A model generated the notes under the pieces. That model was not told the DNA's origin. It was given only the letters and a program-made list of their open reading frames with translations, and ran no database searches. This document shows positions 1 through 45,908 of a DNA stretch of 45,908 nucleotides, one piece after another (position 1 is the stretch's first letter; each line of letters begins with the position of its first letter). Origin of the DNA: an uncultured Sphingobacteriales bacterium (GTDB lineage: Bacteria; Bacteroidota; Bacteroidia; Chitinophagales; Chitinophagaceae); the NCBI GenBank assembly GCA_946479435.1, contig CAMLFX010000013.1:1-45908 (forward strand), read 5' to 3'. A program made the translations under genes and the position numbers.

Positions 1-1105
1 AATTGCCTACTGCAGTGGCAATAGTTATATTGGCAATTTTACGATACAGTTTCCCCGTAAAGCAAATTGTCCATATAAGGTTGATGGTAAATAGAAATGG
101 GATGTTTAAGGATAACAGAAAGAATTCAAGTGCATTATTGCTACCATACTTACCTTTAAAAACAGTATCGAGTACAGGAGCCCACAAGATATTTAACACA
201 AGGGGAATAAGTACTGCAATGAATATTTCGATGTGAAAAATATTCTTCACAATGTTTTTTTTATCATCATCCATTTTCATTTCAGCAGATAATAACCTGG
301 CAAATTTAGCCAGCAATATAGGCGCTATCACAGTTATAGGCAACCGGGCCAATTCAAATGCCCTGTATGCAAAGGAATATTCGGCCGTCATAGCCGAAGT
401 GCCTAAAATACCAAGTAACACCCAATCTATTCTCGACAGGCTGGAATCGAATATAACAGATATATATTGCGGCAGCGATTCCTTTACCAGCTTTTTATAT
501 GCCAGCCATCTTAACCGGAACTTGAAATTTTGATTTTTACGCACATATAGTAAAAGAGAGAAAAATTCAATTGCTGCACACAATATCATAATGCCTACAG
601 CTACTTGTATACTTAATCCAGCACCTTTTACATATACCAGCGATAAAATGATCTTCAACGTATTGCTACATACTGCTATAATACCATAAGGAGTAAACCT
701 CTGTTTTGCATTCAGCATCTGCTTCAAAGGGGTAGCCATGTAAGTAAATGCCTGCGCTATAAAGAATAATGGTAAAAAGTGCAGCTCAACCTTATGAGTT
801 ATGGCCGAGAGAATTGCTAATGTAATAAGTGCAATTGCCGAACCGGCAAACGCATGTAATAGAAAGGCGGTGGCAGCCCAGTCGGACCGGGAAGAAACTG
901 CTATACGCCTAAAAACTACCTGCTCCATTCCCAGACTAAGCAACGTAGTTATCATTATACATAATGCATTTGCCCAGCTAATTATTCCAAAATCGTCTTT
1001 AGATAGATAAAATGAAGCTATAAGAAAAAAAGTAACTCCTAAAACCTGTACAGCAATAGCCTGCAATCCTGATGAGAATATATTTTTTAAGAGGTTACTT
1101 TTCAA
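1..1105 (-). CDS. Wzx/MATE-type polysaccharide flippase, truncated by window edge
   Basis: Reading the minus strand from about 1105 to base 1 gives one uninterrupted frame of more than 360 residues of alternating hydrophobic segments. It begins KSNLLKNIFSSGLQ and continues through a typical flippase N-terminus (KDDFGIISWANAL, then an LSLGMEQVV stretch). This matches the polysaccharide-flippase fold that moves undecaprenyl-linked repeat units across the inner membrane. The C-terminus lies outside the window. There is no ATG in frame. I chose TTG at 1105; TTG at 1150 is an alternative, and an ATG at 1115 is out of frame and runs into a stop after six codons. The divergent O-antigen ligase and the downstream sugar transferase support an exopolysaccharide or O-antigen role. 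The family is fairly sure, the start is not. Confidence 0.8.
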   Translation of the reverse strand, partial: MKSNLLKNIFSSGLQAIAVQVLGVTFFLIASFYLSKDDFGIISWANALCIMITTLLSLGMEQVVFRRIAVSSRSDWAATAFLLHAFAGSAIALITLAILSAITHKVELHFLPLFFIAQAFTYMATPLKQMLNAKQRFTPYGIIAVCSNTLKIILSLVYVKGAGLSIQVAVGIMILCAAIEFFSLLLYVRKNQNFKFRLRWLAYKKLVKESLPQYISVIFDSSLSRIDWVLLGILGTSAMTAEYSFAYRAFELARLPITVIAPILLAKFARLLSAEMKMDDDKKNIVKNIFHIEIFIAVLIPLVLNILWAPVLDTVFKGKYGSNNALEFFLLSLNIPFLFTINLIWTICFTGKLYRKIANITIATAVGN

Positions 1106-1151
1106 TGAAACGCATATTTTTAAACGGCGGGTAAAATTAGCATTAATCAAC

Positions 1152-1159
1152 TACTTTTG
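1152..1159 (+). promoter_or_regulatory. -7 promoter box TACTTTTG, 4 nt before ATG
   Basis: An exact match to the Bacteroidota -7 consensus TAnnTTTG, followed by TTGT and the ATG at 1164. Transcription from here would start at or next to the start codon. I see no clear -33 TTTG element. Confidence 0.6.
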
Positions 1160-1163
1160 TTGT

Positions 1164-2474
1164 ATGCTGCAAGCAGGTTGGCTTAAACAGATGCCGGGAT
1201 ACTTAATATGCGTCATCGCATTTTTTATTCCATTCCCGTTCATTTTTAGCTCTGTTTCCATTATCCTGCTTGTAATATTCTGGCTACTCCAAGTCAATTT
1301 TAAAGACATCTTCAGCAGTATAAAGCAAAGAAAGCTACTTTGGCCGTGGATTATTTTTTATCTATTACATACCATAAGTTACTTCTACAGCGAAAACAAG
1401 CAAGGTTCAGCTTTCGATCTGCAGGTCAAATTAAGTTTAATAGTATTTCCTTTAGTTATTGGCACCGGCAATATTAATATGAAACTATTTGGCAAAATTA
1501 TTCTGTCTTTTGCCACGGGAATAGCTGTTATCGCTGTATTTTGTTTTATACGCGCTTTGAATATCTGGCTCGAGACCGGCAGCACTGCCATGTTTTTTTA
1601 CCACAACCTTGTTAACAACCTGGACGCAAATGCTATCTATATGTCCTGGTACGCCCTACTTGCTATATCGGCTCTATTATTATTTCCCTGGGGTAATTAT
1701 GCTCCTAAAATCCCTAAATGGATAAGAATAATAATTTTATTAATATTATCTGTATTTGTTATAGTATTATCATCGCGTTTGCTGCTCACCTTATTTTTCG
1801 TAGTAACAATCCCTGTGTTCTTTTACAACCATGCCAGGAATACCAAACTTACAACAGGCAAAATATTAGCCGCCAGTACTATTATCATTGCCATACTATT
1901 ACTTGTTTTTACTACTAAAAACCCCATAAAGCAACGATATGATGATATTTTACACAAAAACTTTAGCCAGGTTTGGTTAACAGATTATAGCAATGTTGAA
2001 GACAGTTCTTTTAGCAATTTAACGCTAAGACTCTTTATCTGGAGAGTTGGTTTTGAGAATATTAAAGAACACAAACTTTTTGTATATGGTGCTGGTAATG
2101 GCGATGTTACCATATTGCAAAATGCAAAAATGGCTGAGTATAAAATCCGTAATATGAATTCAACCGACCCTGCCGCCCGGTCCAATCTACAAAACATCAA
2201 TACGCACAATATGTTTTTACAGTCGCTAATGATGTTAGGTATTCCAGGGTTACTTATGTTTATTCTTATTATTGTATTACCATTTCTATATTTAAATAAA
2301 GTAGGTGAAGCTAAATACATATACATAATATTCAATATTGTTTCCTTCCTGTTTATGATGCAAGAATCTGCATTGCAGTCGCAAGCTGGAGTAGTTTTCT
2401 TTTCGCTGTTCTCTATGATATTTTATAGCATTAGCTATTCATTAACATCTCATAATTATCTTAAAAACAATTAA
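1164..2474 (+). CDS. O-antigen ligase/polymerase family membrane protein (Wzy_C/WaaL type)
   Basis: A 436-residue protein with about ten to eleven hydrophobic segments and one large soluble loop (roughly residues 255-350). That loop ends in NINTHNMFLQ, the conserved His of the O-antigen ligase/Wzy superfamily (His348), followed by a further hydrophobic stretch. Such enzymes join or polymerise lipid-linked oligosaccharides on the periplasmic face of the inner membrane. Ligase and polymerase cannot be told apart from sequence alone. It diverges from the flippase and precedes a sugar-phosphate transferase on the same strand, so the three form part of a polysaccharide locus. A -7 box sits only 4 nt before this ATG. 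A second Met at residue 10 is a possible start giving a conventional leader. Confidence 0.85.
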   Translation: MLQAGWLKQMPGYLICVIAFFIPFPFIFSSVSIILLVIFWLLQVNFKDIFSSIKQRKLLWPWIIFYLLHTISYFYSENKQGSAFDLQVKLSLIVFPLVIGTGNINMKLFGKIILSFATGIAVIAVFCFIRALNIWLETGSTAMFFYHNLVNNLDANAIYMSWYALLAISALLLFPWGNYAPKIPKWIRIIILLILSVFVIVLSSRLLLTLFFVVTIPVFFYNHARNTKLTTGKILAASTIIIAILLLVFTTKNPIKQRYDDILHKNFSQVWLTDYSNVEDSSFSNLTLRLFIWRVGFENIKEHKLFVYGAGNGDVTILQNAKMAEYKIRNMNSTDPAARSNLQNINTHNMFLQSLMMLGIPGLLMFILIIVLPFLYLNKVGEAKYIYIIFNIVSFLFMMQESALQSQAGVVFFSLFSMIFYSISYSLTSHNYLKNN

Positions 2475-2509
2475 TTATTAATTTTTTTAAAAAAAATATA
2501 GTTATTCCA

Positions 2510-2517
2510 TAAATTTG
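2510..2517 (+). promoter_or_regulatory. -7 promoter box TAAATTTG
   Basis: An exact TAnnTTTG match about 60 nt upstream of the sugar transferase ATG, downstream of an A/T-rich block (2474-2500). It suggests this gene has its own promoter in addition to any read-through from the O-antigen ligase gene. Confidence 0.5.
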
Positions 2518-2576
2518 ACACGATTTTTGCTGTTAAGAGGATAATCACAGCAAACGTAATATTACATTAAGATTTA

Positions 2577-3317
2577 ATGGAACAACCCTTTGTCATAAAA
2601 TTTCCCACGGTACAACCTTCACGCCCCGCTGCCCCCCAGTCGGATGTAGCAGAAATACGTGAAATGTTCCGTGAAATAAATCATAGGTACATGGTTTATC
2701 AGCCACCAGCATACTATGCTTCCATTAAAAGATTTATGGATATTGCTATTTCTATGACATTCATATTACTGGTAATGTCATGGCTATACCCTATAGTTGC
2801 ACTGCTGATTAAGTTAACATCAAAAGGACCTGTTTTTTTTATACAAAAACGTACAGGATATAAAGGTGCGGAATTTGATTGTTTTAAATTTCGTACAATG
2901 TATGTAAATGCTGAAGCTGATACCAAGCAAGCAACGGCTAATGATAAACGCATCACTTTCATAGGTAAATTTTTACGTGCCACACACCTTGACGAAACAC
3001 CACAATTCTTTAATGTTTTGATAGGCGACATGAGCATTGTTGGCCCACGCCCGCACATGTTATATCATACACGCCATTATGCACAAAATATACCTTATTA
3101 CAACCTGCGCCATGAAGCTACCCCAGGCATGACGGGCATGGCCCAGATAAAAGGGTATATAGGTGAAATAAATATAGACCGCGAACTAAGAAAACGTGTA
3201 CAATGGGATATATATTACTTGAAGAATCGCAGTGTATGGCTTGATCTTACTATTGTAATTACCACCTTTGCGCAGGTAATCAGTAAAGCTTTTTCAGGGT
3301 TCTTTGCTAAGAATTAA
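2577..3317 (+). CDS. Sugar-phosphate transferase to undecaprenyl phosphate (bacterial sugar transferase family)
   Basis: A 246-residue initiating glycosyl-1-phosphate transferase. It has one hydrophobic segment (residues about 55-80) preceded by KRFMDI, then the family blocks KRTGYKGAEFDCFKFRTM (91-108), HLDETPQFFNVLIGD with the Asp-Glu pair at 139-140, and SIVGPRPH (153-160). It attaches the first sugar phosphate to the lipid carrier at the inner face of the membrane. The N-terminal extension is short and lacks the four-helix region of WbaP/WcaJ, so it is the small monotopic (PglC-like) form. Its neighbours handle later steps of the same pathway. It is followed closely by a strong hairpin. 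The sugar specificity cannot be read from sequence. Confidence 0.9.
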   Translation: MEQPFVIKFPTVQPSRPAAPQSDVAEIREMFREINHRYMVYQPPAYYASIKRFMDIAISMTFILLVMSWLYPIVALLIKLTSKGPVFFIQKRTGYKGAEFDCFKFRTMYVNAEADTKQATANDKRITFIGKFLRATHLDETPQFFNVLIGDMSIVGPRPHMLYHTRHYAQNIPYYNLRHEATPGMTGMAQIKGYIGEINIDRELRKRVQWDIYYLKNRSVWLDLTIVITTFAQVISKAFSGFFAKN

Positions 3318-3349
3318 CAGTCCGTAATCTTACTTAAATATTTTTCTGT

Positions 3350-3394
3350 TCTCGTTTTTTATGCTATCTTTTGGCATAGAAAACGAGATTTTTT
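3350..3394 (+). terminator. Hairpin plus T-run between sugar transferase and Usp gene
   Basis: Arms TCTCGTTTT (3350-3358) and AAAACGAGA (3380-3388) pair perfectly over 9 bp, with an inner ATGC/GCAT helix, followed by six T. It looks like the intrinsic terminator of the sugar transferase. The T-run runs directly into the ATG at 3395 of the next gene. Confidence 0.7.
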
Positions 3395-4222
3395 ATGCCC
3401 ATTATACTTACTGCAACCGATTATTCAGAAGTAGCTAATCACGCAGTAGATTACGCATGCAGCATGGCGCAAACTTATGCAGCTAGTGTTACGGTAGTAC
3501 ATTCATTTATTATACCTGTTGTAATAAGTACCGATACACCAATGCCAGCTATTTCTATTGAAGAGGCCAGAAATATTGCAATAGAACGTATGGATGCATT
3601 AATTACTGAGCTTAAAACCAGATATACAGGTATTGATATAAGGAGCGATATAACATATGGGGATATTACAGATAGCCTGCAGGAATATACCGAATCGGTA
3701 CAGCCATGGATAATTGTAATTGGCAACAGTAGCAGCGAGGATACAAATTTTTGGCCGGGAAGCAATCTTATTAATTCACTTAAAGGATTGCCGTATTTAG
3801 TTTTAGCAGTACCAGCCAATGCAAGCTATAAGCCAATAAAGAATATATGTTTTGCCTGCGACTATAAAAATACCGATGAACATTTACCTGCCAATGATCT
3901 TATAAAGATTGTAACGGCTACAGGCGCCAAGCTGCATATATTAAACGTCACCAAAAACAAGGACGGTGAGGAAGGTGTAACTACAGTGCCAAATTTATTG
4001 AAAGATCTGTTGGAAACCATTACTCCTGAGTACCACTTTGTTGATGGTGAAGATATAGACGAAAGCATACAACAATTTGTGACTGAAAAAAACATGGATT
4101 GGCTAGTGGTAATGCCTCATAAACATGGTTTTTTCGAAGGCTTGTTGCACAGGAGCCATACTAAAGCTATGGCTCGTATGAGCCATGTCCCATTAATGGC
4201 ACTACATGAGGTAAATAAATAA
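3395..4222 (+). CDS. Universal stress protein, two tandem Usp domains
   Basis: A 275-residue cytoplasmic protein with two UspA-type domains: residues 1 to about 140 (starting MPIILTATDYSEVANHAVDYA and ending LVLAVP) and about 146-272 (ending LVVMPHKHGFFEG and HTKAMARMSHVPLMAL). The first domain keeps only part of the ATP-binding G-2x-G-9x-G-S/T signature (GNSSSEDTNFWPGSN, with the second Gly missing), so nucleotide binding is uncertain. The second ends in a motif common in Bacteroidota tandem Usp proteins. The family is linked to starvation and redox stress. It converges on a YtxH/holin-like cassette and shares a bidirectional terminator with it. Confidence 0.88.
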   Translation: MPIILTATDYSEVANHAVDYACSMAQTYAASVTVVHSFIIPVVISTDTPMPAISIEEARNIAIERMDALITELKTRYTGIDIRSDITYGDITDSLQEYTESVQPWIIVIGNSSSEDTNFWPGSNLINSLKGLPYLVLAVPANASYKPIKNICFACDYKNTDEHLPANDLIKIVTATGAKLHILNVTKNKDGEEGVTTVPNLLKDLLETITPEYHFVDGEDIDESIQQFVTEKNMDWLVVMPHKHGFFEGLLHRSHTKAMARMSHVPLMALHEVNK

Positions 4223-4249
4223 GGAGCTTTAAAGAGCCCCTTATTTATT
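4214..4249. terminator. Bidirectional terminator between Usp gene and hypothetical gene
   Basis: Arms AATAAATAAGG (4214-4224) and CCTTATTTATT (4239-4249) form an 11-bp stem with a short inner GCT/AGC helix. It overlaps the stop codons of both convergent genes and is flanked by A/T runs usable from either side. Confidence 0.75.
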
Positions 4250-4642
4250 ATTATTTTGAGATTTTTTATTTCCTTTCAGCATCTTTTTTGCCAAATTAAA
4301 ACCAATATCCAGTAGCTTCCATTTCAGGTAGCCTCCCAGTACTTCTATTGCAAGCTTTTTTATAATACCCCCTCCTTTTCGACCCATTTTGCCTAAAAGA
4401 GGACCAGCAAGAGAAAGTGCAATATTGACAGGTAAAGATTTAGCTCCCCCAAAAAACTTAGCAATTACAGACACCCAATCGATACCATCAGTATCGGTGT
4501 CGTCTTTGTTCAATTTCGTTTGCGTTAAACCTGCCCAAGGGTCTTTCATATGCTTGCGTGTCACCTGCTCTTCACGCATTAGCAATTGCTTCTCGTGTTT
4601 CAGTTCCGCAAGGCTTCGCAATTTCTTATTATATAGTTTCAT
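4241..4642 (-). CDS. Hypothetical basic protein, third gene of a YtxH/holin-like cassette
   Basis: A 133-residue protein I do not recognise. It has a charged N-terminus that may be helical or coiled-coil (residues 1-35, rich in Lys, Glu and Leu), a polar middle with a D/T-rich patch (about 45-55), then an apolar Gly/Leu/Ala-rich region (about 60-120) holding two possible membrane-associated helices and GKMGRKGGG, and a Lys/Asn-rich tail. It sits 20 nt behind the holin-like gene on the same strand and ends at a bidirectional terminator, so it is probably co-transcribed. The context suggests an envelope-associated role, but that is inference only. Confidence 0.7.
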   Translation of the reverse strand: MKLYNKKLRSLAELKHEKQLLMREEQVTRKHMKDPWAGLTQTKLNKDDTDTDGIDWVSVIAKFFGGAKSLPVNIALSLAGPLLGKMGRKGGGIIKKLAIEVLGGYLKWKLLDIGFNLAKKMLKGNKKSQNNNK

Positions 4643-4662
4643 CGCAGCAGTTAATTTGAAAA

Positions 4663-5040
4663 TTAATGGCTCTTATCCTCTGCTTCGTCTTCGCCATCAT
4701 CGTCTTCGCTGGCAGAAGTAAGAACATTAATAAATAAACCACTAAATAGCCTTAAAATGTGTTTTCTTAATGCAACGAACAAAAGAATTAATAAGACATA
4801 AATGCCCGACGTAATAAGGAAACCACCGGCACGCGAATCTACCACCTCGGTCATATACTCACCTAAGCCTATGCCAAAGAAAATAAATATTGCCAGGAGT
4901 ATGAATAGGATTACTATAATATAAAGAAGATAGCTCATTACGTTTGAAACGTGTTCTATAAAAGTGAGCTTCATCATCTTCACTTTTACATCAACGTAAT
5001 CAGCCACCTTCTCTTTTACCTTACCAAAGATATTTACCAT
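4663..5040 (-). CDS. Phage-holin-superfamily / YqjE-like small membrane protein
   Basis: A 125-residue protein with an amphipathic N-terminus (residues 1-35), two strong hydrophobic segments (about 38-60 and 72-93) separated by a short loop, and a very acidic tail (SASEDDDGEDEAEDKSH). Size and topology match the holin superfamily III/YqjE group, which in non-phage genomes is usually found beside YtxH and other stress proteins. It begins 9 nt after the YtxH-like gene stops, so the two are almost certainly one operon. No lysin or other phage gene is nearby, so a lysis role is unlikely. Confidence 0.78.
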   Translation of the reverse strand: MVNIFGKVKEKVADYVDVKVKMMKLTFIEHVSNVMSYLLYIIVILFILLAIFIFFGIGLGEYMTEVVDSRAGGFLITSGIYVLLILLFVALRKHILRLFSGLFINVLTSASEDDDGEDEAEDKSH

Positions 5041-5049
5041 TCTTTAGTT

Positions 5050-5244
5050 TTAAACGTTGTAAATCTCTTCTTCAAGGTCTGCCGCCTGCTTGCTAAATTT
5101 CCCTTTAAGATTGCTCAAGCGGTCTTTTACCTTTTCCATATTCTCGCTACGCGTATCTTTATCGGTAGCTAAAATATATCCGACTGCAGCGCCAATCGCA
5201 GCGCCAATTAGTAGTGTAGCAACTGTTTTACCTGTGTTTGCCAT
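5050..5244 (-). CDS. YtxH domain protein
   Basis: A 64-residue protein. An N-terminal Gly/Ala-rich membrane segment (TLLIGAAIGAAVGYILA, residues about 10-26) is followed by a charged helix, the typical arrangement of the YtxH family of general-stress membrane proteins. It is the first gene of a three-gene minus-strand set with the holin-like and hypothetical proteins. A -7 box (TAGTTTTG) lies about 40 nt upstream. Its molecular function is not established for the family. Confidence 0.85.
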   Translation of the reverse strand: MANTGKTVATLLIGAAIGAAVGYILATDKDTRSENMEKVKDRLSNLKGKFSKQAADLEEEIYNV

Positions 5245-5282
5245 AGTTGTTAATTTAGTTTTTCAATGATAGATTGATACCT

Positions 5283-5290
5283 CAAAACTA
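5283..5290 (-). promoter_or_regulatory. -7 promoter box TAGTTTTG for the YtxH cassette
   Basis: An exact TAnnTTTG match on the minus strand, about 38 nt upstream of the YtxH start codon. No convincing -33 element is visible. Confidence 0.5.
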
Positions 5291-5390
5291 CTAAATATCA
5301 TGCCAAGACTTTGATTGGCAGGTATATAATTGGCAAGATTTTAATAAAATAAAGTGAACGCAACAATTAACGGGAAACACACAACACGAA

Positions 5391-6419
5391 ATGAACATTA
5401 TTAACTCTGACAATTTAAAGCAATACCTGTTAATTGCGCTTATAGTAGTTTTAGGCATTACTTTAGGTAAGCAACTATATGAGTTCTTCCCAGGCTTGCT
5501 TGGTGCTGTTACCCTATATATTCTTATGCGACAGTACTTCTTTAGGCTTACTGTAATAAAAAGTTGGAAGAAATGGGTTGCAGCAACTGTTTTTATTCTA
5601 GGATCCATCATTTTGTTTGTTGTGCCTGTGGTTATAATGATCCAAATATTATTGCCAAGGCTTGCAGAATTTACCAGCGACCCCGCGAAGCTTTCCTCTA
5701 TGCTGGACGTCTTAACGCAAAAGCTAAAGCATATTTCTCCCATGCTGGATATTTCGCCGGAGCAGATAGATTCACTTACACAAAATATCACGTCATCGCT
5801 GCCAACCGTATTATCGGCAACACTGAATATGGTTACCAATGCCGTATTGGCTTTTTTCATTTTATATTTTATGTTGGTTGACGGGCGGAAAATGGAATAC
5901 ACCATTCAAAAGTATTTACCACTACAGGATACTAATATTGATAACGTTTGGAATGCAACTAGGGTAATGGTAGTATCAAATGCTATTGGCATACCAGTAT
6001 TGGCTGCATGCCAGGCAGTGGTAGCCATGTTGGGCTATTGGATATTCGGTATAGAATCGTATATACTATGGGGAGTACTGACGGGTATATTTTCGTTAGT
6101 ACCTATAATAGGCACTGCCGTTATTTGGGTACCATTATGTATTTATCTTTTTGCAACCGGACAAAGTGGCGCAGGTGCCGGTTTATTGTTTTACTCGCTG
6201 CTGGTAACTGGCAGTATAGATAATATACTTCGTTTTACTATACTAAAAAAACTGGGAGATGTGCACCCTATCATTACCGCACTGGGCATTATAGTGGGCA
6301 TACCACTATTCGGTTTTATGGGTTTTATTTTTGGGCCCTTGCTTATATCCTATTTCCTGCTTCTTATAAAAATATACCGGGTAGAGTTTGCACCACGCAA
6401 TAATATTGCAGAAAAATAA
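5391..6419 (+). CDS. AI-2E family transporter (PerM/YdiK-like permease)
   Basis: A 342-residue polytopic protein. It has paired hydrophobic segments at the N-terminus (residues about 12-48 and 62-90), a soluble stretch with amphipathic helices (about 95-145), then four to five more segments ending in GFMGFIFGPLLISYFLLLIKIY. This is the architecture of the AI-2E transporter family, and the Gly/Pro-rich final segment is diagnostic. Members have been linked to autoinducer export or Na+/H+ antiport; the substrate here is unknown. The gene stops 2 nt from the convergent nadD stop, with no terminator between them. Confidence 0.88.
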   Translation: MNIINSDNLKQYLLIALIVVLGITLGKQLYEFFPGLLGAVTLYILMRQYFFRLTVIKSWKKWVAATVFILGSIILFVVPVVIMIQILLPRLAEFTSDPAKLSSMLDVLTQKLKHISPMLDISPEQIDSLTQNITSSLPTVLSATLNMVTNAVLAFFILYFMLVDGRKMEYTIQKYLPLQDTNIDNVWNATRVMVVSNAIGIPVLAACQAVVAMLGYWIFGIESYILWGVLTGIFSLVPIIGTAVIWVPLCIYLFATGQSGAGAGLLFYSLLVTGSIDNILRFTILKKLGDVHPIITALGIIVGIPLFGFMGFIFGPLLISYFLLLIKIYRVEFAPRNNIAEK

Positions 6420-6421
6420 TA

Positions 6422-6994
6422 CTACTGCTTGTAATACCTGTTTTCGTCAATATACTTCCATACCGCATCAGGCATCATGTAGCGGACAGACTTATCGGCC
6501 TTTATTTGCTTCCTGAGAAAGGTGGATGATATTTCAAGCAGAGGGGCATCCAGAATATTTATTTTAGCATTGTATGTTTCAGTTATCTCAAAACCCGGAC
6601 GCTTGTACACTATAAACGAATAGTGTTGTACCAGTTGTTCATAATTTTTCCACCTGGACAGGTTTTGAAAACTATCTGATCCGATAACAACAGAAAATTG
6701 CTCCAGCGGGAAACGTTCAGTTAAATATGTTAGTGTATCTATAGTGTACGAAGGTTTGGGCAAATGGAACTCCACGTTACTTGCCCTGAACTTATTATTA
6801 TCTTGTATAGCCAACTCTACAAGGTGAAGACGGTCGTACTCATTCAGTAAAGAATGTGCGTCTTTTAAGGGGTTGTGAGGTGATACTACAAACCATATTT
6901 TGTCTACATCACTATTCTCTACTACATGATTGGCTATAATGAGGTGGCCTATGTGGATGGGATTAAAACTACCAAAGTACAAACCTATGTGCAT
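6422..6994 (-). CDS. nadD: Nicotinate-nucleotide adenylyltransferase
   Basis: A 190-residue enzyme that adenylates nicotinate mononucleotide to deamido-NAD in NAD synthesis. GLYFGSFNPIHIGH at the extreme N-terminus is the nucleotidylyltransferase signature with the catalytic HxGH (residues 14-17), SPHNPLK follows near residue 40, and ISSTFLRK near residue 158 is the second ATP-binding motif. The length is normal for the family. The start is not in doubt, because the first strand of the fold begins at residue 2. A -7 box ends only 4 nt before this ATG, so the mRNA is probably leaderless. Confidence 0.95.
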   Translation of the reverse strand: MHIGLYFGSFNPIHIGHLIIANHVVENSDVDKIWFVVSPHNPLKDAHSLLNEYDRLHLVELAIQDNNKFRASNVEFHLPKPSYTIDTLTYLTERFPLEQFSVVIGSDSFQNLSRWKNYEQLVQHYSFIVYKRPGFEITETYNAKINILDAPLLEISSTFLRKQIKADKSVRYMMPDAVWKYIDENRYYKQ

Positions 6995-6998
6995 GGCG

Positions 6999-7006
6999 CA
7001 AATGTA
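6999..7006 (-). promoter_or_regulatory. -7 promoter box TACATTTG, 4 nt before nadD ATG
   Basis: On the minus strand TACATTTG is followed by CGCC and then the nadD ATG. The same CGCC spacer and distance occur before the aminotransferase gene at 19256. Confidence 0.65.
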
Positions 7007-7062
7007 ATTAAAACAGCTATGCGAATATTGGCAAAACCGGAATTAAGTTAAAAGTAATATCT

Positions 7063-7317
7063 CTATACCAGGGCTACCGGCGTTACCATTATCTTTTCCG
7101 CGTCGCTACGGCGTATGCTGAGGTAATAGCCGGCAATTTGTATGGCAAGAGGATCGCCCATTGGCGCTATCATCTGTATCCAAACTGGTTCGCCGGGTAT
7201 GCAGCCCATTTCCATAAGTGTAAGTTGAAAATCACTCTGTTCGTGGTGTTTTATTACAGCACGTTTGCCGGCAGGCAGCTTTGAAAGCGGCACAATCTGT
7301 TCCTCTATCACATTCAT
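7063..7317 (-). CDS. FeoA-domain protein, orphan
   Basis: An 84-residue SH3-like FeoA domain. LSKLPAGKRAVIK, MEMGCIPGEPVWI and the end IRRSDAEKIMV are the usual FeoA blocks. FeoA normally modulates the ferrous-iron transporter FeoB, but no FeoB is present in this window. An upstream ATG at 7374 would add 19 residues, but that extension covers an exact -7 box (7326-7333), so the start at 7317 is preferred. It diverges from ybeY with a short shared intergenic region. Confidence 0.82.
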   Translation of the reverse strand: MNVIEEQIVPLSKLPAGKRAVIKHHEQSDFQLTLMEMGCIPGEPVWIQMIAPMGDPLAIQIAGYYLSIRRSDAEKIMVTPVALV

Positions 7318-7325
7318 TTGCAATG

Positions 7326-7333
7326 CAAAGGTA
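7326..7333 (-). promoter_or_regulatory. -7 promoter box TACCTTTG for FeoA gene
   Basis: An exact TAnnTTTG match on the minus strand, 8 nt before the chosen ATG at 7317. It helps fix the FeoA start. Confidence 0.55.
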
Positions 7334-7389
7334 CATAAATAAAAAGACCTCGAAAATGTTTCCGAACTTCGCACAAAATCAATTTAATA

Positions 7390-7821
7390 ATGCCCGCCCG
7401 ATTTTATGAGCAGGATGTAAAAGCCAGGTTAAAAAACAAACGCAAGCTATCCAGCTTCCTCGATACAATTGTGAGAGAACATAATAATGTTAAAAAAGTA
7501 GATCTGACATACGTGTTTTGCACCGATAAATATTTGCTTCAGATCAATAATGACTTTTTAGCACATGATACTTTTACGGATATTGTGACCTTCGATATGA
7601 GTACGAAGGCAGATGAACTGATTGGAGAAATGTACATTAGTGTAGAACGTATAGCTGAAAACGCACACGAATTTTCGGTAAGCTATGACGAAGAACTGCA
7701 CAGGGTTATTTTTCATGGTGCGCTACATTTATGTGGATTCAAAGACAAAAAAACAAGCGACAAACAAGAAATGCGCAAACAGGAAAATATATGTTTACAA
7801 CAATACTTTAGCAGTAAATGA
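7390..7821 (+). CDS. ybeY: Endoribonuclease YbeY (rRNA maturation)
   Basis: A 143-residue protein of the UPF0054/YbeY family, a metal-dependent endonuclease involved in 16S rRNA 3'-end maturation and ribosome quality control. FVCTDKYLLQIN-type and DTFTDIVTFDM blocks precede the active-site segment HGALHLCGFKD (residues about 109-119). Two of the three family metal-binding His are present. The third position, usually GYDH, is Asp here. Such a change is, as I recall, common in Bacteroidota members. The gene heads a plus-strand cluster, and its stop overlaps the next start by 4 nt (ATGA). Confidence 0.92.
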   Translation: MPARFYEQDVKARLKNKRKLSSFLDTIVREHNNVKKVDLTYVFCTDKYLLQINNDFLAHDTFTDIVTFDMSTKADELIGEMYISVERIAENAHEFSVSYDEELHRVIFHGALHLCGFKDKKTSDKQEMRKQENICLQQYFSSK

Positions 7822-8543
7822 CACCAGAGATACTATTTGAAAATGATGATATGCTTGTTGTAAACAAGCCTGCAGGCTTGCTTGTAATACCCGACAGGTT
7901 CGATACCAGCGCCACTTCGCTTAACCGCGTGCTGGAACAAAAACTACAACAAAAAATTTGGGTGGTACACCGCCTTGACCGGGATACCAGCGGCGCTATT
8001 TGCTTCGCCAAAAACGAGGAAACTCACAAATATCTTTCCAGCATCTTCCAGGAACATAAAGTAGGTAAATATTACCTGGGCCTGGTGCATGGCAGGGTAA
8101 CCCCTGAAGAAGGAACTATTGAAAAACCAATAGCTGAGCACCCGGCCATAAAAGGGAAAATGATAGTAGCTAAAAAAGGGAAACCTTCTGTTACCGACTA
8201 TAAAGTGATAAAACAATGGCCGCTCCATTCTTTGGTTCAATTTCAGATACATACCGGGCGTACACACCAAATCAGGGTGCACATGCAGTCTATAGGCCAT
8301 TCTATTGTATGCGATGAAGTTTACGGTGATGGTAAGCCTTTCTTTTTATCCGGCATAAAGAAAAAATACCACCTTTCTGATCACGATGAGCAAGAACGCC
8401 CATTACTTAGCAGGTTGGCCTTACATTCTTCAAAACTGATACTGAGTACTGAAAAAGGTGAAGAGATACATATTGAAGCTCCTTTACCCAAAGATATAAA
8501 TGCATGTATTAAGCAGCTAGATAAATGGTCTGTAAACAGCTAA
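7818..8543 (+). CDS. RluA-family pseudouridine synthase
   Basis: A 241-residue rRNA/tRNA pseudouridine synthase. An NKPAGLLV block (residues 16-23), the active-site HRLDRDTSG (51-59, catalytic Asp54) and HTGRTHQIRVHM are all present in the usual order. There is no N-terminal S4 domain, so it is closer to the RluA/TruC group than to RluD. Its target uridine cannot be deduced. The start overlaps the ybeY stop, indicating translational coupling with another rRNA-processing gene. Confidence 0.92.
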   Translation: MTPEILFENDDMLVVNKPAGLLVIPDRFDTSATSLNRVLEQKLQQKIWVVHRLDRDTSGAICFAKNEETHKYLSSIFQEHKVGKYYLGLVHGRVTPEEGTIEKPIAEHPAIKGKMIVAKKGKPSVTDYKVIKQWPLHSLVQFQIHTGRTHQIRVHMQSIGHSIVCDEVYGDGKPFFLSGIKKKYHLSDHDEQERPLLSRLALHSSKLILSTEKGEEIHIEAPLPKDINACIKQLDKWSVNS

Positions 8544-8555
8544 TTCAGATTATAT

Positions 8556-8563
8556 TACTTTTG
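8556..8563 (+). promoter_or_regulatory. -7 promoter box TACTTTTG for gldC
   Basis: An exact TAnnTTTG match 37 nt upstream of the gldC start, in the 57-nt gap after the pseudouridine synthase gene. Confidence 0.5.
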
Positions 8564-8600
8564 CATGCTCAACTAATTTATAACATTAAAATAAATATCC

Positions 8601-8945
8601 TTGAAGTCGAACATAAATATCCAGGTAGAACTGGATGAAGAGAAAATGCCCGAAACCATAGAGTGGAACGCACCGGGTGGTGGCGTAGATGAATTTCAAA
8701 AAGCTAAGGGCGTTTTACTTGGCTTGTGGGATGGTGAAGAAAAATCGGCTATGCGTATAGACCTGTGGACAAAAAAAATGATGGTAGATGAAATGAACGA
8801 CTTTTTTTACCAAACCCTTTTCGGTATGGCAGACACCTATCAGCGGGCAACTAAGAATGCCGAACTGGCTGCGGAATTGAAACAATTTGCAAAAGACTTT
8901 CTTACCAAGGCAAGCGATGCGCTGGAGAAAGAAAACAATGCTTAA
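8601..8945 (+). CDS. gldC: Gliding motility protein GldC
   Basis: A 114-residue protein with the GldC pattern: N-terminal KSNINIQVELDEEKMPE, then GLWDGEEKSAMRIDLWTKKM, VDEMNDFF and TLFGMADTYQRAT. GldC is a small Bacteroidota protein originally found through gliding-motility mutants. It is cytoplasmic or peripheral and its exact role is unclear. GldB, often adjacent, is not next to it here. No ATG is available before the conserved N-terminus, so the start is TTG at 8601. It sits in a plus-strand cluster just ahead of yqeY. Confidence 0.88.
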   Translation: MKSNINIQVELDEEKMPETIEWNAPGGGVDEFQKAKGVLLGLWDGEEKSAMRIDLWTKKMMVDEMNDFFYQTLFGMADTYQRATKNAELAAELKQFAKDFLTKASDALEKENNA

Positions 8946-8958
8946 AAACTGATTTAAT

Positions 8959-9417
8959 ATGTCACTGGAACAAAAAGTAATGGATGAAATGAAGCAGGCT
9001 ATGCGTGCAAAAGACGAAGCCGCTTTACGTACATTAAGAGCTATAAAGGCTGCTATACTTATTGAAAAAACATCTGCAGGAGCCACCGATAGCATGACGG
9101 AAGATGCTGAAATGAAAATGCTGCAAAAAATGGCTAAGCAACGCCGCGATTCGCTGGATATATTTACTACCCAAAACCGTGAAGACCTGGCCAAAAAAGA
9201 AAAAGAAGAGCTGGATATTATAGAGCGTTTTTTGCCAAAGCAAATGTCGGCTGAAGAATTGCAATCAGAGTTGAAAGCTATTATAGCACAGGTTGGTGCC
9301 ACTTCGGCTGCCGACATGGGCAAAGTAATGGGTGTTGCCAGTAAACAACTGACAGGCAAGGCTGATGGCAAAGCCATATCCGAAACCGTAAAACAATTAT
9401 TAGCGCAAGGCGCATAG
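8959..9417 (+). CDS. GatB/YqeY domain protein
   Basis: A 152-residue stand-alone YqeY protein. It opens MSLEQKVMDEMKQAMRAKD and has ALRTLRAIKAAI, IIERFLPKQMS and MGKVMGVASKQLTGKADG, all standard for the family. The domain resembles the tRNA-binding tail of the amidotransferase subunit GatB, but the free-standing form has no settled function. It lies 13 nt after gldC and 4 nt before the CvpA-like gene, so it is probably part of one transcript. Confidence 0.92.
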   Translation: MSLEQKVMDEMKQAMRAKDEAALRTLRAIKAAILIEKTSAGATDSMTEDAEMKMLQKMAKQRRDSLDIFTTQNREDLAKKEKEELDIIERFLPKQMSAEELQSELKAIIAQVGATSAADMGKVMGVASKQLTGKADGKAISETVKQLLAQGA

Positions 9418-9421
9418 CATT

Positions 9422-9973
9422 ATGGCGCTTGATATAATAGGCGTTACATTGATCATTGTATTTTTTATACGCGGCTACATGAAGGGTATCATTGTAGCCG
9501 TTTTTTCTGTTTTAGCTATAACGTTGGGCATTATTTGTTCCTTAAAGCTATCGGAAAAACTGGCTAGCTTCCTTTATGAAAAAGGATGGGTAACATCGGG
9601 CTGGGCACAACTGGTAAGCTATGTATTATTATTTGTAGCTATAGTCTTGATTGTAAGAGTGGTGGCCAAAGCTATTGAAACATCGGCAAAAGCGCTTATG
9701 ATGGGTTGGATAAATAGTGGGATTGGCGGCTTACTCTACGCTTTGATGGCTGCGGTGATCTGGAGTTCATTTTTATGGATAGGCAATGAAATGCAATTGA
9801 TAGATGAAGAAACAAAAGCTGCTTCTGTAACATATATTTACTTTGCGCCGCTGGCTCCCTGGTTGTTTGAGCGAATAGGAAAAGTTTGGCCGATGGTAAA
9901 AGATATTTTTGGTAACCTGCAGCATTTCTTCAACGGTGTAAACTTTCCCTCGCATGTGGATACTGCTCGATAA
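9422..9973 (+). CDS. CvpA family membrane protein
   Basis: A 183-residue inner-membrane protein with four hydrophobic segments in the first 125 residues. It begins ALDIIGVTLIIVFFIRGYMKGII, the characteristic start of the CvpA (colicin V production) family, followed by LYALMAAVIWSSFLW. Family members affect envelope functions, but their mechanism is unknown. The last 20 nt overlap the start of the glutamine amidotransferase gene in another frame. Confidence 0.88.
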   Translation: MALDIIGVTLIIVFFIRGYMKGIIVAVFSVLAITLGIICSLKLSEKLASFLYEKGWVTSGWAQLVSYVLLFVAIVLIVRVVAKAIETSAKALMMGWINSGIGGLLYALMAAVIWSSFLWIGNEMQLIDEETKAASVTYIYFAPLAPWLFERIGKVWPMVKDIFGNLQHFFNGVNFPSHVDTAR

Positions 9974-10523
9974 TTACGATTCATTTACTTACATCTTACA
10001 TCACTACTTGCTGCAAACGGGTAATGAATGTGCAGTGTACAGGAATGACGAGCTTACTATGGAACAGTTGATAGCTTTAAACCCTTCAAAACTTATTATA
10101 TCACCGGGGCCCGAAACACCTTTACAGGCAGGCATTTGCATGAATGCTATTGCTCATTTTTATGATAAGGCCCCTATTCTTGGTATATGTCTTGGTCACC
10201 AGGCTTTAGGTATGCATTTTGGTGCACAACTTGCTTATGCTCCATACCCCATGCATGGTAAAGAAAGCGTAATTGAGCATAACGCTTCTCCTTTATTCAA
10301 TACGCTACCACGCTCCTTCAATGCAATGCGTTACCACTCTTTAGTGCTGGCAAACCTTCATGCTACAGGATTCGTTGCTACGGCTTATAGTGCCGATGAT
10401 AAAAGCATAATGGCAGTACAACATAGTGTATATCCCTGTACTGGCATACAGTTTCATCCGGAGTCTGTTGGCACTGCCTATGGCCAGCAAATAATTAATA
10501 ATTGGGCTGCTATGTATCGCTAG
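9954..10523 (+). CDS. pabA: Glutamine amidotransferase subunit of anthranilate/aminodeoxychorismate synthase
   Basis: A 189-residue class I amidotransferase that releases ammonia from glutamine for chorismate amination. It begins MWILLDNYDSFTY, the nucleophile is Cys79 in GICLGHQ, and the His-Glu pair is His168/Glu170 in QFHPES. No trp genes or large subunit lie beside it, so I favour the folate enzyme (pabA), but trpG is possible and one protein may serve both pathways. It overlaps the CvpA gene by 20 nt and its stop overlaps the convergent TPR gene by 4 nt. Confidence 0.88.
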   Translation: MWILLDNYDSFTYILHHYLLQTGNECAVYRNDELTMEQLIALNPSKLIISPGPETPLQAGICMNAIAHFYDKAPILGICLGHQALGMHFGAQLAYAPYPMHGKESVIEHNASPLFNTLPRSFNAMRYHSLVLANLHATGFVATAYSADDKSIMAVQHSVYPCTGIQFHPESVGTAYGQQIINNWAAMYR

Positions 10524-12376
10524 TTATTACAAAATTCTTGCTTAGCTGCTTGTGCATCTTTATAACCAAGTCTTACCGCCATATCAAGATCAGCACAGGG
10601 CGATTGATTGGTTTTGTACTTCACCATTGCCTTCCAGTACCAGGCTGCACCGTTTTTATTATTCAACAATATGGCCTTGTCCAGGTCGCCAAGAGCAGCA
10701 ACTGTTTGTGTTAGCTTTGCATAAGCAATACCTCGCCTCATATAAAATAGCGGATCATCATCCTGGTATGCTATTGCTTTTGTATAATTGTCTATTGCGT
10801 TCTGTAAATAATTCTGTTGTTCCAGGCAATTTGCTCTTATAAAATAAGCTCTAGCATTTGCAGGCTCTGCCTGGAGTACTTTGTCGATATCTGCAAGAGC
10901 TTGCAGGGGTTTACCAATTTGCTGAAATAATAGGGCACGTGTAAACAAGGCTTTAGGATACTCATTTATACTTATGGCTTTGTTCAATGCAGCAAGCGAT
11001 GCAACAGCATTATTTAGCCTTAAAAGTATCACTCCCTTATTGTACCAGGCCTTGTAATTATTAGGATCAATCTCTATGGCCCGTTCTATATGTTGCAGCG
11101 CTTCACCATAATTGCCTTCTTTTAAATATACCCCACCCATACTGCTCTGCGCTACCGATGAATTAGGAAAGGTTTCAACAATTGAAGCCCAAAAATGATG
11201 CTCAGACAACCATATATCATTACGTTGATATGTCATTGCAAATGCTATTCCTGACATAAGCACAAATCCTGCTATTGCTAACCACTGCATTGCAAATTTG
11301 CCGGCCCACAAGTACAAATAATAAACCACCGGAAACCAGATACCAATACAGGCTATATACAAATATCTGTCAGCCATCAGCACCTCGCCAAACTGCACAA
11401 ACTGCAACACGATTGCAATGTTGGCTGTATAGAATATGATGCCCCCGCACCATACATACCTTTGTTTTCTGTACGCAATTATTGCTGACAGGATAATACC
11501 TACCGCTACACCTAAATAAAGTATATGAATGAAACCTGTTGTCTGTGGGTAAGGATACAATACTGAAAGGTTAACCGGCAATAATAATTGCAATATATAT
11601 TGTACATAAGCATAACCCGCAAATACAATTGTATCCCATGCTGTGTATTCAGGATGCATATTGAGAAATGTCCCCTCATCCTGTGCCTTAACCCCAACAT
11701 ACGCAACTATTATCGCTATCAGTAAAAGGGGTAGCTTCTCCAGCCATACTCTTTTCGTTTTCAGGGAACGGTTCATCCATACATCAACGGCAAATAAAGC
11801 TACCGGCAAGCTGATAGCTGCAGCTTTACAAAGCATTGACAGTACCCCTAGTAATATTACCCAAACAAGCTTACCGGTTTTACCACTGATGATATATACT
11901 ACATATTGATGCAATGCTAACAAGAAAAAGAACCCATACAATACATTCTTTCTTTCCGCTATCCACGATACACTTTCTGTTTGCGTAGGGTGCAATGCAA
12001 ATAGCAAAGCAACAAACAACCCTATCAATCTATTCCCTGCAATCTTATTGATAAATAAATAAACTAACGCCGCGTTAGCAGCATGAAAAATGATATTAGT
12101 GAAATGATAAATAAATGGTTTGGTACCGCCCAAGGCGAAATCTATTGCGTAGCTAAATACGGTCAGAGGATGGTAATTGCCTACATAAAAGTGGCTAAAC
12201 CAGACTTGCCAATTAGACAGTGTTTTAATATCTGCATTATTAATTACATACTCAGGATCATCCCAGGTCATGAACCCACCATGCAATAGTTTACTATAAA
12301 CAATAAATACCGACAACATTAATACACCTATATGCAGCCAGCGGTTATTTAGCAACGATTTTTCTTTCATTACCAT
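10520..12376 (-). CDS. Polytopic membrane protein with C-terminal TPR repeats (TMTC-like)
   Basis: A 618-residue protein. Residues 1 to about 390 form some ten or more hydrophobic segments, with GGFMTWDDPEYV near residue 35 and YHFTNIIFHAANAALVY, LFALHPTQTESVSWIAERKN and VLYGFFFLLAL further on. These are shared by bacterial relatives of TMTC/PMT-type glycosyltransferases, where the Asp-Asp in the first loop is the expected catalytic acid. Residues about 400-615 hold five to six tetratricopeptide repeats. It may transfer a sugar from a lipid-linked donor, but no substrate can be assigned. The start overlaps the end of the biotin ligase gene: the ATG is at 12376, or at 12370 with a 4-nt overlap. 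Confidence 0.82.
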   Translation of the reverse strand: MVMKEKSLLNNRWLHIGVLMLSVFIVYSKLLHGGFMTWDDPEYVINNADIKTLSNWQVWFSHFYVGNYHPLTVFSYAIDFALGGTKPFIYHFTNIIFHAANAALVYLFINKIAGNRLIGLFVALLFALHPTQTESVSWIAERKNVLYGFFFLLALHQYVVYIISGKTGKLVWVILLGVLSMLCKAAAISLPVALFAVDVWMNRSLKTKRVWLEKLPLLLIAIIVAYVGVKAQDEGTFLNMHPEYTAWDTIVFAGYAYVQYILQLLLPVNLSVLYPYPQTTGFIHILYLGVAVGIILSAIIAYRKQRYVWCGGIIFYTANIAIVLQFVQFGEVLMADRYLYIACIGIWFPVVYYLYLWAGKFAMQWLAIAGFVLMSGIAFAMTYQRNDIWLSEHHFWASIVETFPNSSVAQSSMGGVYLKEGNYGEALQHIERAIEIDPNNYKAWYNKGVILLRLNNAVASLAALNKAISINEYPKALFTRALLFQQIGKPLQALADIDKVLQAEPANARAYFIRANCLEQQNYLQNAIDNYTKAIAYQDDDPLFYMRRGIAYAKLTQTVAALGDLDKAILLNNKNGAAWYWKAMVKYKTNQSPCADLDMAVRLGYKDAQAAKQEFCNN

Positions 12377-13125
12377 TTCCAGTTTACTACTCCATGTGTA
12401 TAGTTTTCTAATATACCATCCTCCCTTTGCACGGCTAGTTGCCCGTTTGGCAGTGTTTCATAAACACGGGCTGTCCATTCTTTTCCATCTTGTGTAAATA
12501 ATTGATTTTGACCTTTCCGGTATAGCATCGCATTATAGTCATTAAGTATATCTTGCGGGCTTTTTGCATCAGTTAAAAACTCAAATAATTTGCGCCTTAT
12601 CAGATAACCCAGTTGTTCTATATCTATCAACTTGCCAGAAGCTTTAAATAAAGAGGTAGCTAAGGGCAAATCTTCAGGAAAGTCAGCCTGGCGAACATTA
12701 AGACCCAAACCAATAATTGCGTACATCCATTTACTGCCACGCAAAACATTTTCTATCAGTATTCCTCCTGCCTTTTTGTCACCAACAATTATGTCATTAG
12801 GCCACTTGATACAAATATTAGAATTATTACACAAAAGCTGAATAGTATCTGCCACAGCCACCGCTACTGTTGCGCTAAAGATGAATTGTTGCTCCAAACC
12901 GTAATCCGGACACAATATCACGCTCATAAGCAGGCTGTCAGCACCCGGGTCCTGCCAGCTTTTACCCCGTTGTCCCTTTCCTTGTGTTTGGTGCCTTGCA
13001 ATCAGTGTCAGCCCGTCTTGTGCCGTATCGGCATCTATCAGCCGCATGGCATAGTTATTGGTACTATCAATCGTATCAAGTTCTATTATTGGCGCATCTA
13101 ATAAGGCTTGTAACTTTACTGACAA
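12370..13125 (-). CDS. birA: Biotin--[acetyl-CoA-carboxylase] ligase
   Basis: A monofunctional biotin protein ligase without the N-terminal DNA-binding domain. DTIDSTNNYAM, the biotinyl-AMP-binding segment QGKGQRGKSWQDP, IKWPNDIIVGDKKAGGIL and GLGLNV are all present. It loads biotin onto carboxylase carrier domains. An ATG at 13173 would extend it by 16 codons across the rsfS promoter and start codon, so the TTG at 13125 (251 residues) is proposed. This start is uncertain. It is followed by the TPR membrane protein in an overlapping arrangement. Confidence 0.88.
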   Translation of the reverse strand: MSVKLQALLDAPIIELDTIDSTNNYAMRLIDADTAQDGLTLIARHQTQGKGQRGKSWQDPGADSLLMSVILCPDYGLEQQFIFSATVAVAVADTIQLLCNNSNICIKWPNDIIVGDKKAGGILIENVLRGSKWMYAIIGLGLNVRQADFPEDLPLATSLFKASGKLIDIEQLGYLIRRKLFEFLTDAKSPQDILNDYNAMLYRKGQNQLFTQDGKEWTARVYETLPNGQLAVQREDGILENYTHGVVNWKW

Positions 13126-13133
13126 AGTTTGTT

Positions 13134-13141
13134 TAATTTTG
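13134..13141 (+). promoter_or_regulatory. -7 promoter box TAATTTTG for rsfS/ftsH
   Basis: An exact TAnnTTTG match 16 nt before the rsfS TTG start. A TTG at 13108-13110 could act as a -33 element, at a longish 23-nt spacing. Confidence 0.5.
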
Positions 13142-13157
13142 AATAGCTGTAAAGATA

Positions 13158-13586
13158 TTGCCAAACAAAACAATAGAAGTAAGCAATTTGGATAAAATTA
13201 TAACTGCATTACAGGGAAGAAAAAAATCTGCTACCCGCCTCACGCGCAACAGCAAGCTTTTTAAAACAATCCTTAAAGCTATCCACGAAAAAAAAGGGGA
13301 GTCAATTATATCGCTCGATCTTAGAAAGATAGATGAAGCGGTTGCGGATTTCTTTATTTTATGCGAAGCTAAATCGAATGTTCAAATCAAAGCCATAGCT
13401 GATTCAATAGAAGAAATGGTAAAAACAGAATGCGACGAACTACCTTACCATGTTGAAAGAGGAACGCAATGGACACTTGTTGACTATGTAAATGTGGTGG
13501 TCCATATTTTCGACCATGAATACCGTAAGTTCTATGACCTCGAGAACCTATGGGCAGACGCGCAAAGAGAGGAACACAACGATTAA
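13158..13586 (+). CDS. rsfS: Ribosomal silencing factor RsfS
   Basis: A 142-residue protein of the RsfS/Iojap family, which binds ribosomal protein uL14 and blocks subunit joining under nutrient limitation. The conserved core runs from LFKTILKAIHEKKGESI through DLRKIDEAVADFFILC, VKTECDELPYHVERG and WTLVDYVNVVVHIF to FYDLENLWADA. A basic N-terminal extension of about 30 residues precedes it. There is no ATG in frame upstream of the core, so TTG at 13158 is the start. It is followed 23 nt later by ftsH, an association often seen in Bacteroidota. Confidence 0.9.
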   Translation: MPNKTIEVSNLDKIITALQGRKKSATRLTRNSKLFKTILKAIHEKKGESIISLDLRKIDEAVADFFILCEAKSNVQIKAIADSIEEMVKTECDELPYHVERGTQWTLVDYVNVVVHIFDHEYRKFYDLENLWADAQREEHND

Positions 13587-13609
13587 CGAATAAAGTTTTT
13601 AGGAACAAG

Positions 13610-15613
13610 ATGGAAGATAATAAACAAAAACCCGGAATGCCGGGAAATGATAGAAAGGGACCGAAAAAAGGTCCGCGTTTCAATATCTATTGGATATATG
13701 GCTTGTTCTTCGCTATACTGATAGGCTTGCAATTCTTTACCGGCAATATGAGCAATAGTGCCAAAGAAATGAGCTTTCAGGATTTTAAGACAAACTACCT
13801 GGATAAGGGCATAGTTGAAAAACTGGTTGTAGTAAATAATAGCGAAGTAGAAGTATACGCCAAGCAAAATACCCAGGTGGCACCTGTAAACAAAAAACCT
13901 TTCACCAGCAGCAATAGCAATAATAACCCTGTTATTACATTTCGTATTGGTACTGTAGACCAGTTTGAACAAAACCTGAAGGATGCGCAAGTAAACACAC
14001 CTGACGGACAAAAAGTACGTGTAATATACGAGCCAAGAGGCAGCCTGTTGAATTCAATACTTGAATCATTCCTGTTTCCTATTATACTTATGGTAGCGGT
14101 ATGGTTCCTGATAATGCGTAAAATGGGCGGTGGTGCAGGTAGCGGCGGTGCGGGTGGCGGCATCTTCAATATTGGTAAATCAAAAGCACAGCTTTTTGAA
14201 AAAGGCACTCGTGTTAACATCACTTTCAACGATGTTGCCGGTCTGGATGAAGCCAAGGTTGAGGTTATGGAAATAGTAGATTTCCTTAAAAACCCTAAAA
14301 AGTACACTGCATTAGGAGGTAAGATACCCAAAGGAGCCTTGCTTGTAGGCCCTCCGGGCACTGGTAAAACCCTTCTGGCTAAGGCTATGGCGGGCGAGGC
14401 CCAGGTACCATTCTTCTCAATGTCAGGTTCCGATTTCGTTGAGTTGTTTGTGGGTGTAGGAGCCAGCCGGGTGCGCGACCTTTTTAAGCAAGCACGCGAA
14501 AAAGCACCTTGTATCGTGTTCATTGATGAAATAGATGCTATAGGCCGTGCCCGTGGAAAGAATATGATGATGAGCAATGACGAGCGCGAAAACACCTTGA
14601 ACCAGTTACTGGTTGAAATGGATGGTTTCAGCGGCGATACAGGCATTATAGTACTGGCTGCAACCAACAGGCCCGATGTACTGGATACTGCCCTACTTCG
14701 CCCGGGTCGTTTCGACAGGCAAATCTCAATTGATATACCCGACGTAAAAGGCCGCCAGAAAATTTTTGAAGTTCACCTGAAGACCATTAAAAAGTCATCG
14801 GACCTTGATATCAAAAAACTGGCAGTACAAACCCCAGGGTTTGCAGGTGCTGATATTGCCAATATATGTAATGAAGCTGCCCTGATAGCTGCCCGTAAAG
14901 GTAAAACAGAAGTTGACATGAGCGACTTCAATGATGCTATAGACCGTGTAATAGGTGGGCTTGAGAAGAAAAATAAAATCATACTGCCTGAAGAGAAAAA
15001 GGTTATTGCTTATCACGAAGCTGGCCACGCAGTATCGGGTTGGTTCCTGGAGCATGCACACCCGTTAGTAAAAGTTACGATAGTGCCGCGTGGTGTAGCA
15101 GCGCTTGGCTATGCTCAATATCTGCCAAAAGAAATGTACATCCGCAATACCGATCATCTTATAGATGATATGTGTATGTCGCTTGGTGGGCGCGCTGTAG
15201 AAGAATTGGTTTTCGGTAAAATTTCAACCGGGGCATTAAGCGATCTGCAGCACATTACACGCATGGCCTATGCGATGGTGTCGATGTATGGCATGAACGA
15301 TAAAATAGGCAACATATCTTTCTACGATCCGCAGAACGATAATGCTATGACCAAGCCGTACTCGGAAGAAACAGGCAAGATCATTGATGACGAGGTAAGG
15401 AAACTTGTTAATGAAGTTTACCAAAAAACCAAATCATTACTGAACGACAAAATGGAAGCAGTAAAAACCATAGCGGAAGAACTGCTGAAGAAAGAAGTAC
15501 TATACAAAGACGATATGGAACGCCTTTTGGGCAAACGTCCTTTCGTTGAGGATTATCCAAGCGAAGAGGCTCCGCCAATAGCGGGTGTTGAACCGGAAAT
15601 TTACCCTGCATAA
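13610..15613 (+). CDS. ftsH: ATP-dependent zinc metalloprotease FtsH
   Basis: A 667-residue membrane AAA+ protease that degrades misfolded membrane and regulatory proteins. It has an N-terminal membrane segment (WIYGLFFAILIGLQFF), a periplasmic domain, a second membrane segment (FLFPIILMVAVWFLI), a Gly-rich linker, Walker A GPPGTGKT (247-254), the FVGVGASRVRDLF pore region, Walker B with FIDEIDAIG, and the zinc site HEAGH (469-473). I chose ATG at 13610, preceded by AGGAACAAG, because an ATG at 13550 lies inside rsfS and gives an unusual basic extension. A strong hairpin follows. Confidence 0.97.
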   Translation: MEDNKQKPGMPGNDRKGPKKGPRFNIYWIYGLFFAILIGLQFFTGNMSNSAKEMSFQDFKTNYLDKGIVEKLVVVNNSEVEVYAKQNTQVAPVNKKPFTSSNSNNNPVITFRIGTVDQFEQNLKDAQVNTPDGQKVRVIYEPRGSLLNSILESFLFPIILMVAVWFLIMRKMGGGAGSGGAGGGIFNIGKSKAQLFEKGTRVNITFNDVAGLDEAKVEVMEIVDFLKNPKKYTALGGKIPKGALLVGPPGTGKTLLAKAMAGEAQVPFFSMSGSDFVELFVGVGASRVRDLFKQAREKAPCIVFIDEIDAIGRARGKNMMMSNDERENTLNQLLVEMDGFSGDTGIIVLAATNRPDVLDTALLRPGRFDRQISIDIPDVKGRQKIFEVHLKTIKKSSDLDIKKLAVQTPGFAGADIANICNEAALIAARKGKTEVDMSDFNDAIDRVIGGLEKKNKIILPEEKKVIAYHEAGHAVSGWFLEHAHPLVKVTIVPRGVAALGYAQYLPKEMYIRNTDHLIDDMCMSLGGRAVEELVFGKISTGALSDLQHITRMAYAMVSMYGMNDKIGNISFYDPQNDNAMTKPYSEETGKIIDDEVRKLVNEVYQKTKSLLNDKMEAVKTIAEELLKKEVLYKDDMERLLGKRPFVEDYPSEEAPPIAGVEPEIYPA

Positions 15614-15633
15614 AGCAAATAATAAATTTTAAC

Positions 15634-15672
15634 AGCAAAGCGATGGACTTAGTTCATCGCTTTGCTATTTTT
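15634..15672 (+). terminator. Terminator of ftsH
   Basis: A perfect 12-bp stem, AGCAAAGCGATG (15634-15645) with CATCGCTTTGCT (15655-15666), loop of 9 nt, followed by five T. The T-run is also part of the -7 box of the next gene. Confidence 0.85.
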
Positions 15673-15673
15673 G
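15666..15673 (+). promoter_or_regulatory. -7 promoter box TATTTTTG overlapping the ftsH terminator
   Basis: An exact TAnnTTTG match sharing its first base with the terminator stem and its T-run with the terminator tail. The ATG at 15683 follows 9 nt later. Confidence 0.5.
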
Positions 15674-15682
15674 AGCCATTAT

Positions 15683-16342
15683 ATGCAAACACTCAAAACA
15701 TCGAAAGCAAAAGAAAATATCCTTAGCAAAATAAGGAAGGCATTAAGTGAAGACAGCTTACCCATGCCCTTTCCCGATGTGGACAAAGAAAATGCACAGG
15801 ATGCTTTTGCTAAAAATGAATTGAGTATAGAAGAGCAGTTTGCTGAAAACTTTACTAACCTGGGTGGTAAATTTATTTTCTGCAGTAACGAGCAGGAACT
15901 TTACGATAATCTCACCTTGCTATACGACGACCGTGGATGGACAAAAGTGTTTTGCTCGGAAGAGAAGTTGAATGTGCATTTTGAAAACAATAAACTTGAT
16001 TTTATACAATCAACGCATATTGAAGATGGTAGTGCAGATGCCTGTATTACAGGCTGCGAATATTTGGTAGCACGCACCGGTTCTGCCATTTTCAGCAGCA
16101 AACAAAATTTAGGACGTACCTCAACTGTTTTTTATCCGGTTCATATCATCGTAGCATATTTTAGGCAGATTGTACCCGACATACAAGATGGCATCAATGC
16201 CCTTAAATCTAAATATGGCAGTAACATACCTTCAATGATAAATCTGAACACAGGGCCAAGCCGTACTGCAGATATTGAAAAGACCCTTGTAGTAGGTGTG
16301 CACGGGCCGGGCGAGGTTTTTTGCTTTTTAGTAAACGCATAG
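15683..16342 (+). CDS. LUD domain protein (LutC/YkgG family)
   Basis: A 219-residue LUD (lactate utilisation) domain protein. It has an N-terminal helix with a KENILSKIRKAL pattern, ITGCEYLVARTGSAIF in the core, HIIVAYFRQIVPDI, and the C-terminal TGPSRTADIEKTLVVGVHGPGE, which is the family signature. LutC acts with LutA/LutB in L-lactate oxidation, but neither is present here, so the role may differ. A TTG at 15662 would add seven residues but lies within the -7 box; ATG at 15683 is preferred. It is separated from ftsH by a terminator and promoter. Confidence 0.88.
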   Translation: MQTLKTSKAKENILSKIRKALSEDSLPMPFPDVDKENAQDAFAKNELSIEEQFAENFTNLGGKFIFCSNEQELYDNLTLLYDDRGWTKVFCSEEKLNVHFENNKLDFIQSTHIEDGSADACITGCEYLVARTGSAIFSSKQNLGRTSTVFYPVHIIVAYFRQIVPDIQDGINALKSKYGSNIPSMINLNTGPSRTADIEKTLVVGVHGPGEVFCFLVNA

Positions 16343-16362
16343 TTCCCTTCCAATTTCTTGGC

Positions 16363-16370
16363 TAACTTTA
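16363..16370 (+). promoter_or_regulatory. Near-consensus -7 box TAACTTTA, 4 nt before adenine deaminase ATG
   Basis: It matches TAnnTTTG except for the last base and is followed by GGGT and the ATG. The spacing equals that of the nadD, aminotransferase and O-antigen ligase boxes. Confidence 0.4.
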
Positions 16371-16374
16371 GGGT

Positions 16375-18012
16375 ATGCAATCACATAGCATATCCGGCCA
16401 TCTTGTCGATATATTTCAACGAGACACCTATCCCGTAAAAGTGACCATAAACAATGGCATTATTATCTCCATTGAAAGAATTGCTGATGCACCCATGCAG
16501 TATATTCTTCCTGGCTTTATAGATGCGCATGTGCATATTGAAAGCTCAATGTTACTGCCTTCAACTTTTGCACGCATGGCCGTGGCGCATGGCACTGTAG
16601 CCACAGTATCCGACCCTCATGAAATAGCGAATGTATGCGGTATTGAGGGCATTCAATATATGATTGATAACAGCAAACAATCTCCCTTTAAATTCTTCTT
16701 CGGCGCACCTTCATGTGTTCCTGCCACCGGCTTCGAAACTGCGGGTGCAGCAATTAATAGCATAGACACTGAAAAATTATTGCAACAACCCGATATATGG
16801 TATTTGTCGGAAATGATGAACTACCCCGGCGTTCTATTCAAGGACAAGGAAGTTCTTGCAAAAATAGAAGCAGCACTTCGTATTGGGAAACCTGTAGATG
16901 GACATGCACCTGGATTGATGGGTGATGATGCGCGTAATTATGCAACTGCAGGCATAACTACCGACCATGAATGCTTTACATTACAGGAAGCCTTGGGGAA
17001 GATAGAACTGGGCATGAACATTATAATAAGGGAGGGCAGCGCAGCAAAAAATTTCGAGGCGCTCCATCCTCTTATCAGTAGCCATCCTGATAAAGTAATG
17101 TTCTGCAGCGATGACAAACATCCCGATGAGCTGGAAGTTGGACATATTAATGTGTTAGTGAAAAGAGCGTTAGCTAAAGGTCATAACGTGTACAATGTGT
17201 TGACTGCTGCATGTATTAATCCTGTACACCATTACAAATTACCTGTTGGCTTATTGCAAACCGGTGATGCCGCTGACTTTATAGTTATTGATAGCATAAA
17301 TGATTTCAACGTTCTACAAACCTATATCAACGGGCAATTAGTTGCTGAAAATGGCAAAACGTTGCTGCCCTACCTGCAAGCTAAATCTATCAACAATTTT
17401 AATGCTACGCCAAAACAGGTTCAGGATTTCTCAATACCTGTAACTGCTAACCAACCAAACTTAAGAGTAATAGAAGCTATAGAAGGACAGCTAATAACGA
17501 ATGAATTGATAATGCCCGGCAAAGTAAAAGATGGTAATTTAATAAGTGATATAGAAAATGATATTTTAAAAATTGCAGTTGTTAATCGTTATGAAGCAAA
17601 TGCAAAACCTGCAATTGCATTCATCAAGAACTTTGGGTTGAAACATGGCGCAATAGCTTCAACCGTAGCACACGACTGCCATAATATCATTGCAGTAGGC
17701 GCAGACGATGAAAGCATCTGTAAAGCGATAAATGCACTGGTAAAACATAAAGGTGGCATTTGTGTAGTGAACAATAACGAAGAATATGTATTACCCTTGC
17801 CTGTTGCAGGTCTTATGTCATTAGAAGATGGACCTGAAGTATCAACAAAATACACTGCTATTGACAAAAAAGCAAAACAACTTGGCACACCTCTTCAGGC
17901 TCCATTCATGACATTGTCTTTCATGGCATTGTTAGTGATTCCTTCATTAAAACTCAGCGACAAGGGATTGTTCAATGGAAAAGAATTTCACTTTACTTCT
18001 CTTACTGTATAA
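16375..18012 (+). CDS. ade: Adenine deaminase
   Basis: A 545-residue amidohydrolase converting adenine to hypoxanthine in purine salvage. The N-terminal urease-like beta domain is followed by the metal site [38 protein letters not shown] and [11 protein letters not shown]. The C-terminal domain carries [20 protein letters not shown] and the LEDGPEVS segment specific to the Ade family. All metal and active-site motifs are intact and the length is normal. A near-consensus -7 box ends 4 nt before the ATG. It converges on an aminotransferase gene with a hairpin between them. Confidence 0.95.
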
Positions 18013-18016
18013 AAGT

Positions 18017-18039
18017 ATAGCCATCAATTTGATGGCTAT
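18017..18039. terminator. Hairpin between convergent ade and aminotransferase genes
   Basis: A perfect 9-bp stem, ATAGCCATC with GATGGCTAT, and a 5-nt loop. The T-run after it is poor on both strands, so termination is likely but not certain. Confidence 0.55.
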
Positions 18040-18065
18040 TACCTAACAATATAAAATTAGATCGA

Positions 18066-19256
18066 TTAGTTCTTATATACTTTCAGGGCAGCTTCCAGGC
18101 AGTCCATTGCCGCATTGATATCGTCTTCATTCAATACATAAGCCAGGCGCACTTCATTAAACCCTTTGCCCGATGTAGCGTAAAAGCCTGAAGCAGGTGC
18201 CATCATTATGGTTGCGCCGTTATATTCAAATTCTTCCAGCAGCCACTGGCAAAACCGTTCGCTGTCTTCCACGGGCAATTTAGCCATCGCATAGAATGCG
18301 CCACCAGGCATAGGGCAGGTTACACCATCCATTGCCTGCAACCTTCTTACCAGCAGGTCGCGGCGCCTGTTGTATTCAGCATGCACTTTACTGAAATAAT
18401 CAGCCGGTAGATCTACAGCTGCTTCACCAAGTATTTGCGCCAAAGATGGGGGGCTTAGGCGGGCCTGTGCAAACTTCATTGCGGCACCCAGCACACGTTG
18501 GTTGTGGGTTACAAAAGCTCCTATACGCCCACCGCACGCGCTGTACCTTTTCGATATTGTATCTAACAGGATTGCGTGTTGATCCAACCCTTCCAAAGAC
18601 AGGGCAGATATATGTTTCTGGCCATCATAGCAAAACTCACGATAGGCTTCGTCGCTAAACAGGAAAAGGTCGTGCTTCAGACATATTTGTTTCAGCACAT
18701 CCAATTCTTCCTGGCTATACAGGTAGCCCGTAGGATTGTTAGGATTGCATATCATGATAGCCTTGGTGCGCGTCGTCACAGCCTGTTCAAAAGCTTCAAG
18801 CGGAGGCAATGAAAAACCTGTTTCTATACTTGATGGTATGGGTACTACCTTTACTCCGGCACTAGTTGAAAAGCCGTTATAGTTAGCGTAGAAAGGCTCC
18901 GGAATAATTATCTCATCACCTTCATCAAGGCAGCTCATTATGGCAAACGATATCGCTTCAGAGCCCCCTGTTGTTACAATTATCTCGTTATAATCAACTT
19001 CCACATTATGGCGCTTGTAATACTCTACCAGTTTCTTACGGTAGCTTTCATTACCCGCGCTATGGCTATATTCCAATATCTTGATATCTGACTTCTTTAT
19101 AGCGTCCAGAATTGCAGGTGGTGTTTCTATATCAGGCTGGCCAATATTCAGGTGGTACACTTTTACACCTCTTTTTTTAGCTTCTTCAGAATAAGGAACA
19201 AGTTTGCGTATGGGCGATGGTGGCATTAATGAACCACGATGTGATATTACCGGCAT
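18066..19256 (-). CDS. PLP-dependent class I/II aminotransferase
   Basis: A 396-residue fold-type I aminotransferase of the aspartate-aminotransferase-like group. The N-terminus has YHLNIGQPDIETPP, TGGSEAISFAI contacts the cofactor phosphate, ICNPNNPTG is the substrate-binding loop, DEAYREF contains the Asp that pairs with the PLP nitrogen, and Lys236 in DTISKRYSACGGRIG is the Schiff-base lysine. The likely amino donor is aspartate or another common amino acid; it is not resolved. A -7 box ends 4 nt before the first ATG, although Met11 is an alternative start. Confidence 0.9.
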   Translation of the reverse strand: MPVISHRGSLMPPSPIRKLVPYSEEAKKRGVKVYHLNIGQPDIETPPAILDAIKKSDIKILEYSHSAGNESYRKKLVEYYKRHNVEVDYNEIIVTTGGSEAISFAIMSCLDEGDEIIIPEPFYANYNGFSTSAGVKVVPIPSSIETGFSLPPLEAFEQAVTTRTKAIMICNPNNPTGYLYSQEELDVLKQICLKHDLFLFSDEAYREFCYDGQKHISALSLEGLDQHAILLDTISKRYSACGGRIGAFVTHNQRVLGAAMKFAQARLSPPSLAQILGEAAVDLPADYFSKVHAEYNRRRDLLVRRLQAMDGVTCPMPGGAFYAMAKLPVEDSERFCQWLLEEFEYNGATIMMAPASGFYATSGKGFNEVRLAYVLNEDDINAAMDCLEAALKVYKN

Positions 19257-19260
19257 GGCG

Positions 19261-19268
19261 CAAAATTA
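19261..19268 (-). promoter_or_regulatory. -7 promoter box TAATTTTG, 4 nt before aminotransferase ATG
   Basis: On the minus strand the box is followed by CGCC and the ATG, identical in spacer sequence to the nadD promoter. Confidence 0.6.
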
Positions 19269-19299
19269 GTAAATGGAAACATTAATAACGTTAACCTAT

Positions 19300-19331
19300 A
19301 AAAAAAATAGCCCTGCAAAATGCAAGGCTAT
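19300..19331 (-). terminator. Terminator of the DUF1573 genes
   Basis: On the minus strand a stem built from TAGCC/GGCTA and TGCA/TGCA, with one mismatch between the two parts, is followed by eight T. It lies 20 nt past the stop of the second DUF1573 gene. Confidence 0.7.
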
Positions 19332-19351
19332 AAAATATAGTCAATTAGTAA

Positions 19352-19774
19352 TTAGTTCTTTTTATCGGTTGCTTCAGCAGGATTTTGCGCAGCTATCACT
19401 GTACCTTTAATATGAAGTTCATAACGCTCTTTATTGTCAACTTTCTTAGCGTTCGATTGAATAAACACATCTTTATTGAAAGGAGCTACACGGCCTTGTG
19501 TATTATACTTTACAGTTAGCTTACCTTTTTTACCTGGCAAAATTGGTTCTTTAGGCCATTCGGGAGTGGTGCAACCGCAAGATGCAGATGCATTTTGAAT
19601 GATCAAAGGCTCATTACCTACGTTAGTAAATTCAAATACATGCGTAGCTACAGGGCCTTCTTTTATGGTACCAAAATCATGAGTATCACCACCTTTGAAT
19701 TTAAATTCCGGCTGAGCTTGTACACCCACTGCAGTTGCAGCAAGAATCATCAGAGTAACGAATAGTTGTTTCAT
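19352..19774 (-). CDS. Exported DUF1573 domain protein
   Basis: A 140-residue protein with a clear signal peptide (KQLFVTLMILAATAVGVQA, cleavage near residue 20) and one DUF1573 immunoglobulin-like domain. The domain is marked by HDFGTIKEG, FEFTNVGNEPLIIQ and ASCGCTTPEWPKEPILPG (Cys66 and Cys68). DUF1573 domains are common in Bacteroidota periplasmic or surface proteins and have no assigned activity. It lies 39 nt behind a second DUF1573 gene on the same strand and shows the same core motifs, so the pair looks like a tandem duplication in one operon. A terminator follows. Confidence 0.9.
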   Translation of the reverse strand: MKQLFVTLMILAATAVGVQAQPEFKFKGGDTHDFGTIKEGPVATHVFEFTNVGNEPLIIQNASASCGCTTPEWPKEPILPGKKGKLTVKYNTQGRVAPFNKDVFIQSNAKKVDNKERYELHIKGTVIAAQNPAEATDKKN

Positions 19775-19813
19775 TGTTTGTTTTTATTTTCTATGTTTTT
19801 GTAAAAGAAGATA

Positions 19814-20338
19814 TTAATTAGTCTTAACCATCGACGAGTTTTGGGGCACTGAACTTTCCGGTGCTTTTTCTACATTACCCTTAATAGTCAGTACTTTGTT
19901 GCCTGCGTTGGAAGTAATAGTTATTGTTTTAGTAAAAGCATTAGGGCGGCCAACTGTATTATAAGAGGCCTTAACGGTGCCTGCTTTACCGGGCAATACA
20001 GGATCTTTAGAATACGAAGGTGTAGTACAACCGCAAGAAGCTTGAACGTGTTGTATAATTATTGGCTCTTTACCAGTATTTGTAAAAGTAAATTCATACT
20101 CAGCAGCCGGGCCTTCGGCTATTGTTCCAAAATCATGTACTTCAGTTTTGAAAGCCATGTTCTCAGGTGCAAGGTTAGCTGATTTTGTAACCACTGTTGC
20201 CGGAGGAGCAGTTACACCTGGTGCCGTCAATGTTTTTGAAGCTGTTGGAGCAGCCGCTTTAACATTTTTTTTATCCTGCGCCATTACAGCACCCACGCTC
20301 ATTAATACAACACCTAATGATAGGATTGCTTTTTTCAT
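19814..20338 (-). CDS. Exported DUF1573 domain protein with Ala/Thr/Pro-rich linker
   Basis: A 174-residue paralogue of its downstream neighbour. The signal peptide (KKAILSLGVVLMSVGAVMA) is followed by a low-complexity Ala/Pro/Thr/Val linker (about residues 25-60) that the neighbour lacks. Then comes the DUF1573 domain with HDFGTIAEGPAAEYEF, NTGKEPIIIQHVQASCGCTTP (Cys102 and Cys104) and a polar C-terminal tail. It is probably the first gene of the two-gene operon, with a -7 box (TAAATTTG) 34 nt upstream. Confidence 0.9.
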   Translation of the reverse strand: MKKAILSLGVVLMSVGAVMAQDKKNVKAAAPTASKTLTAPGVTAPPATVVTKSANLAPENMAFKTEVHDFGTIAEGPAAEYEFTFTNTGKEPIIIQHVQASCGCTTPSYSKDPVLPGKAGTVKASYNTVGRPNAFTKTITITSNAGNKVLTIKGNVEKAPESSVPQNSSMVKTN

Positions 20339-20372
20339 ATTTTTTTGATTTAAAATTGATAATTGAGGTTCA

Positions 20373-20380
20373 CAAATTTA
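20373..20380 (-). promoter_or_regulatory. -7 promoter box TAAATTTG for the DUF1573 operon
   Basis: An exact TAnnTTTG match on the minus strand. A TTTG lies about 15 nt further upstream, shorter than the usual -33 spacing. Confidence 0.5.
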
Positions 20381-20477
20381 ATACATAGACTTCAACAAAC
20401 ATGCTATGGTTTGTTAAGCACTTGCCAAATTTAGATTTTTTATTTGTAATACCCTACCTATCTTAGCCTTGCTCTAT

Positions 20478-21041
20478 ATGGAACAAGACATATCAAATTG
20501 CATAAAAACAATATGTAATTCGGGAGTTATTTTATACCCTACCGATACAGTTTGGGGCATAGGTTGTGATGCGTTGAATGAAAAGGCTGTGGAAAAGGTT
20601 TTCAGCATAAAAAACCGGCCTAAAAACAAGAGCCTTATAGTATTGCTGGCCGAACCCAGAGAAGTGTTGCAATATGTTGCTAACCCACACCCTGATATTA
20701 TCGATATTCTTGAGCATTTTACCACCCCCACAACCGTAATATATGATGGTGCATTGGATTTTCCCGACAACGTTATAAACAACGATGGGTCTATAGCAAT
20801 AAGAGTAACCAACGACCCTTTTTGCAAAGCACTGATAAAACGCTTACGCAAACCCATTATATCAACTTCAGCCAACCTTAGCGGCGAACCAACAGCCCCA
20901 CTTTTTAAAGACATATCGGAAACCATAAAACAGCGCGTTGATTATATTGTGCAATACCGGCAAAACGATATGGAAATAAAAGCCCCTTCCCGCCTAGTGA
21001 AAATACGCGATGATGGCAGCCTGGAAATATTGCGTGCCTAA
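20478..21041 (+). CDS. L-threonylcarbamoyladenylate synthase (TsaC/Sua5/YciO family)
   Basis: A 187-residue protein of the enzyme family that makes threonylcarbamoyl-AMP for the t6A37 modification of tRNA. YPTDTVWGIGCDA, FSIKNRPKNKSLIVLLA (the KxR...K substrate-binding set), SIAIRV and STSANLSGEPT are all present. It has only the catalytic domain, so it is the TsaC/YciO form rather than full-length Sua5. The start is ATG 20478; a TTG at 20469 overlaps a near-consensus -7 box (TAGCCTTG, 20464-20471). The neighbouring CCA-adding enzyme also acts on tRNA. Confidence 0.9.
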   Translation: MEQDISNCIKTICNSGVILYPTDTVWGIGCDALNEKAVEKVFSIKNRPKNKSLIVLLAEPREVLQYVANPHPDIIDILEHFTTPTTVIYDGALDFPDNVINNDGSIAIRVTNDPFCKALIKRLRKPIISTSANLSGEPTAPLFKDISETIKQRVDYIVQYRQNDMEIKAPSRLVKIRDDGSLEILRA

Positions 21042-21048
21042 TATGTTT

Positions 21049-21056
21049 TAGCTTTG
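21049..21056 (+). promoter_or_regulatory. -7 promoter box TAGCTTTG, 7 nt before ATG
   Basis: An exact TAnnTTTG match in the 22-nt gap between the TsaC-family gene and the CCA-adding enzyme gene. It implies a very short or absent leader. Confidence 0.5.
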
Positions 21057-21063
21057 CGACAGT

Positions 21064-22476
21064 ATGGATATTATCTGCACAGAAGAGGAACTGCAATTAT
21101 TCAATAAAATAGCGCAAGCCGCTCAGCAACTCCACATACATTGCTTCCTGATAGGTGGCTTCGTACGAGATAAAATACTGGGGCGCCCCACTAAAGATGC
21201 TGATATAGTATGCGACGGTGATGGTATTCAACTGGCCCATGCCGTTGCTGCGCTATTACCCAATAAACCATCCGTCAATTTCTTCAAAACTTTTGGAACA
21301 GCGCAATTTTGTATAAACGGTTTTGATGTAGAGTTTGTAGGGGCACGAAAAGAATCATATAATTTCAACTCCCGCAAGCCTGAAGTTGAGAAAGGCACTT
21401 TAGAAGACGACCAAAACAGGCGCGACTTTACTATAAATGCTATGGCCATTAGCCTTAACGAAAGCGATTATGGTAAACTTAGCGATCCCTTCAATGGTTT
21501 GAAAGACCTGGAAGACAAAATAATCCGTACACCCTTAGATCCCGATATCACTTTCTCCGATGACCCCCTGCGTATGATGCGTGCTATACGCTTCGCCACA
21601 CAGCTGGGCTTCGACATACTGCCCGAAACATTTGCCGCTATCAGCAAAAACAAAGAGCGAATCAAAATTGTGTCGCAAGAGCGGATAACCGATGAATTGA
21701 ATAAAATTATTACCACCCCTAAACCATCTATTGGTTTCGATCTTTTATACCGGTCAGGTTTATTGGCACTTATTTTCCCTCAGCTAACAGATCTTGCAGG
21801 TGTTGAAATAGTGGAAGGCAAAGGCCATAAAGATAATTTTTATCACACCCTTCAGGTACTTGATAATGTAGCTACACGCAGCAATGATATTTGGCTGCGC
21901 TGGGCAGCAATTTTACACGATATTGCCAAACCAGCCACAAAACGTTTTGAAGATGGTCATGGCTGGACATTTCATGGCCATGAAGTAGTGGGGGCAAAAA
22001 TGACACCACGCATTTTCAAACAGCTGAAATTGCCACAAAACGAAAAAATGAAGTATGTGGCCAAGCTGGTTAATCTACACTTACGCCCTATCAGCCTCAC
22101 AAAAGAAGACATTACCGACTCGGCCATGCGCAGATTGCTTTTTGATGCCGGCGAAGACCTTGAAGACCTGATGATACTTTGTGAAAGCGATATTACTTCG
22201 AAGAATAAATTAAAAGTAAAACGCTACCTGGAAAATTTTGAGCTGGTAAAAGAACGGCTAAAAGAAGTAGAAGAAAACGACCGCATCCGCAACTGGCAGC
22301 CTCCTATTAGTGGCGAAGAAATAATGAGCCTGTTCAATCTGCCTCCCTCGCGCGATGTAGGAACCCTTAAAACTGCTGTACGCGAAGCAATACTCGATGG
22401 CATCATTCCCAACACATACGATGCTGCATTTCATTTTATTCAGCAAAAAGCTATAGAATTAGGCATAAAAAAATAA
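21064..22476 (+). CDS. cca: CCA-adding tRNA nucleotidyltransferase with HD domain
   Basis: A 470-residue class II nucleotidyltransferase that builds or repairs the 3' CCA end of t[22 protein letters not shown] (residues 31-49, catalytic Asp45 and Asp47) is the palm motif. [10 protein letters not shown] and [18 protein letters not shown] are the ribose and nucleotide-selecting motifs. A C-terminal HD domain follows ([14 protein letters not shown] and [10 protein letters not shown]). Poly(A) polymerases share the fold, but the HD domain and full set of motifs favour CCA addition. A bidirectional terminator lies just past its stop. Confidence 0.92.
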
Positions 22477-22498
22477 ACGCTCCAAAAGGAGCGTTTAT
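22473..22498. terminator. Bidirectional terminator between cca and the beta-helix lipoprotein gene
   Basis: A perfect 11-bp stem, ATAAACGCTCC with GGAGCGTTTAT, around an AAAA loop. A-runs before it favour the minus strand. Confidence 0.75.
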
Positions 22499-22534
22499 AC
22501 TATCTATTAATAGTCCCGACTATTTCAAATTATA

Positions 22535-23932
22535 CTAGTAAGCTGTTTCTTCAGCAGCCCATGTAGTCCAATCTTTAGTCCAGTCGTTTGAAGTATCGAA
22601 TGCACCACGGTAAGCTACACTTTGGAAGCCCGAAACACCAGTGAAATCGGCACCAGCTATAGCAGGTGAACTGCTTTTAAGCACGAAGCTAGGACGACCG
22701 GTTTTTGAAGAAACTGCAGGAGAAAACTTATATGCATCAGCTATACCAGCCATTGGAGATTCTTCCAATACAGTTGTATTAGTAGCATTCATTAAAGCAG
22801 TCCATGCAGCAGGATCAGTATCATTCAAAGTAGCTTTGAAAGGAACTGTGCAACCTGCGAAGATGTTGTTTTTGAATTTAAGGTTACCGGCAATCATATT
22901 AGCTGAAGTAGGTGTACCTTTTGTGTCGTCTATATAAAGACCTACAGGGTAACCAGTGAATATCGAGTTGATGATTGTTTCAGATGAGTTACGGCGTATT
23001 TGAGCACCATGTTGGAAGTTAGCGTTGATACCGGAATTTCCTTTAGTAGCAATTGGGCCAACAATAGTCATGTTAGAGAACATTGCCTTAGTCTGAGGAG
23101 TGTGGGTAGAACCATTACCATCGTTATCTGATTCAAAACCATTAGAACCTGATACGTCAGCAGTTGTCAGTACACGTTGCGCAAGACCAAATTGTACTTT
23201 ACCAGAGTAACCGAAATCAGTATCGAAATCATCATCCCAGGTATAGGTAGCTATCAGGTGATCGCAATTTACAGTACCGCCAAACCATTCGTAAGCGTCA
23301 TCGCCTGAACGGTAAACCTGTACGTAGCTGATAGTTGTACCTGCACCTACGCCACCCATTGTAAGACCATTGATCTCGTTATCAGGAGAGTATGCTACAC
23401 CCGCAAATTCAATACGAACATACTTTAATGTACCTGAGTTATCAGATGCATCGCTGCCACCATAATAAATATAATCTTTTTCGCTACCACCGGCAGTTGG
23501 CGTTAAACCACCTTCAATTTTAGCTTCACCACCATCAGGGTTAATAGGAGCTTTACCTAAAAGGATAACACCGCCCCAGTCACCTTCGCGACGTGCGCCT
23601 GTAGCTTGTGCAGAGGTGAAAACGATTGGCTGGGTAGCAGTACCTTCTGCCATTACTTTACCACCACGGGCTACAACAAGTGTACCTTTTGATGCTTTTT
23701 CACCCATAATAACCGTACCTGGTTGAATAGTAAGTGTTGCACCTGATTTTACATACACAAAACCTTTTAGCAAATACTTTTTGTCTGAAGTAAGCGTTTG
23801 GTTTGCAGAGATGTCACCGCTAAGTTCTACAACATCACTTTCTGGGGTTGGATCAACAGTTGTCGGATTCTTGTCTTTACAAGCACCGAAGAAGATTGTT
23901 AAGGATAAGCTGGCTAATAGAAGCTTTTTCAT
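22535..23932 (-). CDS. Surface lipoprotein with right-handed beta-helix repeats
   Basis: A 465-residue protein. A signal peptide ends in FFGAC, with the lipid-anchored Cys at residue 18, followed by an acidic/Pro linker (residues 19-36). The body has the repeating, Gly/Asp-rich pattern of a parallel beta-helix: GATLTIQPGTVIMGE, GDWGGVILLGKAPIN, LKYVRIEFAGVAYSPDNEINGLTMGG in part, DDAYEWFGGTVNCDHLIA and DDDFDTDFGYSGKVQFGLAQR. It resembles a widespread Bacteroidota lipoprotein family of unknown function, often encoded with a TonB receptor as here. It has its own promoter with 11-bp repeats shared with the receptor gene. Surface exposure and ligand binding are inferred. Confidence 0.85.
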   Translation of the reverse strand: MKKLLLASLSLTIFFGACKDKNPTTVDPTPESDVVELSGDISANQTLTSDKKYLLKGFVYVKSGATLTIQPGTVIMGEKASKGTLVVARGGKVMAEGTATQPIVFTSAQATGARREGDWGGVILLGKAPINPDGGEAKIEGGLTPTAGGSEKDYIYYGGSDASDNSGTLKYVRIEFAGVAYSPDNEINGLTMGGVGAGTTISYVQVYRSGDDAYEWFGGTVNCDHLIATYTWDDDFDTDFGYSGKVQFGLAQRVLTTADVSGSNGFESDNDGNGSTHTPQTKAMFSNMTIVGPIATKGNSGINANFQHGAQIRRNSSETIINSIFTGYPVGLYIDDTKGTPTSANMIAGNLKFKNNIFAGCTVPFKATLNDTDPAAWTALMNATNTTVLEESPMAGIADAYKFSPAVSSKTGRPSFVLKSSSPAIAGADFTGVSGFQSVAYRGAFDTSNDWTKDWTTWAAEETAY

Positions 23933-23954
23933 TGTTTGCTTTTTAAATTTACTG

Positions 23955-23962
23955 CGAAAGTA
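23955..23962 (-). promoter_or_regulatory. Probable -7 box TACTTTCG of the beta-helix lipoprotein gene
   Basis: It differs from TAnnTTTG at one base, on the minus strand, about 22 nt before the ATG. It lies 26 nt downstream of the nearer operator repeat, with the upstream repeat a further 22 nt away. Confidence 0.45.
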
Positions 23963-23980
23963 TGTGGTGTATTTAATGCC

Positions 23981-24010
23981 AATGTTACGTCAGCATTAAC
24001 TTAATGTTAA
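23981..24010 (-). promoter_or_regulatory. Pho-box-like direct repeats upstream of the beta-helix lipoprotein gene
   Basis: On the minus strand TTAACATT (24010-24003) and GTAACATT (23988-23981) are exactly 22 nt apart, that is two 11-nt units. The same core and spacing occur before the TonB receptor gene. The repeats start 3 nt past the TonB receptor stop codon. PhoB/PhoP-type response regulators bind 11-bp-spaced TTAACA-like repeats, so an OmpR-family regulator is a reasonable inference. Confidence 0.6.
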
Positions 24011-24013
24011 GTG

Positions 24014-26839
24014 CTAAAATTTGTATGTATAAGTAAGTGAAAACGTTGAGCCGGGGCGGAACCTTTTTAGAATGTAATCATTTGCCGGTTCTGCAAAACC
24101 CGATTCATTTTTTACTATACCGTCATACTTATCATTTCGGTTTTGATCGTAGTAGAAGAAGTATGGGGCGTTTAAAATATCTTTTATATTAAAACGCAAC
24201 TCACTCCTTTTAGAAACATTATATGCTACCTGGAAATCCAGAAGGTTGCGGGGCTGCTCCCATACGTTACCCAGATTCTCTCCACCTACTAAAAATATAC
24301 GAGGCCCAATCCTGTTATATAATATGTTGAAATTCAGTTTACCTTCCATGGCAGTATATGTCAGGCTGGTATTAACTACATAGTTAGACTGACCTGTAAG
24401 CGGACGATCTATTTTTGTCACAGCTCCAGTGGCAGCACTTGTATCGTTACCAATTACTTGAGATTTAACGTATGCCAGATTAGCGTAGAAGCTAAGGTTC
24501 TTAGCTAATCTGCTTGAAGGAGCAATAAAACTTAGACTCTTCCTGATCTCAACCTCGGCACCAACATTCTGCGCACTGGGATAGTTACGGGCAGAGATTT
24601 CTAACTGACTTGTAGTTGCATATACACTCTGCTCAAGGGTATTATCAAAATGCTTATAGAAAACAGAAGCTGAAAATATTTCACCTGCATTAGGATATAA
24701 TTCGAAGCGTAGATCAGCATTATGGATCTGGCTTCGTTCCAAAGATTGATTACCATAAGATAGTGCCGATAACTCATAATCATAATATGCAAATGGCGCC
24801 ATTTCCCTAAACTCGGGACGTGCTACAGTTTTATAATATGATGCGCGCAGATTGATTTTTTCATTTAGCGAATAAGTAAAGTTTGCTGATGGCAATACAT
24901 CTACCCATGTTTTATCAACAGCTACGGGTGCACCACCATTGTTTTTAGAATCTAACTGTATGTTAAAAGATTCTACTCTCACACCCCATACCAGACGGAA
25001 TTTATCATTGAATTTATTATCAAGCATTACATAGCCTGCATTTGTATTTGAATTAGCTGTATAAGCGTCAGACGGAAGTGTTGTTTCAACCAGATCAAAA
25101 TAACCTTTATCAATAGCTGTTTGGCTAAATAGATTTCCAACAGGTTGTTGTTTAATAATAGTAGCCTCATCGCTCGGCGTTCTTCCAAAATTTTCATTAA
25201 GAGTCAAACCAAGAAAGCGTGCATCAAAAGTACGTTCACGGTATTGCGTAGCAAGTCCTAGCTTTAAAGTTGTTTTGTTCAGCAATTCAAGAGGTAATGT
25301 ATAATTTACGTTTGCTGAATAAATATTTTCACCAAGCTTTGAAAACAAACGGTTGTTAGCCTTACCACTTGTACCTACTTCTGCAGCAAATGGCACACTT
25401 GGGTCGTTTTGATCACTTAGCAGTTTACCATATTGTACCTTACGTTGATCCGGTTGGTCATTGTTCACTCTGTTATATGCAACAAGCCAGTTTATCTTGC
25501 TTTGCTTTTTGCCTAACTTATGATCGCCTTCCAGCGATGTTTTAAATAATGATTTCTGAAACAGATCATAAGCATAGTATTCAATAGCCTTATTTATTGA
25601 GCTATTATTACCTGTACGTTCTAAAAAGTAATCATCAAATATTTGGTTATATAGAGTTTTCAGTACTATTTTAGAATTTCCTGCTGAATAACCCAGATTT
25701 AACATAGCACCCAGGTTTGTAGAATATTTATAGCCATTATCAGTATAATCATAGCTGTCATATATACGCTCCAGGTTAGGCTCCCTTGTTTCATTATGCG
25801 TATAATTAATGGCGGCAACCACACCAAAACGATTGTTTTTCTTGGTTAAATAGCTACGGCCTAAAGAGGCTTGCAGGTTCATGCCTGGCAGTGCTTTTCT
25901 TTCCTTAACAGTAAAATTGTTATTTAGCTTATTAATAGACGCAATACTAGTTGCTTCATCTGTATTAGTAACAACAGATTTTGTTGAAGGCATATCCGAT
26001 GGCAACTTACGTGAACCGTCATCAAAGCCTAAAAAGTCCGTACTGCTGCGGTAGCCTGATTTAAAGGTTTTAAAAGTAGAAGCAGTATTATAACTACCGC
26101 CTATAGAAATTGTATTAAAGTTTTCCTGCGGAATTTCTTTAGTAAGAATATTAATAACACCACCTGCAAAATCGCCCGGTAAATCAGGAGTTGCAGTTTT
26201 AGTGATAATGATATTATCTATCAGGTTAGCAGGAATAATATCGAATGAGAATGCTTTACGATTAGGTTCAGTACTTGGCAATACGGCGTTATCAACCATA
26301 CCTACATTGTAGCGGTCGCTCAAACCACGTACAATAACAAATTTATTGTCTTGTATAGTAGTACCGCTTACACGTTTCAGTACCTCACCTGTACTGCGGT
26401 CGGGCGATTTACGTATTACATCTGCAGATATACCATCAGAAATTGATGCATTATTTTTCTGCATTGTGTACAGCGAATTGATATTCTCCTTTTTCATAGT
26501 GGTTCTCACCACTACCTCGCTCAGCTGTGTTGATTTTGATTCGGTAATAGCTACATTAATAGATGCGGTAGCATTATTAGCCACTTTCACCTCTTCTATC
26601 TCTTTAGTTTGGTAGCCTATGTAGTTTACCTGTATAGTGTAGGTACCTGCATCTACTTGTATCTGGAAATTACCATCCACATCAGTTGCAGCACCTTTAG
26701 GTGTTCCCTTCACAACAATTGTTGCCCCTATTACAGGGTCTCCTGTTTTCTCATCAGTAATTTTACCTGCAATCGTCCCAATTGAAAATGCCTTCAAAGA
26801 AATCAATAACAATAAGAAGGACATTGTAAGAATACGCAT
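24014..26839 (-). CDS. TonB-dependent outer membrane receptor
   Basis: A 941-residue outer membrane transporter. A signal peptide (residues 1-19) is followed by a carboxypeptidase-D regulatory-like domain (about 22-105: GTIAGKITDEKTGDPVIGAT, IQVNYIGYQTKEIEE), then a plug domain (about 115-235: GEVLKRVSGTTIQDNKFVIVRG, FSFDIIPANLIDNI, TPDLPGDFAGG). A long beta-barrel ends in FSLTYTYKF with the terminal aromatic typical of barrels. No SusD-like partner is present. The downstream gene encodes a beta-helix lipoprotein, and both are preceded by matching 11-bp repeats, so they are probably co-regulated. The ligand is unknown. Confidence 0.93.
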   Translation of the reverse strand: MRILTMSFLLLLISLKAFSIGTIAGKITDEKTGDPVIGATIVVKGTPKGAATDVDGNFQIQVDAGTYTIQVNYIGYQTKEIEEVKVANNATASINVAITESKSTQLSEVVVRTTMKKENINSLYTMQKNNASISDGISADVIRKSPDRSTGEVLKRVSGTTIQDNKFVIVRGLSDRYNVGMVDNAVLPSTEPNRKAFSFDIIPANLIDNIIITKTATPDLPGDFAGGVINILTKEIPQENFNTISIGGSYNTASTFKTFKSGYRSSTDFLGFDDGSRKLPSDMPSTKSVVTNTDEATSIASINKLNNNFTVKERKALPGMNLQASLGRSYLTKKNNRFGVVAAINYTHNETREPNLERIYDSYDYTDNGYKYSTNLGAMLNLGYSAGNSKIVLKTLYNQIFDDYFLERTGNNSSINKAIEYYAYDLFQKSLFKTSLEGDHKLGKKQSKINWLVAYNRVNNDQPDQRKVQYGKLLSDQNDPSVPFAAEVGTSGKANNRLFSKLGENIYSANVNYTLPLELLNKTTLKLGLATQYRERTFDARFLGLTLNENFGRTPSDEATIIKQQPVGNLFSQTAIDKGYFDLVETTLPSDAYTANSNTNAGYVMLDNKFNDKFRLVWGVRVESFNIQLDSKNNGGAPVAVDKTWVDVLPSANFTYSLNEKINLRASYYKTVARPEFREMAPFAYYDYELSALSYGNQSLERSQIHNADLRFELYPNAGEIFSASVFYKHFDNTLEQSVYATTSQLEISARNYPSAQNVGAEVEIRKSLSFIAPSSRLAKNLSFYANLAYVKSQVIGNDTSAATGAVTKIDRPLTGQSNYVVNTSLTYTAMEGKLNFNILYNRIGPRIFLVGGENLGNVWEQPRNLLDFQVAYNVSKRSELRFNIKDILNAPYFFYYDQNRNDKYDGIVKNESGFAEPANDYILKRFRPGSTFSLTYTYKF

Positions 26840-26859
26840 ATATGCTTAGAATTTGCATG

Positions 26860-26867
26860 CAAAAGTC
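26860..26867 (-). promoter_or_regulatory. Probable -7 box GACTTTTG of the TonB receptor gene
   Basis: It keeps the nnTTTG part of the consensus but starts GA rather than TA, on the minus strand, 20 nt before the ATG. A weak core box beside operator repeats fits an activator-dependent promoter. Confidence 0.4.
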
Positions 26868-26875
26868 GCTTGCGT

Positions 26876-26926
26876 ATGTTACCAACAGTTTACCGGAATG
26901 TTACGCGTATATCAACAGAATGTTAA
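26876..26926 (-). promoter_or_regulatory. Pho-box-like 11-bp-phased direct repeats upstream of the TonB receptor gene
   Basis: On the minus strand TTAACATT (26926-26919), GTAACATT (26904-26897) and GTAACAT (26882-26876) are spaced by exactly 22 nt each. Read as 11-mers the block is TTAACATTCTG, TTGATATACGC, GTAACATTCCG, GTAAACTGTTG, GTAACATACGC, so the intermediate units are degenerate copies. The last repeat starts 15 nt before the -7 box, in place of a -33 element. Confidence 0.65.
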
Positions 26927-27011
26927 GCCAATATTAATTCCGGATAATTGCACAAAATCATGTTGTTTTTTTATTATTAAATTATTATCACGGTCGCCCG
27001 GTAAATCGCTA

Positions 27012-27019
27012 TAAATTTG
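27012..27019 (+). promoter_or_regulatory. -7 promoter box TAAATTTG, 8 nt before ATG
   Basis: An exact TAnnTTTG match just upstream of the class III aminotransferase start. The 188-nt divergent region with the TonB receptor gene also holds the operator repeats on the other side. Confidence 0.5.
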
Positions 27020-27027
27020 CTAGTTCA

Positions 27028-28203
27028 ATGAATACCCGTCAATTATTCCAACAGCATATCGCACAAACCTCCCCTGCACCGGTAGGCCTGCACATCGTTT
27101 CAGCATCAGGAAATTATCTATATGACATAGGTGGTAACAAATATCTCGACCTCATTGGCGGTATTAGCGTATGCAATATTGGGCACAGGCACCCTAAAGT
27201 TGTTGAAGCCATAAAGAAGCAGGCCGATGAGTACCTGCACATAATGGTATATGGTGAACTGGTGCAAAGCCCGCAGGCAGAGTACGCCCAACTGCTGGCA
27301 AGTCACCTTCCGGGGCAGCTTAACTGTGTTTATTTTACCAACTCAGGCGCAGAAGCTACCGAAGGCGCCATAAAACTGGCACGGCGGGTCACCGGCCGTA
27401 CCGATATTATAGCCTGCAATAACAGCTATCATGGCAACACACTGGGTGCGCTTAGTGTAATGGGCGATGAATATTGGCGTAATGCTTTCCGCCCCCTGAT
27501 GCCGGGCGTCTGGCATTATGATTACAATTCACAGGAATTGATAGATGCTATTAATGAAAATACTTCCTGTGTTATTATAGAAAGTGTACAAGGCGAAGCG
27601 GGAGTAATACAACCTAAGAAAGAATGGCTGGCTAAGCTGAGAGCAAAATGTACGGGCACCGGCACCCTACTGGTAATGGACGAGATACAAACAGGCTTTG
27701 GCCGTACGGGCAAGCTTTGGGGCTTTGAAAACTATAATATAATACCCGACATAATATTATTAGGCAAAGCATTGGGTGGTGGTATGCCGCTTGGAGCATT
27801 TGTATCGTCTTATAATAATATGCAAACCTTTACCAAAAACCCTGTATTGGGGCATATTACCACTTTTGGAGGGCATCCTGTATGTTGTGCCGCCGGCCTG
27901 GCGGCGATGAACGCATTGCTCTCTGAAAATATGATTGATACAGTTGCTGAAAAAGAAGCAATATTCCATTCTTTATTAATACACCCTAAAATAAAGGCAG
28001 TACGTAGTAAAGGACTGTTAATGGCAATAGAACTGGAAAATGCAGATGATGTAATGGCTTGCCTGCAAAAATGCATTTCAAATGGGTTATTCTCCGACTG
28101 GTTTCTTTTTGCACCAAACTGCATTCGCATCGCACCACCACTCACTATCAGTAACGATGAAATAAAATATGCCTGCCATCTGCTGTTGAGTTGCTTGCAA
28201 TAG
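27028..28203 (+). CDS. Class III aminotransferase (acetylornithine/ornithine aminotransferase-like)
   Basis: A 391-residue PLP enzyme of the ArgD/OAT group. YLDLIGGISVCNIGHRHP is the N-terminal signature, NSGAEATEGAIKLARR binds the PLP phosphate, SYHGNTLGAL and MDEIQTGFGRTGKLW (Asp for the pyridine nitrogen) follow, and Lys247 in LLGKALGGGMPLGAF is the Schiff-base lysine. No other arginine-biosynthesis gene is nearby, so it may act on acetylornithine, ornithine or another omega-amino substrate. The gene stands alone, divergent from the TonB receptor. Confidence 0.9.
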   Translation: MNTRQLFQQHIAQTSPAPVGLHIVSASGNYLYDIGGNKYLDLIGGISVCNIGHRHPKVVEAIKKQADEYLHIMVYGELVQSPQAEYAQLLASHLPGQLNCVYFTNSGAEATEGAIKLARRVTGRTDIIACNNSYHGNTLGALSVMGDEYWRNAFRPLMPGVWHYDYNSQELIDAINENTSCVIIESVQGEAGVIQPKKEWLAKLRAKCTGTGTLLVMDEIQTGFGRTGKLWGFENYNIIPDIILLGKALGGGMPLGAFVSSYNNMQTFTKNPVLGHITTFGGHPVCCAAGLAAMNALLSENMIDTVAEKEAIFHSLLIHPKIKAVRSKGLLMAIELENADDVMACLQKCISNGLFSDWFLFAPNCIRIAPPLTISNDEIKYACHLLLSCLQ

Positions 28204-28260
28204 CTGCCAACCAGCTTGTTAACTGATTCTTATTAGCCTTTTTCGTTCGAAATATATATT

Positions 28261-28268
28261 TACATTTG
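28261..28268 (+). promoter_or_regulatory. -7 promoter box TACATTTG for ugd and UDP-glucuronate decarboxylase genes
   Basis: An exact TAnnTTTG match 23 nt before the ugd ATG. Confidence 0.5.
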
Positions 28269-28291
28269 TTGCCTTAACATATAAATCTAAT

Positions 28292-29668
28292 ATGCAAATA
28301 GCCATCATCGGAACTGGTTACGTAGGATTGGTAACAGGTACTTGCTTTGCTGAAACAGGTAATAACGTAGTATGTATCGATATTAATGAAGAAAAGATAA
28401 AACAGTTAAAAGCAGGTAAATCACCAATTTACGAACCGGGCCTTGATGTATTACTGGAAAGAAATATCAGGCAAAAACGCATTGAATTTACAACCGACTT
28501 AAAAGCCGGTATCAAAGATGCAAAAGTAATATTCCTCGCCTTACCCACTCCTCCGGGCAAAGATGGCGCTGCCGACCTGCAATTTGTATTGAATGTTGCT
28601 GCCGACCTGAGTACTATCATTACAGAATATAAGGTAATAGTAAATAAAAGCACAGTACCCGTTGGCACAGCTGAAAAAGTAAGTGCCGTACTGGAGCAAA
28701 AACTGGATCGTAACCTGTACGATGTAGTATCGAACCCTGAATTTTTGCGCGAAGGTGTTGCTGTAGAAGATTTCTTAAAACCCGACCGTGTGGTAATAGG
28801 AACGTCATCTGAAAGGGCCCGTAAAATTATGGATGAGCTGTACCAGCCATTCGTTCGCCAGGGTAACCCTATTTATTTCATGGATGAGCGTTCATCTGAA
28901 ATGACAAAATATGCAGCCAACTCATATTTGGCTATGCGTATATCTTTTATGAACGAGATGGCCAATTTATGCGAGAAGGCAGGGGCGAATGTTGATATGG
29001 TACGGGCAGGCATTGGCAGCGATAGCCGCATAGGCAAACGCTTCCTTTTCCCCGGCGTAGGTTATGGCGGCAGTTGTTTCCCTAAAGATGTACAGGCATT
29101 GGCACAAACCGCACGCGAAATGGATTATGATTTCCAGATTGTGAACACGGTAATGAAGGTAAACGAACGCCAGAAAACACGTTTGGGTAAAAAAGTAAAA
29201 GAATCCTTTGGCAACGACCTTAGCGGGCGCAAATTTGCCGTATGGGGTTTGGCTTTTAAACCTGAAACCGACGATATACGCGAAGCCCCTGCTTTGGAAT
29301 TGATAGATGAACTGCTGGCGGCAGGTGCTGAAATTACCGCCTACGATCCTGAAGCTATGCCCAATGTAAAAAGACTATTTGAAGATAAGATAGCTTTTGC
29401 CGACAATCAGTACGACGCACTGCAAGATGCTGATGCCCTGGTAATAGTAACCGAATGGAGCGCCTTCCGCAATCCTGATTTCGATAAGATGAATGGCATG
29501 CTGAAAAATCCAATGATATTTGACGGGCGCAATGTATATACTTTGGAAAAAATGCAGGAATTAGGCTACTATTACGAAAGCATTGGCCGTAAAACAGTAC
29601 ACGAACAGTTGCGCAATACTATAAAAGTACCTGCTGCTCCGGTAAGGGAGCGTGGCAATATCGACTAA
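28292..29668 (+). CDS. ugd: UDP-glucose 6-dehydrogenase
   Basis: A 458-residue enzyme oxidising UDP-glucose to UDP-glucuronate with two NAD. IGTGYVGLVTGTCFAE is the NAD-binding start, NKSTVPVGTAEKV and NPEFLREGVAVEDF are family blocks, and Cys262 in GYGGSCFPKD is the catalytic thiol. The C-terminal UDP-binding domain has WGLAFKPETDDIREAPA. The next gene, 35 nt downstream, takes the product on to UDP-xylose, so the two form a nucleotide-sugar operon that could feed the polysaccharide locus near the start of the window. Confidence 0.96.
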   Translation: MQIAIIGTGYVGLVTGTCFAETGNNVVCIDINEEKIKQLKAGKSPIYEPGLDVLLERNIRQKRIEFTTDLKAGIKDAKVIFLALPTPPGKDGAADLQFVLNVAADLSTIITEYKVIVNKSTVPVGTAEKVSAVLEQKLDRNLYDVVSNPEFLREGVAVEDFLKPDRVVIGTSSERARKIMDELYQPFVRQGNPIYFMDERSSEMTKYAANSYLAMRISFMNEMANLCEKAGANVDMVRAGIGSDSRIGKRFLFPGVGYGGSCFPKDVQALAQTAREMDYDFQIVNTVMKVNERQKTRLGKKVKESFGNDLSGRKFAVWGLAFKPETDDIREAPALELIDELLAAGAEITAYDPEAMPNVKRLFEDKIAFADNQYDALQDADALVIVTEWSAFRNPDFDKMNGMLKNPMIFDGRNVYTLEKMQELGYYYESIGRKTVHEQLRNTIKVPAAPVRERGNID

Positions 29669-29703
29669 GCAATCATTTCCAATACTACAGTTAAAATAGA
29701 TTC

Positions 29704-30642
29704 ATGAGTAACAAACGTATTCTTATTACAGGTGCTGCCGGTTTTCTGGGCTCTCATCTTTGCGACCGCTTTTTGAAAGAAGGCTACGAAGTGATAGGTA
29801 TGGACAACCTGTTGACAGGTAATATAAAGAACATAGAGCATCTCTTCCCTTTAAAAGAGTTTCAGTTCTATCATCACGATGTATCTAAATTCGTACACGT
29901 ACCGGGCCATATCGATTATATACTGCATTTTGCATCTCCGGCTAGTCCTATCGACTATTTGAAAATGCCTATCCAGACATTGAAGGTTAGTTCTTTGGGC
30001 ACTCACAACCTGCTTGGCCTGGCAAAATCGAAAGGTGCACGCATATTGGTAGCCTCTACTTCTGAAGTATATGGCGACCCGCTGGTACACCCGCAACAGG
30101 AAGAATATTGGGGTAACGTGAACCCGATAGGCCCCCGTGGCGTTTATGATGAAGCTAAGCGCTTTATGGAAAGTATAACCATGGCTTACCATACTTATCA
30201 CAAGCTGGAAACCAGGATCATCCGTATATTCAATACCTACGGTCCGCGTATGCGTCTCGACGATGGCCGTGCATTGCCAACCTTCATGAGCCAGGCACTA
30301 CGTGGTGAAGACGTAACAGTGTATGGCGATGGCTCACAAACACGTTCATTCTGCTATGTGTCCGATCTTGTTGATGGAATATACCGCCTGCTATTGAGCG
30401 ATTACAGCAACCCTGTAAACATTGGCAATCCATCCGAAATTACGCTTCTGCAATTTGCAGAAGAAGTAATTAAACTTACTGGCTCCAAATCGAAGATTGT
30501 TTATGAGCCTTTGCCACAAGACGACCCCAAACAACGTCAACCAGATATTACTAAGGCCAAAGAAATACTTGGCTGGTTACCTAAAGTTGACAGGCATGAA
30601 GGCTTAAAATTGACGCTTGAATATTTCAAACAACATATTTAG
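29704..30642 (+). CDS. UDP-glucuronate decarboxylase (UDP-xylose synthase)
   Basis: A 312-residue short-chain dehydrogenase-type enzyme. [16 protein letters not shown] binds [37 protein letters not shown] and the catalytic Tyr148-x3-Lys152 in GVYDEAKRF are characteristic of UXS enzymes, as is [10 protein letters not shown]. It converts UDP-glucuronate to UDP-xylose and CO2. Its position directly behind ugd supports this over a 4-epimerase or dTDP-glucose dehydratase. The operon ends in a very strong terminator. Confidence 0.93.
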
Positions 30643-30661
30643 CTACTTGTATAAAACTTAT

Positions 30662-30705
30662 ACGTAAAAAGAAAGGGCTTCAATTGAAGCCCTTTCTTTT
30701 TACGT
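30662..30705. terminator. Strong bidirectional terminator, 20-bp perfect stem
   Basis: ACGTAAAAAGAAAGGGCTTC pairs perfectly with the complementary arm at 30686-30705 around an AATT loop. A/T tracts inside the stem give T-runs in both directions. It separates the nucleotide-sugar operon from the convergent TolC gene. Confidence 0.85.
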
Positions 30706-30716
30706 CATCCGAAATA

Positions 30717-32021
30717 TTATTTCACCAGTTTATTTTCAAGTTCCAGCACCTGTGTCTCGTTTACTTTTACATTATATACCGCTGTATAAAAACGTACAAG
30801 CGCTTGCACATAGCTATTTTCAGCTTCCCTCGTTTCTATAGTAGTAGCAATGCCGGCACGAAAGCGGGCTGCCTGTATATCATTATTCTCTTTGGCATAA
30901 AGTATATTCTGAGATTCAAGCCTGTAGCCTGCAACCGATGTTTCATAATTGCGCCATGCAGTACGGTATTGGCGGCTTACTTCATTTGTTTGTTTATCAT
31001 AAGCAAGTTGGTCACGCATCGCCTGTAGCGAAGCAAGCTTTACCTCGCGTCTTATATTGCCACCATTGAATATAGGAACACTCAATGTCAGTCCACCTGT
31101 TGGGCCATAGCCCTGGTTGAATAAAGAAAAACCTGATTGGCTCTTGGTATAATTAAAATTATAGCCGCCGTTTAAGCCAAGAACAGGAAAATAATCTGCA
31201 CGCTCGGCACGTTCACCAAATTTCGATGCTTCTACAGTCCGTTTTGCGTATGCTAAAGACAGGTTTATATCTTCCAGCCTTTCGGGGTCTTCCGGCTTCA
31301 GATCCATATTTATCCTTAGGCTGTCATCTACATCATAGCTGGTAGTAAATGGGTCTATACCCATTAAGCTGTTAAGCGTAGCATAACTTGCATTTACTGA
31401 TGCTACCTGCGTCAGTGAATCTGATTGGCGGGCATTGTAATCTACACGAGCCTGTAAAAAATCAACCTTAGCTGACAAGCCGCTTTCATATTGCAACTGT
31501 GTAAGCACGATACGTACTTTAGCCAATGCAAGCCCTGTATCAATTGCCACACCTTGTTGCTTTTGCCAAACCACCTGCGCGTATGCCTGTATCACTTGCG
31601 CTATTGTAGCCTGTATCTGTGCCTTCAACTGTATAGCACCGGCTTCTTCTAATACATTCAATCGCTTTTTAAGCAAAAACATCTTCCCGCCATTGAACAG
31701 TGTCCAGTTAAGATTGGCAGCCCCATTGGCATTAAATGAACCCGCATTGTTTACCTCCTGTATCCGGCCGTCGGCAAACTCAATATGTGTATTTGAGCTA
31801 CCTACCGTTACAGCACCGGTGGCATTTATATTAGGCAGCATACCTGCATTACCTGCGGTATTATTTACCTCAGCAGACTTTGCATCCGTTTGCGCAATGC
31901 GGATATCATAATTATACGCTAACGCTTTTGCTATGGCATCATCCAGGCTCAACCTTTCCTGCGCAAAAAGGCTATGCGTACACAACAACAAAACAATAAA
32001 AACTCCAAAAAATACTTTCAT
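30717..32021 (-). CDS. TolC-family outer membrane efflux protein
   Basis: A 434-residue protein with a signal peptide (KVFFGVFIVLLLCTHSLFAQ) and two outer-membrane-efflux repeats. The first begins LSLDDAIAKALAYNYDIRIAQ, and the second has INLSLAYAKRTVEASKFGERAE and GLNGGYNFNYT. Long Gln/Ala-rich amphipathic helices match the TolC tunnel barrel. It lies 41 nt behind an RND pump on the same strand, so it is the exit duct of that pump. No periplasmic adaptor gene accompanies the pair. Confidence 0.92.
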   Translation of the reverse strand: MKVFFGVFIVLLLCTHSLFAQERLSLDDAIAKALAYNYDIRIAQTDAKSAEVNNTAGNAGMLPNINATGAVTVGSSNTHIEFADGRIQEVNNAGSFNANGAANLNWTLFNGGKMFLLKKRLNVLEEAGAIQLKAQIQATIAQVIQAYAQVVWQKQQGVAIDTGLALAKVRIVLTQLQYESGLSAKVDFLQARVDYNARQSDSLTQVASVNASYATLNSLMGIDPFTTSYDVDDSLRINMDLKPEDPERLEDINLSLAYAKRTVEASKFGERAERADYFPVLGLNGGYNFNYTKSQSGFSLFNQGYGPTGGLTLSVPIFNGGNIRREVKLASLQAMRDQLAYDKQTNEVSRQYRTAWRNYETSVAGYRLESQNILYAKENNDIQAARFRAGIATTIETREAENSYVQALVRFYTAVYNVKVNETQVLELENKLVK

Positions 32022-32062
32022 ATAAATACGGCCTTATACCATTTTCAAATTTTTTTCTCCTC

Positions 32063-35000
32063 TTATTCTGTTAGTTTATCAATAGCCGTGGGCGCAGTTT
32101 GTTTTCTGCGCGACATGAGGCTGTAAATAACAGGTAATATGAATAATGATAATAGCAACGAAAACAATACACCACCAACAATTACTACACCTAAAGGTAT
32201 GCGGCTGGTAGATGCTGCGCCTAATGATAAAGCTAACGGTAAAGCGCCAAATATCATGGCCAGGCTGGTCATAAGTATAGGGCGCAAACGCATAGAAGCT
32301 GCATAAATAGCCGCCTCCGTTTTCGATGAGCCTTTATCGCGTATATGGTTGGCATATTCTACTATAAGGATACCATTCTTGGTAACAAGGCCTATCAGCA
32401 TGATCATACCTATTTGAGAAAAGATATTCAGTGTTTGCCCAAATAACCATAATGACAATACTGCGCCTGCTATGGCAAGTGGTACTGTGAACATGATGAT
32501 AAGCGGATCAATGAAACTTTCAAATTGTGCTGCTAATATCAAATATATAAGTACCAGCGCCAGCAAAAATGCAAACAATGTATTCGATGAACTTTCCTCA
32601 TAGTCTTTTGATGCACCACCTAATGAAGTAGAAAATGATTCATCCACTACTTTTTTCTTCATCAGGTCATTATATATCCTGTTCATCTCTGCGATACCGT
32701 CGCCAATTGTTTTGCCGGGAGCAAGGCCTGCCGATATAGTTGCAGACTTATACCTGTTATAGTGATATATCTGCGACGGGCTGGTGGTTTCTTCTACACT
32801 TATAACGTTATCCAGCGATATAAATTCGCCCGCGTTGTTTTTTACAAAGTATGTATTCAGGGCAATGGGGGCATCCCTGTCTTTACGAAATACCTGCCCC
32901 AGTACCTGGTACTGCTTACCGTTCTTAGTAAAATATCCCAGGCGCCCATTACTTAATGCCAGTTGCATGGTACGCGATACATCATCAACCGACACACCCA
33001 ATTGCGATGCTTTTGCCCTGTCGATAGACACGGTAAGCTCAGGCTTATTGAACTTCAGATCAACATCAGCACCCTGAAACACAGGGCTCTTATTTACTTC
33101 ATCCATAAACACGGGTAGTGCCTTTGCAAGCCTGTCGAAGTTGATGTTTTGCAATACATACACTACAGGATAAGCACTGCCCCCGCGCTGTACCGATATA
33201 GTTTGTTCCTGTATGGCAAATGCACGCCCGAAGTTGTACCTCTGGAAGTTCCTGTTTACCTGCTGCACTATTTCTTCCTGACTGCGTTCCCGCTCGCCAG
33301 GCTCTTTCAGCCGTACATTTATAAAACCTGTATTTACAGCGCCCGAGCCTGAAAAACTAGGCGCAGTTACCGATAGTATCACTTCTTTCTCAGGTATCGA
33401 ATCCACTATTACCCCTACCAGCTGATCCATATAATTGTCCATGGCATCATAAGCCGTACCTTCGGGTGCGCTCACCAATGCACGAAAGCGGCTCCGGTCT
33501 TCAAGCGGGGCAAGTTCACTTTGCAGACCTTTACCTATTATAAATATCAACGCAAAGCTCACCACCATGCCTGTTAAGGCCACCCATTTATGCTTCATTA
33601 TCCATACCAGTCCACGCTTGTAACCATTTTCAAGCCCCTGGAAGAAAGGCTCAGATTTTACATAGAACCGAGACGGCTTGTGCACCTTGCGGGTCATCAG
33701 TACATTCAGTACCGGTGTAAGCGATAGAGATACAAATGCGGAGATCAATACGGCACCGGCTACTACAATACCAAACTCGCGGAAAAGCCGCCCTGTAAAT
33801 CCTTGCAGGAATACGATAGGCAGGAACACTACTGCCAGCGTAATAGAAGTAGAGATAACCGCAAAGTATATTTCCTCGCTCCCCTCTTTTGCAGCGCGGT
33901 GCTTTTCCATACCCGCTTCTATCTTCTTAAATATGTTTTCCGTCACCACTATACCATCATCTACCACAAGCCCGGTAGCCAGTACAATGGCCAGCAGGGT
34001 AAGTATATTGATAGTGAAACCCATTGCATACATTATAAAGAATGCGCCTATCAAACTCACTGGTATATCTATCAACGGACGGAAGGCAATAAGCCAGTCG
34101 CGGAAAAAGAGATAGATAATAAGTATCACCAGTGCAAATGATACAAGTAAGGTCTCTTCTACCTCTGAAATAGATTTTTTAATAAATGCGGTTGTATCAA
34201 GGGCAATATTTAATTTAAAATCGGCGGGAATATCTTTCTTTAATTCATCATACCGTTTATAAAACTCATCCGATATGGCTACATAATTCGAACCCGGTTG
34301 CGGTGTTACCGCAAGGGCTATCATTGGTACCGCGCTTTCTTTCAAAACGCTTTCTTCATTTTCAGGCCCAAGTACAGCCTCACCTACGTTTTTTAAATAA
34401 ATATCACTTCCGTTAATGTTTTTAACTATCAGGTTGTTGAAGTCTTCTTCTGTATAAAGGCGGCCAAATGTCCTTACAGAAAGCTCGGTATTGGTGCCGG
34501 CAATCTTACCTGCCGGTAACTCCACATTTTGTTTGGCAAGTGCATCCTGTATATCCAGGAAGGTAATGCCATAGCCTGCCATGGCAACGGGATCTAGCCA
34601 CAGGCGCATAGCATAGCGTTTTTCGCCCCATATACGTATGCTGCTTACTCCGGGTATGGTTTGCAGGCGTTCTACCAATACATTTTCTGCATATTCCGTT
34701 AGCTCCAGTTGGTTCTTGGTATCGCTCTGCACGGTCATGGAAAGTATGGGCTGTGCATTTGCATCTGCTTTCGATACCACAGGCGGGGCATCAATATCCT
34801 GCGGAAGACTTCTTACTGCCTGTGAAACTTTATCGCGTACATCATTGGCAGCTGCCTCAAGATCTATACTCAGGTCGAATTCTACTGTAATATTGCTGCT
34901 ACCTTGTGCACTTGTGGACGATATCGTTTTGATGCCTGCTATACCGTTTATCGACTTTTCAAGCGGTTCTGTTATCTGGTTTTCTATAATATCAGGGTTG

Positions 35001-35161
35001 GCACCTGCATACGATGTTCTTACATTGATGATCGGCGGATCGATAGATGGATAATCGCGGATACCTAGAAAATTGAACCCGATGATACCAAATATGACAA
35101 TAATGATATTAAGTACTATGGCTAAAACAGGCCGGCGTAGCGATAACGAAGGTAAACTCAT
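32063..35161 (-). CDS. RND efflux permease, HAE1/AcrB type
   Basis: A 1032-residue inner-membrane pump. The N-terminus LSLRRPVLAIVLNIIIVIFG, the ITEPLEKSINGIAGI block, the GLVVDDGIVVTENI helix with the paired Asp of the proton relay, and VTKNGILIVEYAN with the relay Lys show an intact proton-driven pump with two large porter domains. It is probably a drug or lipid exporter. A TTG at 35191 would add ten residues but falls in a -7 box (35189-35196), so ATG 35161 is chosen. Another -7 box (TATTTTTG, 35173-35180 on the minus strand) lies 11 nt before this ATG. Confidence 0.95.
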   Translation of the reverse strand: MSLPSLSLRRPVLAIVLNIIIVIFGIIGFNFLGIRDYPSIDPPIINVRTSYAGANPDIIENQITEPLEKSINGIAGIKTISSTSAQGSSNITVEFDLSIDLEAAANDVRDKVSQAVRSLPQDIDAPPVVSKADANAQPILSMTVQSDTKNQLELTEYAENVLVERLQTIPGVSSIRIWGEKRYAMRLWLDPVAMAGYGITFLDIQDALAKQNVELPAGKIAGTNTELSVRTFGRLYTEEDFNNLIVKNINGSDIYLKNVGEAVLGPENEESVLKESAVPMIALAVTPQPGSNYVAISDEFYKRYDELKKDIPADFKLNIALDTTAFIKKSISEVEETLLVSFALVILIIYLFFRDWLIAFRPLIDIPVSLIGAFFIMYAMGFTINILTLLAIVLATGLVVDDGIVVTENIFKKIEAGMEKHRAAKEGSEEIYFAVISTSITLAVVFLPIVFLQGFTGRLFREFGIVVAGAVLISAFVSLSLTPVLNVLMTRKVHKPSRFYVKSEPFFQGLENGYKRGLVWIMKHKWVALTGMVVSFALIFIIGKGLQSELAPLEDRSRFRALVSAPEGTAYDAMDNYMDQLVGVIVDSIPEKEVILSVTAPSFSGSGAVNTGFINVRLKEPGERERSQEEIVQQVNRNFQRYNFGRAFAIQEQTISVQRGGSAYPVVYVLQNINFDRLAKALPVFMDEVNKSPVFQGADVDLKFNKPELTVSIDRAKASQLGVSVDDVSRTMQLALSNGRLGYFTKNGKQYQVLGQVFRKDRDAPIALNTYFVKNNAGEFISLDNVISVEETTSPSQIYHYNRYKSATISAGLAPGKTIGDGIAEMNRIYNDLMKKKVVDESFSTSLGGASKDYEESSSNTLFAFLLALVLIYLILAAQFESFIDPLIIMFTVPLAIAGAVLSLWLFGQTLNIFSQIGMIMLIGLVTKNGILIVEYANHIRDKGSSKTEAAIYAASMRLRPILMTSLAMIFGALPLALSLGAASTSRIPLGVVIVGGVLFSLLLSLFILPVIYSLMSRRKQTAPTAIDKLTE

Positions 35162-35172
35162 GCAGTATATTT

Positions 35173-35196
35173 CAAAAATAAAGCCCGTCAAATATA
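35173..35196 (-). promoter_or_regulatory. Two -7 boxes (TATATTTG and TATTTTTG) for the efflux operon
   Basis: Two exact TAnnTTTG matches on the minus strand, at 35196-35189 and 35180-35173, precede the RND start. Either could drive the pump and TolC genes. Confidence 0.45.
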
Positions 35197-35444
35197 CACC
35201 CGCAGTGCTTTAAAATATTCAGCACCAACCATACACATAACACAAAAATCCAATATCCAACTATTCCGGCCTATGTTTAGACTATGCAATATGAGTAAAG
35301 TTTAACCATTATTATAAAAACATCATTGATAGCTAGTTCTTAACAGAAAACATTATTACATAATAATTATGCCTCCCCTAAAAGGGTTATTTTAATTATT
35401 TATAATTCCTATAACAGTATTTGGAGCTTTAGGCTGCCCTCCGT
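35197..35444. other. Intergenic region between RND pump and superoxide dismutase
   Basis: About 250 nt of AT-rich DNA between divergent genes, with no credible coding sequence. It holds a small ATTATT/AATAAT hairpin (35352-35367) and a CCCT/AGGG hairpin followed by a T-rich stretch (about 35374-35393). The promoter of the sod gene lies at its right end, and the efflux promoter at its left. Nothing else is recognised. Confidence 0.5.
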
Positions 35445-35452
35445 TACCTTTG
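35420..35452 (+). promoter_or_regulatory. Full Bacteroidota promoter for sodA: -33 TTTG and -7 TACCTTTG
   Basis: TTTG at 35420-35423 and the exact -7 box TACCTTTG at 35445-35452 are separated by 21 nt, the best -33/-7 pair in the window. The leader to the ATG at 35484 would be about 25 nt. Confidence 0.65.
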
Positions 35453-35483
35453 AGTAATTGACGAACCAAACATTATTAAAACT

Positions 35484-36089
35484 ATGACACATTCTCTTCC
35501 GGCGTTACCATACGCTTTCGATGCACTGGAACCACATATTGATGCCCGAACTATGGAAATACACCATGACAAACATCACCAGGCTTATGTTGACAACCTG
35601 AACAAGGCTTTGGCTGGCACCGAGCATGAAAACAAAACTCTTGAAGAACTGATGGCTAATATATCTGCTTACCCTGCGGCAGTACGCAACAATGGTGGCG
35701 GCCATTACAACCATACTTTATTCTGGACGGTTTTAGGCCCTAACGGTGGCTCACCTTCAGGCGAGCTGGCCAAAGCTATCAACGATGCTTTTGGCTCTCT
35801 TGATGCACTTAAAGAAAAAATGAATACGGCGGGTGCCACTCGTTTTGGTAGTGGCTGGGCATGGCTGATAGTTAAGGACGGCAAGCTGGAAGTAACCTCT
35901 ACACCTAACCAGGACAATCCATTGATGGATGTTGCAGATGTAAACGGCCACCCGATCTTAGGTATCGATGTATGGGAGCATGCTTATTACCTGAAATATC
36001 AAAACAAACGTCCTGATTATTTATCCGCTATCTGGAACGTTATCAACTGGAATGAAGTTGAAATGCGCTACAAAGCAGCTTTAGTATAA
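35484..36089 (+). CDS. sodA: Superoxide dismutase, Mn-type
   Basis: A 201-residue Fe/Mn superoxide dismutase. The four metal ligands are His27 (EIHHDKHH), His77 ([10 protein letters not shown]), Asp162 and His166 ([14 protein letters not shown]). Two positions point to manganese rather than iron: GGHYNH in place of the Gln-containing AAQVWNH of E. coli FeSOD, and Gln143 in TPNQDNPLM, where MnSOD places its active-site Gln. A cambialistic enzyme cannot be excluded. It stands alone with a good promoter and a strong terminator. Confidence 0.95.
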
Positions 36090-36110
36090 TAACTCATTAC
36101 GGTACGATAA

Positions 36111-36145
36111 AAAAAGTCATGCATTCAAAAAATGCATGGCTTTTT
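36111..36145. terminator. Bidirectional terminator after sodA
   Basis: AAAAAG and CATGCATT pair with AATGCATG and CTTTTT around a CAAAA loop, with one T-G wobble. The A and T runs serve both strands; the convergent beta-barrel gene ends at 36164. Confidence 0.8.
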
Positions 36146-36163
36146 GTTAGAATGATTTGCTTT

Positions 36164-36772
36164 TTATCTGCCTCCTACACCAAACGAAAAACCTAGTGCC
36201 AGCATTAAACCTCCCGGTTGCAATATGTCAAGTACTTTACGGGCATCTGCACTTAATGGCCCGCCATACAGCACTTTGTAATTATCATCGCTAAACCTGA
36301 ATGAATAACCTGCCTGTAAATAGAAACGATGCCCACGCCTGCCTAAATTGAAGAAATGATATCCTGCAATAAACCCATTAGTTACAGGTTCAAAATCAAG
36401 CGTGGTGCTTGTATTTCCGCCTGTGTTCGATGGCAGATCAGTTGTAAAATTCGTTAACCCTGTATTATGCGAAACACCCGCTCCAATTGCCCAACCACGC
36501 TGACATGGCTTAAAATAATACCTTCCTTCAGCATATAGCTTAGTACCCCAGCTGCTGATACCTACACCACCACCAACTGACACCTGGCTTACAATGGGCA
36601 CATCTACTATAAAGCCTATTAAACCCGCCTGGTTTTCCAAACCTGTGCTTACACCCAGGTAGGCTTTTGGACAAGATACCATTGTGCTATTTTTTTGCCT
36701 CGTCATTTGCTGCGCAAAACCAGTGGTACTTATTGCAAAAACGGCTAGCACCAAAATTATTTTCTTCATCAT
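36164..36772 (-). CDS. Small outer-membrane beta-barrel-like protein
   Basis: A 202-residue exported protein of unknown function. A signal peptide (KKIILVLAVFAISTTGFA) is followed by about 180 residues of alternating aromatic and Gly-rich strands (YLGVSTGLENQAGLIGF, VGGGVGISSWGTKLYAEGRYYF, AGYHFFNLGRRGHRFYLQAGYSF) ending in ALGFSFGVGGR. This suits an eight-stranded barrel. Upstream ATGs to 36820 would place a polar leader before the signal peptide, so the start is 36772 or 36769. It follows the cytochrome gene on the same strand after about 80 nt. Confidence 0.75.
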   Translation of the reverse strand: MMKKIILVLAVFAISTTGFAQQMTRQKNSTMVSCPKAYLGVSTGLENQAGLIGFIVDVPIVSQVSVGGGVGISSWGTKLYAEGRYYFKPCQRGWAIGAGVSHNTGLTNFTTDLPSNTGGNTSTTLDFEPVTNGFIAGYHFFNLGRRGHRFYLQAGYSFRFSDDNYKVLYGGPLSADARKVLDILQPGGLMLALGFSFGVGGR

Positions 36773-36852
36773 ATAGAGTTTATAATGAGCACAATATATA
36801 GTCCCCATTTCACTCATCAAATAGATGTCACCATATTTATTTAGTGATGATA

Positions 36853-38793
36853 TTACGGCAGATCCAACAGCATAGCTTTTGCCTGTTTATTGGCAGGATG
36901 CTTTTTAATCAGGTGTTTCAATGTTCTTTGTGCAAGATCATTGTTGCCATTGTTATGATACCATACCGCCATATTTATCAAGGTCTGCTCATGGTCCGGG
37001 TCGGCAGCTAATGCTTTGCGTAGGTAGTCATAACTCATAGTGCTATTGCCCTGTTGCATATAAATGAAACCCAGGTTATTGCTTGCAACCTGGTAATCAG
37101 GATTTTCGTTCACCACAAAATTAAATACTTTTTGCGCTTCTGCTAAATTACCTGTAGCCAGTAAACTAGTACCATATTTAGTTTGAAAGTCGAGCGAATA
37201 AGGCAATATTTCTATAGCCCTTTTATACCAGGGCACAGCTTTCTCCACTTGCTGCAATTGGTAGTATGCTTCACCTATTCGGTAACAAGCCCAGGCATCC
37301 TGCATGTTTTGCGGCTGTAGCTGCTGCGCGTACTGCACCACTTTATTGTAATTATTCAGCAGGAAGTAAGCGCGAATGTAGTCCCTGTTTTGTTTTTGAC
37401 TGGCTTCTATATCCGGTTGCTTACCTAAGTACCAGAGCGCAGAATCTATCAACCCATTATTCGGATTATAGCGTTCGTAAAATTCCATATATGCCCGCGC
37501 AGTAGTTATAGCATCTACACTATCGTTATTGAAACATTTCAATCCTAAGAACGCTGTTATCTTTTTTTCCAGCGTATCACTCATTGGCCGCTTGCGTATG
37601 TAGTGGTCGGTAACCGCTACGTGTGGTATATCAATACTACCATTATGCGGCATGTGGCAGGTTACACAATCATCATTCTTTGTAGCACGTACTTTTATAT
37701 CCTCGCTGCAATGCACTTGTTGTGCTGCGCCATGGCAACTTTGACAAGCATTCAGGTATTGTGCTCTTGGTGTAAACTTTACACTCACGTGCGGGTTGTG
37801 GCAGGTAATACAGCTCATCTTACCCGAGCTTACAAAACACTCACTCTTTTTCATCCGCTCTACATGCGACGCCATGATCATTTTATCGCGTGCACCTTCA
37901 TACTCAGGCATAAATACATTCATAACTTCCGATAAATGCATACCAGGGCGGAAGTCGAAGAACGTCTTCCCATCATTCAATACAGCAATACCCTGCAAGT
38001 GACAGCGCTGGCAAACGTTGTTTTGCAGTTCTGTTGATAACCTTCTGGGATTAACAATACTGTAATCAGGTCCTTTCGATGTATCAATTATTTTACCCGA
38101 TTGTTTTTCCTGCACATGCAGTGAACCCGGCCCATGGCAGCGCTCGCAATCAATACCGTTTTTTACGCTCAGGTATTTATTCTGGCTGTTAGCAACAAAA
38201 TCAGGGTAACCGTTATGGCAACTCATACATTCTATTTCTATCAGCCTGTTGAAGCGTGTATTGTGCCCATTCTCAAAACCCGGCGCAAGGTCCCATTGTT
38301 TCTTTTGCGCATAATAGGTAATTGGCGCTTGGTAGAAATAACCGTTTACATTAAAGATGTTGGAATTGGTATGCTGCCCTGAGCCTACTATGTAGTCTAT
38401 CTTTTGTATTTTCTTATGTGTGGTATCGCCTGCCTCTACCCTGAACTCCATTATGTACAGCGAGTCGTTCTGCATATAAGGCTTATAGTAAAAGTCGAGC
38501 GACTTATCGTACACAGGTGCATGCCCAAACTCCGCTACCGATTTTTGACGAGTAGCATGGTCGAACGACTGGCCCATTCCCGTTTGTATGAATGTTTGAT
38601 AAACGCCTTCGTGACAAGTACGGCAGGTTTGCATACCTACATAATGCACGCTGGTATCGTACACGTTGCGCCATGGCGAACCCGTAGCTTCCACTTCTGC
38701 ACTTTTATCAGGGCTATTGCAGAAAAAAGTGGGCAGCGTAATAGCAACGGCCGCTAAGCATATCAGTAAATATCGTAAAAAACGCGCCGGCAT
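36853..38793 (-). CDS. Heptaheme c-type cytochrome with C-terminal TPR repeats
   Basis: A 646-residue exported protein. A hydrophobic N-terminus (residues 7-24) ends TFFC at residue 25, a poor lipobox, so it may be a lipoprotein or a simple membrane anchor. Seven CxxCH haem sites lie at residues 57, 189, 216, 261, 328, 350 and 376, in a layout like the cytochrome c554/doubled-CxxCH group. From about residue 440 to the end there are several TPRs (EAYYQLQQVEKAVPWYKRAI, NNLGFIYMQQGNSTM). Such cytochrome-TPR proteins are known in Bacteroidota and Planctomycetes, but their electron partners are not. A -7 box lies 7 nt before the ATG. Confidence 0.9.
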   Translation of the reverse strand: MPARFLRYLLICLAAVAITLPTFFCNSPDKSAEVEATGSPWRNVYDTSVHYVGMQTCRTCHEGVYQTFIQTGMGQSFDHATRQKSVAEFGHAPVYDKSLDFYYKPYMQNDSLYIMEFRVEAGDTTHKKIQKIDYIVGSGQHTNSNIFNVNGYFYQAPITYYAQKKQWDLAPGFENGHNTRFNRLIEIECMSCHNGYPDFVANSQNKYLSVKNGIDCERCHGPGSLHVQEKQSGKIIDTSKGPDYSIVNPRRLSTELQNNVCQRCHLQGIAVLNDGKTFFDFRPGMHLSEVMNVFMPEYEGARDKMIMASHVERMKKSECFVSSGKMSCITCHNPHVSVKFTPRAQYLNACQSCHGAAQQVHCSEDIKVRATKNDDCVTCHMPHNGSIDIPHVAVTDHYIRKRPMSDTLEKKITAFLGLKCFNNDSVDAITTARAYMEFYERYNPNNGLIDSALWYLGKQPDIEASQKQNRDYIRAYFLLNNYNKVVQYAQQLQPQNMQDAWACYRIGEAYYQLQQVEKAVPWYKRAIEILPYSLDFQTKYGTSLLATGNLAEAQKVFNFVVNENPDYQVASNNLGFIYMQQGNSTMSYDYLRKALAADPDHEQTLINMAVWYHNNGNNDLAQRTLKHLIKKHPANKQAKAMLLDLP

Positions 38794-38800
38794 ACTATTT

Positions 38801-38808
38801 CAAAAGTA
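38801..38808 (-). promoter_or_regulatory. -7 promoter box TACTTTTG, 7 nt before cytochrome ATG
   Basis: An exact TAnnTTTG match on the minus strand in the 39-nt gap after tyrS, giving the cytochrome gene its own promoter and an almost absent leader. Confidence 0.5.
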
Positions 38809-38832
38809 ACACAATAGCCACTAAAGCAATAC

Positions 38833-40110
38833 CTAATTAAAGATGGCTAAAGTGTAGTTCGATTTGCCTTTTTGTATCAGCATATAGCGGTCGTTCAGCA
38901 AATGCTCTTGCTTCAGCATAAAATCGATACCTGCTACTTTCTCCTTATTTACACTCAAACCGCCATTTTGTACCATTTTACGCGCTTCCCCTTTCGATGG
39001 AAATATTTTGCTATCGGCAAGGAAGGTTAGAAAATCAACACCTTCGTTCAGCGCATCTTTACTTGCAGTAACCTGGGGCACACCATCCATTACTTCCAGC
39101 AATTGTTTCTCATTCAGTTCGCGCAATGTTTCTATGGCCGATTGTCCGAATAATATATCCGAAGCTTTTTGTGCAAAAGTCAAATCTTCCGCACTGTGCA
39201 CTAAAGTAGTCAGTTCTTCAGCAAGCGCCTTTTGCAGCTTACGTAAATGCGGAGCGCTTTTGTGTTCTTCTATTAATGCATTTATTTCTTCCAGCGGACG
39301 GAAAGAGAACGTAAGCGTTGCTCTTACCGCATCATCATCAGCCTGCTTTAACCAGAATTGGTAAAACTGGTAAGGAGAAGTCAACTCAGGATCGAGCCAG
39401 ACATTACCGCTTTCCGATTTACCAAATTTGCTGCCATCGCTCTTGGTCATCAGCGGGCAGGTAAATGCAAATGCATCGCTGCCACCTTTGCGGCGTATCA
39501 GCTCGGTACCGGTAACAATATTACCCCACTGGTCGGCACCACCCATTTGCAGCTTTACGTTGTGCTGTTTATTAAGATGGAAATAATCGTAACCCTGTAT
39601 CAACTGATAAGTAAACTCAGTAAAAGACAAGCCTGTCTCCAGTCGCTTTTGTACTGAATCTTTCGACAACATGTAATTGACCGTGATATGTTTACCTGTA
39701 TCGCGAATAAAATCAAGAAACGAGAAATTTTTGAACCAATCGTAGTTATTGACCATCACCGCGGCGTTTGGCTTATCCTCGCTAAAGTCTATGAATTTTT
39801 CCAGTTGCTTGCGGATACCATTGCAATTGCGCTCAATGATCTCCATGCTTAGCAAATTGCGTTCAGCCGATTTACCTGAAGGGTCGCCTATCATACCTGT
39901 AGCACCACCAACCAGTGCATAAGGTTTGTGCCCGGCCCTTTGCAGGCGCATCAGTAATGTAATAGGCACCAGGTTGCCCACATGCAGGCTTTCAGCAGTA
40001 GGGTCGAAACCCACATAACCGGAGGTTAATTCCTTTTCCAGTTGTTCTTCCGTACCCGGCATTATATCTTGTATCAGGTTTCTTGCCTGTAATTCCTTTA
40101 TCAGGTTCAT
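38833..40110 (-). CDS. tyrS: Tyrosyl-tRNA synthetase
   Basis: A 425-residue class I synthetase. SLHVGNLVP (residues 41-49) is the HIGH motif, GGATGMIGDPSGKSAERN, YQLIQGYDYFHL and LQMGGADQWGNIVTG bind tyrosine and tRNA, and KFGKS is the KMSKS motif. A C-terminal S4 domain (FPSKGEARKMVQNGGLSVN) completes it. Length and order are those of bacterial TyrRS type 1. A -7 box (TATTTTTG, 40139-40132) lies about 21 nt before the ATG. Confidence 0.97.
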   Translation of the reverse strand: MNLIKELQARNLIQDIMPGTEEQLEKELTSGYVGFDPTAESLHVGNLVPITLLMRLQRAGHKPYALVGGATGMIGDPSGKSAERNLLSMEIIERNCNGIRKQLEKFIDFSEDKPNAAVMVNNYDWFKNFSFLDFIRDTGKHITVNYMLSKDSVQKRLETGLSFTEFTYQLIQGYDYFHLNKQHNVKLQMGGADQWGNIVTGTELIRRKGGSDAFAFTCPLMTKSDGSKFGKSESGNVWLDPELTSPYQFYQFWLKQADDDAVRATLTFSFRPLEEINALIEEHKSAPHLRKLQKALAEELTTLVHSAEDLTFAQKASDILFGQSAIETLRELNEKQLLEVMDGVPQVTASKDALNEGVDFLTFLADSKIFPSKGEARKMVQNGGLSVNKEKVAGIDFMLKQEHLLNDRYMLIQKGKSNYTLAIFN

Positions 40111-40131
40111 CTCTTTAAAATATCAGGTGGG

Positions 40132-40139
40132 CAAAAATA
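40132..40139 (-). promoter_or_regulatory. -7 promoter box TATTTTTG for tyrS
   Basis: An exact TAnnTTTG match on the minus strand, 21 nt upstream of the tyrS ATG. No T-box or other leader structure fits in so short a leader. Confidence 0.45.
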
Positions 40140-40281
40140 AGGTTTTCAGGCTGCTGTTAATATATCGCGGCATAATATATAGAGTTCCATAACATTACCT
40201 GCTAAAAGCTTTTTCTACAACAGTTTTGTTTTTCAAAAATTGTTTTTATCTTTCGGAGTGTATTAACAAAAATTTAAGGCC

Positions 40282-41145
40282 TTGAAACGATTTATACTTT
40301 CCTTAGCAATGCTGGCGCCGCTATGCGTACAGGCACAAATGCCTCACCACGAAATTGGTTTGATGGCTGGCGTGGCTAACTATTATGGCGATCTTCAGGA
40401 TAAGGTTTTTGATAGCCGCACCAACCGACCAATGGGTGGCATCACTTATAAATATTTTATGAATCCGCATCTAGGCGTACGTTTAGGGGTTTCATATACA
40501 AATATTACCGCTGCAGACAGCCTTTCGGGCAGTGTAGTGAAACAAAACCGCAACCTGCGCTTTTCAAGCAATCTTTTTGAAGCCCATGCCGGCCTGGAAA
40601 TCAACTTCCTGCCAATAGATGTGGACAAGATGAAGATCACCCCGTATATATTCGGTGGTATCGCCGTTTTCCACTACAACCCTTATACCGATGGGCTTAA
40701 AGGAGAAAAAGTATATCTGCGCCCATTAAGCACTGAAGGCCAGGGAATACCTGTATATCCGGATCGTAAAGAATATAAACTGACTAATATAGCCTTCCCG
40801 ATAGGTGGTGGTCTTAAGTTCTTCGTTGGTAAAACGCTGATGATAACTACCGAAGTTGGCTTCCGCTATACCAATACCGACTACCTGGATGACGTAAGCC
40901 GTTCGTTTGTTGACCGCGATACACTGATAGCTTACCGTAGCCGCCAGGCTTTCGATCTGTCCTTCCGTGGCGATGAGCGCAACACCTGGGATGGCAACTA
41001 TCCTAATAAGAACTTCCAGCGCGGCGATAGCAAAGCAAACGACTGGTATATGTATGCCGGCCTGTCTGTGGGCATCTACCTGAAAGCGTTTGGTAATGTA
41101 AAAGAATACTGGCAAGCTAAATGCCCTGCATTTTTCCGCCGCTAA
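40282..41145 (+). CDS. DUF6089/PorG-like outer-membrane protein
   Basis: A 287-residue exported beta-barrel-like protein. A signal peptide (KRFILSLAMLAPLCVQAQ) leads into HEIGLMAGVANYYGDLQ, which resembles the N-terminus of PorG and DUF6089 proteins linked to the type IX secretion system. Later strands include HLGVRLGVSYTNI, EINFLPID, ITPYIFGGIAVFHYNPY, NIAFPIGGGLKFFVG and TEVGFRYTNTDYLDDVS, ending with a YMYAGLSVGIYLKAF strand. No ATG fits the signal peptide, so the start is TTG at 40282. A near-consensus -7 (TATCTTTC, 40247-40254) with TTTTG 19 nt upstream is visible. T9SS membership is inferred. Confidence 0.8.
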   Translation: MKRFILSLAMLAPLCVQAQMPHHEIGLMAGVANYYGDLQDKVFDSRTNRPMGGITYKYFMNPHLGVRLGVSYTNITAADSLSGSVVKQNRNLRFSSNLFEAHAGLEINFLPIDVDKMKITPYIFGGIAVFHYNPYTDGLKGEKVYLRPLSTEGQGIPVYPDRKEYKLTNIAFPIGGGLKFFVGKTLMITTEVGFRYTNTDYLDDVSRSFVDRDTLIAYRSRQAFDLSFRGDERNTWDGNYPNKNFQRGDSKANDWYMYAGLSVGIYLKAFGNVKEYWQAKCPAFFRR

Positions 41146-41183
41146 ATACTTCCCCAACTTATTTAATATCAGGGGTACCAGAG

Positions 41184-41213
41184 AGAGTCCTGCTAACGCA
41201 GGACTCTTTTTTT
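41184..41213. terminator. Bidirectional terminator between the PorG-like gene and hisS
   Basis: A perfect 10-bp stem, AGAGTCCTGC with GCAGGACTCT, loop TAAC, followed by seven T on the plus strand. The minus strand lacks a T-run, so it mainly serves the PorG-like gene. Confidence 0.8.
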
Positions 41214-42609
41214 ATTTCAAAGAATCTAATAATTCAATACACTCCTCTAGGCTCACCATCATTTGTTCGCCGGTAGTAAAGTTTTTAAGGCTAAGCTGGT
41301 TTTTCTCACGTTCTTCATCGCCGGGAAGTATTACATAAGCAATGCTTCTTTTATTAGCATATTTCATCTGTTTATCGAACTTGGCCGCATCGGGGTATAT
41401 CTCAGCTGCTATGCCATTGTTACGCAATTGCTGCAACACCTGTAGTGCATAGGTTTCATTCTCGCCACCGAAGTTGAGAAGCAATACCTGCGTACCCGTG
41501 GTAAGCTCTTGCGGAAATAAACCTAGTTCTTCTATCACATCGTAAATCCTATCGACACCGAAGGAAACACCTACTCCCGATAATCCTTTCAGGCCAAATA
41601 ACCCGGTAAGATCATCGTACCTGCCACCGCCACCTATGCTGCCCATTTTTACAGCACGGCACACTACTTCTACAATTACCCCTGTATAGTAATTCAAGCC
41701 ACGCGCCAGGCTAATATCTACCTCTATGGTTGAAGTCCAGTCTTTATTGGTTAACGTATTATGGTAAGCCAGTGTTTGTTTCAGTTCTTCAATTCCCTGC
41801 AAACCAATTTCACTGTTGCTCATAATTTCAGAGAGCGCCGCCAGCTTTTCTTCGTTATTTCCCGTTACTTCTATTACCTGTTTTATTTTTTCTACTCCTG
41901 TATCTGCTACCCCTCTTTCTGCCAGTTCTTTCGCTACACCATCCCAGCCTATTTTATCCAACTTATCGAGGGCGATGGTTATATCCACCATCAGCGCGGG
42001 CATACCACATATTTCTGCCAGGCCAGCCAGTAATTTGCGACTGTTTATTTTGATGCCTATCTGCGGCAAGTTCAACCGGTGGAAAGAGCTTTGATAAATG
42101 CACAGCAGTTCCGCTTCGTTTATAAGTGATGTGCTGCCTACCACATCGGCATCGCACTGCCAGAACTCGCGGTAACGGCCTTTCTGGGGCCTATCGGCAC
42201 GCCATACGGGCTGCATCTGGTAGCGGCGGAAAGGAAATGCCAGCTCGTTCTGGTGCATAACCACGTAGCGGGCAAACGGGATAGTAAGATCGTAACGCAG
42301 GGCACGCTCAGTAACAACAGGTGTGCTGTATGGCTTGCTCAATAACTTACCCCACTCTTCATTCATTTTCTCTTTATCGGCCTCTTTCTTTTCGTGCAGG
42401 CCATTGTTTAATATTTTAAATATTAAACGGTCGCCTTCTTCGCCGTACTTGCCCGTAAGGGTAACCAGGTTTTCCATGGCCGGTGTTTCCAGCGGCTGAA
42501 AGCCATATAGTTCAAATACACCACGAATGGTATTCAATATATACTGGCGCTTGCGTACTTCTGCCGGTGAAAAATCGCGCGTGCCTTGTGGTATCGATGG
42601 TTTTGACAT
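41212..42609 (-). CDS. hisS: Histidyl-tRNA synthetase
   Basis: A 465-residue class II synthetase. It begins KPSIPQGTRDFSP, motif 2 is RYQMQPVWRADRPQKGRYREF, the histidine-specific loop is ARGLNYYTGVIVEV, motif 3 lies in GVSFGVDRIYDVIEEL, and a C-terminal anticodon-binding domain follows (VLLLNFGGENETYALQVLQ, DKQMKYANKRSIAYVILPGDEE). A short Lys/Glu-rich insert (HEKKEADKEKMNEEWG, near residue 74) is a lineage feature. The ATG directly abuts the stop codon of the upstream phosphatase-fusion gene, so the two are translated from one mRNA. Confidence 0.97.
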   Translation of the reverse strand: MSKPSIPQGTRDFSPAEVRKRQYILNTIRGVFELYGFQPLETPAMENLVTLTGKYGEEGDRLIFKILNNGLHEKKEADKEKMNEEWGKLLSKPYSTPVVTERALRYDLTIPFARYVVMHQNELAFPFRRYQMQPVWRADRPQKGRYREFWQCDADVVGSTSLINEAELLCIYQSSFHRLNLPQIGIKINSRKLLAGLAEICGMPALMVDITIALDKLDKIGWDGVAKELAERGVADTGVEKIKQVIEVTGNNEEKLAALSEIMSNSEIGLQGIEELKQTLAYHNTLTNKDWTSTIEVDISLARGLNYYTGVIVEVVCRAVKMGSIGGGGRYDDLTGLFGLKGLSGVGVSFGVDRIYDVIEELGLFPQELTTGTQVLLLNFGGENETYALQVLQQLRNNGIAAEIYPDAAKFDKQMKYANKRSIAYVILPGDEEREKNQLSLKNFTTGEQMMVSLEECIELLDSLK

Positions 42610-43950
42610 TTAGTGCTTCTTATATTTTTCTATGATCGCATTGCAGGTGCGGTCTATTAATTCGTAAACGGTAGTGTAGCCTTCTTCGGGGCCATACCAG
42701 GGGTCGGGCACGTTGCCATTACTTGCAGGTTCCAGCTCATTCAAAAAGTATTCAACCCTGGCCATATCTGCCTTATGGCCACCAATCCTTGCAATCTCTT
42801 CATATACATCATCCGCCATAGCATATATCTTATCGTATTCAGCGAAATCGACCGCAGTAAACTTCCTGGCCCGCTGCGCCGATATATCTACCCCTTTCAA
42901 CCGACAGATATTTTGCGAAAACTGATGTGGTGCCTCGCCTATATGATAACTTTCCGTACCTGCCGATGCCACTTCCCAATTTAACCCGTGTTGTTTTATT
43001 TTATGCCTCATCAACCCTTCGGCTATTGGTGAGCGACAGATATTGCCCAGGCATACCATTAATATTTTCATATCCTGCTTAAAGGGCAAAGATATTGGTT
43101 GCGGGATATTTTTTGTTCCATTTTGTTCCGTTTTCGGGGGCGTATGCGTTTCGTGTTCCGGGATACCATGCCTACGCAGTTGTGCCAGTAGCACTCCCGC
43201 CCACCGGCTATGGCCCTCATCGTGCGTTTGTGGTGCCTTTATCAGCCATCGCAAAAATGTATCATCTTTAAACATCTCCAGTTCATATTGCTCTTTTAGC
43301 GTTGCTGTAGCTGCCTGCACCTCCTCAACCGGCCAATTTAGCGGTGGCTCATTTTCCAGGGCTGTTTCATCGGCTTGTGTCCAATTGATGTGCAGCATCG
43401 GGTTAGTGCAAGACGCTTGTGTAACTTCAGCAGGCGCCTCAGCAGTATTCCTCTCACCATCCAACTCGTCGCCACCAATAAATATCTGGTATGTGCCCGC
43501 CACCGGCTCCTTCTTCAATTCCTTGTCTATTTTCCTGGCGCCGGGGGTTAACTCACCGGATAGTTTACTATCCAATTCGATAGCCCGCAGTACAGCATAC
43601 ACACTTATATCTTCATATACCACTTCCACTTTGTCTTTCAATTTTATATAGCGTTTGCGTTTGTAGTTACCATTCACCATTTCGGTAAGGGCAGCCCTCT
43701 TTTCGCGTATGGTAAGTAATTGCTGCTGCGCCATTTCAAAAGCTTCATCGTCCAGCTCTTCCAGCGCGCGGTTGCGGGCGCGCCGGGTTATATCCAGAAT
43801 ACGATTAAATATTTCAGGGTCGCGCAATAGCCTGTTAGCCGCGGTGCGGGCACTTTCGGGCGATACACCGGGGTAGGCAGATTGATAGGCACGGCGTTTA
43901 TCACCATGCTGTATCATCCCCTTTACAAAGAGTTCGTGTTCGGGTTTCAT
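42610..43950 (-). CDS. Terminase-small-subunit-like region fused to low-molecular-weight protein tyrosine phosphatase
   Basis: A single 446-residue frame. Residues 1 to about 140 look like a phage terminase small subunit: ELFVKGMIQHGDKRRAYQSA, VSPESARTAANRLLRDPEIF (helix-turn-helix) and a helical region to LDSKLSGELTPGA. Residues 141-293 are a low-similarity linker that includes FLRWLIKAPQTHDEGHSRWAG. Residues 294-446 are a complete LMW-PTP: MVCLGNICRSPIAEGLM with nucleophile Cys300 and Arg306, and the acid loop VPDPWYG with Asp416. An internal ATG at 43071 begins exactly the 153-residue phosphatase and has a -7 box and AGGA upstream. It may therefore be a true fusion or two genes joined by stop-codon loss. 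hisS follows with no gap. Confidence 0.85.
   Translation of the reverse strand: MKPEHELFVKGMIQHGDKRRAYQSAYPGVSPESARTAANRLLRDPEIFNRILDITRRARNRALEELDDEAFEMAQQQLLTIREKRAALTEMVNGNYKRKRYIKLKDKVEVVYEDISVYAVLRAIELDSKLSGELTPGARKIDKELKKEPVAGTYQIFIGGDELDGERNTAEAPAEVTQASCTNPMLHINWTQADETALENEPPLNWPVEEVQAATATLKEQYELEMFKDDTFLRWLIKAPQTHDEGHSRWAGVLLAQLRRHGIPEHETHTPPKTEQNGTKNIPQPISLPFKQDMKILMVCLGNICRSPIAEGLMRHKIKQHGLNWEVASAGTESYHIGEAPHQFSQNICRLKGVDISAQRARKFTAVDFAEYDKIYAMADDVYEEIARIGGHKADMARVEYFLNELEPASNGNVPDPWYGPEEGYTTVYELIDRTCNAIIEKYKKH
43087..43094 (-). promoter_or_regulatory. -7 box TATCTTTG inside the fusion gene, before the phosphatase domain
   Basis: An exact TAnnTTTG match on the minus strand, 15 nt before an internal ATG (43071) that starts the LMW-PTP domain. 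GCAGGAT just before the ATG could act as a weak ribosome-binding site. Confidence 0.45.
43111..43130. repeat. Two tandem 10-nt repeats TTTTGTTCC(A/G)
   Basis: TTTTGTTCCA is followed at once by TTTTGTTCCG, with a third decayed unit TTTTCGGGGG after it. The repeats lie in the linker of the fusion gene, about 40-60 nt upstream of the internal ATG. Confidence 0.6.
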
Positions 43951-43992
43951 GGTTTTTCCTTTTTTTGATAGGTAATTAAGGTTGAATAATAT

Positions 43993-44004
43993 AACGGATC
44001 CGTT
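43993..44004. promoter_or_regulatory. 12-bp perfect palindrome AACGGATCCGTT
   Basis: It lies 43-54 nt upstream of the fusion gene ATG. It could be an operator for a dimeric repressor or a chance palindrome; no second copy was noticed. A purine-rich AAAAAGGAAAAACC precedes the ATG, an SD-like stretch unusual for this genome. Confidence 0.3.
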
Positions 44005-44116
44005 TTACTGAAATATGCAGGCAGGAATGTGCATATTTAAATTTAATAATAGCAAAAATACTTCTTATTAATATAATAAGCAAACAAAATTATTGTCATG
44101 GAACAGTAAGTAATAG

Positions 44117-44144
44117 GAATGATGATAAACATCATGATTCTTTT
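44117..44144. other. Imperfect hairpin GAATGATGAT / ATCATGATTC with T4
   Basis: Nine of ten positions pair around an AAAC loop, followed by TTTT on the plus strand. It may be a weak terminator, or part of the upstream region of the candidate RNA described next. Confidence 0.3.
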
Positions 44145-44158
44145 AACATTTGCTGCTG

Positions 44159-44166
44159 TAATTTTG
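44159..44166 (+). promoter_or_regulatory. -7 box TAATTTTG upstream of candidate RNA
   Basis: An exact TAnnTTTG match on the plus strand. The expected start near 44171 leads into a region with no coding sequence but several hairpins. Confidence 0.35.
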
Positions 44167-44170
44167 TGCA

Positions 44171-44336
44171 AGAGATGAAGATATAGCTGAGGCTGAACCA
44201 ATATTTGATTCTTAATTGCAATAACATATTTGTGAAAACGGGGCTGTAATAACAGCCAGTGAAGATATAGGGCTAACACCCTGAAGGGACAGATTTGTAC
44301 AGGGGCTTTCGGTATCTACCGGGCCCCTGTTCGTTT
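44171..44336 (+). ncRNA. Candidate structured non-coding RNA (unrecognised)
   Basis: About 165 nt with no usable reading frame, less AT-rich toward its end than its surroundings. Helices in order: GGCTGT/ACAGCC (44242-44257), AGGG/CCCT (about 44269-44282), and a two-part stem ACAGGGGC/GCCCCTGT with inner CGGT/ACCG (44299-44330) followed by TCGTTTT, which could terminate transcription. TGAAGATATAG occurs twice (44176-44186 and 44260-44270). It does not look like tRNA, tmRNA, 4.5S or 6S RNA to me. It could equally be a long leader or a decayed element. Confidence 0.35.
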
Positions 44337-44348
44337 TAAGGCGCTCAT

Positions 44349-44376
44349 AAAAAAAACAGCCGTAAACGACTGTTTT
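44349..44376 (-). terminator. Terminator of the small membrane peptide gene
   Basis: On the minus strand AAAACAG and CG pair with CG and CTGTTTT around a TTTA loop with one mismatch, followed by eight T in total. It lies about 33 nt past the stop codon at 44409. Confidence 0.7.
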
Positions 44377-44408
44377 GAATAAACACTATGAGAAAAAACA
44401 GGGAACCA

Positions 44409-44525
44409 TTATATGTATATCAACAGCACTACCGATACTATCAGTAAGGCGGCTATAAGCATTAGAATTATATTCCCGCCTTTCAATTCCTGATTATCTT
44501 TTTGAAATTGCTTCTCCTTAATCAT
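44409..44525 (-). CDS. Small single-pass membrane peptide (38 residues)
   Basis: A 38-residue ORF: a charged N-terminus (IKEKQFQKDNQELKGG) followed by one hydrophobic helix (NIILMLIAALLIVSVVLLIYI) that ends the protein. The frame extends upstream to 44624, but the added part has no recognisable features, so ATG 44525 is preferred. A clear terminator follows in the right orientation, and a near-consensus -7 (TATGTTTA) lies upstream. It diverges from the glycosyltransferase. No function can be assigned, and its reality depends on the terminator and topology. Confidence 0.5.
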   Translation of the reverse strand: MIKEKQFQKDNQELKGGNIILMLIAALLIVSVVLLIYI

Positions 44526-44645
44526 GGCCGCAATATAGCTACGCGCTAAACATATAGCATGATGACATTCGTCATAAACAGAGCCGATAAAATGATTTGA
44601 AAAGAAAATATAATCAATAGCCAATAAACTTTATTTTAGCAACCG

Positions 44646-45767
44646 ATGTTACGCCATTGCAGTTTATTGAGCATAGCTCCTTACCGCCTGCTACCTGCAA
44701 CAGGTGGTGGACACTTAGGCATATTGGATATGCACCATAATATCGGCAAGCTGTGCCCAGACCACCTGGTAAGCACCAATAATAATGATCCTGCCAATAA
44801 TTACGCGTTCGATATGCATGCCGTACTGCCGGCTACTATATGGCGCTACCTGCCTTTTTATTGCTACACTACTATACTTAACATAGGCAAGCGTTATGAT
44901 TGCACTGCTATATTTTGCGACCACCCATATATGGCGCCTACAGCTATGCTGGTTGCACGCAAGCTGGGTATACCCTGGTTTTTGAGAAGCCACAATATAG
45001 AATCGGAGCGGTTTAGAACATTGGGCAAAAAGTGGTGGCCACTGATGCATAGCTTTGAAAAATTTGCCATGAAGCATGCAAAAAGCAGTTTTTTTGTTAC
45101 TGAAGAAGATGCACAATGGGTAATAACCAACTATGGCATACCTGCTGAAAAATGCCATGTTTTACCTTTTGGCACCAATCTTAGTGAGCCCCCCGCGCTA
45201 ATTGCAGATGCAAAAACACAACTAGCCAAAAGCCTGCATATAGATGCCGGTAAACCGTGGTTATATTTCCTGGGCGCACTAAGCTATACACCAAACGAAC
45301 AAGCCGTTACTTATATATTGGATGAAATAATGCCAAGACTAAATAAAAGTGGAAAGGGCTACCAGGTGCTAATAGCAGGCAAGGGATTATCTGAACCACT
45401 GCAAGCGCGTATTGCGAATACTGAAAACGTAATATATACGGGCTTTCTGGAAAGCCTTAAGTTATTTTTGCAGGCATGCGACGTGATGCTGAACCCAGTA
45501 ATAACAGGTGGCGGTATAAAAACCAAAGCCATAGAAGCGCTAAGCTATAACAAACAGGTAGTAAGCTGCGAAAGCGGGGCTGCAGGGCTTATAAGAAGTG
45601 TATGCGGCAATAACCTGCATGTAAGTGCCGACCACGACTGGGATGCCTTTATTAAGGACATACTGAATGCAATGACCCAATCATCACCCACCCCCCAAAG
45701 CTTTTACGATACCTACTACTGGGGCAACATAGCGCAGAAGGCTGTTGAGATAATAAGCCGCCAATAG
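44646..45767 (+). CDS. Glycosyltransferase, GT-B fold (GT4-like)
   Basis: A 373-residue glycosyltransferase. The N-terminal half has LLPATGGGHLGILDMH (the Gly-rich acceptor loop), FLRSHNIESERF near residue 115 and FVTEEDAQWVITNYGIP. The C-terminal half has CHVLPFGTN, WLYFLGALSYTPNEQAV, ENVIYTGFLESLKLFLQACDVMLNP and GGGIKTKAIEALSYNKQVVSCESGAAG, the nucleotide-sugar binding region with the E-x7-E-like motif of retaining GT4 enzymes. Donor and acceptor are unknown. It may belong to a second surface-polysaccharide region cut off by the contig end. Confidence 0.88.
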   Translation: MLRHCSLLSIAPYRLLPATGGGHLGILDMHHNIGKLCPDHLVSTNNNDPANNYAFDMHAVLPATIWRYLPFYCYTTILNIGKRYDCTAIFCDHPYMAPTAMLVARKLGIPWFLRSHNIESERFRTLGKKWWPLMHSFEKFAMKHAKSSFFVTEEDAQWVITNYGIPAEKCHVLPFGTNLSEPPALIADAKTQLAKSLHIDAGKPWLYFLGALSYTPNEQAVTYILDEIMPRLNKSGKGYQVLIAGKGLSEPLQARIANTENVIYTGFLESLKLFLQACDVMLNPVITGGGIKTKAIEALSYNKQVVSCESGAAGLIRSVCGNNLHVSADHDWDAFIKDILNAMTQSSPTPQSFYDTYYWGNIAQKAVEIISRQ

Positions 45768-45773
45768 CCGGTA

Positions 45774-45862
45774 TTAGCTACCTGCATTACTATTGAATAC
45801 ATACTGAATAATATTAGCGCCCATTTGCAAGGCCTGCTGGTGCTTTTCGGGTGTATCGTGGT
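45774..45862 (-). CDS. C-terminal fragment of an unrecognised protein, cut by contig end
   Basis: On the minus strand the last 28 codons before a TAA at 45776-45774 read HDTPEKHQQALQMGANIIQYVF and a short Asn/Ser/Gly tail. The composition and length look like a genuine C-terminus, convergent with the glycosyltransferase gene and 6 nt from its stop. The rest is lost because adapter sequence begins at 45863. DTPEK recalls M28-type peptidases, but this is too little to assign a family. Confidence 0.45.
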
Positions 45863-45908
45863 AGATCGGAAGAGCACACGTCTGAACTCCAGTCACGACG
45901 AATGATCT
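45863..45908 (+). other. Illumina adapter read-through with index (not genomic)
   Basis: From 45863 the sequence is the standard TruSeq-type read-1 3' adapter (AGATCGGAAGAGC and the following 21 bases of the known adapter, to 45896). It is followed by an 8-nt index GACGAATG (45897-45904) and ATCT, the first bases of the constant P7-side sequence. This is untrimmed library DNA assembled onto the contig end. Confidence 0.98.

Follow-up and report, generated by a model that had tools for sequence, protein, structure and literature searches.

The window, by which we mean the whole stretch of 45,908 nucleotides that was analysed, contains a gene for a TonB-dependent receptor followed by a gene for a predicted beta-helix lipoprotein; the immediate neighbours of the pair are genes for a CCA-adding-type nucleotidyltransferase and an aminotransferase. 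Each gene of the pair is preceded by an array of 11-nt direct repeats close to a −7 box. The features are as follows.

24014..26839, minus strand: TonB-dependent receptor gene, 941 aa, with CarbopepD_reg_2, Plug and TonB barrel
26872..26937, minus strand: receptor operator, six 11-nt units TTAATATTGGC TTAACATTCTG TTGATATACGC GTAACATTCCG GTAAACTGTTG GTAACATACGC, register kept in relatives
26860..26867, minus strand: receptor −7 box GACTTTTG; the last strong unit starts 15 nt before it
22535..23932, minus strand: predicted beta-helix lipoprotein gene, 465 aa, with a lipobox-like Cys18 found by eye
23967..24010, minus strand: lipoprotein operator, four units TTAACATTAAG TTAATGCTGAC GTAACATTGGC ATTAAATACAC, starting 3 nt past the receptor stop codon
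23955..23962, minus strand: lipoprotein −7 box TACTTTCG; the last strong unit starts 26 nt before it

Read in 11-mers, the receptor promoter consists of its six units, the letters aagc and the −7 box, and the lipoprotein promoter of its four units, the letters caca and the −7 box. The strong units upstream of the receptor start, on the minus strand, at 26926 (TTAACATT), 26904 (GTAACATT) and 26882 (GTAACATA), with degenerate units at 26915 and 26893 and an extra unit, TTAATATTGGC, at 26937 that was absent from the preliminary description of this DNA. Upstream of the lipoprotein, strong units lie at 24010 and 23988 and degenerate ones at 23999 and 23977. Both regions have TAACA-type units with the core TAAC, roughly of the form [GT]TAACATTnnn. 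The distances from the strong units to the −7 box are 59, 37 and 15 nt for the receptor and 48 and 26 nt for the lipoprotein, and every one of them equals 4 modulo 11 (hereafter phase 4). The words, their 22-nt spacings in both regions and the single 11-nt register reported in the preliminary description were exact on rechecking. Scoring used a matrix built from the copies in the window itself, and each upstream region was shuffled 2000 times under a first-order Markov model; no shuffle matched the observed 3-, 4- or 5-unit scores. The 4-unit scores were 31.9 and 20.6 in the two regions, whereas the next best score elsewhere in the 46-kb window, on either strand, was 8.7; a scan of both strands thus gave no third high-scoring array in the window. 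As the matrix came from the window's own copies, these shuffle and window tests are partly circular, and related genomes were used as the out-of-sample test.

A search with the lipoprotein covered at least 597 stretches from at least 576 relatives, from which the best 80 loci were taken; in 70 of these a receptor-sized ORF lay directly before the lipoprotein gene. We read the −7 box as [TGC]AnnTTTG, the unit as TAA[CT] and the phase as the distance between them modulo 11. Among the best 80 loci, two or more units at phase 4 were present in 69 of the 70 receptor upstreams, as against 0–4 upstreams at each other phase, and three or more units at phase 4 in 67 of the 70; the sole receptor upstream lacking a phase-4 array (L071) is cut by the end of its contig. 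The expectation that the repeats would be kept before orthologous receptors was therefore borne out. Lipoprotein upstreams of the best 80 loci had two or more phase-4 units in 33 of 80 cases (0–4 at each other phase), and from this difference we concluded that the receptor operator is the conserved one. The lipoprotein array was kept in 20 of 26 Chitinophaga- or Taibaiella-type loci, a group which we take to be Chitinophagales, and in 13 of 54 Pedobacter, Sphingobacterium and Mucilaginibacter loci, presumably all Sphingobacteriales, and a private lipoprotein promoter is accordingly mainly a trait of the window's group. In many Sphingobacteriales the repeats continue into the −7 box, as in CTAACATTGTGgtaaTAGCTTTG; the strong units of the window come no closer to it than 15 nt (receptor) and 26 nt (lipoprotein).

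Other ORFs of the same loci served as controls: 10 of their 394 upstreams had an array at phase 4 and 384 had none. The OMP_b-brl_4 genes of the same clusters were also of the phase-4 kind. The mean receptor score was 17.1 at a period of 11 and only 3.8–6.1 at periods of 8–10 and 12–16. With four units, 95% of the 383 control upstreams were outscored by 59 of the 69 receptors and by 34 of the 79 lipoproteins, and 99% of them by only 11 of the receptors and by no lipoprotein; the top-scoring controls included upstreams of OMP_b-brl_4 genes of the same clusters as well as those of dnaX and a helix-hairpin-helix gene. Many Pedobacter promoters were nearly identical, and 25 receptor promoters were left after removal of those with 70% identity or more; when these were aligned on the phase-4 box, the information lay mainly in TAAC. 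For genomes drawn across the class, 27 lipoprotein upstreams were examined, of which 10 had a TAnnTTTG box and 8 of those 10 were at phase 4, counting among the eight one upstream (L191) that duplicates another (L077). All three Hymenobacter upstreams, those of the receptor, the lipoprotein and a divergent DNA/RNA endonuclease gene, were at phase 4.

The consensus −7 box of Bacteroidota is TAnnTTTG. The preliminary description had taken the off-consensus −7 boxes of the window, and the lack of TTTG at −33, as what one expects of activator-dependent promoters. Off-consensus boxes were not a general feature, since the 69 phase-4 receptor promoters of the relatives comprised 56 with TAnnTTTG, 10 with GAnnTTTG and 3 with CAnnTTTG. 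The lack of TTTG at −33 holds for both promoters of the window but fails as a sign of activator dependence: TTTG at −33 was about equally rare with the array (3 of 57 receptor promoters) and without it (3 of 74 control upstreams that have a −7 box).

The exact pattern TAACAn6TAAYAn9TAnnTTTG, searched in 24 whole genomes with the reversed pattern as control, gave 26 matches versus 2 for the reversed pattern, at 0–3 arrays per genome. Assigned by their downstream genes (BLAST and Pfam), the 26 comprised 9 receptor genes, which are expected because all genomes scanned have the lipoprotein, 6 PhoU_div/DUF47 genes, 5 OMP_b-brl_4 genes, 2 DUF2490 genes, 1 DNA/RNA endonuclease gene and 3 others (an ECF sigma factor gene, a TonB plug protein gene and one match with no ORF). 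Matches were thus not scattered at random and fell before PhoU_div, nuclease and outer-membrane genes. The PhoU_div matches came from 6 of 8 Sphingobacteriales genomes and from none of 16 others, and in one of these loci (L122) a gene for a PHO4 (Pit) phosphate transporter directly follows PhoU_div. A three-unit pattern with one mismatch allowed gave 34 matches versus none for its reverse in 28 genomes, and the 30 of these with loci preceded 10 OMP_b-brl_4, 9 receptor, 5 lipoprotein, 1 PhoU_div and 5 other genes. Ten of the best 80 loci (from Taibaiella, Chitinophaga and Niabella) have PhoU_div and pit in divergent orientation upstream of the lipoprotein, and in 9 of these 10 the receptor is placed between. 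Within the window's own group 19 of 20 genomes have PhoU_div, and none of 22 usable PhoU_div promoters from that group had two or more phase-4 units. By eye, several PhoU_div promoters of this group carry a TTAAG-type repeat instead.

The pstC gene was present in 77 of 247 genomes of the class. In 30 pstC loci the phase-4 boxes numbered 8 on the sense strand, spread over 7 loci, and 0 on the antisense strand; the other phases together had 1 box on the sense strand (ten phases) and 2 on the antisense strand. Two units at a period of 11 reached p ≤ 0.05, from 40 shuffles of each locus, in 21 of the 30 loci, compared with 1–4 of 30 at periods of 9, 10, 12 and 13. PstS-like genes (TIGR02136) gave a mixed picture: 1 of 24 genomes had a match above the cut-off, and in 30 loci 7 places scored at least 18, against about 1 expected from shuffles, and only 2 of the 7 precede the gene.

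As described in PMC4415409, a PHO box consists of two or more 11-nt direct repeats, each with seven conserved and four loose positions, and its consensus differs between species. The arrays of the window likewise have at least two 11-nt direct repeats with a conserved core. They differ from the PHO boxes recognised by PhoB or PhoP in E. coli, B. subtilis and Streptomyces in having up to six units, in being phased to the Bacteroidota −7 box TAnnTTTG, and in their core, which is TAACATT rather than CTGTCAT or GTTCACC; the E. coli core CTGTCAT, which is not defining across species, does not occur in the window arrays. The position before phosphate-acquisition genes that characterises PHO boxes was found for 6 of the 26 exact matches (PhoU_div) and for 21 of the 30 pstC loci. 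As the same row of units precedes phosphate-transport genes in many relatives, the array looks like this group's own phosphate-starvation switch. The Pho-box-like operator of a PhoB/PhoP-type regulator proposed in the preliminary description gains support, at the level of sequence, from the conservation before 69 of 70 receptors, the genome matches and the pstC operons. We consider it very probable that both arrays are Bacteroidota-type Pho boxes, read by a PhoB/PhoP-type regulator that would bind them under phosphate starvation.

Alternatively, a different member of the OmpR family (ArcA-like, RprY-like or a global PhoP like that of Riemerella) could act at the array in answer to redox or envelope stress, with phosphate genes as only part of its targets. 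Riemerella anatipestifer PhoP, for which PMC9603813 reports 583 DAP-seq peaks, autoregulation and a motif with TTTAACA as its most conserved part that the authors liken to that of E. coli ArcA, speaks for such a regulator. Each of 24 genomes had 4–16 PhoB model matches at the search threshold, some array matches precede ECF sigma factor and DUF2490 genes and another TonB receptor gene, and the PhoU_div genes of the window's group lack the array (0/22). Nevertheless, exact arrays are rare (0–3 per genome) and include those before PhoU_div and a nuclease gene, and pstC promoters have the array too; we therefore judge such a regulator unlikely. It is highly improbable that the TTAA steps aid promoter opening through their phasing, as bent DNA or as the site of a nucleoid protein, with no dedicated regulator: although an 11-nt phase fits helical phasing, the information lies in TAAC and not in A-tracts, 384 of 394 control upstreams of the same loci have no array, and the array-bearing genes are functionally linked.

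The two proteins themselves resemble pairs made under phosphate starvation elsewhere. ElpS (CC0170) of Caulobacter crescentus is an outer-membrane lipoprotein that is made under phosphate starvation and encoded beside the TonB receptor CC0171 (PMC2996285); in the window, too, the lipoprotein adjoins a TonB receptor. The kinship runs through a pair from an alphaproteobacterial cluster of the same layout, in Indioceanicola: the window's lipoprotein is 34% identical to its relative in this ElpS-type cluster, beside gspN/gspD, and the window's receptor shares 25% identity with the cluster's TonB receptor across 836 columns. The lipoprotein had no Pfam or NCBIfam match, and modelling predicts a beta-helix protein akin to ElpS-type proteins. 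Unlike in the Caulobacter cluster, the receptor precedes the lipoprotein in the window, and whereas that cluster includes type II secretion genes, a matter of layout that does not define the protein, none was found among the flanking genes scanned in the window. The Caulobacter receptor gene is reported to be constitutive, whereas in the window both promoters carry the operator. A SusC/SusD pair was considered and rejected, as the lipoprotein has neither a Pfam nor an NCBIfam match and has a beta-helix model, and the receptor scored 76 bits against TIGR04056, for which the cut-off is 368. According to PMC8115612, TonB/lipoprotein pairs of Flavobacterium johnsoniae are among the proteins strongly induced by phosphate starvation, one pair lies in the phoBR operon, and in the FI/FII lipoprotein and TBDT clusters PUSIII and PUSIV the lipoprotein has pectin-lyase or polygalacturonase likeness. 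Judged by this description, PUSIII and PUSIV resemble the window's pair of TonB receptor and lipoprotein; the main text of that study does not contain the terms ‘Pho box’, ‘promoter’ or ‘motif’.

For the Pho-box reading we propose the following mechanism. Under phosphate starvation a PhoB/PhoP-type response regulator would be phosphorylated and would bind the 11-nt units head to tail along one face of the DNA, so that the subunit nearest the −7 box could contact the housekeeping sigma factor; the fixed register would place every unit on the same helix face as this contact. The regulator would thereby turn on nucleases, phosphate transporters and an outer-membrane uptake pair of TonB receptor and ElpS-kind lipoprotein. 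The second array, after the receptor stop codon, would give the lipoprotein a promoter of its own, and the pair may import a phosphorus compound. That such a regulator acts here, is phosphorylated and contacts sigma we infer from published work: on PHO boxes in general (PMC4415409), on PhoP of R. anatipestifer with its TTTAACA motif (PMC9603813), and on Bacteroides fragilis, where PhoB binds to the promoter of pstC and a phosphate/sulphate permease depends on PhoB, as do the pst genes (PMC3547664). In its wider form, we think it likely that Bacteroidota have a Pho box of their own, with up to six TAACATT-type units in a fixed register of 4 modulo 11, located at any of several distances (15–59 nt) from the sigma −7 box, so that a PhoB-type protein can activate the Bacteroidota sigma factor from successive helical turns, and that a phosphate regulon can be predicted from this box, made up of the receptor, the ElpS-type lipoprotein, pit, pst, nucleases and OMP_b-brl_4 proteins.

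In a full-text literature search, with most subscription papers and preprints outside its scope, we found no paper giving a Bacteroidota Pho box with its geometry or register. The nearest published motif was TTTAACA of Riemerella PhoP, and the passages describing it in PMC9603813 contain no promoter-phased 11-nt array like that of the window. Bacteroidota contribute importantly to phosphorus recycling, and it is known from proteomics which of their proteins increase under phosphate starvation (PMC8115612). A motif in a fixed register would make the phosphate regulon readable from genomes, predicting which genes are turned on when phosphate is exhausted, would tie uncharacterised outer-membrane pairs to phosphate, and would allow the contact between an OmpR-family activator and the unusual sigma factor of Bacteroidota to be tested.

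Candidates for the regulator were present throughout: all 24 genomes had a PhoB-like gene, each below the curated cut-offs of both PhoB models, and at a stricter threshold 14 of the 24 retained a match. In 23 of the 24 genomes the promoter of the best PhoB-like gene itself contains two units at an 11-nt spacing, versus 38 of 394 control upstreams, and these units lay at other distances from the −7 box than those of the receptor and lipoprotein arrays. The gene after the PhoB-like gene encodes a histidine kinase at one locus (L230) and is of fabF type at another (L225).

In Chitinophaga, the OMP_b-brl_4 outer-membrane gene downstream of the lipoprotein gene carried two arrays of the 11-nt units, which were separated by 217–287 bp (loci L005, L013, L017, L023, and L064). 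As each of the two arrays had its own in-register −7 box, this arrangement suggests two stacked promoters.

In Pedobacter genomes, an array whose TACTTTTG sits in phase 4, that is, 4 modulo 11 from the −7 box, was conserved both in lipoprotein loci (L039, L044, L065, L066, and L078), where it lay 3.8–6.7 kb past the lipoprotein start, and among the pattern hits (L171 and L173). No open reading frame was consistently associated with this array; where read (L044 and L078), it pointed into the end of a convergent gene of 583 aa in an acyltransferase cluster. The member of this cluster in L060 contained PF13444 and PF19576, and we take the cluster to be of the ornithine-lipid type. The lack of a consistent reading frame, together with the orientation toward the convergent gene end, suggests that transcription of an antisense or non-coding RNA may start from the array.

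Upstream of many PhoU_div genes in the window's group (L137–L154), an 11-nt repeat of the type TTAAGn6TTAAG recurred outside the register found elsewhere; it is perhaps a diverged Pho box or the site of another regulator. In Niabella, about 9 kb (L024, 637–9362) contained the lipoprotein, PhoU_div and pit (both matched only in fragments), and an OmpR-type regulator, which was the best PhoB-model match of its genome (L244) and had just 35% identity to the L221 regulator; of the 24 promoters compared, only its own lacked the two units.

In some class relatives, frames of 1147–1337 aa matched the lipoprotein domain twice in tandem (L196, L198, L199, L201, L202, L203, and L217), and the Indioceanicola relative was likewise tandem.
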